NCBI RefSeq assembly: GCF_020520425.1
Contig: NC_079487.1
Location: 112,936,141-113,000,140 of the forward strand
Length of the DNA: 64,000 nucleotides
DNA from: Spinacia oleracea
Taxonomy: Eukaryota > Streptophyta > Magnoliopsida > Caryophyllales > Amaranthaceae
Direction of reading: 5' to 3'
Shown: positions 1 to 64,000 of the stretch, one piece after another
Numbering within the stretch: position 1 is the first letter of the stretch
How the letters are laid out: each line of letters begins with the position of its first letter
The notes under the pieces: model-generated
The model's input: only the letters and a program-made list of their open reading frames with translations
The model's database searches: none
Told to the model about the DNA's origin: nothing
Program-made: the position numbers and the translations under genes

Positions 1-219
1 AGACATTATAAAGATGTTTGCTTGGAATGTGGAATATTTAGTAAATATTGAAGCTTTGGAGTGGAAATCTTTCATCAAATATTGTGCGCAACAAATCGAC
101 TCTTTAAATTCCCAGCGGCTATCTTAATGCAGTGTTCTAGAAATATTCTCAACGTAGTCCAAGTTTCTTTAAGCTGGTTTGAGTTTATCCTAACCATTTA
201 TTTGTTCATTTTAATACAG

Positions 220-693
220 GAAGAATATAATGACAAACTGGAGGCATGTAAGAGTAAAGGAATTGAGGTAGACCCGAACGATTTATACCTAGAGGTTGTA
301 GGTGGGAAAAAGAAAGGCAAAGTTTATGGTTTAGGGAGTGCTTCACATATGTATTGCAAGCATCTTTCTTCTCACTCTACTGCATCACCTTCTACACCTT
401 CCATTACTTCTCAATTAAGCTCTCAAGTTGAAGAATTAAAGAAGATGGTAGAAGAAACCCAAAAAGTGGCAGTGGAATCCCATAAAGTGGCAGCGGAAGC
501 CCAAAAACTGGCATCGGAAAGCTTAAATTTGGCTAGAGAAACTGCTGAAAACTATAAGATTGAAAAGGCCGAATGGCAGAAAGAGATGAGGGAGATGGCA
601 GCAATAATCCTTTCTGTTCGGCGTAATTCAACCGCTACTCCTACCATTACTCCTACTCCTAACACTACTCTTACCGGCTTTCATGACCCATAG
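220..693 (+). CDS. CACTA transposon protein, C-terminal exon (Ptta/En/Spm transposase type)
   Basis: This is an open terminal exon of 157 codons plus a stop, partial at the 5' side. A splice acceptor (TTAATACAG, ending at 219) directly precedes the reading frame, so coding starts at GAAGAATAT rather than at the ATG further upstream; the stretch before 219 reads as intron. The protein opens with EEYNDKLEACKSKG and has a VVGGKKKGKVYGLGS segment, as in the C-terminal part of the second protein of plant CACTA elements (Transposase_24, Ptta/En/Spm). A Ser/Thr/Pro-rich linker follows, then a coiled-coil-like Glu/Lys/Ala-rich helix with repeated VA(V/A)E(S/A) units, and a Thr/Pro-rich tail. Earlier exons lie outside the window. 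Its position 0.9 kb inside the CACTA end agrees with this role. The family call comes from remembered motifs, not a search. Confidence 0.65.
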   Translation, partial: EEYNDKLEACKSKGIEVDPNDLYLEVVGGKKKGKVYGLGSASHMYCKHLSSHSTASPSTPSITSQLSSQVEELKKMVEETQKVAVESHKVAAEAQKLASESLNLARETAENYKIEKAEWQKEMREMAAIILSVRRNSTATPTITPTPNTTLTGFHDP

Positions 694-1139
694 GGATCCA
701 TCGGGACAAGGTTCCTCATACGTCACACATGCTACAAGACTTGGTTGAATTTTTTGCTTTGGAGTGATGATTTGGAACGGTCATTTTGTGAATATAACTA
801 GCTTGCTCATTTGGAGGTAATTTTGTGAACGTCTAACATGCTCGATTTGGAGTAATTTTGTGAATGTCATTAGTTGTGTGCCCATTTTGGAGGTAATTTT
901 GTAAAGGACTAACATGATCATTTTGGAGGTATTTTGTAAATGTCTAATACATTTTAGGAGGTGATTCTTGAAACCGTTAGTGGTAAGGTTCAAAACTATG
1001 TATTTGAACAATTTATCTAGTGAATGAAAAATCATGAAATATTCAGGTTATTCTATATGTAGTTCTGAATGTAGTTATACAAGCATTTATTTTATATAGG
1101 TTGATATGAATAATCAAATATTTTGCTACTACATAACTG

Positions 1140-1600
1140 ATTTTTGCGACGGAGATGGCAGACGCAAAATTTATTAGTCTCCAAATAGTAGCAGTTATTT
1201 GCGACTGCAATTTATTTTTGCGACTAAATAATTTAGTCGCAATAAGGTGGTCTCCAAAACGTGGAACAGTATTAGCGACAACAATTAAATTTCTGCGACT
1301 AAATGGTTGGTCGCAAAAAAACTAAATATCAGTCGCAAAGCCGTCGCAAATATCCGTCGCCAATACTGCGACAATTACGGTAGTCGCCGAACTTTTAAAA
1401 CTAGTCGCAAAATATTGGTCGCAAAGTCGTCGCAGGTCTGTCGCAAAAGCTTGCGACAACGCGTAACCAGTCGCAAAAATAGATTTGCGACAAGGGTTTC
1501 TGCGACCATCCAAATTCTAGTCGCATTTGTCGCAAATTAATTTTAGCGACGGAAAATAGGGGTTTTGCAACTACTTTGTTCAGTCGCAAATTCACGATTT
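1140..1600. repeat. CACTA subterminal repeat array (TTTGCGAC motif)
   Basis: The motif TTTGCGAC or its complement GTCGCAAA, with variants such as TTAGTCGCAA, recurs every 15-30 bp in both orientations. In characterised CACTA elements such subterminal motifs bind the element-encoded protein. Open frames here on either strand are by-products of the repeat and not genes. Confidence 0.8.
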
Positions 1601-2167
1601 TCTTGTAGTGAATGAAGTTTAAAGCAGAATTTTAAATCATATTATGATTTTTATGTTTAGGTACAATAATTAGATAATCTACGTATACAATATTTAGTGC
1701 ATTATATAATGAGGATTATAAGCTGCTAACGATAATAAACAAACAACTAACTATTTAGGGTAACTATAATGAGGAAAGTTAACGATCTTTGCAAGAAGTA
1801 ATATTTAACTAGCTAGAAAGGGCTCTCGATTAAGATGATCCACGTTATATGTACATATCTCATTGCGATAGTGTATAATTAAGTTGTGGAGTATAACAAC
1901 TCTTGACGAGTCTATTGTTGATATTTATAGGCATATAACATAAATATTTTATATATCTATCTATATACTATACTTTGTACTAAAACGCACGAGGTAACTT
2001 CAACTAGAACTAACATACGGAGTATATCGGTTTCACATAAAAAATCCCCCCTGCCACCAGTTTGCCTACGTACTTCTAAATAAGACAATTTCACATCTCA
2101 TTTTCTTATACTGCATATATAATTATAATTATGTATGCCATATTGTTACAGTTTATACAATTTATTA

Positions 2168-2499
2168 CTCCTCCATCGCATATTAGTTTTATACGTTTTC
2201 CATTTGATTTGTCCCAAATTAGTTTTTATACTTTTTATTTTAGGAAAGACTCTAGCTATAACTATTTTAATACCTATCTTTTCCCACTAACAAAAATTTA
2301 GGGACCATTACTCTCTCACATTCAAATTATATTAAAAAAAAATGATTGACTATCTTCTATCAGATCTACTTTTCAATAACATAATATTGTGTTATCTTCT
2401 TAATTTTCAATAAAACAAAATTTGATGAATAAACAACTAACAACTTTTCTACTTAACTTTGTATCCTGATAAGTGTCAAAAACTAATTTGACGGAGGAG
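2168..2499. mobile_element. Stowaway-type MITE
   Basis: The ends are CTCCTCCATCGCATATTAGT and an imperfect complement ending AACTAATTTGACGGAGGAG, flanked by TA at 2166-2167 and 2500-2501. At 332 bp it is AT-rich and without coding potential. A TA duplication and a CTCCNTCCG-like terminus are the Tc1/mariner Stowaway signature. Confidence 0.75.
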
Positions 2500-4200
2500 T
2501 ATTTAATACTACGTATGCCATGATTATAGAATCAATATTATATTCTTAAAAGAAATTAAAAGAAATAAGGTTTATTACTAATCTATCTATAGTAAAATTT
2601 GATTATATATAAGAAATAGTCTTTACATTTCAACTTCAATTAAATAAATAAGATCTTCTAAGAAACTTCATCTTTGAAACTAGAAGTCACACTGTAATTT
2701 AAGAATAATACACATTGATGATAAAGAATTCTAATTAATTCTAAAATGTTCATAACATATCTAAAGTCTAATTGTATCAAATAGCTATCCATGCTACAAG
2801 TCAATGACGTATTGCTTAAAACATAACTTCCCTAATGATTCACAAGTATTTAGAATTCCCAATCCTAATTCCTAAATATTTTACGTCAAATATTCTACCA
2901 TTAATCACCAACACCCCATGTAAAAGAAGATCTAAATGAGAAAATATATATACCTTAATAAGAAAAAAAAAATTGCATTGGCAAACCAAAGATCTCATTT
3001 TTATAATACGGGCTTGGAAATAAGAATGTCTTTAGAGATGAAATTTTTGTGCAAATTTTTCACGTTACAATATTTTCTTTTATTATACTTTAAACATAAT
3101 ATAAACCTTTATTATATTTAGTTTATTAATTATGACTATGATCAGTGATATCAACCCTAATAAAAAATAATTGGAAAATAAAGGTAATAATATGGTTTTC
3201 TTTTTATAGACTAGATATAGATAAATGACTAATAGTCTAATGTACTAATTCCAAAATACTATTGTAGACACCAAAATTGTATCTCTCTCTAAAATTCTGA
3301 TGACGATACTGCATGTCTACTTTTCTCATTTAGATCACGAGCGACGATATTGCATATTGTGGTCTTAGTTGATGAATAATTATTTTTAATTATTTCGTAT
3401 GTGTAATTTGATTGTAGGTTATCAAGTTGCAGTTAGAAATTTTAATAAGAGTAAATTACTAAATGATGTAGATCACTTCCTACATCTTCCTCTCGATCAC
3501 TAAAATTGAAATTGATTAGTTAGTGTAGTATATAAAGATACTCCCGTCAAAAAAAAAAAAAAAAAGATACTAAGAAATCTACATAGTAATAAATTAATAA
3601 TAAAAAAAAGTGAGTATTAATTCGTATGAAAAATTAATGTCATAGAAAAAAAGTGAAACTCTTTGGTCGGTCATCCCGCACACACGCTCACACTAGGGCA
3701 CGCATGCGCATGGGCCTAGACATGCCATGTACGTTGCCACACTTTGACAGACATTTTTGTCCCGTGCGCGCCAAATCCCAAGCTTTTGGGTTGTTGTTGT
3801 TGTGGTTGTTGTTGTTGTCGTCGTCATCGTCGCATGTGCTTGTGCGCGATAGGGCTTGCGCGTAGGTTGTTGCGTAGCGTGCATGCAACCTTGTTTCCAA
3901 CATGCCACACACATCCCATATATGGTTATGAGGCCTGTGTTTGTGCGATAGAGTGTACGACCTTAATTAGGTCGATCTAAACTTTTCAATTAGTTATTAA
4001 TCATTAAGTATAGTACCCTATTTCCTACAACCTTGATGTTGATGATCGAAAAAGATTTTAGATAGTGCTATGGTAAATTATAAAAAGAAAAAAGAGAAAG
4101 AAAGAGAAGACAACTTATGTAAAATGCAATTTGTAACTTTTTAAATGAAAGAGTTAGATAACATCACTCATTCAAATTGTTTAGTTTATATTTAATCTTG
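2500..4200. other. Non-coding stretch of the candidate Helitron
   Basis: No convincing gene is seen. It is AT-rich sequence with an A-run (3549-3564) and a GC-richer island at about 3655-3960 that contains a GTT/GTC trinucleotide run (3788-3830). Frames of 60-80 codons in that island are made by the trinucleotide run and look spurious. The island could be captured host or LTR sequence; I could not identify it. Confidence 0.4.
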
Positions 4201-4549
4201 GTATAAACTTATAAAACCGTGCAATTGCACGGGTTCTATACTAGTTTCCTTATTATATTTCGTGTCAGTGCTTGTGCGACTCATTTCCTTAGGCCCATTG
4301 TGTATGGTTTGTTTAAGAGAGGAAGTATATGCGGCTCAAATATTTTGGTAGATAGATATTGTACGAACTACTTCCATAGCAATTAGCATAGTGTATACAT
4401 TAATTTTGGGTTTCTTTTGAATGAGAAGGCAGGTTCTTTTGAGTGGCTTTTTAATTCTTTTTGACATTTATGGTGGGAAGTAACCTGTGACCATCATGAC
4501 GGATCAGTGTTCTGCCATGGACAAGGCTATAAGTTATTGTTCGTTTATG

Positions 4550-5300
4550 ATCCTATTATGTTCTTTTATTGTACATTAATGTTCTTTTTTCTCTGTTTTA
4601 TGTTCTTTTTATTTTTTAATGTTCTTTTTATTAATATTATATATATTGATTTTTCTTGATATGTTTTAGGGAAATGTTTCCTAAATCAAGGCATCGGTTA
4701 TGTACGTGGCATATAGGAGAAAATGCTATTGTAAACATCAAAGGTGTTATGGCTAAGGATGGTTTCAAACGTAGATTTGATTATGTTTTGAAATATACTG
4801 ACACAATTGCCGAGTTTCAGCATTATTGGAATAGGTAATATATATATTTTCCTAAATAGACTTTATAATTTTTATAGTGTGTTTTTTGTTCTTTTGTTTT
4901 CTTTATGTGTTCTTTTTATGCTCCCGAGTTTGTTCTTTTGTAACTATTATTGTAATGTGTTTTTGGGTGTTATGTATGCCTTTTGTTCTTTTGTGGTTTT
5001 CATGATCTTTATTTTTATTTAACCTTCTAATGTTCTTTTTGTGCTTAATTTATTTTCGTTGTACTTTTATTTTTCTTCTGATGTTCTTTTGTTAATACAA
5101 ATTGTTCTTTTATTTTTCTTCTGATGTTTTTTTGTTAACCAAAATTGTTCTTTTTTGTTTTTCCATTGTTCCTGTTGTGGTGTTCATTTTTTAGTGCCTT
5201 TTATGTTTGTTGTATTGTTCTTTTCTATATGTCACGCGTTCTTTGTGTGTACTTTTTGTGTGCCTTATTGTTCTTTTCTTTTTCCTATTTGTTCTTTTGT
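4550..5300 (+). repeat. GTTCTTTT-rich introns of the FAR1-like pseudogene
   Basis: The intervals before exon 4670 and between exons 4834 and 5303 are filled with TGTTCTTTT units spaced irregularly by 15-40 bp, nearly all in the same orientation as the gene. This T-rich composition creates long open frames (for example from 5145) that are not genes until the true exon at 5303. Similar oriented GTTCT motifs recur at 59.4-62.9 kb. Confidence 0.6.
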
Positions 5301-6014
5301 AGTCTTATGGCTGATTACAATTGCAAGACACATTCATGGATAGAGAGGTTATATGGTTTGAAAGAGAAATGGTGTCCTGCATATAACAAAGAGTGGTTTT
5401 CTGGGGGTATTTTATCTTCTCAAAGGAGTGAGACCACAAACCATTCTATTTCTAGGAGGTTGCATAAAGCGAACGGTTTATGTGATTTTTATAAGTGTTT
5501 TTTGGATATAATTGATGAATGGAGAAGTAAGGAGAACAAGGGAGATTATAATTCTTCTACTGGAAATAGATATTACGCATGTGCGGATAACATGTTATGT
5601 TTGCATGCGCGGGATGTGTACACCATTGCAATATAATTTGATATTTGAGCAACGATTCATCAAAGCAATTGGTTTGAGGTGTCAACGCATTTCCTATGAG
5701 TTTCTAGTTTCTGAGTATATTGTTGGGCATCCTACAAAGGACTTCATTAGACATGTTGTGAAGTTTAATGAGCAAGAGATGGTTGTTGATTGTACTTGCA
5801 AGTCATATGGAGAAATAGGCATTCTTTGTTCTCATATTCTTAGAGTTTTTATTGTCCATAATGTTGAAGAGATTCCCAAACAATACATTATGAAGAGATG
5901 GACCAAAGAGGCTATGAACACGATTGTTGAAGTAGGAGAAGATAGAGATAATGAAGTAAGTGTTGTTTCTGCTTCAGTTTGGAGGATGCAGCATAAGAAA
6001 TTGCATTAAAGTTA

Positions 6015-7795
6015 CGGATTTTTCATGAAATACCCCCGAATTATGGCGTAATTCACCAAATGCCCCTCGACTTTCAGAAATTCACCAAATGCCCCTCACA
6101 AATGACTTAATACCCAAAATACCCTTACTAATGACGCGCCGTTAGTCCTCCGTTAGCCTAATTTTTAAATTCACCAAATACCCCTATTTTATTACTTATT
6201 TCATATAATACCCCTATTCTGAAACTTAATTCACCAAATACACATAACTTAAAATTACCCATTTTGATGCTCAGCGGCTAGTTTTTATGTTTGAAAATTA
6301 GTCGTTGCTTATTGTTTGCTTATAAAAACCCCTTTTCTGACTATTTATTGTAGTTTTTCTATTGTTTGTTAATTGCATATCATTTTTGTCATGAGTTTTC
6401 TTTCAAAATCATCATCCACACCCATGAATCCACATATGTAAGAGTCCCAAACAATTTCTAATATTATGGGAGGAAATTTCCATATGAGGCTCCGATACAA
6501 CACTCAATAAGTTTCAATTATGATCCAATAAGTTCAGGCCTCATCCAGTAAAGACAATGCACTTTAGCTGAGCAAAAGGCCAAAAAACCCCATTTTCAAA
6601 GGGATCTTATGTAAGTGAAGCTGAAGTAATTCAATCTAAAGCTAACACCTTAATTTTCTTATTGTCCGAATGGTAAAGAAACTAAGAAATCAAGTTCAAT
6701 AACACATACATTTTTATCACAACCTCGATTTCAACTTGGATTCATGATGTGAAAATCTTGAGTTTGGAGGCAAATCTTTGTGCCAAGATTCATGTTTTTT
6801 CACTGGTTCATGAGCTTTGGAACATACCTTAGTTTCATTTTTTTTTCTTGTTCCCTCAAATCCAAAAATAGACATTTGTCCATAAATCTGACCATGTCAA
6901 TAGGACCTAGCTCAAAAGAAAAGTGGGAAAACCTTTATGCCTCGACTGTAAGGTTGAGAGAAAGTTAGGAGATTGAAGAAAGATGTTTGGAGGCAGTAGA
7001 GACAGGAGACAAAAGGGAGTTAACGTTAAATATGTGGCATGGAAGCAATAGAAGCCGAGGTAGCTGGAACATATGCGTTAGAATAAAATTAATAAGAGCT
7101 TTATTTTTAATCTGTTTGCATATGTTAAAGATATTTCCCATATTGAAAAAGGAATACCTTCCGATTGCGTGGTAAATATAATTAATTGGTCACATAAAGA
7201 ATAAGGTACAAAAGAAGTAGCTATTTTCTTGAAGAGTTGCGACGTTTTGAGGTGTTTTTAGGAGTGTTTTCTGTTTTAGTGTTGTACCGGAGCTTCAGAT
7301 TGAGTGTTGTATCAGATATTCGGATGTCAAATTTTCTCCCATGATAACAAAATTTATTTGGGACTCTTACATATGTGGACTCATTGGGTGTGGATGATGA
7401 TTTTGAAAGAAAACTCATGACAAAAATGATATGAAATTAACAAAATAATAGGAAAACTACAATAAACCGTCAGAAAAAGAGTATTTATAAGCAAACAATA
7501 AGCAACGGCTAATTTTCAAACACAAAAACTAGCCGTTGAGCATCAAAATGAGTAATTTTAAGTTATTGGTATTTGGTGAATTAAGTTTCTGAATAAGGGT
7601 ATTTGGTGAAATAAGTATTAAAATAGGGGTATTTGGTGAATTGGAAAATTAGGTTAACGGAGGACTAACGGCGCATCATTAGTAAGGGTATTTTGGGTAT
7701 TAAGTCATTTGTGAGGGGCATTTGGTGAATTTCTGAAAGTCGAGGGGCATTTGGTGAATTACGCCAAAATTCGGGGGTATTTCATGAAAAATCCG
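6015..7795. mobile_element. MULE-like non-autonomous element with ~460-bp inverted arms
   Basis: Termini are CGGATTTTTCATGAAATACC and its complement. The 9-bp duplication TTAAAGTTA flanks the element exactly (6006-6014 and 7796-7804), the length typical of Mutator-like elements. The arms (about 6015-6480 against 7320-7795) are inverted copies, carrying CACCAAATNCCCC units and a shared ACATATGT...GAGTCCCAAA stretch. The roughly 0.8-kb middle has no transposase and only short weak frames (6780-6968, 6987-7175). It sits inside the FAR1-like gene, so the gene was there first. A sibling lies at 25568-26686 and a truncated relative starts at 46950. Confidence 0.85.
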
Positions 7796-8094
7796 TTAAA
7801 GTTATAAATGAAGCTCAACATTGTCCGGCTGCAAGGAAGCTTATTGATTTGGGTGTGTTGGATATGTCATATAAAGTAAAGGAGTATATTGGTGGTGTTG
7901 AAGGGGATGGTAATGTATCAAACAAGTATGTGCGTTATGAAACTCTACTTGATGTTGTTGATCCTTCAACAGACACAGGTTTGCCGGATGTTGTGGAACC
8001 GATTGTTGAAAAAGTCATTCCAAAATTAAAACTTGCTTTTAGAAAAATCATTTTTCGATTTTTATTGGTGGTAAAAAACAATTTATCCTTCTAA

Positions 8095-8590
8095 ATATTA
8101 CAGATAAATATTTTCATTCTTTGTGTGACTTGGAGTCCATGTTGGTTGAAATACATAATGGAAAGTTGCGAGTGCATCAAACAAAACATTGCCAAAGCCA
8201 ATTGGGTTAATATCTTGCTTATGTACTAGCTCAGATCACCATTTCTTAAATGGACTTGGTCCACATTAAATTTATTGTGCACTGATATATGCGTTTTATA
8301 TAGAGTTTTTACCCCCGTCCCTTAGTACTTTTTGATCTTCGGAGCGATTTTTAGTACTAATGTGCTCCTTGTAGTGTGTTTGTAGTTTCAGGTTCATCAT
8401 TGTAGGAATTAACATATTTTTATGCATTTCCTACTTATTTGAATCAATACAAAAGATTATATACTTTCGAGAGCGCAAACATTGAGTTGGAAGAATTTTT
8501 ATGCAAAGCGAATAGTGAAAGAAGTAGAAAACTGAATGTCGTCCACTCTTTTGATCATAACTCGAGTTATACAACTCCAAATGCAGCGAT
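8095..8590. other. No gene identified
   Basis: AT-rich sequence downstream of the broken FAR1-like frame. The segment about 8217-8290 (TGGACTTGGTCCACATTAAA) is an imperfect inverted match to about 9926-9980 (TTATTGTGGACCAGGTCCAC), which may mark the ends of an element enclosing the LTR remnant. A 69-codon frame at 8439-8648 resembles nothing I recognise and overlaps the likely LTR. Confidence 0.4.
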
Positions 8591-9640
8591 TCAAATTAGG
8601 TTGGATTCTAGACTTCAAGAGCTTTCCAACGAGTGGTCACTCGCCTAATTCCGACTTATAACGAAGGAGATATGGTGTTTTAAGATACGGGATCGTGCAG
8701 TTTGACGAGCAGATCGCCCGATCGGGCGGCCCATCGCCCGATCGGGCGACGACAACCCCTGGGCGCGGAATTTTGCTTTATTTCCGGTTTTTTTTCTTCT
8801 ACTTTTGGGCAAGACTATAAATATAGCCCTTAGACATATTATTTGGGATCTTATTTTTAGAGTACCTTAGTTTATTGCTTAGTTTTTATTCTTTCTCTAA
8901 ACTTTTGTTAATTACTTTTATTGTTGCTTTCAAGTTTCAAACTTTAAATTTCATCCTTCGTTCTTCAATTTGGTATTTATTATTTCTTTCATTCTTTATT
9001 CAATTTTAATTATGTTTTCATTAATCATGTTTGCTTTGTTTAAATTAAATATTTGTGAGTAGTTTATATTCTAGGGTTTTGGGAATCCATGAATTAATAT
9101 GAAGGGATGATTGAATGTTGTTGATTGTTGGTATTGTGGTTAATTCCTATTGATTGATTTTATTTACTATGCGATTAGATTTGCGCAGGTCTAATTGTAT
9201 TAGTCTAGCAATATCAAGTTAAGATTCGAGAGATGCAATTTGATGTTTAGGCTTGTGTCAATAGGTAGAACTGGGATTAATACGTAGCGAGAGCCCGTTA
9301 ATTCTAAGTCTATGATTAGTATTGATTCGAGAGAGCATGCTAATCTAATTAACTGTTCTATTGATTATTAATATTGTTTATCATCCCGGATTGTTGTTCA
9401 TTGGTGAACCTATGCCCTAGACCTCTTAATATCTTATTTATTCCTCTTTTATTATTGTCTTAGTTTTAATATACAAATCAACCAACTTTCTTGTTTCCCA
9501 ATAGTTTAGACCTTAGTTTTAATAGTAGAAAGAACGCTTGTTTCCCTGTGGATACGATCCTGACTTCCCTTGCTACCTTGTTAGTGGAATTAGGTTTATT
9601 TTTGACTAGGTGATACGACTTTAGCCTGTCATGCACCATG
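8590..9640 (+). mobile_element. Gypsy-type LTR remnant (boundaries approximate)
   Basis: The order of signals is that of a plant gypsy LTR: a GC-rich U3-like part with paired palindromes (8715-8748), a TATA-like ACTATAAATATAGCCC at about 8813-8828, a T-rich leader, and CTTGTTTCCCTGTGGATACG (about 9538-9557), a phrase common near the ends of Athila/Tat-like LTRs. No internal gag-pol sequence or second LTR is present, so this is a solo or fragmentary LTR. I could not fix the TG/CA ends. Confidence 0.45.
8715..8748. repeat. Two copies of the palindrome CGCCCGATCGGGCG
   Basis: A perfect 14-bp palindrome occurs at 8715-8728 and again at 8735-8748, with starts 20 bp apart. It is strikingly GC-rich against its AT-rich surroundings. 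The location, about 70-100 bp upstream of the TATA-like sequence in the LTR remnant, suggests a promoter-proximal element, but no function is known to me. Confidence 0.8.
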
Positions 9641-10079
9641 CCTTAAAATAAAGTTAATGATTTGTTCTTAATTTATTTTGGCATTTTATTAGGATTATTA
9701 TGAAAAAAAATATCAAATTAATGTCGTTGATACATGTTGTGCTTGAATAATGTGATTTTAAGTCACAATTCGCTTTTAAAAACATAGGGTTACTATGCTT
9801 CAAAAAATGGTTAATATGTTTAGGAATTTTGGTGTTTAATTTATTATAGTTAGTAGTTACTATATAAATAATAAAAGTCATTATGAGTGTAAAAAGGTGC
9901 TAGAGAAAACTATTAATTTTGGGTCCACACTAATATTATTGTGGACCAGGTCCACACAAGAATAATCCAGCTCAGATGGGATATGGGATTTGGGAGTTGG
10001 GAGGTGTTAAAATACTCTCGATTGGTTAAACGGAGTATAACCATTTTATTTATGTATATATAACCCCTTTTCTTTTGAG

Positions 10080-10810
10080 CTGAATTGAATTGATCATGAA
10101 CTAAAATGAAATTAACTAAACTAAACTGTACTGAACTGAACGTAACTGAACTTAACTTAACTGAACTTAACTTAACTGAATAATAAATAATTAAAAATTA
10201 CTATGTACTACCTCTGTTCCTTAATGTTCTTTACGCTTTAAAATATGTGTCCAAAGTATGAAAACTTTGAGCGTGAATTCTCACTGTTATATACATCAAA
10301 ATGTTTTCATGTAAGATCGATCTTATTAGGCTGGTCTTGTTATGCATTTTCAAAATATCAAATTTTTATAATTTTTTCACATACATAATTGGATATATAA
10401 ACGGTTAAATATTTCATTGGAGTCCGTGCAAATAGTAAGCGTAAATAACTTTAAGGAACGGAGGTAGTAATAAATAAGAATTAATAGTTAAATACTAAAT
10501 AATTATTAATTATTAATTAATAATCAGTAATTAATTACTAAATAATAATAAAGTATAGTAATTAATAATAAATAAATAATTATTAATAATTAATAGTAAA
10601 TAATGTAAATAATATACAAATAATAATAATAACAATAATAACAATAATAATAATAATAAGTTGAATTGAATTGAATTAAACTAAACTTAACTTAACTTAA
10701 CTTAACTTAACAGAAAAGAATTGAAATTAACTGAAATGAACTAAATGCTCCTGAACTGAACTAAATTTAACTGAAAAATAAGCATGAAACTGAAATTAAG
10801 CTAAAAAGAA
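10080..10810. repeat. Low-complexity region of AACTGAACTTAA-type words, split by a MITE
   Basis: Both sides of the MITE at 10208-10467 consist of degenerate 5-6-bp words (CTGAA, CTTAA, TGAAC) and TAA/TAAT runs, with (TTAAC)n at about 10685-10710. No gene can be read in it. The preceding stretch 9640-10080 also shows no gene. Confidence 0.6.
10208..10467. mobile_element. Stowaway-type MITE
   Basis: Terminal sequences CTACCTCTGTTCCTTAA and TTAAGGAACGGAGGTAG are near-perfect complements and are flanked by TA (10206-10207, 10468-10469). Length is 260 bp. The subterminal TTCTTTACGCTT pairs with AAGCGTAAATAAC on the other side. A related copy lies at 55663-55934. Confidence 0.85.
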
Positions 10811-11468
10811 CATGGCCTAAGTACTACGTACTACAGTATATAATGACCAAAAAAAAGTCATAAATCTAAAAAACACACTACCAATGGTTGATAAGTTTGG
10901 CTCGGCTCATTAAGAAAATTACTACTGCTCATCTGACCAGTTTTTGAAAGGCGAGTTTAAAGTTTGTCGACATCTCGAGCTTCGAGCCTAAGACGATCTT
11001 ACTCAAATCATTTTCGAGCAGAGCCTACTTATGTTCGGCTCAAATCACAACTGCACACATTTGCTAATTGGTGTGTCTTATTTAGAGTTCAGTTGTGTTT
11101 ACCTTAAGCATATTGTATTCTTGAAAACAACTCTTACCAAGACTTTGGTTGTTGTCCACAAAAACATGATTTTCTGAGTGGTTACTTATGTGCATGTGTG
11201 CGTACATGCAAGATGGGAATCATATAATTTGCATGAAATGGTACAACACATGTAGCACCTAGGAGCTAGCTTAGGTAGAGATATATGGTACACCACCCCA
11301 ATTTTGTGACAATACTTCATGCATTTTGAACCTTTTTCATTCTAATTAAACCACTTTAAATAATCAATAACAATAAATTGAAATCATACCTTAAACAAAA
11401 GAAAAAGAGAAAATTTGAAAAAAAGAAAGAAAAGGCGGTAGTACGTTGTTACTGATCAAGAAGAGATC

Positions 11469-11699
11469 ATGGAGAGCAAAAGGCAGAAGAATAATGGGGT
11501 AAAGAGCTACTTCTTCCAAATGCCACTTCATTATCCAAGATACACCAAAGATGACTACCAACACATGACTGAAACTACTCTTGATAGGCTTTTTGCTGAA
11601 TATGGACTCTCCGTCAAAGGCGATGTATCTTTTAAGAGAGAGTTTGCAATGGGGACCTTTCTTTGGTCTAACTATGGTGACACCAAGAAATACAATTAG
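11469..11699 (+). CDS. Small conserved plant protein (MPLHYPRY family, probably DUF7722)
   Basis: A single-exon frame of 76 codons starts at the first ATG (context GATCATGG). The N-terminus MESKRQKNNG is basic and disordered-looking. Then comes the core YFFQMPLHYPRYTKDDYQHM, followed by LDRLFAEYGLSVKGDVSFKREFAMGTFLW and a short polar tail. I recall this pattern, MPLHYPRY, then LLxEYGL, then KRxFAMGxFLWP, from a family of roughly 70-100-residue angiosperm proteins labelled DUF7722. No signal peptide, membrane segment or catalytic motif is visible, and the role is unknown. The last expected Pro of FLWP is Ser here. It stands alone between the low-complexity region and an L1 relic. The coding sequence is intact. 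The gene call is firm; the DUF number is from memory. Confidence 0.8.
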   Translation: MESKRQKNNGVKSYFFQMPLHYPRYTKDDYQHMTETTLDRLFAEYGLSVKGDVSFKREFAMGTFLWSNYGDTKKYN

Positions 11700-11900
11700 T
11701 TAATACTCCCATGTAAATCATTAAAGCTTTTTCTGTTTTTACTATATAAACATGGCATCATGTACTAATTAAGATAGGAGTGGACTCTTTACAAGTTATG
11801 GGTTTCTTTCTTGATAATGTTATTGGTTCTTTTTTTTAACATTGTTGTTGCAATAAGCTAGTACTTGCATAGTTGCATCTAGGTACTACAACTAAAACCT
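11700..11900. other. 3' flank of the small gene
   Basis: Probable 3' UTR and short AT-rich spacer; nothing else is recognised. Confidence 0.4.
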
Positions 11901-12630
11901 ATTGCTAAAGTTAAGCTATTGCGGAGGGAAGTTGCTTGTGCGAGAAAGCTCTGCGTGTCTCCCAGATTGTAGGAGCTACTAGCGACATTATTTCCTAGGT
12001 CATCCTCAATAACCACCCTTGCGGCACCAGAGTTGTGACGAACAGAGCCATCAAAGTAGAGTTTAAAAGTAACAGGAACAGGAGGTGTCCAGACAACCTA
12101 AATATAGAGAGGCGGATATTTAGAAGTATTCATATTTGAATGCATTTTCCAAAGAGTCTAGACAAGTACGCATATTCCATTCATTAAACATTTTAAAGGC
12201 TCTAGTGTAAATGCTAGCCAAAGAGACACAGGTCTATTTGAAAATATTAGAATAACAAGTTATAATTATTTTACTTAGTAAGCCAACATTATACCGCATG
12301 GTGCGGAACAAAAAAAATTGAATTTGCTCGAATTTGAGTACCGTGCCATCGAATAGTTAAACAAGAGTCCCTAGAATCTTTAGTGATAGGGTAATGTAAA
12401 ATAAGTGATCTTGTGTTTCATTGTGAGTGGAACAAAAAGGGAAACAATTGGAAGTATCGATGTTACGATAAACTAAGTTGGTCCTTATTGGAACACCATT
12501 AAGTAAAAGTTGCTATAAAAATAGCTTTAACTTTGAAAAAATATCAAAATTTCAAATCCAATGATATTCTCATTTAACAGGACGAACATTCATATATGCT
12601 AAACAGAGAACATGGCAAAGAATAACATTT
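11900..12630 (-). pseudogene. L1-type LINE relic: zf-RVT and RNase H domains
   Basis: Read on the minus strand, about 12110-11910 gives VWTPPVPVTFKLYFDGSVR, then GAARVVIEDDLGNNVASSS and NLGDTQSF. That is the RVT_3-type RNase H start (a K-L-N-FDGS motif followed by GxxGVIRDxxG) found at the end of plant L1-like retrotransposon proteins. Upstream, at about 12560-12420, LLLNGVPIRTNLVYRNID and CPFC-like sequence resemble the zinc-binding zf-RVT domain. Stops and frameshifts interrupt the frame throughout, and the Asp of FDGS is retained. It is a fragment and no other part of the element is seen. The interval 12630-13000 has no readable gene. Confidence 0.65.
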
Positions 12631-13000
12631 TCTCAACGAACAATCACTAATTGCTTAAAGAAATTCATCGTTTTTGAAAGGGTAAGCTTATTCCGTCTGA
12701 TTAAAACCTATTTTTGTAACTCGAACAAAACCAGGAAAAAAAATGAATGAAACTAATATGAGAGGGTCACACAATAACTGGGATTATTCAGAAGTCAGGA
12801 GCGGGAGCTTGAAAGTTTTAGCCTTCGAGTTATACATCAATTTACTTCAAGAGACCTATAATATCGTCAAAGGGCCTTGTTACTTAGTATAAATAAAAAT
12901 AAGAAAGACCATTAATAGTTGGAACTATTCGAAATACTACTCACACCAAACATTTTTTCATCTGACGCTCCATCAATTCAACAGCCAGTAGCTTTTCCTT

Positions 13001-13033
13001 AAAAAAAAGAAAAAGAAAAAGAAAAAGAAAAAG
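13001..13033. repeat. (AAAAAG)n microsatellite
   Basis: A short purine run of AAAAAG units downstream of the BPM-like gene. Confidence 0.85.
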
Positions 13034-13301
13034 GCCAACAGTCAGGAACTATCATCTTTGCTATCTACAACAAATATTAAGATATGATCCTAATTTACCC
13101 AGAGCAAATTAAAAGAATGCAAACCAAATTTGAAGAAAATTTCTATACTGAAACAAGGGCACAAGGTAAGTAGTGACCCATTCATTGATATGACATGATC
13201 CAAGTTAACCTGCTATTAACACCACCTTAATTTATATTAAGGTGGATGGTAAAGAAAGCACTAAAAAGTAAAATCTGTGCCCTAATACAGCTGGGTTTGT
13301 A

Positions 13302-16300
13302 CTAAAGGCGTCTCCTGAGACGTCTGCCATTGGGGTTCACTGATTCTGCAGGATTTCCTCTATCTGCACCAAGATCTAGCCCGACCACGCTGCTGCTGCT
13401 CCTTTTCTTGCTTAATGGCAAACCACCATCATCAACTGAGGCGACAGTCTGCAGTAGTTCGGACAGCAGTGAGGGACAACTCTCTTCCATGTACCTGAAT
13501 CCTTCAGAATGCATCACCGCTGAAAAAATGATTATAAGAAAATTAATTACTAGTACTTTTGTGTATTCAAAAGATGACATCCATGACAAAAAACACCATC
13601 ACAATTCACAAGAAAAGGGCATAAGAAGTCTGATATGGAGTATACTGCAAATAACACTGCATCACTGTTCAATCCATCATGGCCTAAAGAGAAAATGAAG
13701 GAAAAGGTTCACCAACTGTAATGAAAATATCCCAATTTCAATTTCAAACTCAAACAACTCCAACATAACAGCAACTTCTACACACAAATGAACAGTAATG
13801 AAAATATCCATTTTAATTTCTCTCCCAGTTTGTTTCACCCTCCTACCAGCTGTGAACCATTTCCTACTATATGAATACTGCAATATTCCTTAACCCTAAA
13901 GTTGTTCGGTTTGGCTAGTTCAGTTCAAGAAGATCAGAGTCCAAAGGACTAGGCTCCTTTACTAGCCATGTTATGAAGCTCCCAGCGTTAAGTTAGTCGC
14001 TGCTATGTAAAAAGTTTAAAATCAGTTGATCTCCCAGTTGTTTCACCCACCTACCAGCTGAGAACCACTTTCAACCATGAATTCAGCGGTGATGCTGCTC
14101 ATTTTCAAGTAGTTTCACATGGTCTTCCAATAATAATTGCAACATAAACCTCCATCAACAGAAAGAAGCATTCTTCGATTTGAAACAGACCCGTCCGAGA
14201 ATCACAGAAGAAACCACGATGAGAAACAGACTCAGTAGGGCTCCTTCCCTAGCCATGTTATTTAGAAGCTCTCAGCATACACATAAGCTGCTAAGTTAAG
14301 AACGATAATACTACACCCAAAAAGTGCCCTTTCTCCCTGATGTGAAGGCCACCACATTCTTCCATGCAAGAAAGTCTATATAACGGCCTCTCTCCCATGA
14401 AAGTACACTTTTATAACTTTATATTTGGGAAAATAGACTAATGAGAAATATTAAAATCATGTCTCATCCTCCACCCCTACTCCCCCCCTTCCCAACTTGT
14501 GTGGGTCAATAATTTAGGATTTTAGTTCCCAGCAGTACCAAAGAAAGGTGTACTACATAGTAAACAAGAAAATAGTTCGTAAATTCACGCCATAAATTGC
14601 CCTTGAATTTTCTAGAAAGCCACTGAAAGTTCAAGGACCCAGCCGAGAAGAATTCTAATAGCTCACTTCACTCGAACAGTATGACATCACATTAAAACAT
14701 TACCCAAAGATAGCAGAGGAAAATGGGTTACCATAAGGCTGGGAGGTATACCTATACGCACACTCCTCCATCACCATGAATGTCACTCAAGCATTATGTG
14801 CTCACCATCCCTTTATCACCTTTCCCATTCTCCATCTTGACAACTCCCGTGCCGTTGGGAAATCACAAACCCAAATAGTTGACTTCAAAAAATCAAATCA
14901 GCTGCGTCTACCCAATATTGACATATGTGGAGTAGTATATCCGCCTTGATAAAACTTGTTTACTAATCCACGAGTACCATGACAATCTGGGTAAACATAT
15001 TGCTTACTCTAACTTCTATTTTCCTTTCGAGAAACAAGAACTCTAACCACAGACACAACTAAACAGCTCACAGCACAATAAAAAAAAATCCAATGAAGTT
15101 CCAACAATCCAACCCCTCTAATCCAACTCAATTTCTCTTGCGGGATACAAATATACAATACAGTAGCTCACCATAACCATAACCAAAACAATAATAATGT
15201 TAAATACCTACATGCAAATACGGAATACATAGATGAAACAAGCTAATAAAGCAATTAAAAAAGATTTAACCTGACATAAGATCATCAGATTCTACAAGGT
15301 AGACGCACCGTTCAAGTTTGCTGCAGCAAATTTCAAACAGGCTCTCTTCAACTGCGCACATCTGTGCTGCTCAGCCAGTGAGAGGGTCGTAGTCACAGTT
15401 TCGACGGTAATCTCGTCACATAATTTGGATTCGCATAATATTTTCAACCTGTCTAGGTCAAAACGATCAGCAGCAGCCAACAAATGTTGCACCATTATTG
15501 CAAACGAGCAAGAAGAATTTGAACCCATTATTTCATGAACATCAGGAAGACTGTCAGAGTATATGTACAATAGCATAGCCTGCAATCAGAAGAAAAACAC
15601 GTCAAGTTAGAGACTATTGTTAGTAATTATTACACATGACACCACTGCCACAGGTAGAGGTGCATTTTGTGCATAAAACATCATGAAGAACAGTTGACAA
15701 AAGAAAACAGTTGAACTATGTAAAAAGAATCTGAGCTATATCATTCTTTGTGAGATTTTAAAAAACATGTATTCTGCCATTCAAAAATACCACTTAGTTT
15801 TCTTCTCTAAAAGAGGCTACAAATATTTATCTAATTATTTTATAACGGGAACTTTTGCATGCCGAGTGTCCTCCAATGTATGTCTGTTTCTTATTCCTTA
15901 AATCATGTACTTTGTTGTGTCCTTTCTCTCCCTCTTTCTTATCTTTCCACTTCTCTCCAAAACATTCTCAATCCCTGACTTTGACTCCCCCGAACAATTA
16001 AATTCATCAGTACCACCTTCCAATTTAAGTTCAACAATTTTTATCGAACTCCAATCTCATCTCTTTTGGTGTTCAAATTCCAATATTTCAACCTTCATCA
16101 CTTTGATTACATTGAAGTGCAAGAGATTTTTTTAAGCTAATTAAATAAAACCATAAGTTGCACGTCTAAAAGACCTAGTTTCTTTTAAAATAAGTAATTA
16201 AGTGAATAAATCCTATTGGAAGAGGCTCATTTCTTCCAGACCAAGATAACTCTCTAATAACATCATTGTTATGACTATTCTCCCCACTGAGAGTAATGTT

Positions 16301-19024
16301 CTATGTTAACCAGCCACACAGATCCATGGTTCCTAAAATTCACCAAGATGGTACTTTATTAATTATTTATAATGAAGAAAAACATAGTAGTACTGGCTTA
16401 CTGCACAAAACCACAGTTTAGTACTCCCTCCGTTTTGAATACTCGCAACACTTGTGCTTGCACGTAGTTTATGAATGTTTGGATGTAGTACATATAAATG
16501 AATAAACTAATGTACAAATGGGGTAAATAGAGATATTTTAATTGTTTAAGTAAGAGAGAAATAATAAATTGACGCAAGTGGGGTAAGTAGGTGAAAGAAA
16601 TAATAAAGAATCAGTTATCCAATACCAAAAGAGGAAGTGTTACAAATATTCAGAAACGACCGAAAAAGACAAGTGTTGTAAGTATTCAGAAATGGAGGGA
16701 ATAAGAGAATGTCTGATTACTACATAAAAACTTGTCTATTCAGCTACAAAGAAAATAATACAAAGCAGGGAAAAAGTGGGGATATTTACATTTGTACATG
16801 TAGTCTGAAAATCCTCAACAGTCTAAGAAGTACTCCCTCGGTATTTATTTAAGAGATACACTTGGCCGGGCACGGGTATTAAGAAGAAAAATTGAATGAA
16901 ATAAAGTAATAAAACAAGTAGGGTTGGATAGATATTTTAATAAGTAAAACAAGTGGGGACCATGTTATTTTAGGGGAGTGGGGGGTGGGGGTGGGGTGTG
17001 GATAGATTATTTAATTAGATGGTGGGGTTGATAAGTTACTAAAAATGGCAAGTGTATCTCTTAAATAAATACGGCCGGAAAAGGCAAGTGTATCTATTAA
17101 ATAAATACGGAGGGAGTAAAAAATTATTACAACCTTAGCATCCTTAGACGCTCCCAAATGAGGAGTAGGGCAGGCTTTCCTGTGTAGTAGACTAGTAGTA
17201 ACTAATAATATTAGGATCCTAAACTAAATGCACTGGGATTGTAGATTATACACTCCCTCCTTTTGTCTAAATAAACATGGATCTGCATATATGATCAATT
17301 TTTACTACAAAAGCTAAAGATTAAAATGCAAACCATGAGTGAAGCTTTCTGTAGATACGTGTAAGAAATAAGAAAAATAACCCATGTAAAATGTGCCATT
17401 TGCTAGCAAAGAGTCATTGAAAAAATTCCCGAGACATGTACATAATGTTGAAATTTATAAATTAAATCAACAAGGTTGTATGGGTGCCTATGCAGTTTGT
17501 TAATATATCGACTAAAAAGGTTTCCACATCCCAACCGCCAAACCACCTTCAAAAATAGGGGCAGATAACCAAACTATGAAGTAGATTATATCTTAGGTAC
17601 AAGACACACTTCAGCACCAAACATAATAAAACAAAAAGCATCAAAGTTTTGTGCATGGAAAAAATGAAAAGAGAAGGGCCATTACAAAATTAATCATTAA
17701 ACTTTTTTGAGACAGAGAAATGACATTAATACAAAAATATACCTTAAAAATGGAAGGTTCAACATCTTCCACAACCACTGTATCCATATTTGGGTTTCCC
17801 ACAAGTCCAAAGAACTGTGCTCTAAATACAGGAGAACGAGCAGCAAGCACCAACTTATGGGCATTGAATTTCTCATCGCCAACTTTGAAAACAATGTCGC
17901 ACCCAATTTCATTCTCAAGCAAATCCTTAAAGGACCTACCCATATCAGACGGTGGAATGTTTATACTATATTGTTTGGGTCTCTCCATCCGACTTCTAAC
18001 AACTCCGACAGTGCACTCCAATAGAAGACAATCATTCTTCAAAAACTCGGACTGCTCCAAGGAAGCTCTCCTGAAAAAACGCTTGTAGCCCCTGAAAAAT
18101 TGTCAAATCCCACAAGTAGTCAGGCGAGAAAACGTGCCTCCGAACAGAAAAAAGGGAATACCAGGACCCTAAGTGCTTTGAGAATATTTTATAGGCTTCC
18201 TAATCTCCGAAATAAGCCTAATCTCCGAAATTAAATACTCAGTAGCAAAACAAACCCAGCATCTATCATACAAGTGCCAAAACAATGCACCTGGCATTCA
18301 TCTTGAACTCAGTAAACAATAAGATATCCCAGAAAAGGTACTAATCAAACCAAAATCAAGCATTCAAGCTCATATTTCTACCATACCAATCTTCCAAACA
18401 TATCTAATGCTATAATCTAACCTAAAAATACACCATTCTATAGTATTTCGTAGTAATGGGGAACTGAGCAACTTAAGCATGAGTCCACATTTTAAAATAC
18501 ACTCTTAAATCTTGCACATCATTAGAAAATACTGTAAGCATGAAAATCACTCACAAGAACCAATAAAAAACTATGATTAACAAATAATTAAGAGCAACAT
18601 ACCACATACTCCCTTTATACTTCAAAGTATAAGGACCGCTTTCGAGAGCGCGATGAAAATGACTATGAACCTTGTGTTTCTTGTTCCCAGTTTGATCCAC
18701 CAACGTCAATTCAAACAACGCCCGAACATCCGTCCCATCACTCGCCAACGCTAAAAATACCGAAACGTAGCTCGAGTTATCTTCGGGGTTTTTCCCATCC
18801 GGATAGAAATATACCGCCCAATCATACCCACCTACGGTAAAAATATCACTGGAAATGTATTTTCCAGCACCCATGCCTTTGGCGAGGGAATACCCCTTGA
18901 TTTCGAAACGGTGGGACCCATTTGCAGTTTCGATTACGGACTTCGAGGAGGAAAGATTGGAGGTTTCCGTATGCTTATAGATTTTAACGGTATCAGTGAC
19001 TTCGCCGGCATCAAAATTAACCAT
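13302..19024 (-). CDS. BPM: MATH-BTB protein, BPM family (CUL3 E3 ligase substrate adaptor)
   Basis: Four exons, in transcription order: 19024-18603, 18091-17743, 15579-15309, 13519-13302. All introns are GT-AG and the phases join to 1260 nt, 419 residues plus stop, close to the roughly 400-residue family size. Exon 1 holds the MATH domain ([39 protein letters not shown], residues about 35-140). Exon 2 gives [20 protein letters not shown] and the BTB start ([33 protein letters not shown]). Exon 3 completes BTB ([16 protein letters not shown]) and begins the BACK-like helices ([19 protein letters not shown]). Exon 4 ends with [20 protein letters not shown] and a Lys/Arg-rich tail (RRLRRRL), a possible nuclear signal. 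BPM proteins bridge CUL3 to targets such as AP2/ERF and HD-ZIP factors. The start at 19024 has a strong context (A at -3, G at +4). Introns 2 and 3 carry MITEs and filler. The family is certain; which BPM paralogue is not. Confidence 0.95.
16424..16701. mobile_element. Stowaway-type MITE in BPM intron 2
   Basis: Ends are CTCCCTCCGTTTTGAATACT and AGTATTCAGAAATGGAGGGA, complementary with a few mismatches and flanked by TA (16422-16423, 16702-16703). Length 278 bp. The AATACTCGCAACACTTGTG segment is shared with the copy at 55961-56214. Confidence 0.8.
16833..17116. mobile_element. Stowaway-type MITE in BPM intron 2 (same family as 53677)
   Basis: Ends are CTCCCTCGGTATTTATTTAA and TTAAATAAATACGGAGGGAG with TA on both sides (16831-16832, 17117-17118). 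Length 284 bp. The interior has TACACTTGGCCGGGCACGGG and a G-rich tract at 16976-17000. The element at 53677-53958 is the same family in opposite orientation. Confidence 0.9.
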
Positions 19025-19032
19025 AATTTCAT
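18934..19032 (-). promoter_or_regulatory. Upstream ORF overlapping the BPM start codon
   Basis: An ATG at 19032 lies 8 nt upstream of the BPM ATG in another frame. It opens 32 codons (starting [11 protein letters not shown]) and stops inside exon 1 at 18934. Its context is weak (T at -3, A at +4), while the main ATG is strong, so leaky scanning would let both be used. Such overlap usually lowers main-frame translation; that consequence is inferred. Confidence 0.55.
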
Positions 19033-19309
19033 GGAATTTCTAGGGTTCCGATGGTAAAACCCCTTGATCAAACCCTAGCATACGAAATTGCGGGGAAAGG
19101 AGAGAGAAATTGAGGGTTTCCAGGGTTTAAGCATGAAGATTTAATTGAATTGGAGGGAGATGCCGTTGAATTGGGGAGAATTTAGATGATCCACGAACAA
19201 TTAGGGGTTTTTGAATTTGGGGAAAAGGTTTGGAAAAGTGAAAATGATGAGCAATCTGGAAAATACGAAATTGGTTTTGTAAAATATAACTACGGGACAA
19301 GTGTATTTG

Positions 19310-19317
19310 TTTATATA
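19310..19317 (-). promoter_or_regulatory. TATA box of the BPM-like gene
   Basis: TATATAAA on the minus strand, about 285 bp upstream of the start codon. This predicts transcription starting near 19280 and a leader of roughly 255 nt. No other good TATA lies between this site and the ATG. Confidence 0.5.
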
Positions 19318-19429
19318 GACGGGAGAAGGGGCAGACGGGCAGATAAGAGTGAGAGAGAAAGATCCCGTGTGGTTTATATTTGCGTCCGCGTTGGTGCGGT
19401 GGGCTCGAACCACCCTTAAATAGTCAAAT

Positions 19430-19900
19430 ATTTGCCGACTTTTATATTGGTAACGCCTAATAGTTTACGGCGCATACAGATCAATCCGTGGACTATGGAT
19501 CGTGGTGCACATAAAGTATGGTACACTAAAAGAACATATGTGCATAAGCAAAAGAACATGACACTACGGTAAAAGTCCATGCGATATAATATTTCACTTT
19601 TTTTGTTATAAAAATAATATGTTATTTTACTATTTATTAAAAACCTAAATAAAAAAAATACTCATGTTCTTTTCTCGTAACCAGATGTTCTCTCAATTAT
19701 ATACTCGTGTTCTTAACGTGCACCATGTTCTATATGCACCATGGTCCACCTTCTAAATTGCCAGATTCAATCTTCCATAAGTAAAAATGTTGATGTAAAT
19801 TCCATAAATTGAACTAAAATATAAACTAAATTTCTTTCTTTGCTTTTTTCAAAAAAAAGAAAAAGAAAATCAAGGCCAGTAAACCATAGTGCACGGTTTT
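19430..19900. other. Upstream spacer, possible degenerate MITE
   Basis: No gene is seen. TCCGTGGACTATGGATCGTG (from about 19484) and ATGCACCATGGTCCACCTT (to about 19753) form an imperfect inverted pair about 270 bp apart, with several AGAACAT or ATGTTCT words between them. This may be a degenerate MITE. Confidence 0.3.
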
Positions 19901-20639
19901 TAAGTACAAACTTTTAAGAAAGACGGTCTAACCGTTAGACCAACTTTTAGATGAGCTGGACTTCCAATTTTCGCGGGTCAATCTAGCGGGTATGGATTCA
20001 ATTTTCGGGTCCTATAAAATCCTAATTTTCACCAAACTTGAAACCCTAATTCACTTTCTCTCTCCTCCTGTGTGCTCTCTCTCTCTCTCTCCCCCAAGAT
20101 CTCTCTACTCTCTCTCTCTCTCCTCAGGATATCATTTGTGCCGACAAGGTTGAAGCATGGGACGACGGCGACGAAGGATGGTGACGGCGGCGATGACGAC
20201 GAAGGATGGTAATTCGTCCCTCTCTCTCCTCCGTTCTCCTCCGTTCTCCTTTGTTTCAGTTTTATTTTTGTTTCGATTATAATTCATTCAATTAGTTTTT
20301 ATTTTTCATTTTATTTGATAAGGATTTGATTGGTTTTTTATGCGATTAGGTGATCTCGGCGGTCGTCAAACTACCGGAAACTAATCCCAATCTCGCAGAT
20401 GTGGATGCAACGACGGATGCGCTAAGAGTGGTGGTTGTGGCTGGTTCCCGACGCCGAGTATTTCATTCGATTCACCGTCGATGAGAGGGAGGAAGGAGAA
20501 TTTGGTGCTACCGCGCGTTGGTGTTGGTTTTGTTGAACCTTCGGTGGTGGCGGATGGTTGTGAGTTGTTGTTGGTGTTGTGGCGAGATGTCGAGTAGAGT
20601 AACTGGTGCTTACTGCTCCAGTTCATGCTTTACAAGCCT

Positions 20640-23164
<2,525 letters not shown>

Positions 23165-23165
<1 letters not shown>

Positions 23166-24120
23166 CCATTCTTAACTAAAACAAATATAATCATAACTAA
23201 GAAAAGATTTAACTAAACCATTTTATTTCATAACTAAATACAATAAAAGGGTAACTAAAATAAAATTATTTTTAACTAAAACCAATAATTAACCATACAT
23301 AACATGCAATTAGCAGATGAAACCATAACTAAACCAACAACAATTCTAGTTGTTTTTGTCACTTTGATTTGGTATTCTGAACTGTACAGAAATATTTGGA
23401 TGGTCTTGTACTCTTGTTTCCTTTTGGTGCTGCTTCATACATTAAATCATGCATTAGTTCAGCTTGGTTAGAGAAAGTCCTCCCATATTTCGAATTTCAG
23501 TTATTGTTTTCAGACTCCTTCAATCTATCTCACCCTGTGTCTGCAGTTGCTTGGCCTATAATCACTCGGTCTGCAGTTGCTTGGCTTATAATCACTCGGT
23601 CTGTGGCCAAATATAGCTGGGTCACAAACACTGTAACGCCGTCCATGTCGGGGCTGCAACATGGAAGGCTCATTATCCATCTTCCTGCCTTGTACACCAA
23701 ATTGACAGCAACAATGCGTGTAGTTGCAGAACTCTAGGAGTTTGAGGGTGTATTATCAGTTACCAGATTAATAAAACAAATCTAATTGTAACTAAAGCAA
23801 ATTTAATCCTAACTAAACATACATTATTCTTAACTAACATGATATTATTCTTAACTAAGTATAACAAAAATATAACTAAAACAAACAAAAACGAATTATC
23901 AGTACAACCCCTGAATTTTACATGTTCACTAGGTTAGAACCAGTCAATCTCTTCTTGTTGACATAAGTCCACGTTCATGTCTGTCCCAAAATCATTGAGA
24001 AATCCCACAACTTCCACAAAGCTTAACTAAACAAATCAAATTCTTAACTAAATATGACCATGACTTAACTAATTCATACTGAAAAATAAACACAACAAAA
24101 ACATAACTAAATAAGAGAAA
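23165..24120 (-). repeat. Inverted continuation of the motif array (CTTAACTAA)
   Basis: From about 23168 the motif appears only as its complement, CTTAACTAAA or ATAACTAAA, including clusters at 23168-23300, 23770-23890 and 24020-24110. The switch of strand is abrupt. The non-repetitive block 23330-23740 lies within it. Confidence 0.7.
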
Positions 24121-24866
24121 TCTCTTTGATAGCACGATGGAGGCGACGAATACGCCAGTGGTGGTTGGCGGGACTGAAGAAACAATGGCAACAACAAATT
24201 AATCATGGATCCAAACTCATCAAGAATTCAGATGATCGATAAACCACCACCACAACCGCAACTAATCAGAGGCAAAAAAAACCTAAAATCAAAAACCCTA
24301 AATTCACCTAAATTAATTTCAAAAATTAATTTGAAAAATCAAAACCTAAAATAACTGAAGAATAGAGAAGAGATGAAGGAGAGAGATGAAAGAGTTACCT
24401 CATTCCGAGACAACGCCGCCGCCGTCCTCGCCATTTTCTCGAGAATACGAAATAGATGTCGGTTGAATCGAGATACGATTGAGCAAATTGTGTTGAGCTT
24501 GAGGAGGGAGAGAGGTCGGCGGCGAGATCGATGTAGCTGTATCACCTCCACAGCCGCACCTCCACCGTAGCACCTTCACCGTCGCACCTCCTTTGGATTT
24601 TGATCAGAGACCCTAGCTTTGCAACTCTTCCATGGAAGACGGAGAAGCCAACGACTTTGAGGAGAGCGGGAGGGAGCCCGAGTTGTTGACGAAAGAGGCG
24701 GAGGGTTTGAGGAGTGTTGAAGCAGGACAGAGGAGAGGGGAAGGGAGAGAGATGAGAGAGAATGAATCATTCAGAAGAGAGAAAATGAGAAGAGAGAGAA
24801 AAAAATGCTTTTATAATGCGCGTGATCTCACGCGCGCGTGGGGGAATTCGTTAGTCCGTCTGACAC

Positions 24867-25558
24867 AAAAGCTTTTGATTTTTAAGAGATTAAGAGTTAT
24901 GGCTAATTTGATTGGATTTTGCAATAAGCTTAATTTAAACAAGGAACAATTAACAAGAATAATCTTAACTGTTGGCGATCTTCTCATATAATTAGTAGCT
25001 TTTCTTTAAAACTCTTCCTCATCTAGTCATCTAGATACCTAAGAAGTACTAAGAATTTAAGTTTGTTAGCTAACCCTAAGAGTCATTCACAACAAACTAC
25101 TTCGTGATTTAATTGCCAAAAACTATCTATTCTTCCCTCGATAATCTAATATAAGTCACGGTTATCCTCTAAAAAAGTAAAAATACATTACGACAAGAAT
25201 CTAGCCAGAAATAAAATATGTTTTTAAAAAAACTAATACTCCCACACGACTAAACCTTCTAAAACTCTACCTATTATATACCGTCGTTTCATTTAATTTG
25301 GGTGCTCTCCCCTTTCTCCTTCCTTCATCATGGATACACAATTTTTTCTTTCATATTCTTCCTTGTCGGAATCCTCACTTCTTATCGCGAATAGAGCCTT
25401 ACATCAAAATTCTTTGTATTGTGTACCATAGTTGTTTTTATCAAATTTCTACATATTGTAGAACACTGTATATTTACAAACAACTTTTATGTCATCGTAT
25501 GCTTGTATATATCACCCTTCTCGTTGTACTTTATCTCACTATTTTAATCCGCAAATCT
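24867..25558. other. No gene identified
   Basis: AT-rich spacer. The frame 25298-25633 is compositionally biased, runs into the next element, and matches no family I recognise. Confidence 0.4.
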
Positions 25559-25567
25559 TTTAATTTT

Positions 25568-26686
25568 CGGTTTTTTCATGAAATGCCCTCGAGGTTTGAA
25601 AAAATTCACCAAATACCCCTGCACTTTTCATAATACACCAAATACCCCTAATTCAAAACTTAATACACCAAATACCCTTGATGACGTCATCAACTCCTAA
25701 TCAACCCAATTAACATATAATTAACTCAATTAATCCCTAATTAACTCCTATACTCAACCCACCCATTAACAAACCTAAGTAACCTATCCAATAACCCAAT
25801 AACCCACCCATTTATTTTCTCTCTTCCCTCCCTTCTGCCATTAACCACCACCGCCTTCATTGTCAGCTCCCTCCTTCTGCTTCCTTCCTTGTCTCGCAGC
25901 TCAGCTCAATCGAAGAAAAACCCGGTCATCCCTCTTCCTCTCTCCTCCCCTTTTTTTCTCCTCTGTATTCCACCGTTTACTGCACCACCGCTCACCGAGA
26001 AGTTGGTGCAACAAGGGATGATGTTGAGATTGCTGTTAGCTTCAAATTGGGTCGACACAAGACAAATGGGTAATTTGAAATCCCGCTCACCGATTTTTAC
26101 TTTTGTTTATCTACCAATTTTTTTTTTCTAGAATTGAGTTTATTTAATTCTTATAGAAATTAGGGAATTTAATTGGAGAATTGAGGAATCCAATTGGAGA
26201 ATTGTGAATTTTGATTGGGGAATTTTGAAGGTTCAACATGGAGGAGAGAGAAAGCTTGAACTAACTCCAATGGTGATTCCATGGCAGTGGGGAGAGAAAT
26301 AGAAGGGAATGGGTGAGATGAGAAACGAGATGGAGATGGGATGGTGGTTGGAGCGAGGTCGGCGGGCAGCAGTAGGCGAGCAATGGTGTCGGGTGGTTTC
26401 TATGGTGGATTGGTGGTAATGTGGGAAGGAGAGAGAAGATACAGAGGTGGAAGAAGCAAGTAGGAAAGAAAGAAAAGAGAATAGGAAGAGAAAAAGGAAA
26501 AAGACATGTGCTAATTGGAGCTTAACGGGTTAATTATATGTTAATTGGGTTAATTAGGAGTTGATGACGTCATCAAGGGTATTTGGTGTATTAAGTTTTG
26601 AATTAGGGGTATTTGGTGTATTATGAAAAGTGCAGGGGTATTTGGTGAATTTCTTTAAACCTCGTGGGCATTTCATGAAAAAACCG
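25568..26686. mobile_element. MULE-like non-autonomous element with ~165-bp TIRs
   Basis: Termini CGGTTTTTTCATGAAATGCC and its complement are flanked by the exact 9-bp duplication TTTAATTTT (25559-25567 and 26687-26695). The inverted arms (25568-25732 and about 26527-26686) contain repeated CACCAAATACCCC units and TGATGACGTCATCA, a palindrome near the inner end of each arm. It belongs to the family of 6015-7795 by shared termini and arm units. The interior (25800-26500) is CT-rich then AG-rich, with an 80-codon frame at 25889-26131 that I do not recognise. Confidence 0.85.
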
Positions 26687-26695
26687 TTTAATTTT

Positions 26696-27049
26696 TGATA
26701 TCAGTATCACATAACCGTAAAGAAGTTCCTACAATAATAGTACCATAAGAAACCATTTTCACTTTGTTTTCTTCCATTTTTTTACTATAACAGCTCGTGT
26801 GTCATCAATTCAACATGACAAAAGACAAAGTTATCTGTTTTTTAGGGAGATTAATTTTTTACCTCTAAATTCCAGCGACTTTTTACGGACCGATGTATAG
26901 AATTCAGCGGTGCTCTGCAAAAAACCACGCACCAATTCCCCCCCCTCTCTCTCTAGTCTCCTCCCACTGCTCAACTACACTCCCACACTCTCCTTGCTGG
27001 GAATCAGATTGAGTAGATCATACTCTTCTTCCCCAACACCCAACCTACC
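26696..27049 (+). promoter_or_regulatory. Promoter and 5' UTR region of the PMT gene
   Basis: The only upstream space between the MULE-like element and the start codon is about 350 bp. A pyrimidine-rich CCCCCCCTCTCTCTCTAG-type tract at 26938-26957 is typical of plant leaders. No clear TATA box is seen, so the core promoter may be of the TATA-less or Y-patch type. The element insertion lies close enough to affect upstream control. Confidence 0.45.
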
Positions 27050-30000
27050 ATGAAAGGACCTCTCAACAATGGCGGCGACCTCATCAAATCGCCATTATGC
27101 GTCAAGATCTCCGCCATCTTCTTCCTCTCCATCGCATTCTTCTACATCGGCAAGCACTACTCTGATGTCGGCTACAATCAACTCCTCTTCTTCTCTTCCG
27201 CATCTTCATCTTCTCCTTCTGTTTCTCTCTCTCCTAATCTCAACAAATCGTTTGATATTACTTCCGAAATCAACTCCACTTTACCGACTCCTTCCGCTGG
27301 CGGTGGTTCTCCTCCTGTGTCGGTTCCAGTGCCGGTAGTGGTTCCACCGCCTCCGGCGGAGGAGCCATTGAAGAGGTTCGGGATCGTGGATGAGAACGGG
27401 ACAATGACGGAGGATTTCGAGATCGGGGAGTATGATCCGAATGTGGTGGAGAGTTGGGGGAATTCTAGTGATTCTGAGGTTGCAGTTTCGGAAACTAGGG
27501 TTAGAGTTTCGAAGTTTCCTATTTGTGGTGATAGTTTGAGAGAGTATATTCCTTGCATGGATAATGAAGAGGCTATTAAACGGTTGGTTTCCACGGAGAA
27601 AGGGGAGAAGTTTGAGCGGCATTGTCCGGAGAAAGGAAAGGAGTTGAATTGCTTGATACCGGCGCCGAAGAATTACAAGATTCCGATCCCCTGGCCGAGA
27701 AGCCGTGATGAGGTTCATTTTTTTTCTCTTACTGAACACTGAAGACTGAAGATTTGCATTTAGTTTGATTATTTGTGGTTTTGAGCTGATCTTATTACCC
27801 AATTTATACAAATTGCTGTTTTTGATTTGATTACTTTACAGGAATGCCTAATTGCAAACTTTTTGCATTATGCTGTGCATCTTTGCATATGTTATAACTG
27901 GAAACCAAACAAGAACGAATCTACACGTTTATCTTCTGGTTGAAGCGTAGTCAGTTCTGTACATTTCTTAGCCTGTGTTGAGTAGAGAGTGAGCGAACAT
28001 GGGTTGTTGGATTCGTGGGGGAGAGTTGAATGAGGACAGGCAGTTAAATAGGTCACATGAGAGTATGCTGCTACTTTGAGGAAAAATGAGTAATGACATT
28101 CACTATTAGAGGAAGGATGAATGTTAGTGCATAATTGGATTATTATTTCAGCTCAAGTGAGAAAAGTTTATTGAATTTAAGGATCCAGGAGGGAAGGCAT
28201 TTGATTACATGAGCTGGGAAATGTATCAGTCCACATTATCATGACTACCAGTGTTGTATGTGCTTATGATGGAACTTGGTATTGGAGGGGAACTAGGGAA
28301 GTATGTGATATAACCACATGGTACTGTTACCCTGGTACTGTTTATGAAGCTTTCATTTTCTGTCAGGAAAGAAGATATCAAATATAGTCAGCCTAACCCT
28401 TGAATTGTCAAGGGTATGTTTTGAAAAACTTCAATCATTTCAATTCATTTGAAAATAATATCTATCCCTAAATATTAATATGAATTCCCGATGAATCTCA
28501 ATAACCAACAACTATCAATTTTGGTGGTAAAGAACTATAAAATAGGCGGAAAACTACAGGAGGATTTCTTGAGTTGTTCATTCAATTAATATCAAATAAG
28601 TCGTGTCTTGTTTAGACCTATAAATAAAGTGGAAGCCGCTAGTAAAAAACCGAAACAACTAGTTAGAGTAGACACGAAGGAGCTAAATAACATATGTTCT
28701 TTTTATACATGTGTTGCTAAAGTACTTAGAAGCCCCTTTGATATCTCTTCATCTGCAAAGAATTCTCGATGTGAAAACCAGAGACAAAGAGCTGATCTTT
28801 GAATAGGAAAAAGAGTGGATCTGCAGGGTCCCAAATGAATTGGCTTATTCGAAAAAGCCCTGTTCTTTGGAAGATCTATTTCGTGTTTGGTACTGCATGG
28901 TTCCACTCCGCAAGAATTCGGAATCATTCTCTTTATCATAAATGCTCCATTTGCCCCGACACGACCTTTGTTCTTGGAAGCCTTGAACTACCTGTCTCTT
29001 CACATCTAGTCAAGAAAGGAGATATCAAAAGTTGTAGAAAAGTTGTTGTGGAAAATTTGATTAATCCCTAATGAACTATACTGAAAATTTTAAATCTTAC
29101 AATTTTCTTTTTTAGGGATTGTCAATTGTTTATGTGTTGGTCAGTTAAGATTGTTTCTGAGAGTATTATCTTCCTCGATTTTGATTTCATCAGCTTGAAG
29201 GGGTCCATCAATGAACTTATATAGGTTTTCCTTGGTATTGGTGTCCAGGAATGCTTAGAAATCATCAAGCTTCTACTGCTATCTGATCTTAGATTTTGAC
29301 TGAGAAAATAAGTCATCAATATCCGGGAGAAAATAGTCAAAATACTTTATTATTCAGGAGAACAAAGTGTTTTTTATTTGAATGTAAATAAGTCATCGGT
29401 ATTATATTGTTACATATATAACCTGCACTCCTGACATTGGCAGGCTCTTATAGATTTGAGGACTTGTTGCTGAAAGTAAATTCGATATTTTTGTTTTTTC
29501 CAAACACACTCTGGACGTAGTGCTTCTAACCCGTTCAATGAGTGTTATTAAGCATGTTGTTGAGAGGCTTATTGATTATTGAACTGTCTGACCTAGATAT
29601 ACATTATACATTTACGAAGTATTACTTGTAAGTAAGTAGGCACAAGTGTGCTGTGCTAATGCTTGTGGATGAGAGAGGGAAAGAGTAGAGGGATGGCAGG
29701 AAGGCTGCAGTAGAGTGGATTTTCATTTTTTTCTCCCCATATGTAATTTAGCTTCTCTGTGCTTATCGGCTGATATATTACACATATTTGGAAAGAAAAT
29801 GCTTCTAAGTTTACTAGTAGCTCCATCTAATAGAATTTTTGTGGGTGCATTGTGCTAAGAAATCTTATACATTTAGCCTTTTTTTTAGCCGCAGAACTTT
29901 GAACTTACCCTGTATCCGATGCACCAACCAAGGAACGTTTCTGCTTGTCTGTCTACAAACTTGTGTTCTACCTTAAATTTTAGTCACCGGGGCGTTATTT

Positions 30001-33000
30001 TTCAGTATGCAAGTGTTGTTTCAGTTATGTGTTCCCTTGTCTAACTTAACTATTATACACATGTGGAGTAGTCTAAAATATATGAGATTATTGTTCAGAA
30101 TCAATTATCTAGACTATTGAATGTTTCTTTGCCTGCCTAGTATGGACTATGGAGTATCGTCAATAGAATGTTTGCTTTAGTGTCTAATTGATGCGGGTAT
30201 TTCATGCTGCATGTGTAGTTGTAGATTCTTTTACTCTGTAGGTTGGGTTAATCTTCATGAGATATTGAGAGCATATAGGAACTTTATTCTGTTCTCTAAA
30301 AGTTTTGGTGTTCTGAAATTCTGATGTCTAATAATAAAGTCATGCGTCCCAATGCAGGTATGGTTTTTTAATGTTCCTCATACACGTCTTGTTGAAGATA
30401 AAGGTGGTCAAAACTGGATGATTAGAGCAAAGGACAAATTTAAGTTTCCTGGAGGTGGTACACAATTTATACATGGTGCAGATCAATACTTGGATCAAAT
30501 TTCTCAGGTGCTTACCTCTTTGTTCGTGGCATCCATGTAGTACAAAAAGCTTTCTTTTTTTTATATATATTTTTTCTTTTGATCTCATTCGGATAATACA
30601 TGTAGATGATCCCTGAAATTTCATTTGGCCAACATACGCGTGTTGTATTAGATGTTGGATGTGGTGTTGCAAGCTTTGGCGCCTACCTAATGTCACGAAA
30701 TGTGACCACTTTATCAGTCGCTCCTAAGGATGTCCATGAGAATCAAATTCAGTTCGCACTTGAGCGGGGAGTGCCTGCAATGGTGGCAGCCTTTACTACT
30801 CGTCGTCTACCATATCCAAGTCAAGCTTATGATATGATACATTGCTCAAGATGTAGAATCAATTGGACTCGTGATGGTAAGCCTTTTCCTTTCAGTACTT
30901 TGTGATAGTTACATTATTCACTGCAAATACCTAGCTTGATGTTTGCTGATTTATCTGTCAAGAAAATGAAGTCTTTAGTGATGTGTTTTACACTATTTAT
31001 CTATATCTTCGTGGACTTCCTGTAGTCTTTGAACACTTTTTTAACCCAAAATAACTCGAGAAAATAAAAAATGTTTTGACCCCAAAGTGACCCAAAAGAT
31101 GACCTACATAGAATTCAAATTTACCTGGCCTGGAACATACCTGACCTACCTGTTTGGCAGGCGCTGGCCTACACGGATGTGATTTTTTTACAATAATCGA
31201 TCAGTGCCGTAGCTTGGTGCAATTGTGCAGATAGCATTGAGTTTCAAATACATTGCTTCAAATGGTTAGTTGGAAGTTGGCTTCTGGAAATTGTGAAATG
31301 TGGATTGCTAGCAAGAAAATCCCTGAACATTATTGGATATATTTTGCTGGTACATGTATGCAAAATATTAGAAGTCATGCATTCCTGATGAAAGATAATC
31401 AGGATGTAACTTTATTTGAGTATTATTACATGAATAGAATCGTATGACTTGTGAGCTGTGACTCTTGTTGCAAAAATGTTTCGTGGACTGGGGAGGTTGA
31501 ACTGCACTCTTTAACACAGTAGTCATTCTTAGGAGAGAAGAGATTAACAATTTTTTGTGTAAGCTGATACTAACATTAATCTATGTGAAACTGGCTCGTG
31601 TACCATTGCTTTGATACCTTTGAATTTTTTCCCTAATAGTTTTATCTCCTTAATCTTCTATCAATGTGTGTGTGACAGATGGAATTCTTCTTCTTGAGGT
31701 CAATAGGTTGCTACGGGCAGGTGGCTACTTTGCATGGGCGGCACAGCCAGTTTATAAGCATGAACCAATTTTAGAAGAACAATGGAAAGGTATAAGTCTA
31801 GAAATCCTTGTCTGTTGTCTCTACAACAGACCTCAATGGCTGTTGGCCTGTTGCTGGTTGGTTAATAAGTTATTGTATTCAAATATCAGTGAGGCTTTCT
31901 AACATTTAGATAACACAAGAGTTTTATATGATATACGATTTGGCATTAACCTTATTCAAATATTGTTTTCATAGGGGGATACTGGCTGACAGGTGGAACT
32001 TTATTTCTGGGTTCTCAATATTAGTAATATGGGTATAGTAATTCCTGGTAGTAGGAACCTAGGACAAAGTTGTCAAAATCACTGAGTACCCTTGTGTTTG
32101 ATTAAGCTTGAGCAGTCCTGGCAAATTTAACTTTATGTGTGCATGCATTTGTTGTTTTCAGCAATTTGTTTAATTTCCATGATCTGACACCAAATAAATT
32201 TTTTCTTTTACCCTTTTCTCCAGAGATGGTTAACCTTACGACTCGTCTTTGCTGGGAGCTAGTGAAAAAGGAAGGATATATTGCAATTTGGCAAAAGCCC
32301 TTGAACAATAGTTGCTATCTGAGCCGCGAAGCTGGAACTCTCCCCCCTCTCTGTGATAAGGATGACGATCCAGATAATGTTTGGTATGTTTTGTTAGTTT
32401 TATGGAATCTAAATCTGATAGTCCAGATAATATTTGGTTCATTATTATGCAAGTATAAGAGCTGTTGTGGCATCAATATTGACTCGAGGGATGCTAAGCC
32501 CTATATCAAGGTTCTTAGTTAAATTGTTTCGTGCTCATGCCTGGTCTCATCAAAATGATGTGCAAGAATTTGTGGTTGACAATGACGTCTGTGGTATGCT
32601 TTGAATCTTGGTTAATGTATCCCCTGAGCTGCCTGATTTACCTCATTCTTGAATCAGATTTTTTTTAATATGTTGCTTAGGCTATGAGCAGCTGGGCACT
32701 TGCAGGGGCTCTCCAAGGGATTTTCTGCGAGTGAAACTCCAGAGATCTCCAATTTTTCCTGAGATGGGAAATCTTGAGAAGCTTTTATGAAGAGCCCCTT
32801 GTTTGGAGCTTTTCCATGGATCTCCAAACTATTTTCCATCTTGCCCAGTCAATGAGTTGAGACTTGGACGAGAGAGTGAGAATGAGGTGGGAGAATGGGA
32901 ACCTGGAGAAGTAGAAAAGAAATAGGAGAGCCCTATCTGGGACTGTTTTATGTGCATTTTTTGCTAAGGATTTTGAATGATGGAGTATAGGATGGAGAAG

Positions 33001-35111
33001 GGCATCCCAAATTGGTATAGTCCTTAATGCATCTTGTTCAGCTTGTATAACGTGTACTGTGTACGAGGTGGAGCATGTAGCGTTATCTGTAGTAGCAACT
33101 AGGTGACAATTTGAGTATTTAATATCCCCTTTAGATGCCTCCGACGGTATGATTTGCAATTTGACAATTTGGCTGATATAAAATGATTGCAACATTGGAG
33201 AAGAAGGATTTACCATTTCAAACAAGTTAACCAACAGTAAGAATAAAATCCAATGCTTTTGTTGCATTCACTTCTTGCTTTACCATCAGGATCCTTTGGG
33301 ACGCTTTTTGTTGTATTCACATCTTGCTTTACCATCAGGATCCTCTTGGGGGGGGGGGGGGGGGAGACAATTGTTCACTTTGATGGTTAGGTTGTTGTTT
33401 AATTTAATAGGCTTCCCTTGTCAGCATAACTTGGCTAATTAAAGTTGCATTCTCTCTCTGGCCTTGCCTTTTTAGTTTTAGATCTAGTTGTCCGCTTTTT
33501 TCCTCATGTGGTACTGTTAATAACCACCAGCAACATTTGTTGTGATTAAATTAGGTATGTGAATCTCCAGCCATGCATCACTCGTCTTCCGGAGAATGGT
33601 TACGGTGGAAATGTAACAAAGTGGCCTGAAAGATTGCATACCCCGCCAGATAGGCTGCAGAGTATCCAAATTGACGCTTACATATCTAGGAAAGAGCTCT
33701 TCAAAGCTGAATCAAAATATTGGAATGAAATTATAGGAAGCTATGTTCGTGCTTGGCATTGGAAGACTTTGAAATTCAGAAATGTGTTGGACATGAGGGC
33801 CGGCTATGGAGGGTATTATCACAGTCTCTGTTCTTTTTTCCTCTCCCTAACCCCAGGAACCCTGCTCAGCTTTTGCTGTATTAGATCTCAGTTCTTCCTT
33901 GACAATGCTAATCTCTATGATTCCTTCTGTGATTTTGGCAGATTTGCAGCTGCATTGGTTGATTTCGGTATAGATTGCTGGGTTATGAATGTGGTTCCTG
34001 TGAGTGGGCCAAATACGCTGCCTGTTATTAATGATCGTGGACTTATTGGAGTCATGCATGACTGGTTTGTATTATCATCACTTTCTAGATTCTTGTCGTC
34101 CTGATTTTTCTCCTTGGAGTACGATAGTTACTAGAGTATGGTTTAGCCGTAGTTGTTGTGCAATTTTGTTGTATTTCAGTGTAAGATTTCAGTTAGGAAC
34201 AGCTGATAGCCTTCGCTTACTAACATCCTCATCTTACAAGGGCCATAAGGTTGTATCACTGGATACCAACGGTTATGGTTATGGTTATGGTTATGGTTAT
34301 GGTTATTAGCAGTACTGGATCTGGCGTACCAGTGGTTACTGGTGATATATAATGATTTGCATTATTCTTCTGCAGGTGTGAACCCTTTGACACATACCCA
34401 AGAACTTATGATCTATTGCATGCCTCTGGCCTCTTCGCCATTGAGAGAAAAAGGTATGTCTCGTTCCATTTGTAATTGTCATTGCTCAAATTGTGTTGTG
34501 CAATGAAGCAACATATCACAAATTATCTTGCTTTCTAAGGTTCTTACCTTTACGACTCATTTGGTACAAGGCTGTAGATGAAAACACCCCTATGAGTTTG
34601 GATATAATTTTATATTCTATATTCCCTGATATTGTCTCTGCTGCCGTGTACCCATTATGCAATTTTCTTCATTACTTTCTGTCAACACTAGCCACCACCT
34701 AGTCATTGCATATCAAATTATACTAGTTGACACATTTTTTCAGTTTCTGTTTCGCCAAACAAGCTGTTAGGATTTTTGTCCGAAAACTTGTAATTCATTC
34801 CTATGCAAGCCCTTCACATCTGTTCTTGAGATCAATGCCTGAATTTTCAGTCGCTATGAGTTTGTCTTGTCTACATGTAACTCTTTTTTATTAATAATCT
34901 CAGATGCAATGTTTCTAGCATCATGCTTGAGATGGATCGGATCCTAAGGCCAGGTGGCCGTGTATATATCCGTGATATCATTTCTGTTGTCGAAGAGCTT
35001 CAAGAAATCGCCAAGGCAATGGGATGGCGAGCAGCTATTCATGACACTTCTGAAGGACCTCATGCTAGCTATAAGGTCTTGTCATGTGATAAGCAGCTGT
35101 TGCGAAAGTAA
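27050..35111 (+). CDS. PMT11: Putative Golgi methyltransferase, PMT11-like (DUF248/Methyltransf_29)
   Basis: Nine exons: 27050-27712, 30358-30507, 30606-30876, 31679-31789, 32224-32383, 33555-33812, 33942-34064, 34376-34453, 34904-35111. All introns are GT-AG and phases join to 2022 nt, 673 residues plus stop; Arabidopsis PMT11 is, from memory, about 690. The N-terminus [19 protein letters not shown] precedes one membrane anchor (about residues 17-36), then a Ser- and Pro-rich stem, as in type II Golgi proteins. Landmarks are [53 protein letters not shown], the first SAM-binding motif [13 protein letters not shown] (from residue 287), [35 protein letters not shown], and [13 protein letters not shown] near the end. 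Members such as QUA2 act on pectin homogalacturonan; activity of this subgroup is inferred. Intron 1 is 2.6 kb and holds a plastid fragment. Confidence 0.95.
28733..28962 (-). pseudogene. ycf2: Nuclear plastid-DNA insert: fragment of ycf2
   Basis: The minus strand encodes pieces of the C-terminal part of plastid Ycf2: [34 protein letters not shown], then, after a one-base deletion in the T-run of GGGCTTTTTCG (about 28850), [11 protein letters not shown]-like sequence, and [16 protein letters not shown] in a shifted frame. The match stops abruptly near 28733 on one side and near 28962 on the other. It lies in intron 1 of the PMT gene, antisense to it. Recognition is from memory of Ycf2. Flanking 28600-28732 may also be organellar, but I could not place it. 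Confidence 0.75.
33262..33364. repeat. Tandem duplication ending in a G17 run, PMT intron 5
   Basis: The phrase CTTGCTTTACCATCAGGATC occurs twice, about 47 bp apart, each time with a preceding TTGTATTCAC-like word. The second copy runs into 17 consecutive G at 33348-33364. Confidence 0.8.
34271..34306 (+). repeat. (GGTTAT)6 hexamer repeat in PMT intron 7
   Basis: Six perfect tandem GGTTAT units in the intron between 34064 and 34376. The unit resembles, but is not, the plant telomere repeat. Confidence 0.9.
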
Positions 35112-35964
35112 CAAGCACGGAGTAGAAAAAGAGGTTTAGAATTATCAAATGAAATTTTTGCTTGAATGAAGTTCTGATATTGTTCATGCTTGTCTGTGGG
35201 ACCTAATGGAGGGTTGCTGCGGATTGTCGAGAAATCATACTGGGTGAAGGCTGACAAAGTATCAGAGATAGAGAGACAGAGACAGATAGATAAAGGAGAA
35301 AAGAATTCATTGTACTATCTAGTGTATAGGAAGTATATTTATATCGGGTTGTTCATTGTAACTTGGAGGTTAGAACACTTAGTCCCGAAGGGCGACATGC
35401 CAAGGGTTCATTCACTTCATTGTATAACTACTGCATAACCTGTACCTCAGCTTATATTCTTCTTTGCGTGTATTTATTTTAAGCAGTGAATATTAGAAGG
35501 AAAAAATCATGTAAAGATGATATCAGCAACTACTTTTTTTGCTTGAAATTAATTTGAATTTCATAGTCTATTCTTGTCATTTGAGTTTTATACCATTTAC
35601 CTGAAGTTTATAACCGCATCACTAAATGTTTAATACTGAGTCAATACTTTGTAGTGTTTGTATATTCCAAGTTCCCAACAACATTGAGATACCATGGGGC
35701 GAAAAGAAACTTCTCGACTTTTAAGTTTTAACATTAGTTTTTGCTGCTATTGGTATGTTCGATCGACCCTTTGAACTATTATTGGGTAAGCTTCTCAAAA
35801 ATAATACCCCCATCCTCTATTACTTTAACACTTCTTGTATGAAGACTATTTCATTCCTAACTCAAATAAACAAAATTCTCCACTGTGGAATGACACAAAA
35901 TTTCATGAAGCTGTGATAACCCAATAACCGGAATCAAATTGGAAAGAGGCCCATGTTGTGACAG
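35112..35964. other. Tail-to-tail intergenic region between PMT and HESO1-like genes
   Basis: About 850 bp separate the two stop codons. It must contain both 3' UTRs and polyadenylation sites. I see no gene, MITE or clear boundary; the sequence to about 35500 probably belongs to the PMT transcript. Confidence 0.5.
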
Positions 35965-38815
35965 CTACATATCAGATTGTTTAGGTCGCCAAATTTGCTG
36001 GGGTTGCCGTTGAGATGCCTTAACAGGTTGCTGTGAAGCCACGTTGTTGGCTTGGCCAGGCTGTAAACTGTTTTGAGCTAATCGTTCAGATGCCACAGCA
36101 ACTTCTCTGGCCACTCTGTTAGGCTGACTTCGAGGTCTATTCCTTGGAAACTGTTGGTTGTTTGCAGGAGCTTGTCTTTGAAATGCTAGCTTTGATTTTT
36201 GTGGAGTGTTGTTGTTGAGGTGACTCAGTTGCCTTGTCTTCCGAAACTGCAAGGATGAGTGGCTGCTGCTGGTGCCATGGCGTACATTTTGATTGGTCCT
36301 ACCATTGGCCATCGGACTTCCAAATACTGCTCCAGGGAATAAATGGGAAATTTCATACCTAACTAAAGAGGGGATGAGAACATTTCGAGGCTGATTTGGA
36401 GCAGCAATCACACGGTATGTGTTTGTGAACACTTCAGCTATTCTACTCAGCTGAGTGCTGTTAACAGCTCTTGCGGTATTTTCAGGTTGCTCAAAAGGAT
36501 CTTCAATCTGTCATCATTAATCAGGAATCAGGATAACAGATATAATCCCCGCTTGAATCAAGAAAGAGAAAAGGGAGACAAGAAGACAGCATACAAATAT
36601 GGCATATGTTTTGGGTAGCCATCTCGTAGTTGTATTTATGTCTTCCCATTGTCCAGAGTATGTAGAAATTCCTTGCACTGTTGCTCTTGTACTAATGTCA
36701 GAGAACTGCACACAAGTGTAAAACATCACCAGAAAAACAAACCGATGTTATTTACATTAACCTCAAAAGTGGAGCAGGGATGTGATGTACCAACTTTATT
36801 CATTGCCTATGTGCCTCCAATAGGAAATCCCAATTAACTAGATATCTGGAAATCAGAAAATCTTCCAACAGGGTCAAAGAAGCAGAGGCACAAAATTATA
36901 ACATACCTTCGCCAGGAAGGAAGTAAAGAGCTGAGGCAAACTGCTGCAGTTAACTCTTCTCTCTTTTCTAAATTTAGTGATATTACTTAAAGATATTTCT
37001 TCAATACGTCTTTCAACATCAGCTCTTACTCCTGCAGGACAACAAATACCCTTAGGCCTCAGGAAACATTTTAAAATTTGATGGTCGAATGTATATTTGA
37101 GGACAAAAAGTTTACATAACTTATTGAGCTACGGTTGGAAAAAAGGATAATAGCAACTTAAAATTCAAAGAGAAGGCAACTAGTTAAAAAACGAATATTT
37201 GTTCCTCCATGGTTTACTGGGTGCATAATGCAACCTGGGAAATGGGAATAGGGAACCAACACCCCACCCCACCCCCCCTAAAAACCTAATCACCACATCC
37301 AAAAAAAAGTATCCACTGTAGAGCATCTTAAAAAACAAAATCACAGTTCTCATGTAACGGAATATGGGTCAATCGGGAAGCACGATTTTATTATTGCTAG
37401 GATAAGGCAAGAGCCTCTGTGGAGGCATTGGAATAATGTTAATGGTTAACACTGTAGAGTTATAGTACATAGACAGAAAACTTCATTAACACCCTGAAAA
37501 ACTAATGGAACCACCATCAAGTTATCGATATTCGAAAATTACTATTTAGTAAAACCAGCTATCTAACACAGCTTTGTATGGTGTAAATGGATGCACAGCT
37601 TGTATGATTTCAGATAGTTTTGACATGACTGTGATTTTATTAAAGCCATTAAGTTCTCTTCACTTACTCACTTTAAGATGTAAGTCTATATATCAAAGAA
37701 GTGAATGAGTCTCAAAATTATGAGTTGCTTTGTTTCCATGTCAACCATGTTGCAGTGAATCAGTTTGATATGAAAAATCTTCCAAGGTACTGTAGGAGTT
37801 GGGGGGAGGGTTTCAGACTTTCAGTAAATAAAATGTCAGACATATACACTATTTTGGCACCTATAAGTTCATCAGCCATGTTTCCAAGGTACAGGTCTTT
37901 GAGTGGAGGCAAAATTGCTGGAACGCACGTCTGCACAAAAAATATGGGGCAACAATAAATTACAACAAGGTCTGCTGAATAGCGTAATGTCTAACATATA
38001 AAAGAGAAAATGTTAGACAGTCATACACAGTAATAGCAAGTCATGCATAAAGTAATAGTAAACCCCAAAATATGAGCGACTGCCATTCTGTTTGGGAGAT
38101 ATGAAGTCAAAACCTCATGACCAAGGACCTATTCATGAATTTCAATAAACTAGCATACCTGAAAATGGAAGATGACAAGTAAGGACAGAGAATAGGAGTT
38201 AAAGGTCCCAGTTTTTGAACTATTGATATTGTTCGCTTTTGCCCACTCCTTGACCTGCAAGAAAAATTCCAATGCCAAAAACTAAGGTTCTCTTCATGCA
38301 TAATAACATCTACCTAATAATAGTTAACAGATCATACCAGCAAAACCATATCCCGGAAACGGCGATCTATAAAGCTGATCCATAACAAAAATTTAGATTT
38401 CATCTTGCCTGACACGTTATTAATTGAAATATCACAAGAGATGTTCTGATATTTGCTCTCGAGTTTCAGAATAGGAACTCTGGCGTGAGATACAGATTGC
38501 AACCTCCTAAAGCTGCCTGCAAAACAATCTTTTCAATGTTAAAAGAAACAACAGACTTACTCTGCTAGGATATGTTCACAAGCTAAAGCTTTCATGGGTA
38601 GACCTTCTAACTCTTCAAGACAACTTTTCTATAGGGATTATATCCAGTCCAAACCTGTTTCGTATAACTCTTCAGGTTACACGGACATTATATAACCCAA
38701 ATACTTGGTGGCTGGAAAAATCTCAGCATATAGACGGATAATTTTTCAGTAACATTTAGTCCAGTTCTCAAGGGATAATTTTCAATAACATTAAGTCCAG
38801 TTCTCAAGAGATCAT

Positions 38816-38861
<46 letters not shown>

Positions 38862-41800
38862 AAACAACAACAACTACAACAACAAAGCCTTATATTTGGG
38901 GTCGGCTAACATTAATCGTCATAGGAGATCGTAATTGTGACCAATCAAACCAGAAAGGAGCGGGAAATTAAAAGAATAAATAAGGAAGAGGGAGAAAGTG
39001 GAATTAATAAAAGTAAGATAAGAGGAAAATATTATAAGAGATAATAAAAATAAGTAAAGTTTAAAATAAAATAAAATAAGTACATTTCAAAATACCATTT
39101 TAAAAAAAACGCAAGTAAAAGTAAGAGAGTCAAAATGGAAGATGTATAAATCAAATGAAGTCATCAAAGTATATTCTCTCCTTCCACTCTGTCCTATCCT
39201 ACATCATGTTTTCCTCAATCCCAAGTAAGCTTATATGTTGCTCAATCACCTTCCTCCAAGTTTTCTTAAATCTTCCCCTACCCCTTGCAATTCTATCACT
39301 TTGCCACCCTTATAGCCTCCTAACCGGGACATCACTTTATCTTCTGCTTACATGCCCATCTTAAACGATTTCCCATCATCTTAAACTCAATCGTTGCAAC
39401 CCCTACTTTCTTCCTAATAATCTCATTCCTCAAACGATCATTTCTTGTATGCCCACACATCCAACGTAACATGCGCATCTCCGCCACATTCATCTTATGC
39501 ACGTGGCAATGTTTCACTGCTAGCACTCCATGCTGTATAACAACGTCGGTCGAATCGTCGTGCGGTAGAATTTTCCATTCAATATTTGGGGCATGCCTGG
39601 ATCACATTGGATCACATAGGAACCCTGTGACACTTTTCCACTTCAACCAACCTACTTTGATTCTATGAGCCACATCGCCATCCAATTCCCCATCCTTTTG
39701 GATAATAGATCCTAAATAACGGAACATTTCAGAACCTTGGACAATTTTCCCATCTAAGGTAATCGTCTCTGTCTCTCTGTATTGGACTCCACTAAACTTA
39801 CACTCCACATATTTTGTCTTGTTTCTTCTCAGCTTAAAACCCCGAGATTCCAAAGTTTATCTCCATAACTCCAACTTACTTTCCACTCCTTCTTTGGTTT
39901 CATCAATCAGCACAATATCATCTACAAACATCATGCACCAGGGTATACCATCTTGAATTGATCTCTTCAATTCGTCCATGACTATAGCAAAAAGAAACGG
40001 GCTAAGTGCGGAACCTTGATGCACTCCAATCGTAATGGGGAATTCTTCGGTCTTACCAACACTAGTTCACACATGTGCTAACTCCCTCGTACATGTCCTT
40101 GATGATATCAATATACTTCATCAGAATTCCTTTCCTACTTAATGCCGACCAAAGAATTTCCCTCGGTACCTTATCATACGCCTTCTCCAAATCAATGAAA
40201 ACCATATGTAAATCTTTCTTCTTATCTCGATAATTCTCCATTAGTTGCCTTATAAGATGAATGGCCTCCATAGTCGATCTCTAAGGCATAAATCCAAACT
40301 GGTTCTCCGAAATCTTCACAGTTCTCCTAATCTTAGCTCAATAATCCGCTCCTAAAGTTTCATAGTATGACTCATTAGTTTGATTCCTCGATAGTTGGCA
40401 CAATCCTGGACATCACCCTTATTCTTGTACAAGGGGATGATAATATTTTTCTTCCACTCTAATGGCATCCTATTACTTTCCCAAATCTTGTTGAAAAGGG
40501 TTGTTAATCATACAACCCCTCTCTCTCCCAAGCATTTCCAAACTTCGATAGGTATGCCATCGGGCCACACTGCCCTCTTGCGTCCCATCTTTTTCAATGC
40601 CATTTCAACTTCTCTCTTTTGAATTATTCGCATAAAGAACAAAAATTGGAGAGTGAGATTTTGTATAGCTAATTCATGATCCTCTACTAATGGTCAGCTT
40701 TCTGACTTACTTTTCCACATATGACAGACTTGCTTTCTTTGAGGTTAAACCACATTGGTCTGAGTTACTTTGACATACTTTGACATAAACCCAATTTGAG
40801 TCTCAGTGATGTTATCGAACAAATTACAAAAGATCCACATTAAATAGGTAGCTTTTTCTATATTTTAGGTGCTTAACATAGGGAAGACCATGATTTATGT
40901 AAGTGGTGAAATATCCAAAATGTACAGATGTTGGGCAACTAGTCGCGTTGTGCAAATAATAAGCTTTTTCAGTCACTTATTAAAGATTTTGTATTTCCAA
41001 TATTAACATTATTATATCTTTGGTTTTTCATATCATTCATCAAGATTTTTATCACCTCCTAAAGGGTCTGTGTCAATTATTAAATGAAATTACATATCAA
41101 AAAATGATAATAACCTTTTGTGTGTCAATTGTTAAAATTTGAATATGAACACTTAGTTATGTATCATCACTACATTTTGATTACGAAATATGAGTTATCT
41201 CATCTCATGCAAAACCATGAAAAATTGAAAACCCTTTTTCGCTCAGCTTTACCCAGTTCTCCTCTAAAGGTAGTTTAGTGATATTGGACCATCCTATTTG
41301 GCCAAATACCAAGTGACAAACTCATAAATTAATTATGTTACCAATCCTCTCTTCCTTTTATTTAAACAAGATCCTGTAAAATAACATAGTTAAATGTAGT
41401 TTTCATTTTTTATTATTAATAGAATTCAAAACACCTTTTTATATATATATAGTTACAAATCTATCATTGCTAGCTAGAGACAAACTCTCTGTAGTCTGCA
41501 CTATGCATGCTACCACACACATCTATTGCGTACAAAACTTTGTGAAATAAGTATGACTATTTGTAGATGCTTGCTATCAGTGGCTAACAAAAGAAAATGA
41601 TCAAGAATAAGTTACGGCATATAACCTGCCCTCCGTAATGCTTTTAGTACTTCCCCCAATAAAGTTTGCTTTTGCTTCCTGGCAGCAACTGCAATATGTG
41701 ATCCATTGGATAGCTCAATTGAAATATCCAGATCTCCCCAGCGTGTAAAGAGCTGAGACAAGAAAGACCCAAATGGTTCCACGGTAGCACCTAATAGCAG

Positions 41801-43138
41801 AAATTCAACCCATGTCCAAATTACTAAGCAATTCTAAAATACTATGAACGATAAAGAACAACTCATTCGAATATGATATGGATGAGAACCAAGGAGAACA
41901 AAATAAACAAAAAATATGAACTAATAAATTTTTTCTGACCACTTTTTTTGGAGTGTAAATTAAAAGAGGCACATATTCTTATTTACAATGGGTGTACAAT
42001 AAATATTGTACACCTGAGTAAAAGTTAACCCAAAATGCTTAAAAGTTAAGCATATATATGTAAAAGTTATCTATTTTTAAGTGATAAATTTTTTCATTTT
42101 AGTAAAACTTATTTCTTCAAAATCACTAATAATGTATAAAATTAATAATTTAACCCTTAAAAATATTTATCTATCAATTTTTTTTTACTAATATAAAAGT
42201 TAATTAAAACTAAGTTAAAGTTAAAAAAAAAAATGGTTAAAGTTATCTTGGTGTACAATAAATTTATTGTACACCTTGTGCGCGTAAGACCTTTTGTAAA
42301 AGAGGAGGGGATGGGGGTCAGGTATCTGTGCAGAAAACATGATCATTATTGAAGATAGATAAAATTAAGATTTCTGAAAATTAACTACGAAGTACAAAAT
42401 AGACATATAAAAAATCATACTTCCTCCGTTTAGAAATAGTTGCACCATTTTGACTTTTACATTTGCCAATGCACATCTTTGACCGTTATTATCTTTCATT
42501 ATTTATTAGTAATTTTTTTTTTTTTTTTTGATATTTGAAAAGTAAACATTGAGACTAATCCAACAAATTTTTTAAATGGTAAACATTTTTTTATATATAT
42601 TTGTAAAGAAAGCGTCAATATTAATATATGAATAGTGCATAAAGTCAAAGTGGTGAAAATATTTCTAAACGGAGGAAGTATTAAGTTTACAATAAGAGGA
42701 AGAATAAGGTAGATGAAGGTTAATTATCTAAGAAGCTCATTTAATGCCTAATCACCTAAACAAAATCACGGAACTATACGTTGTTAATGACAATAGTCAC
42801 CGAGGCTTAAAGTCGAAATAAGCAAGGATCGTGAGGAGATATTCAAATTCAAAATAGAAAATAAGGAAAGCCCAGATGGAAAGGGTGGAGGGGGATGGAC
42901 AACAATTTCTTGTGTCTGAAAACAATATGTAACCTACCCAGATAAGCATAGAACTATTGAAGTACTATAGATACAAAGCATCTAAATGCCAAGGCATACC
43001 TCTCAAACTTTCAATTGTACTAATAGCATCTTGTAACTCATCAATAATCTTCATTCTTGTCTCCAAATCCTCCCTCAAGGGATTGACAACATGAAGAATC
43101 TCATTTAGAGTAACCTCCAGCATATTACGTGAATCCAT
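35965..43138 (-). CDS. HESO1: Terminal uridylyltransferase, HESO1-like (small-RNA tailing)
   Basis: Eight coding exons, in transcription order: 43138-43000, 41790-41626, 38516-38338, 38254-38159, 37930-37861, 37031-36907, 36705-36595, 36507-35965. All introns are GT-AG; phases join to 1428 nt, 475 residues plus stop, a little shorter than Arabidopsis HESO1 (about 511 from memory). The nucleotidyltransferase core is intact: [17 protein letters not shown] gives the G-S motif and catalytic D66/D68, and ISCDISINN gives the third acid, D130. [20 protein letters not shown] and [18 protein letters not shown] follow, then a PAP-associated region with [10 protein letters not shown] and [14 protein letters not shown]. 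The C-terminal 150 residues are Gln/Asn/Arg-rich, ending QQIWRPKQ as in HESO1. HESO1 adds uridines to unmethylated miRNAs/siRNAs and AGO-cleaved RNAs. Introns 1 and 2 carry MITEs and a LINE. Confidence 0.93.
38737..38809. repeat. Tandem ~37-bp duplication beside the LINE tail
   Basis: GATAATTTTTCAGTAACATT plus TAGTCCAGTTCTCAAG is followed directly by a second imperfect copy. It abuts the LINE 3' tail at 38816 in HESO1 intron 2, and may be a by-product of the insertion or older. Confidence 0.7.
38816..40640 (-). mobile_element. RTE-like LINE fragment, copy 1, with (TTG)n tail, in HESO1 intron 2
   Basis: On the minus strand, reverse-transcriptase pieces run in order: [16 protein letters not shown]-like sequence (about 40590), [58 protein letters not shown], the catalytic [10 protein letters not shown] (39904-39935), [20 protein letters not shown] and [21 protein letters not shown] 3' UTR and a pure TTG tail (38816-38884, read as CAA on the plus strand) follow, as in RTE-clade LINEs. 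The 5' end is truncated and the frame is broken by stops and shifts. It is antisense to nothing: it runs in the same direction as HESO1. Confidence 0.85.
40641..41625. other. Rest of HESO1 intron 2
   Basis: AT-rich intron sequence with no recognised element. Confidence 0.5.
41991..42275. mobile_element. MITE-like unit bounded by two hairpin palindromes, HESO1 intron 1
   Basis: The left boundary is a hairpin with 10-bp arms GGTGTACAAT/ATTGTACACC around AAAT (41991-42014). The right boundary is a perfect 26-bp palindrome with arms GGTGTACAATAAA/TTTATTGTACACC (42250-42275). The interior is AT-rich with repeated AAAAGTTA words. A degenerate relative lies at about 46600-46790 and ends in a similar ATACAATAAATTTATTATAT. 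Exact termini and duplication are not determined. Confidence 0.55.
42420..42678. mobile_element. Stowaway-type MITE in HESO1 intron 1
   Basis: Ends CTTCCTCCGTTTAGAAATA and TATTTCTAAACGGAGGAAG are near-perfect complements flanked by TA (42418-42419, 42679-42680). Length 259 bp. Confidence 0.9.
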
Positions 43139-43159
43139 TTAGTATTAATAGACGCTGAA

Positions 43160-44256
43160 CTGAAAAGTGATACATCAGGCTAATTAGAAACTTAATCATT
43201 ATCCGGATCAACTTTTAAGCATGTCAAATATGATAATTTAGCAATTATAATAACATTTTGGGCCACATGATATTGCAGCCCGCTTCTTTATCCAATCTCC
43301 CAATTCCAGATGCAATTTAGACTTTGAAATTCTGATCAAGCAAATCAAATACTAAACAGCATTTGTTCACCAGGGGGATAGACAATTCAGATGAAGTCAA
43401 AAGCTTATTCACTTTTAATGAATGAGTACCCTGAAACTTTGATACACCCTGTAATGAAGTGCATGCAAATATCTAAACCAGAAGATGGATTGGGCATCAT
43501 AAATGATGTTTTTTTAGAGTGATGCAACATAATGTCTTTGACATTCTGTTACATATAGAGACCCCTTCATTCTTAATGTCATGCCTAAGATCATTTAATC
43601 AAATTGAACATCATTATTAATTTTTACAGTGAATTGTAGAGACAACAATATCTTCTGAAAAAACCAACAAGGCCTTGTTCAAGATGAAGACTAAAGTTTG
43701 GGGCATATATAAGCCTCAAGTTCGAATTCCCTCGACCTCTCCCCCCTCCTTTACTTACGTTATCATCGGCTACTCAAAGTTAACAAATGGACTTCATGTG
43801 AAACCAAGACTCCCCCATTGTCTCAAACCGCAACAACTTCCCGCCTCATACCCTAAACCGAGGCAATGCATTCAAGCTATCTGAAATTAACTTTTTAAAA
43901 GAAAAGAAAACAAAGAGCGATTCCAAGAAAGGTTATTATTAAATACTACCGAAATTGATAAACTTGCAAGTTGCAACAAGCAATCAAATACCAAACAAGA
44001 ACGAACCAATTGACAACGATACAAGCATCCGTGAGTCGGAAATACAGTTCGACTAATCAATTAAACTACAATTGAATACATATGGAGCATCAATCTGACC
44101 CCAACAAATAAAAAATCAATACAAACAATTTAATTGGATTGATCTTAACAGCCCATTTCAGAAATTCACACAGACAATTCATCAAACACCTAGCGGGCAA
44201 TCCCAATTTTGCATGCATTCGAGATTCAATCAAAACCCAGAAAAGTACAAACTTAC
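43160..44256 (-). other. Probable 5'-UTR intron of the HESO1-like gene
   Basis: Upstream of the start codon a good acceptor (CTTTTCAG, ending at 43160) leaves a 21-nt leader before the ATG. A matching donor, GTAAGTTTG, lies at 44256, preceded by a purine-rich leader exon reaching to about 44380. This would place the promoter near the A-run at 44380-44403. The model rests on splice signals only. Confidence 0.45.
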
Positions 44257-44403
44257 ACTGATTTTCTTGCGGTTAGTTTGATCGTAGTAGTGCCATTGGA
44301 TTGGATGTGGGTCTTCTTTTTTCTCTCTCTTCCTTCCTCAATGTGTGAACTCTGTATACGGTACTCCAGTAGTCCAGTACAAAAAAAAAAAAAAAAAAAA
44401 AAA

Positions 44404-45243
44404 ACGGGACTTTATATAAAGTTTAAGGGAAAAAAATAAAAGGTTTTATTCAACTTTTAATGTGGGGCGGGAAAAAAGCTTGAGAAATTAAAATGAGTAA
44501 GAGGATTAATTAGGTAATAAGAAATATTTAGGCTCCATTGTGTTTGATTTTTTTTTATTTTTTTTTAAAAATAAGCTCAGATAAATATAGTTAAGTTTAA
44601 ATAATACAAGAGCATGGCCTGTAGGTCCGACTCGAAATATTGCGGGTTTGGACAGAAATTTTAGGCGAAATTTCGAGTCAGGCCCGAAATTTTAAATTTT
44701 TTGGCGGGCTTTGGACAACGTAAAACTACAATTTTAATTATAAATTTGGTCTAGCTTGAAAATCTCGACCCAGCCTGAACCCAGCACGCAGGGTCGGCTA
44801 AAAGGAGGTAAAGCCGGACCTACAACACCAGGCAACAAAATTTTGGGCCCTAAAAAGAAATTATGTTGGTTAAACCCCCAAGAACAAATATTATATATTT
44901 AACAGCTGCTTTATTATGCATTATGTAATCTTTTGTCCCAATTGGTAAGGACTCGTATGTGTGGTTGCCGAGACTAGGTTTACATTAAACCATATTATTA
45001 ATTTGACTCTATATTTTGTATAAATAAAACAATATTAATAAATGATTATGTGTTTTACATAAAATAATTATCCGTAAAAATTTGTAAGGGTCCAATATAT
45101 GTATTTAGCATAGGGCCTCCAAATTATCGGAGACAACCCTGCCAGCACGGTCTGCCTCTTGACCAGGTCTATGTAAAACTAAAAAATGATCACTACACGA
45201 GAGTTTGTTTATTGACTTAAAATATTATTTAGGCAAATTTGTA
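44404..45243. other. Spacer upstream of HESO1, no gene identified
   Basis: AT-rich sequence with a patch at 44620-44860 rich in GGCCCGAAATTTT-like and AGGTCCGACTCG-like words. It may be degenerate repeat DNA, but I could not classify it. Confidence 0.4.
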
Positions 45244-45588
45244 CTCCCTCCATTCTTTTTTGATCTTCCTGTTTCTAGAAATGTCGTTCCTATTTGATCT
45301 TTCTGTTTCTGTTTTTGGACATGACTTTTTACCATAAATTTCTCCACCATCCTTTATTTAATTTATTCACATTTCCCCATTCACTCACCCAACCCCCACT
45401 TTTATGATTTTTTATTACTTTAATAAAAATATTTTCTCTCTCCTTCATTTCTTTATTAATTTTCTTCATTTATTAATTATTTTCTCTTACACCCAATCAT
45501 TACTCTTACACCCAATCATTACAAGATTCCATTTTCTTATTTTCCACCCCAAACACCAAATAGGAAGATCATTTAGGAATGGAGGGAG
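45244..45588. mobile_element. Stowaway-type MITE
   Basis: Ends CTCCCTCCATTC and GAATGGAGGGAG are complementary and flanked by TA (45242-45243, 45589-45590). Length 345 bp. Subterminal TGATCTTCCT pairs with AGGAAGATCA. A 17-bp phrase ACACCCAATCATTACTC is duplicated inside (45490-45522). Confidence 0.9.
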
Positions 45589-45794
45589 TAATATGTAACT
45601 TGTAAACTCAACCCCAAAATAGTGATCGTAATCCGATTAAAGGTTTAAAACATAAATATTTTATAAGTTAGTTAATTTAACATTTTTTTGTATAAGTTAA
45701 TTTCTCGCAAAATCCAATTTTATAAGGTACTAGATTAAGTCTCATACACGCACAGATATTTAAAAATTATTATTTGACCATCTTCTAGAAAATA

Positions 45795-46051
45795 CTTCCT
45801 CTATTCTTATTTATATGACATAATTGGGTTTTTGACACTATTCACACAAGTTCATTTGATTTCAATTTGTGATTTATACTTAAGAAAAAACATAGTCGTA
45901 TGGGGTCTTGTTTGATTCGTCTCAATATTTTTTTTAAAATATCAACTTTTTATAATTTTTTTCTTATCCAAAATTGTAGATATTAATGTTCGAAATTGTG
46001 ATTGGCAAACGTGATTAAATAATTGTGTCATATAAATAAGAACAGAGGAAG
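45795..46051. mobile_element. Stowaway-type MITE
   Basis: Ends CTTCCTCTATTCTTATTTAT and ATAAATAAGAACAGAGGAAG are complementary, flanked by TA (45793-45794, 46052-46053). Length 257 bp. Interior hairpin words ATGACATAATTG/AATTGTGTCAT continue the inverted repeat. Confidence 0.9.
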
Positions 46052-46599
46052 TATGTAACTAAAATATTTGTCCTTAAATCTATTGCGTAATTAATAAATC
46101 TCGAACGTACTCCTTTTATCATATAATATACAATTTTCATCCTACCACGTATTATAGATTTTATATGTTTAATATGATAGTTTGACCAAAATATTTGATA
46201 TGGTTAATATGCTAATTTGACCAAAATATTGAGTATGATTATTTTCTATTGTTAATATGACGATTTAACTAAAAAATATTACAAAAATTGTCTAATAATA
46301 TCATATTCCATAATCCTATAATTTTTTCCATAGATAAACATTTATGCAAAAGGAGAGGAAAAAAAAGTATATGTGGTTTTAGGAAACAGTTTTTGGCGGA
46401 AAATTTTTGCACCAGGAAGTGACATGTGTCTTTTCTGGTGTCTGTTTTAGTATAATGTAATATATAAATTCGGAAAAAGTAAGTTTTTTCCAAACATTTT
46501 CACACACAAATAAGTTTATTTCAGACAAAATAAGTTTTTTTTACATAAAATAACTTCAAATAAGTTCAGATAAGTTCAGAAAATATAAGTTCATACAAA

Positions 46600-46790
46600 A
46601 TAAGTCGAAAAGAACATAGCCTGATACATAAAATTAATCATTTTATAAACTCGAAATGTCTAGTCATGAACTTTTTGTTTCTTAATATAAAAGTTAATCA
46701 AAACACATTAAAAGTTATAAAAAAAATTAGGTAAAAAATATCCTGATATACAATAAATTTATTATATACATTATACGTGCAGGACTTGAC
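46600..46790. repeat. Degenerate relative of the hairpin-bounded MITE
   Basis: TAATATAAAAGTTAATCAAAA, repeated AAAGTTA words and ATACAATAAATTTATTATAT correspond to the right half of 41991-42275. The hairpin arms have lost the GGTGT/ACACC ends. The left half is missing or unrecognisable. Confidence 0.4.
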
Positions 46791-46949
46791 GCTAGAAATC
46801 TAGATTTTATACTTTAGACCGTTTTGTAAATGGTGATGGGAAAAAAATGAAAGATGGAAACTTGTTATTGAGATTTTACCGACAATTACATCTTCTTTGT
46901 GATAAAATATTTCAAGAACATCACACATACTGCATTCAGTTATTTTTAT

Positions 46950-47963
46950 CGGTTTTTTTTCATGAAATGCCCATGCGATTTTAAAGAAATACTCTACATG
47001 AATACTCTTAACTTTTCGAAAATGCACCAAATATCCTTGAGATTTGTGAAAATGCGTCAGATATCCTTACTAACTAACGGCGTTAATCGGTTAGTCATTA
47101 GCCTCTAATTAAATCAATTTATGGCTAACCTGCTAAATTAATCCACTAACTTATTCCATTAACCCACTTAACCAAAGGTTGCCAGAAAAAGAAAAGAAAA
47201 ACAAAACCAAACCCTTTAACTCTTTAAGTTCTTCCCCGTTACTTCTTCCCCATGCTTCTCTTCCATCTCCATCATGACCATCTCCAATTTCTCTTCCAAA
47301 ATGAAAAGAAGTATTTCCACTTAGGCTCCGTTTGGTAGGACGTAAAACGTTTTCATTGTAAAATGATTTTCCATGGAAAACATTTTTCAAGGGAAAACAC
47401 AATTCCAAACTAGTTTTCCTTTGTTTGGTAACTTATGGAAAATGGGAGAAGATGGTGAAGATTGAGGGGAAGAAAGGAGAGGGATGTAAGGAGGAATGAA
47501 GGAAAAGTGGTTTCCCTTCATTTCAAATGGAAAAGGGTTTTCCACTTTTGAGGGAGTCATGGAAAATTGTTTTCCATCCCTTATCCAACCAAACAACGTA
47601 AAATGATTGAAAAGGGGAAAATCGTTTTTTATGAAAACGTTTTACGCCCTACCAAACGGAGCCTTAGAGAATTAACCCAAACATTACAAAAGAAGCCAAA
47701 TGTTTGTTCTTCCAATTTATCTTTCATCTCCATCTTTAGTTCCTCTTCTCGATTTCCCCTTATATCTCCTCTCGTTCTCCTTTCTCTGCCCTCTCAATCT
47801 CTCACTTTCTCTCTCTAAAAAGGGAAAGTTGAAGAAGAACAAAATGATATTTTGGGTTAAATTACTTTTTTAAAAATTGATTTTGTTTTTGAAGAAATGG
47901 GGATTAAAGCGATAAATTGGGGGTGGTTTAGTTGTTGTGAAGGTGGAGCTGTGTTGTTGTGGG
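46950..47963. mobile_element. Truncated MULE-like element (same family as 6015 and 25568)
   Basis: The left end CGGTTTTTTTTCATGAAATG and the following arm with GCACCAAATATCC and GGCGTTAATCGGTTAGTCA correspond to the arms of the two intact family members. No right end is present: after about 47960 the sequence passes into an LTR retrotransposon, which probably inserted here. A Tourist-type MITE (47324-47663) lies inside. Confidence 0.6.
47324..47663. mobile_element. Tourist-type (PIF/Harbinger) MITE
   Basis: Perfect terminal repeats GGCTCCGTTTGGTAGG and CCTACCAAACGGAGCC are flanked by TTA on both sides (47321-47323, 47664-47666). The subterminal part continues imperfectly inverted (CGTAAAACGTTTTCAT against ATGAAAACGTTTTACG). 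Length 340 bp. Terminus and TTA duplication are diagnostic. The frames over it are not genes. Confidence 0.92.
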
Positions 47964-48299
47964 TGAAGGAAATATTTTATTTCGTCCAAGTTTGCATTTA
48001 ATGTATTTATGCTAAGTCTAATAAATGCGGTTCAGTATTAATTAAACAAATTAATTATTCAGTGAGATCAAGTGATCTGAATGCCTAGCTAGATATCGCT
48101 TCATTTCAATTGGAATTAATAAAATTAATGTTACATCTTACTCTTGAATGAACCCATAGAGTCACACAAATAGTACGTGAACGGGTCAATTATTTAGGTG
48201 AATATTTACATTCAATAAATACTCTAATTATGGATATTCGAAAATGATGGATGTTGGTTCCAATGGGAGCTAAAATCATCAAAAGGCAAAGAAAAAATA

Positions 48300-48560
48300 T
48301 TCGTCGAAAATGAAGATTTCCGGAATAGGAAATATGGTTCATGACGGAAATATGAATATTATCGAAGTCGAATATATTACCGAAAACGGAAATATGGTTC
48401 GTTTCGGAAAACATTAACGGAAATAAAAAATATTGACGGAGTCGAAAATATTGCCGGAAAAGGAAATATTATCGGAATCGGAAATATTGTCAAAATCGGA
48501 AAATATTGTCGGGATCGGAAATATTATCGAAAACGTAAATATTGTTCGAAACAAAAATAA
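48300..48560. repeat. CGGAAATATTG minisatellite in the LTR
   Basis: About twelve degenerate units of CGGAAATATTGTCGGAAT-type sequence, 15-24 bp long, occur in tandem within U3. Long open frames on both strands across 48414-48840 result from this repeat plus the GC-rich tract. Confidence 0.85.
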
Positions 48561-49351
48561 ATTCCGGAATCGAAAAACGAATCGGAAGCACGACGAGAGA
48601 AAGGCCGGAAAGCGAGCCAACCGATCGCGCGACGAGAAAGCCCATGAGGCACAACAAGTCAGTGCCAGGCACAAGGCCCAACGCCAAGCCCAACACCCAG
48701 CGAGGCCAGCCAGCCTTGGCATGGGCGGCGTGGGAGGCAAGGCCAGCCTTGCGCGCCAAGGCAGCAGCCCGCGTGGCACATAAGCGATGCAATGGGCTTG
48801 GGCGCCAAGGCTACTTGCGCGGCAAGTAGCTTGGGCCACAAGCTATCCGTTTTCCTTATCCTACTTGATTTAGAACTTTATGCTAATTCTAATACCTAAG
48901 TATTTGGATATTCCTAAAAGACTAAGAATTTGAGATTGACTTAAAACCTAATTTTAAGGATTTTAGTAAATCTAATTCTAGTAGGATATGACTACTCTAT
49001 TCCCCTATAAATATGTGATCCATAATCATAAATTTATACATATCATAATTTGAATTCAATAAATTCAATATTCTTGCCTATCGCTTATAGTGAGTTCCCG
49101 AGTGCATAAAAACCTTAGATTATATCCTAGTTGGTTGAACCTAAGGCGGATCCGAACGTGTTGTGCACTATCTACGGAAGGGCGACGACATTTGGAGCTT
49201 TATACTTGTTCTTGTTCAGTTCGGGAGCAGCTAGGGAAGGCACGCATCACATAGTATGTATACTAAACTATGCCAATTGATTACGTGGCAATTAATTTGG
49301 ATTATGACTTTATGGTTTTTCGCATGAATTAAATTGTTCATAACCTTACAG

Positions 49352-49364
49352 TTGTATCACGAGC
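49352..49364 (+). other. Degenerate retrotransposon primer-binding site
   Basis: TTGTATCACGAGC begins 1 nt after the LTR end and differs by a few bases from TGGTATCAGAGC, the usual initiator-Met tRNA complement. The changes suggest an old, inactive copy. Confidence 0.55.
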
Positions 49365-51544
49365 ATCTAATTAATTGCATAATCAATTTTAGTTAACATG
49401 GATTAAATTTTATAAATTTGCAAATAGTTAAAGGGGTGAATTAATTTGGTGTAATTAATTGCAAATTTATGCGATTATTTAATTATATGTTCGCAGGATT
49501 TTCGGCAATTTTGTCAATTTTGATCGGAATCTTATGTTTTACGGAGTGATAGTGAATTTTGCATGTAAACGACATTTTAAAATTTTGACAAAATTAATAT
49601 TTTTCAGCCAAACCCAGAATTCCCAAATTCGAAGCTTAACTATGACTTTTCAAAGGTTTTAATTTTTCGAAAACAAAATTTGTAATTTCTATGATGTTAA
49701 ATTAAATATTTGCGAATCTTGTATGTAAATCTTGAATTAATAATTGACCTACTGCATATGTTTTACAATTTAAATTATTAAATTCGTTATTTATGCAACC
49801 TAATATTTGTAATTCTAATTAATTCGTTGAATTTTCAAATAATTTGGAATTTGATTTGATTTTTCATAATTAATTGATAATTTAATTAGGATCCTATGAT
49901 TAAAATACCACCTAAAAAAATTTGTTAAAGCTTGGATCTATAAAATTTTATGAACCCTAAGTTTAACCCTTAAAGTTTATGTAATCGAAAAATTATTTTC
50001 ATTAATGAATTTTCGATTTATTGCCTAAATATTTATTAAATTAATATGATTTATTAATTAGTCACAATATTTTGAAAATAATAAAATTTTGATTTTATAA
50101 AATCTCTCACAAACTTGCCCGCACGAAACAAAGGAAAGCCTAGTGTTACCCTTAAGGGGTGTTTCAATGGTGTGGGCATGTGACGACGAGCAAGGGAGCT
50201 CGTCGCCCATGCGGTGCTATGGCAACGAGCAAGGCACATGCACGCCCACATGGGTTACGACATGTGATGTGCAGTGTGCGGGTGAGCGACCAGGGGCGAG
50301 GCAGAGCATAGGCAGCAACATAAGGCAAGCAGCGAGCCAGCGCGCGCTGGGTCGAGCCAACGAGCAATGGCCTTGTGACTCGCTGATGTGTTGCGATACT
50401 TGTTGTGTTGCGACACACGCGACGAGCAGGCCCATGGGCGCTACACTTGTGCACACGGCCCATGGTTGCTTCTGATGCGATGAGGCTTACGAGGGATGGG
50501 TTGCACGCTCATGGCCTTGCCTTGGCCTTCTGGTGCACATTTAATTTTTCATTGAGCGATGAATTGGATTAATTTTAAATTTGCACTTGTATTTTTTCTC
50601 GGAATTCAATTTTATTATTTTAATTATTATAATTAATTTTATACTAATTATTGATAAAATTAAAACCTTGAATAAATTTTAATTAATTGTTTAATTAATT
50701 AAAAATCAAATAAAGTGATTTAAAATAATTTTATATGAACTTTAAATTTTTAATTAAATATTTGTTTTCCGATTGGACTTGGAAAAACATTTTTATGTTT
50801 AAAATTTAGTAAAGCATATAATTTATTGTTTGAGTAGGAGCATTTATATTCATTTTTGGTTTAACTCTTGATTAGGTCCTTATTCCTTTAAGGTTAACAC
50901 CTTCATTAGAACTAATAAGGTCAAATAATTGGTAGATTCTTGAGCCTTAATTAGTTGTTGCAAATATTAATGTGATGCATATTTTCTTCTAACTTGCTAA
51001 GTGGGTCATTCATTGATGAATGGGTGAATGATATATTGCAAATATATTGTTTTGCAGGTAGCGGAAAGTGACTAGTATGGCCCAAATAGGATAGAAAATA
51101 TGGTATGCGTACCATTAATTTTGAGTGTAAAATATGGTCTAATGCACCATAGTTTTTATTCAAGTATGGTTTGCGTACCATCAATTTGTTGTAATTAGTT
51201 TAATTATTGCAAATCCTATTTGATGAAAATGGAGTCTCCCATAGTGAAATTCAAGAACGAAGTTTCCAATCCATTTTCAAGACGAATTTTGAAGTTGAAG
51301 CTTCAAGATGAAATCGGGCCATATTAGATCAGATTTAAATCATATGGATGTTTTAAGATATTATTGCTTTAAATATGTCTTGGTATTATGCATGAGATTA
51401 TGGCTTGATTATGTTGCATGACTAAGGATTTTAGTTCACTTAAAATCTAACCAACATAGTAAGAGCCTTAACTTCCAAACTGCAAAATTGAGTTAAAATG
51501 TGTAATTCCAAAATAACACTTATTTCTCACTTTTAAATCAACTA

Positions 51545-51700
51545 GTAGTAGTTTTTCGCCATAACGAGGTGTTACTTATTGATTTTAAGGGGGTAAGGTA
51601 CACATTGGTTGTGAGTACATTTTTCGATCAATTAGTGATAGTTTTCTGCCATAGCAAGGTGTCACTTCTTGATCGTAGTACACAAGTAGTTGTGAGTACA
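51545..51700. repeat. Imperfect ~100-bp direct repeat in the retroelement interior
   Basis: TAGTAGTTTTTCGCCATAAC followed by GAGGTGTTACTTATTGAT and GGTTGTGAGTACA recurs as TAGTGATAGTTTTCTGCCAT, AGGTGTCACTTCTTGAT and AGTTGTGAGTACA. Confidence 0.75.
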
Positions 51701-51955
51701 AGGAGATTTTGGTTGAACTCAACGATATAAGGAAGGAGTCATTTTATGTCATGGAATATGGGATAGGTTTTCCTAATAAGTTCTTAGACGTACCTATCAA
51801 CCAAATATAGTTTTCAGACTATCAACGCTTTTTGCTTACCTAAAATATTTTAGAATTAAGTCAAATCAACTTGCTTAATTCTTTAATGATTTTGAGGATC
51901 TTGAATTCATTTTATTCACACCTGCCAGAACTAAATATTTCGAATAAAAGGGAAA

Positions 51956-53459
51956 TGACTTGTTCATCTTGCCCACCATTAACCATTTACTACAAATCTA
52001 CAATGGATCCATTTACTACAAATCTACAATGGATAACATTATTGCTAGATTACCCTTCAATGGAAGTATAATGACCTAATTGCCCTCATGATTGCTTTAA
52101 CTATTACCCAAAAGGCCAAAACTGACCAATCATTAAGTAGGAACGCATTAATTGTCCATCCACATTTTCGGTATTTACCAATTTGATCCGTAATGCATTA
52201 TTATTATGCATACGTGTATTATCACATAATAAATAAATCATAAATAAGTAAATAAATAAATAATGAAATTTTCTATAGATAATATGTGTGCCAACTTGTA
52301 GCTCTTCAAACGTTTGAAAAGGCCTTTCAATTTGGAATCCAACTTTTTTCTCCTGGAAATTTAGGATAAGCCTTATTTCCACTTTCTTCCACTCAAAATA
52401 AAATAAAATAAATAAATAAATAAATTAAGATGAAAACTTCTTTGTTCTCTCCTTGAATGATTCTGTTTTTCGTTCAAGTAAAGTTGACTATTAGTCTTAC
52501 CAAGTATTCTTTTGACTAATTAATGACCATTTGCCCATTTGGGGTTAGTTGTGATTTTTTGTTTTCGATTTTTTCGAGAATTAAAATCAACATGGAAAAA
52601 TAATACTACCCTTGTAAATTTGTATATATGCCTATACAATACGGCAATATAGTAAGGCGAGTTTTATAAGAGACCTGTCCTGCATCCGCTTCAAGTAGCA
52701 GGGATAGGGAGTTTGACGGGTGATGAGGTGGGGATGTTGGTAAAATAATTGTTGATATCGAAAAAAATTATAGACAAGGAGAGGATATTTGATTATATAT
52801 CTCATAAGAATAATGTTGCGTCATGATATGGAGGCCACTGTCTTAGAAGCCAATTTCGTTACCCCATTGGTGCAGGGTTATAGTGATGAACGCCGCTCAA
52901 AAGTTAATACAATGTACACCTCCGAAGTTTACACCTCGAACTCGAAGGTTGAAATTGCTCAATAACTACGCAGATCTTGAATGGAGATATTAGAGTTTGT
53001 GCAATCAGGGTTTTCCGTCTCTCAGCTCCATAAATCTAAATAATATAATAACCAAGAAAAGAATAATAGGAGATTATTTATATGTTTCACGAGAAAAGGA
53101 AACAAAATAAGGTGGGTTCAAGCCTTGCCGATCCACTGGGCCATTGAACCCGACCAAACTCATATTTGAAAACTTCCGAATGCATTATTAACTGTTCGGG
53201 TTTAGGTATAAAAATCGTACCCGACGCATGTGATGGGGTGGGTATGAATTTTGTCTTGAGTCTGCCTCATCCTCACCCGCTCGACTGGCCTCATCCCCAC
53301 CCGCCTCGCTTCATAGTCGTCAATCCATTATGAGTATCATTTTCTACGTGAATTAAAAAAATAAAAGTATCTAAAAGTTGAACAAAATTATTTTTATGTG
53401 ATTAGATTTGTTTGTATGTAATAAATTCGAGTGAGATTTAATTTTTAAGTTTACTTGTT
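51956..53459. other. No gene identified
   Basis: AT-rich spacer. A 26-bp phrase containing CATTTACTACAAATCTACAA is tandemly duplicated at 51986-52032. The part 53100-53330 has a GC-richer patch with CATCCNCACCCGC words, complementary in style to the GGGATGGGGATG patch at 56580-56760. Short frames here match nothing known to me. Confidence 0.4.
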
Positions 53460-53676
53460 GGCAAATTTGGCAAATACAATCTAATAAACTTCACTATTTG
53501 TCAATTGGAAAATTTGTAATTATTAATCCAACCTTTGCCCGATTTTCTTTAATTAAGCCTACCTATGCGATATTTCTAAATAATCCAACCTTTATGGCCC
53601 AACTGCTATTATTAAGCCTAACAAGTTACTAACCTGCTATAGGCGGTATTCACCCTTACGTGGCATATAACAATTA

Positions 53677-53958
53677 CACCCTCCGTATTTATTTAAGGGA
53701 TACACTTGCCTTTTCCGGCCGTATTTATTTAAGAGATACATTTGCCATTTTTAGTAAGTTAGCAACCCCACCATCTAATTAAATAATATATCTACACCCC
53801 ACCCCCACCCCTACCCCCTAAAATGACATGGTCCCCACTTGTTTTTCTTATTAAAATATCTACCCAACCCCACTTGTTTTATTACTTTATTTCATTTAAT
53901 TCTTTTTCTTAATACTCGTGCCCGGCCAAGTGTGTCTCTTAAATAAATACGGAGGGAG
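53677..53958. mobile_element. Stowaway-type MITE, third nesting level
   Basis: Ends CACCCTCCGTATTTATTTAA and TTAAATAAATACGGAGGGAG, flanked by TA (53675-53676, 53959-53960). Length 282 bp. It is the reverse-orientation relative of 16833-17116, with the same CTTTTCCGGCCGTATTTAT and ATACTCGTGCCCGGCCAAG segments. Confidence 0.9.
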
Positions 53959-54640
53959 TATAATTTATTTATTTTCCTTTATTTTCTTTAATTTCTATTT
54001 TAATTTTCGTTCCTCTCTCCTCTGCGATTTTCTGCTTCATCTCTAAACTCCTCTCCATTATTTCTCTTCTACCTCTTCTCCACCATTGTCGATCCCTGAT
54101 ACCTCTCCATTCGAAGTTCATCAAAAATAATCAGCAATTGCTATGGCTGGGGTAAAGCAATTGCCTATTGGATCTGGATCTTCTTCAAATTCAAGGTTTT
54201 TTTTTCTTTCTAAATTTTCAACAAGACCACAATAACCAACATCCCATAACATAAAAAAACTATATTATTGCAACAACTCGGGTTTTTACGAACTGACCAT
54301 CAAGGAAGCCCAAAATTCAAAATTTACCAAAAAAGGAACAAAAACGTTAAGGTTCGTAAGTTCACCTTCAATTGTACGATTTTGGATACGAAATTTGAAT
54401 GCGCGTGGATGAAGTCACCTATTTCCACAAGAAAATCGCTGATGATATCATGAATCAGTACAATTGTGGTTGAAGCAGCAGTAATGGAGGAGAGAGGAAT
54501 TGAAACACGGTACAGAGAAGAGAAGGATTTTTTGGAAAAAAAAAAAAGAAATCCTTGTTTAGGTGGCAAGTGATGATGACGTGTCCAATATTTTAGCAGG
54601 GAAACCAACTTTAGGTTGTCAACGTTTTTAACGTTGATTT

Positions 54641-54917
54641 TGTAGCAAGTAACCGGTCATCCAGGCTTAATAATAGTAGTTGGGTCATAAAGGTTGGATT
54701 ATTTAGAAATATCGCATAGGTAGGCTTAATTAAAGAAAATCGGGCAAAGGTTGGATTAATAATTACAAAATTTCCTTGACTTTGTAGCAGGTAACCGGTC
54801 ATCCAGGCTTAATAATAGTAGTTGGGTCATAAAGGTTGGATTATTTAGAAATATCGCATAGGTAGGCTTAATTAAAGAAAACCGGGCAAATGTTGGATTA
54901 ATAATTACAAATTTTCC
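54641..54917. repeat. Tandem duplication of the inner element's right arm (period 142 bp)
   Basis: TGTAGCAAGTAACCGGTCAT at 54641 and TGTAGCAGGTAACCGGTCAT at 54783 each start a near-identical copy ending in TAATAATTACAAA. Only the second copy ends exactly at the element terminus. Confidence 0.9.
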
Positions 54918-55662
54918 TTGTCAATTACAACCTTAAAATTTTAATTTTGTTAATTACAACCTTAAACTTATAAATTTATTTAAAATTACAACCGAACTTA
55001 TTTTCCGGCAAAAACCACCGGCAAATGATGTCATAATTGCTATTTTTTTTTAAAAAATTACATATTTTTCTTTAAAATAAAAAGGAAAATAAGAATTAGA
55101 AAACAAGTAATAAGAATTTTCGAAAACCCCCAATTGAAGAACCGGATGTTTTTTACAATTCCCCCAATCGAAGAACCCTAAATTGTTGAAGCTTCTCACC
55201 TTGTTTAGTAATGGAGCCCTCATATTTTGACAGAATAGAGATGGAGATTATGAAGGAAGAGTTGAAAATCTCACATTCAAGTTGGTGGTTGAGGAGACAG
55301 TTATTTAGGAGAGGAATATCGCTTAAAAAAATCACGTTAGTAAACAAAAGGATGTTGTTTCCTTCTCTAATTATTTCTAAAGGTCTGCTATTCCATTTTC
55401 TAATTCTTATTTTCCTTTTTATTTTAAAGAAATATTTTTTTTTTAAAAAAAATAGCAATTATGACATCATTTGCCGGTGGTTTTTGCCGGAAAATAAGTT
55501 CGGTTGTAATTTTAAATAAATTTATAAGTTTAAGGTTGTAATTAACAAAATTAAAATTTTAAGGTTGTAATTGGCAAATAGTGAAGTTTATTAGGTTGTA
55601 TTTGCCAAATTTGCCTTACTTGTTTGGATTTTTTTGTTGTTGCGTATGCTTTTTCCCCAATA

Positions 55663-55934
55663 CTACTTCCGTTTCTGAAAGTTTTTTACGCTTTTCATTT
55701 TAGTCCGTTGCTGAAAGTTCTTTACACTCTAATTTATTTCATTTTTATTCTCATTTGGCCCATCATAACTTACCAACTCACAATGCTTTAATACTAATTT
55801 TCTTCCACTCATATTGTTGGACAATTTATAGCAACTCATTTTTCATTTGTTACCCCACCATCACATGTTCACCAAAATTCCTTAATTATCGTGCAAATAG
55901 TAAGTGTGTAAAGATAATTTAGAAACGAAGGTAG
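55663..55934. mobile_element. Stowaway-type MITE
   Basis: Ends CTACTTCCGTTTCTGAAAG and TTTAGAAACGAAGGTAG are complementary and flanked by TA (55661-55662, 55935-55936). Length 272 bp. It is related to 10208-10467 by the TTTTTTACGCTTTTC segment. Confidence 0.85.
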
Positions 55935-55960
55935 TATATGTTATTTTTTGTTGTCATATA

Positions 55961-56214
55961 CTTCCTCCGATTTTTAATACTCGCAACGTTTGTGTATTTT
56001 ACACTATTCACATATTCTATTTTGACTATTGTTGGTGATTTATACGTAAGATAAAACATAATCATGTAGGATTTTGTTAGATTCGTCTCAATTTGTATTG
56101 TAATATTAACTTTTTATAGTTTTTACTTCAAGTGAATTAAAGCTATAATAATCAAAGTTTTGCTAGGCAAGCGTGAAAGTTACCAACATTGCAAGTATTA
56201 AAAATCGGAGGAAG
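55961..56214. mobile_element. Stowaway-type MITE
   Basis: Ends CTTCCTCCGATTTTTAATAC and GTATTAAAAATCGGAGGAAG are perfect complements flanked by TA (55959-55960, 56215-56216). Length 254 bp. It lies only 26 bp from the preceding MITE. Confidence 0.92.
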
Positions 56215-56216
56215 TA

Positions 56217-57055
56217 TTTTTAAAAAGTGATTTTCTCATTATCTCTATTATGGAGTATATAAGAGAACGTCTGAGTGACGTAAATAATGGTTGTCTATTT
56301 CACCCTTTACGTACTAAAAATTAAAATTAAAATAAATTAAACACAAACCATTTTATATAATGATATAGAAGGGAATTAATTTAAAATATATTTACTAGAT
56401 TCACCAAATATTAAAACTAGGAAAAAAATATCAATAGAAAGGGAAAAAGGTAATTAACCAAATAAGTATTATTATGTATGCATTTTAAATTACAAGTATG
56501 TATCGCATGCATAGAAGACTAGTATATATATGTTGTCAGGTAATTGCTAAATAAGAAGAAAAAAACTATGGGAGTATTGGTGTGGGGATGAGACGGGGAT
56601 GGAGATCCATGCGGGTGGTGGGGCGATGGATTTTAGTTGGTATCCGTTGGGATGGGATGGGAATATGGGATGGGGATGAATTTCGTACCAGTCATATGAT
56701 GAGGCGGGAATTGGGATGAAAATTTTGGGTGGATGTCATGGAGGGAATTACATCTATCCACCACGCAGTCCACGCCCCATTAACATCCTTGGTCAAGACC
56801 AGTGACCCGGATGACACCCCTCGTCGCCCTCGAGAAGTTCAAAACGCAGTACGAGCCATAGATAAGAGATATCAGCCATTGCTCATAAAATCTTAGCAGC
56901 TAAAAACAAATTTTATGGGACCAATAATACAACCGTTGCTCATAGATAAGAGATATCAGCCAACTGCGTATAATTAGAAAGTATAATGAGTTAATGACGT
57001 CTTGTGTGTAGTGTGTTACGAACATAGGTTTTTTTAAATTCTATTCACATGATAG
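56217..57055. other. No gene identified; G-rich patch
   Basis: AT-rich sequence followed by a patch (56580-56760) of GGGATGGGGATG-like words. The patch has runs that could form quadruplex structures on the plus strand. Confidence 0.4.
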
Positions 57056-58615
57056 GGTACGTAAGAGGGCAGTGGGGCCCGACGGTATATCTATCGAAGT
57101 CTGGAGATGCTTGGGAGAGGGAGGGGTTGTATGGTTAGCAACTTTTTTCAACAAGATTTGGGGAAGTAATAGGATGCCATTAGAGTGGAGGAAAAGTACT
57201 ATCATCCCCTTGTACAAGAATAAGGGTGATGTCCAGGATTGTGCCAACTACCGAGGAATCAAACTAATGAGTCATACTATGAAACTTTGGGAGCGGATTA
57301 TTGAGCAAAGATTGAGGAGAACTGTGAAAATTTCGGAGAACCAGTTTGGATTTATGCCTGGGAGATCGACTATGGAGGTCATTCATCTTATAAGGCAACT
57401 AATGGAAAATTATCGGGATAAGAAGAAGGATTTACATATGGTTTTCGTTGATTTGGAGAAGGCGTATGATAAGGTACCAAGAGAAATTCTTTGGTAGGCA
57501 TTAAGTAGGAAAGGAATTCCGAGGAAATATATTGATATCATCAAGAACATGTATGAGGGAGTTAGTACGAGTGTGAGAACTAGTGTTGGTAAGACCGAAG
57601 AATTCACCATTACGATTTGAGTGCATCAAGGTTCCGCACTTAGCCCGTTTCTTTTTGCTATAGTCATGGACGAATTGACGAGGTCAATCCAAGATGGTAT
57701 ACCCTGGTGCATGATGTTTGCATATGATATTGTGTTGATTGATGAGACAAAAGAAAGAGTGGAAAGTAAGTTGGAGTTATAGAGACAAACTTTGGAATCT
57801 CGGGGTTTTAGGCTGAGTAGAAACAAGACGGAATATGTGGAGTGTAAGTTTAGTGGAGCCCAAAATAGAGAGACAAGGGCGATTACCTTAGATGGGAAAA
57901 TTGTCCAAGGCTCTGAAATGTTCCGTTATTTAGGATCTATTATCCAAAAAGATGGAGAATTGGATAGCGATGTGGCCCATAGAATCAAAGCAGGTTGGTT
58001 GAAGTGGAAAGGTATCACGGGGTTCTTATGTGATTCAGGCATGCCCCAAACATTGAAGGAAAAATTTTACCACACAGCAATTCTACCGGCTTTGTTATAC
58101 TGCACGGAATGTTGGTCAGTGAAACATTGTCACGTTACATTGGATGTGTGGGCATACAAGAAATGATCGTTTGAGGAATGAGATTATTAGGAAGAAAGTA
58201 GGGGTTGCACCAATTGAGTTTAAGATGATGGAAAATCGTTTAAGATGGTTTGGACATGTAAGCAGAAGATCAAATGATGCCCGGTTAGGAGGATAGAAGG
58301 GTGGCAAAGGGATAGAATTGCAAGGGGTAGGGGAAGACCTAAGAAAACTTGGAGGAAGGTGATTGAGCACGATATGAGCTTTCTTGGGATTGAGGAAAAT
58401 ATGGCGTTGGAAGGACAGAGTGGAGGGAGATAATATACATTGATGATTTCATTTGACTTATACAACTTCAATGTTTCTGATTCTCTTTATTTTTATTTTT
58501 AAAATTCTTTCAATTTTTTTTTTTTGATTTCACATGCTATTTTGAAATGTACTTATTTTACTTATTTATTTATTTTAAATTTTACTAATTTTTATTATCT
58601 CTTACAATATTTCTT
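57056..58615 (+). mobile_element. RTE-like LINE fragment, copy 2 (5'- and 3'-truncated)
   Basis: The order of motifs is the same as in copy 1: [94 protein letters not shown], then an in-frame TAG (57495-57497). Further pieces follow: [19 protein letters not shown], the active-site region reading FAYDIVLID (about 57717), a TAG near 57779, then [20 protein letters not shown]. The second aromatic-flanked Asp of FxDD is Tyr, so the catalytic pair is broken. The 3' UTR matches copy 1 up to about 58612; a short TA run and another element follow, so the terminal 200 nt and TTG tail are missing. Confidence 0.85.
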
Positions 58616-60603
58616 CTATATATATATATATAGAGTAAGGCTCATGTGAGAACACCCCTTCTATGTGAGAACACAATCTTATGTGAGAATTAATCTGAGC
58701 CTTTGGATCTTTTCTAATCTAACAGCTCAAAATCAAGGGATTAGTAATGGCATATTTGTAAATTTATTAAACTATTACCCAGCCATTCTCCTCCCTTTTC
58801 ACGCTCACTGCTTCTCTAAAAAACTATAAACCTCTATTTTCTCTCTTCATTGTGCCACCATTAGAGCTTCAATCAAGGTCGAATTTCACTTCACTTTCAG
58901 CCTAATAGCTGCGATTTCACTCCAGATTCTCAAATATATTCACCAAATTTCCAGATTTCATGAGTTTAAAGGTATTATTTCATTTTCTTGTTTAATTTTT
59001 CAAATTTTATTTTCATGATTATCTGTGATTAATTTTATGATTTTAGAACGATTTTTTTTGAATTGGATTGTGTTTTGGAAAGATTATTTGTTCTCTGATT
59101 CAATTTCCTTAATTTTTTGTTTTTTATTTGAATTCGATCATATTTTGCGAAATCGTATTGTTTGAATTTCAAACATGGATTTGTGAATTCATGTAATTGT
59201 GCAATATTCGAAATCATGTTGTTCTTTGATTCGATTATGTATATTGTCTGATCATTGTTGTGTTTTTCATGCTTTTTAATTTCACATTAATCCTTATGCT
59301 ATCTATCTGTGCTATGTAATTAGAAGTTTTCATAGTCCGCAATCGTCAATCACTGAATCTGGTGCGTTTTCTTATTAATATTTCTCCAGTTTACTGTTCT
59401 GGATAATTGTTCATTTTGTTCTGGATGATTGTTTTAAATGTTTTGAATAACCGATGTTTTTGTTCTGAACTACAATGCAACTGACAATGTTGATGTTCTG
59501 AATAATTGCTCTTTTTGTTCTGCACTTTTATTCATATGTTCTATGTTATTATTATATATGTTATGAACTGTTTTCTCACATTCTTGTATAGATTCGGTTA
59601 TATAGAGGATGTGAGGATCTTGGTTACCATGATATTCGAAATTTCCCGGAAAAAGTGAAGTGAACTTTATAACTTTTTTATAATATGATTTGAATATTTA
59701 GATAACTGTTTTTATTTCTTTCATGATCGAAATAAATGTACATCGTGTTCTAAAAAATATACATGTTCTAAACAATATACAACATGTTCTAAACTTTACA
59801 CAACATGTTCTAGGAAACTTTTCATTGTATTCTACACAACATGCTTACTGTTCTAAACAATATACATCATGTTCTAAAAAATATACATATATAATGTTCT
59901 AATTTGTATAGTAGCTTTATTATTTTTTGTTTAGTTGTCTTGACACTAATCCTTTTTGTTATTTTCAGGACTTTGTCATTGATTCGTTTTCTTCAAACAA
60001 AACTCGATTTCAATATTTGTCGTGCAGTTAGAGTTGATGATTTTATTTGTTACATGTTTTGTATTTTTAATTTTGAAAAATTATGTACGTTGTACTCTTT
60101 TTTACATTATTTTTTTATATCTTATTTTTAGTGTTACATTTTAATTATCATTCTGGATGGACATAGTGTTACGGTTCAAATTATTGTATAAATTTTATAT
60201 ATTTTATTATAACCGTATTTTGGTTTTGTTGACCATGTTCTAAAATTAAACACCTTTTTTTTCTACGTGTTGTTGATCATGTTCTAAATTTTCACATCTT
60301 TTGTTCTACATAGAAAAATAGAATATATTTTTTACCGATCTTTTGAACATGGTTTAGCTAGTAGACTTGTGAAGTAATTGACTTCTTTTTTAATAGATTC
60401 ATTAGCATATCACATTACAAGTCTATTAGTCAAATTAAACTTCAAGCAAATGAATCTATTACAAGTTGATCAAAACCATCCAATATAAATTGATGGTTTA
60501 CTAATTTTACGAATTCAACATAAAGTATTTACAAGAAATTCAACATTTGATGTTACAAAGACATTATGATCCCGTTAAATTTGATTCTTTGTTTCCCATT
60601 TCC

Positions 60604-60696
60604 TTAACTCGGAACCATAACATGATGTTCATCATTTTTCTTGTGTGCCAATATCTCGCCACAATACTCAAGCCTCAATCTCTTCATTTGCTCAAA
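60604..60696 (-). pseudogene. Possible terminal exon of a transposon-borne Ulp1-like (C48) protein
   Basis: On the minus strand a good acceptor (TTCACTGCAG) precedes 30 codons and a stop: FEQMKRLRLEYCGEILAHKK then NDEHHVMVPS. The RxxYCxxILxHxxN pattern recalls the last segment of Ulp1-type proteases carried by some MULEs. A further frame at 62832-63074 (SDVQTLWFFFEVIMQLVITV) could be a decayed upstream exon around the catalytic His-Trp region. Catalytic residues are not intact there. The evidence is weak and no full gene model can be built. Confidence 0.3.
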
Positions 60697-61044
60697 CTGC
60701 AGTGAATTAAATTTTGAATATTAGAAACAATAAAATATCATATGTTCTACATTTACAAAGTAGATGTTCTGAATTCACAAATTAGATGTTCTGAATTCCC
60801 AACGTAAATGTTCTGACTTCCTAAACTAGATGTTATGAGTTCCCAAACTAAATGTTTTGCATTCCTAAGCTAAACTTTATGAATTCGGAAACTAAATGTT
60901 ATGAATTGACGCAGATACACATGAAAGACCGAGCACAGACACATGCAAGTAACAAACACAATATGCATAACTACACCCAACACATAACTGAAGACATCAC
61001 AATCTCGTATGTGTTCATGGATAAATACCGTGATTTGAAACGAG

Positions 61045-61115
61045 TTGCCTATGTAGGATTTGAACCTACATCATTGTGAAACTGCACAAAGCTCTACGAA
61101 TTGAGCTAATAGGCA
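61045..61115 (-). tRNA. tRNA-like sequence, probably a pseudogene
   Basis: The minus strand folds as a cloverleaf. The acceptor TGCCTAT/ATAGGCA has 7 pairs with discriminator A; the D stem is GCTC/GAGC; the anticodon stem is TTGTG/CACAA; the T stem is GTAGG/CCTAC with loop TTCAAAT. Pol III box A (TAGCTCAATTCG) and box B (GGTTCAAATCC) are good. The anticodon loop CAGTTT has only 6 nt, so the anticodon is ambiguous, and the D loop is short. It may be a decayed organelle or nuclear tRNA or the head of a SINE. It is within the ATGTTCTAA region. Confidence 0.5.
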
Positions 61116-62849
61116 TTGTCCCAAAACATCAAGCATTGACGACCATTACTTACAACAGCACCACACACACAAAGCTTATAGCAACAACCAAACAGAGCAG
61201 AACCACTTCCCACCCTAGACTGACCTGCAACAACCCTCCCTGCAAAACAAATAGCCTACACCAGCAACTATGCAACAACTTAAGACCAACACCAATCTTT
61301 GAAACAAATATACTAGCCCATAATGTCGCACATGAAAACACAACATAGCTAACCTGGCCAAAATTGTCATAAAAATAGGCATAAAATCAGACCCAAAGCA
61401 ACTTCATGAACATATTAGATACAAGAAAATAATATTGGAACATATCCTTCTAGTTTCAGAACATCTTGTTATGAAATTTAGAACAGAAATATTCTTAAAA
61501 AATGCATATAATGTTCTAACAATTAAATTTATATGTTCTAACAAGTTGATCAATATGTTCTACTAGTTAAGGAACATGTTCTGCATTAACAAAGTATATA
61601 TGTTCTAAGTTACTTATCTTTTGTTCTGCAGTAATTAAAATTATGTTCTGAACTCATTTAATATAAGTACCAAGGACCAATACCATGTGTTCTATGCATT
61701 TCATCTAATTGTTCTAATAATTAAACCTACATGTTTTAACAACTAAAGTATATGTTCTAACAATTAAACTTATATGTTCTAACAAGTTGAGAAATATGTT
61801 CTAACTAGTTAAGGGACATGTTCTGCATTAACAAAGTACATGTTCTGTTACGTTGTTGAACATCCATTACACTCATCTGGGAACTAGCCCATTAGAATAC
61901 AGAAAAACAGACCACTGCACTTGTCCTGCAAGATTTTTGTACCTTTATCTACACTGATACACTTATTTTTCTTCCCAAATTGGTTACTAACATGAGCAAT
62001 AAATGGATAATGGTCTTATGAACCTGGTTTTGTTATCCAAATGGGAATGTTCAGGTGGTTCTTTTTGTCATCATGCAACAAACTCACTCACTCAAACTCA
62101 TATTTAAATGAAAGATTGTAATTTGTATTGATAAATGCTTAAAGCTTATAAACATGTATTGCTTGAGAACGTTCAAGAGGTTCTCTACTCTCCCACTTTC
62201 ACCTAATACAATCAACATGCCTGCATACTCACTCCCCCCCCCCCCCCTCCCCCTTAATTACAAATCCCTTAAAAAAGACACACAACATAAAGGAAAACTG
62301 GAAAAAATACAATAGGCTTAATGTTCCTTAATGGCTTCTCTCGCCTTTCTTTGGATTGTTACCATTGTACATTATTCCTATATGTTCTAATCATTTAAGC
62401 TACATTTTCTAAGCAGTTAAGCTATATGTTCTAACACAGTGAGAGATGATGTTTCATTGTTATTTAGTTTACTTTTAGAGAGATTTTGTTTACTATTTGA
62501 GAGATTTAATTTACTTTCGGACTAACTGCTAGCCAAACCTAAAGCTCAATTGCACAGATCACAGCAGCTAACAACCATAACCAAATATCAACATAGAAGG
62601 TAATTCCTTTAAACCAAACGCAACCAAAAATTAGTTATGTTTATAATATGGATATTATATCAAAAACAACATATGTTACATGTTCTAACCAACGAAACTA
62701 TATGTTCTAACTAGTGAACCAACATGTTCTAACAAGATAAGTTATATGTTCTAACAATTGAATTTATATGTTCCAACCTATGAAGCTATATGTTCTAATT
62801 GGTTAAGGTACATGTTCTTACCAGTTCAACTCTATGTTCTAACAAAAAA

Positions 62850-64000
62850 TATAACCACTGATAATAACAAATGCATTAGAAGCATCAAACATGAGCTTAC
62901 ATCTTTGCAAACAAAACAAGTTGCATAAGATGACCATTTCAATTGTTGTAGGCAATTCCTTCGGAAAACCAAATAAATAAGTTTAGACTTGAGAACTTTA
63001 ATGACGGTAATAACTAATTGCATAATCACTTCAAAAAAGAACCACAAAGTTTGTACATCAGAAGGCTTGAGCAATGAACAATTGTCCTTTCCAGTGAACT
63101 ATGAGTATTATCTTCTGTTAATCTCACCTTTCATAAATTGGTAAAAGATAAAATTGAAGCAGATAAAGGAATTAATTGTTTCCTAAGAACAAAGAACATG
63201 AAAGTATGACCTAATTTTCTTTGTGGCAGTTCTTTACTTTCTAATTCTCAAATAGTTGATATACGTACAACAATCAGTTAACCCACGTAACCTCAATTGT
63301 TATTGTCATGAAAAGTAAGAGATTGTACATGAAAGAAACACCTTAACTTCTAAGAAAGCATGTGACTAACATATGTTGAGAATCTACACAAAATTCTCTA
63401 CTTTCTATGACTAATAGTTTCAATGCAGATCATGCAGAAATTTCACAAGAAAGTGCATCTAGAATTCTTAACATCCAAAGAAAAGTCAGAAAAAATGCAT
63501 AAGAATGGGATCAAGGATTTGATGCCTGGCAATGCGGGGTACTATTCATCAATAACCTAACAATCCTAAGCAAACACAAACAAATTTAAAGTATTTAGCC
63601 TAATTCGAGAAAAAAATCACCATTTGTCAACAACTTCTCCCAGTAATCAACAAACTATAAACCTATCCAAAGCATACCTCATCAACTAAACATTTACTTT
63701 TTGAATTCAAGGCATACCTCATCAACAGCTTCTCACTCACATACTTTTTTAATTCAGAATTTTGTCTTTTTGAATTCTTACAACTACATGCTTTGGGTTC
63801 ATGGTCCTAATAGAGAGAGTAGAATGAAGAAATGTAATCCTAAATACATGATAGATTTGAACAATTATAAGTAGTAATCCTCCATGCTAGGAGTGTTAGA
63901 CTACTAGTCCTAGGGAATGCAGTAGCTACTCAAGAACGAAACTCAAGTTTGACATAAAGGCAAGAAGAATATATGAAAATCCTTTGATCAAAAGTTAATA
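62850..64000. other. No gene identified
   Basis: AT-rich sequence after the end of the ATGTTCTAA clusters. Apart from the weak frame at 62832-63074, nothing is recognisable. A phrase containing GCATACCTCATCAAC occurs twice at 63673-63726. Confidence 0.4.

Follow-up and report, generated by a model that had tools for sequence, protein, structure and literature searches.

Nested MULE-like elements in spinach

Two MULE-like elements are nested at positions 53460-55615 of the window (the whole 64,000-nucleotide stretch of Spinacia oleracea DNA that was analysed), and the inner of the two belongs to a family whose retrieved copies elsewhere in the genome also have a tandemly doubled right arm. The locus as a whole is very probably explained by the nesting of non-autonomous MULEs, the inner one from a family with a once-doubled right arm, with a Stowaway MITE carried along. 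The nest itself is ordinary transposon biology; the amplified three-arm family is an unusual and successful variant. An earlier note on this DNA, made by reading its letters, had described the nest, and every feature that it named was found, with its duplication, where the note had placed it. These features are as follows, with the strand where one was assigned.

53451..53459: TSD of the outer element, left copy (TTACTTGTT), identical to 55616-55624
53460..55615: outer MULE-like element, 736 bp without the insert; long TIR, tip GGCAAATTTG, 9-bp TSD
53460..53506 (+): outer left arm, outer piece, 47 bp, broken by the inner element (I5; 96% complementary to 55569-55615)
53498..53506: TSD of the inner element, left copy (TTGTCAATT), identical to 54918-54926
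53507..54917: inner MULE-like element, one left arm and two tandem right arms (39 other copies)
53507..53619 (+): inner left arm, 113 bp (I2, I3)
53675..53676: TA, left target duplication of the Stowaway
53677..53958: Stowaway-type MITE, 282 bp, with inverted ends and TA flanks
53959..53960: TA, right target duplication of the Stowaway
53961..54633: inner interior, no transposase found (the frames scanned matched no Pfam family at E up to 1)
54634..54775 (-): internal right arm, tandem copy 1, 137/142 identical to 54776-54917
54776..54917 (-): external right arm, tandem copy 2, its end abutting the TSD
54918..54926: TSD of the inner element, right copy (TTGTCAATT)
54927..55103 (+): outer left arm, inner piece (I1, I4)
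55104..55395: outer element interior, 292 bp, only its edges covered by matches listed elsewhere (best 40 of 486 candidates)
55396..55615 (-): outer right arm, unbroken; empty site for the inner insertion
55616..55624: TSD of the outer element, right copy (TTACTTGTT)
16833..17116 (-): another Stowaway copy in the window, at 92.9% identity, lying between TAs of its own and in other flanks

Both MULE-like elements are flanked by the exact 9-bp TSDs reported earlier (TTACTTGTT for the outer element and TTGTCAATT for the inner), and the outer duplication falls within the 8-11 bp, usually 9 bp, expected of MULEs. Random pairs of flanking 9-mers matched exactly 1 time per 200,000 draws for the outer element and 4 times for the inner (11 times and 1 time, respectively, for the elements E1 and E2 described below). 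The inner arms are long TIRs, with inverted repeats of 113 bp (97% and 96%). The inner element interrupts the outer left arm 47 bp from the outer tip, and its in silico removal, together with one TSD copy, leaves a 736-bp outer element with a left arm that is continuous, as had been predicted. This restored arm aligns with the right arm without gaps over approximately 178 bp, with 2 differences in the first 164, and the similarity of these long TIRs reaches approximately 240 bp when gaps are allowed. At the position of the inner target the outer right arm reads TTGCCAATT (one difference) and is uninterrupted, such that the sequence holds its own empty site for the inner insertion. Because the inner element splits the left arm while the right arm preserves this site, the outer element was inserted before the inner, as proposed previously.

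Eleven of the 18 open frames of at least 45 aa in the nest were scanned against Pfam, and none had a match at E up to 1. This agrees with the earlier statement that neither MULE-like element carries a transposase, and assignment to the Mutator superfamily is consequently based on the length of the TSDs and the form of the TIRs. Within the inner interior, the region 53961-54240 contains a leader-like stretch and the start MAGVKQLPIGSGSSSNSR, after which comes a possible splice donor. Counted from this start, 21 bases (MAGVKQL) are identical in 25/39 copies, and the region may be a captured or inherited first exon; with respect to gene capture, no Pfam family was detected in the inner-interior frames scanned. 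Viral, plasmid and prokaryotic collections contained no match, as expected for a plant.

An amplified family with a doubled right arm

The inner element was used to search its own genome (894,210,420 bases in 242 contigs, in which the window is C1:112936141-113000140). The best 40 of 4,211 candidates were scored; one was the window and the other 39 (designated below by L numbers) were fetched with their flanks. The DNA retrieved in the analysis contained no further inner copy beyond those chosen. At least two right arms are present in 39/39 of these copies (two in 37, three in L041 and a rearranged set in L040, which has three right arms near its end and one divergent match), but candidates were ranked by similarity to a two-right-armed query, which favours two-arm copies, and single-armed relatives could be numerous. 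What the sampling shows is an abundance of two-arm copies; it is no evidence for a rarity of one-arm copies. A left arm was found in 36/39 copies (partial in L025) and was absent from L037, L040 and L043; with a left arm and exactly two right arms, the arrangement of the window recurs at 35 other places, L025 being counted with its partial left arm.

The retrieved copies are independent insertions. They have the same termini and different flanks, and a search for copies that share flanking sequence, or whose termini lie elsewhere, found none among the family copies retrieved. Exact 9-bp TSDs at zero offset flank 26/39 copies, all 26 being distinct, and direct repeats of at least 8 bp are found in 31/39 when an offset of up to 3 bases is allowed. 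The eight copies lacking such a repeat are L037, L040, L043, L025 (left end damaged), L009 (8/9 bases), L017 (7 bp) and L044 and L046 (none found). The 26 TSDs are 92% A+T, with T at the first position and A at position 9 in 20/26 each. A rule that the target always starts with TT was rejected: it holds for the four TSDs in the window, but in the family T occupies the second position in only 15/26.

The two right arms are 142 bp apart in 36/37 two-arm copies (134 bp in L010), and the nine junction bases following the internal arm, TTGACTTTG, are common to 33/37. In the window these bases stand against TTGTCAATT at the left end, and there is accordingly no TSD at the internal TIR; it is the external right tip that abuts the TSD in the inner copies. 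Arm position 36 is A in all left arms (36/36) and all internal right arms (39/39), and in external right arms it is G in 33/39 and A in 6/39 (the window is included and L040 dropped; the left arms of L025, L037 and L043 are unusable). The shared junction, spacing and position-36 base indicate that both right arms were inherited side by side. Judged from these comparisons, the best account of the doubled right arm is a single old duplication that has been carried through many transpositions; the six external arms without G and the eight copies without a direct repeat count against it. The earlier note had correctly described the 142-bp tandem repeat of this arm but missed its presence in all 39 other retrieved copies, by which it is no peculiarity of the locus.

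Arm number is not entirely fixed. In L041 (G000:C6:97339244-97341220) the right arm is present three times in tandem, at spacings of 141 and 142 bp, and the copy is flanked by an exact 9-bp TSD (TAAAAAGAA). It shows that the number of arms can grow, and that either a copy with three right arms could still move or the growth followed the move.

The two right tips differ in their base changes (15/390 in the internal arm vs 2/390 in the external; Fisher p 0.002), a p value that is overstated because one internal change is the same base in nine copies, including the window, that are partly related. The internal right tip is GGAAATTTTG instead of GGAAAATTTG in L010, L011, L012, L016, L020, L032 and the window, which are scattered over the tree. 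This recurrent variant may reflect ancestral variation, conversion or repeated change.

The Stowaway MITE and the order of insertion

Stowaway MITEs duplicate a TA target, have CTCCCTCCGT-type ends, encode no transposase and depend for their movement on one of the Tc1/mariner type. The MITE inside the inner element resembles them in its TA duplication and ends, but the window copy has CACCCTCC at one end, where the Stowaway of L009 has CTCCCTCC. Its location within the inner element, as noted earlier, is borne out by the TA on both sides of 53677-53958 and by empty sites: sequence reads through without a Stowaway in 37/38 other inner copies (in L023 with a small deletion over the site), the sole exception being L040, the left part of which is missing. 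In L010 and L012, 65 positions agree with the 66-bp sequence expected of an empty site with a single TA. A Stowaway-like piece also occurs in the flank of L039.

Among the 39 copies only L009 (the same place as L002, on another contig) holds a Stowaway inside, at the same TA. In the inner-copy tree L009 pairs with the window as its sister (support 0.936), with 16/1128 differences outside the Stowaway and 7/276 within it. L009 is set in flanks of its own, with a duplication that is perfect but for one mismatch (AATAATATT / AATAGTATT), which indicates that a Stowaway-bearing element has transposed. The earlier proposal that the three duplications give the order of insertion therefore stands for the outer and inner elements and is not supported for the Stowaway, as its presence at the same TA in a sister copy means that its insertion cannot be dated from the TA by itself. 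The inner element may already have contained the Stowaway when it was inserted into the outer, or else L009 descends from the nested window copy, two alternatives between which the divergences do not discriminate. More generally, a TA duplication within a mobile element dates insertion into the element and not into the locus.

Architecture of the arms

A scan of the window for inverted repeats with flanking duplications identified two further elements.

6015-7795: E1, third MULE-like element, arms approximately 498 bp and 91% alike, exact TSD TTAAAGTTA
25568-26686: E2, fourth MULE-like element, arms 176 bp and 94% alike, exact TSD TTTAATTTT

The outer and inner arms contain four degenerate units at approximately 30-bp spacing that start near the tip. 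The arms of E1 and E2 have the same layout with a different unit (starts at 8, 38, 67 and 97). Because E1 and E2 arms are themselves related (77%), this layout is represented by three TIR families, not four. A lone stretch at 46955-47036 is 75% similar to the E2 arm and is perhaps a decayed further element.

For each of the four arms (outer, inner, E1 and E2), the observed unit score was reached by 0/400 shuffles. With fixed geometry, the scores are 66 and 69 for the outer arms, 66 for the inner left arm, 60 and 59 for the inner right arms (the fourth unit being cut), 66 and 66 for E1 and 71 and 71 for E2. In the rest of the window 70/38,836 positions score at least 66 and 170/38,836 reach 60; controls of at least 64 are confined to A/T-rich simple tracts at 10447-10654 and 21895-21994. 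When the geometry was left free, a score of 66 was reached by 79/2000 stretches drawn at random from the window, and the highest-scoring of these were in tandem repeats. With TRF, periods of 27-31 were found in the outer, inner and E1 arms and none such in E2. Plain autocorrelation revealed the array in the inner arms (observed value reached by 6/500 and 3/500 shuffles) and not in the outer arm (159/500). TIRs of all four elements are thus built of sub-repeats, as in fold-back MULEs. The array is real, but the suggested role of such sub-repeats as protein-binding sites gained no support for the 30-bp units: among inner copies the units are not better conserved than the spacers (68/102 shifted masks were as low as the real one, in what is a weak test).

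No relatedness of the outer and inner arms beyond their shared tip was established by global alignment. The score was reached by 15/300 shuffles and 9/963 window stretches and, when the first 10 bases were removed, by 90/300 shuffles. The spacing of CAACCT-like cores, taken from the outer arm, is present in the inner arm (0/2000 shuffles, 0/3829 window stretches), in a test that was chosen after both arms had been viewed.

The outer family was searched for with the uninterrupted part of the element (54927-55615), and the best 40 of 486 candidates were scored. Among those listed, the matches cover the arms in pieces at 72-90%, many of them extending to the same tip, and of the 292-bp interior none covers more than approximately the outermost 25 bases. 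Of 20 places that were fetched, both arms are present in 20/20 copies, of which 19 are 432-459 bp long and one (L056) was mis-joined at 560. Exact 9-bp duplications flank the tips in 12/20 and an exact 10-bp duplication in L063, the other 7 having none. Several outer-family tips are GGAAAATTTG, identical to the tip of the inner element, a likeness that suggests, short of proof, a common or related transposase.

Comparison with known MULEs

MULEs that carry an extra TIR are the subject of Ferguson and Jiang (2012; PMC3310237), whose type 3 comprises those with one additional solo TIR at one end. The inner element has additional TIR similarity of at least 100 bp at one end only and so corresponds to this type. 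As in the account of type 3 elements in that paper, it is non-autonomous, has a tandem extra repeat of more than 100 bp at one end and has a TSD at the outer end with none at the internal repeat (PMC3310237). In tomato, another copy is reported there for only 1/12 distinct solo-TIR elements, and 'death on birth' was proposed, with an asymmetry perhaps harmful to transposition given as the reason (PMC3310237). Unlike these solo-TIR MULEs, which are described as nearly all single-copy (PMC3310237), the inner family is amplified, with 39 further copies retrieved. With dozens of insertions, it is a counter-example to 'death on birth' for MULEs with one extra repeat. No other amplified case with a one-sided extra TIR was found among the titles and abstract openings of the papers that literature searches listed.

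Fold-back type MULEs include Muta1 of Aedes (PMC5225508) and Tm1 of root-knot nematodes (PMC3169594), for both of which the cited accounts give TIR sub-units of 12-15 bp, and FARE, which is named as such in PMC4486113. The present elements resemble Muta1 and Tm1 as described in having 9-bp (or 8-9 bp) TSDs and TIRs made of sub-repeats (PMC5225508, PMC3169594), but their units are approximately 30 bp long, with four per tip, unlike the 12-15 bp units given for Muta1, Muta5 and Tm1, and no transposase was found in the frames scanned here. MuTAnT of Medicago is likewise presented as a non-autonomous MULE with modular TIRs, 9-bp TSDs and AT-rich targets; it targets (TA)n microsatellites, and a doubled arm does not figure in its description as cited (PMC4486113). 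In spinach, a 2019 repeat survey lists 167 MULE-MuDR elements and 445 MITEs (PMC6337768).

Proposed history and alternatives

The nest very probably consists of two non-autonomous Mutator-like elements, which would have been mobilised in trans, by cut-and-paste, by transposases encoded elsewhere. The outer element was inserted first, and its left arm was then the target of the inner, 47 bp inward of the tip. In an ancestor of the inner family the right arm was very probably duplicated, once. Slippage during replication, unequal exchange and the one-ended joining of a right tip to a sister copy would each give the structure observed. From then on the inner element would have moved as a whole, with cutting at its external right tip, and the internal right arm would be a passenger or an additional platform for the transposase. 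The Stowaway would have entered one lineage of the inner family and moved along with it. We infer mobilisation in trans, that the transposase is of the Mutator kind, and whatever role the internal arm may have; the nesting, the TSDs and their contact with the external right tip, the shared junction, the inheritance of the doubled arm, the independent insertions, the passenger Stowaway and its empty sites, on which this history draws, are shown by the sequences.

It is extremely improbable that the right arm was doubled only here, once the element was in place, by replication slippage or unequal exchange through a TTG that the TSD has in common with the internal breakpoint. TTG is indeed found at both breakpoints, and L041 shows that arm number is changeable, but copies at other sites have the identical junction and spacing and the base at arm position 36 is specific to the paralogue; duplication through TTG microhomology at this site is ruled out by the junction that the other copies have in common. 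Dating the duplication by divergence was also rejected: the tandem right arms (5/142) compared with the outer arms (3/178 in an initial count) gave p 0.47. The exact order of outer element, inner element and Stowaway at this site, with L009 as a later daughter of the nested copy, is unlikely. The divergences are compatible with it (outer arms 2/164, window vs L009 16/1128), but it needs the nested window copy as the donor of L009, which nothing observed favours, and L009 has the longer branch (0.012 vs 0.005) and a TSD with one mismatch.

The inner family might instead be a fold-back element in which arm length varies by slippage, such that the doubling has no meaning for transposition, a reading to which we give slightly less than even chances. 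It fits the degenerate units of approximately 30 bp in the arms, their being no more conserved than the spacers (68/102 shifted masks as low) and the existence of one copy with three right arms (L041). However, a spacing of exactly 142 bp is kept in 36/37 two-arm copies, and arm number differs only in L041 and L040. The three-arm family may also have out-amplified its single-armed kin or kept pace with them, with asymmetric ends that are compatible with transposition, and perhaps help it, and with selection on the external cutting tip while the internal tip drifts. We regard this last reading as doubtful; the tip changes invoked for selection on the external tip (15/390 internal vs 2/390 external) are partly shared by descent. 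Natural copies with two and three right arms, and with one if such exist, make it directly testable whether arm doubling is neutral, harmful or helpful.

Other features in the window

An open frame at 5512-6009 encodes a SWIM zinc finger (PF04434; E-value: 1.7e-5) and presumably resembles FAR1/MULE-transposase proteins. E1 (6015-7795) lies at its end, and beyond E1 an open frame continues in a different register. A LINE-type reverse transcriptase region is found at 57012-58166, in which the frame 57012-57497 has the conserved domain PF00078 (E-value: 6.1e-15). Peptides similar to this frame are encoded at 39324-39668 and 58116-58448, and this similarity suggests that several LINE copies are present in the window. 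Long arrays of 21- and 42-bp repeats occupy 20841-23155, around a (TA)n tract at 21940-22067.
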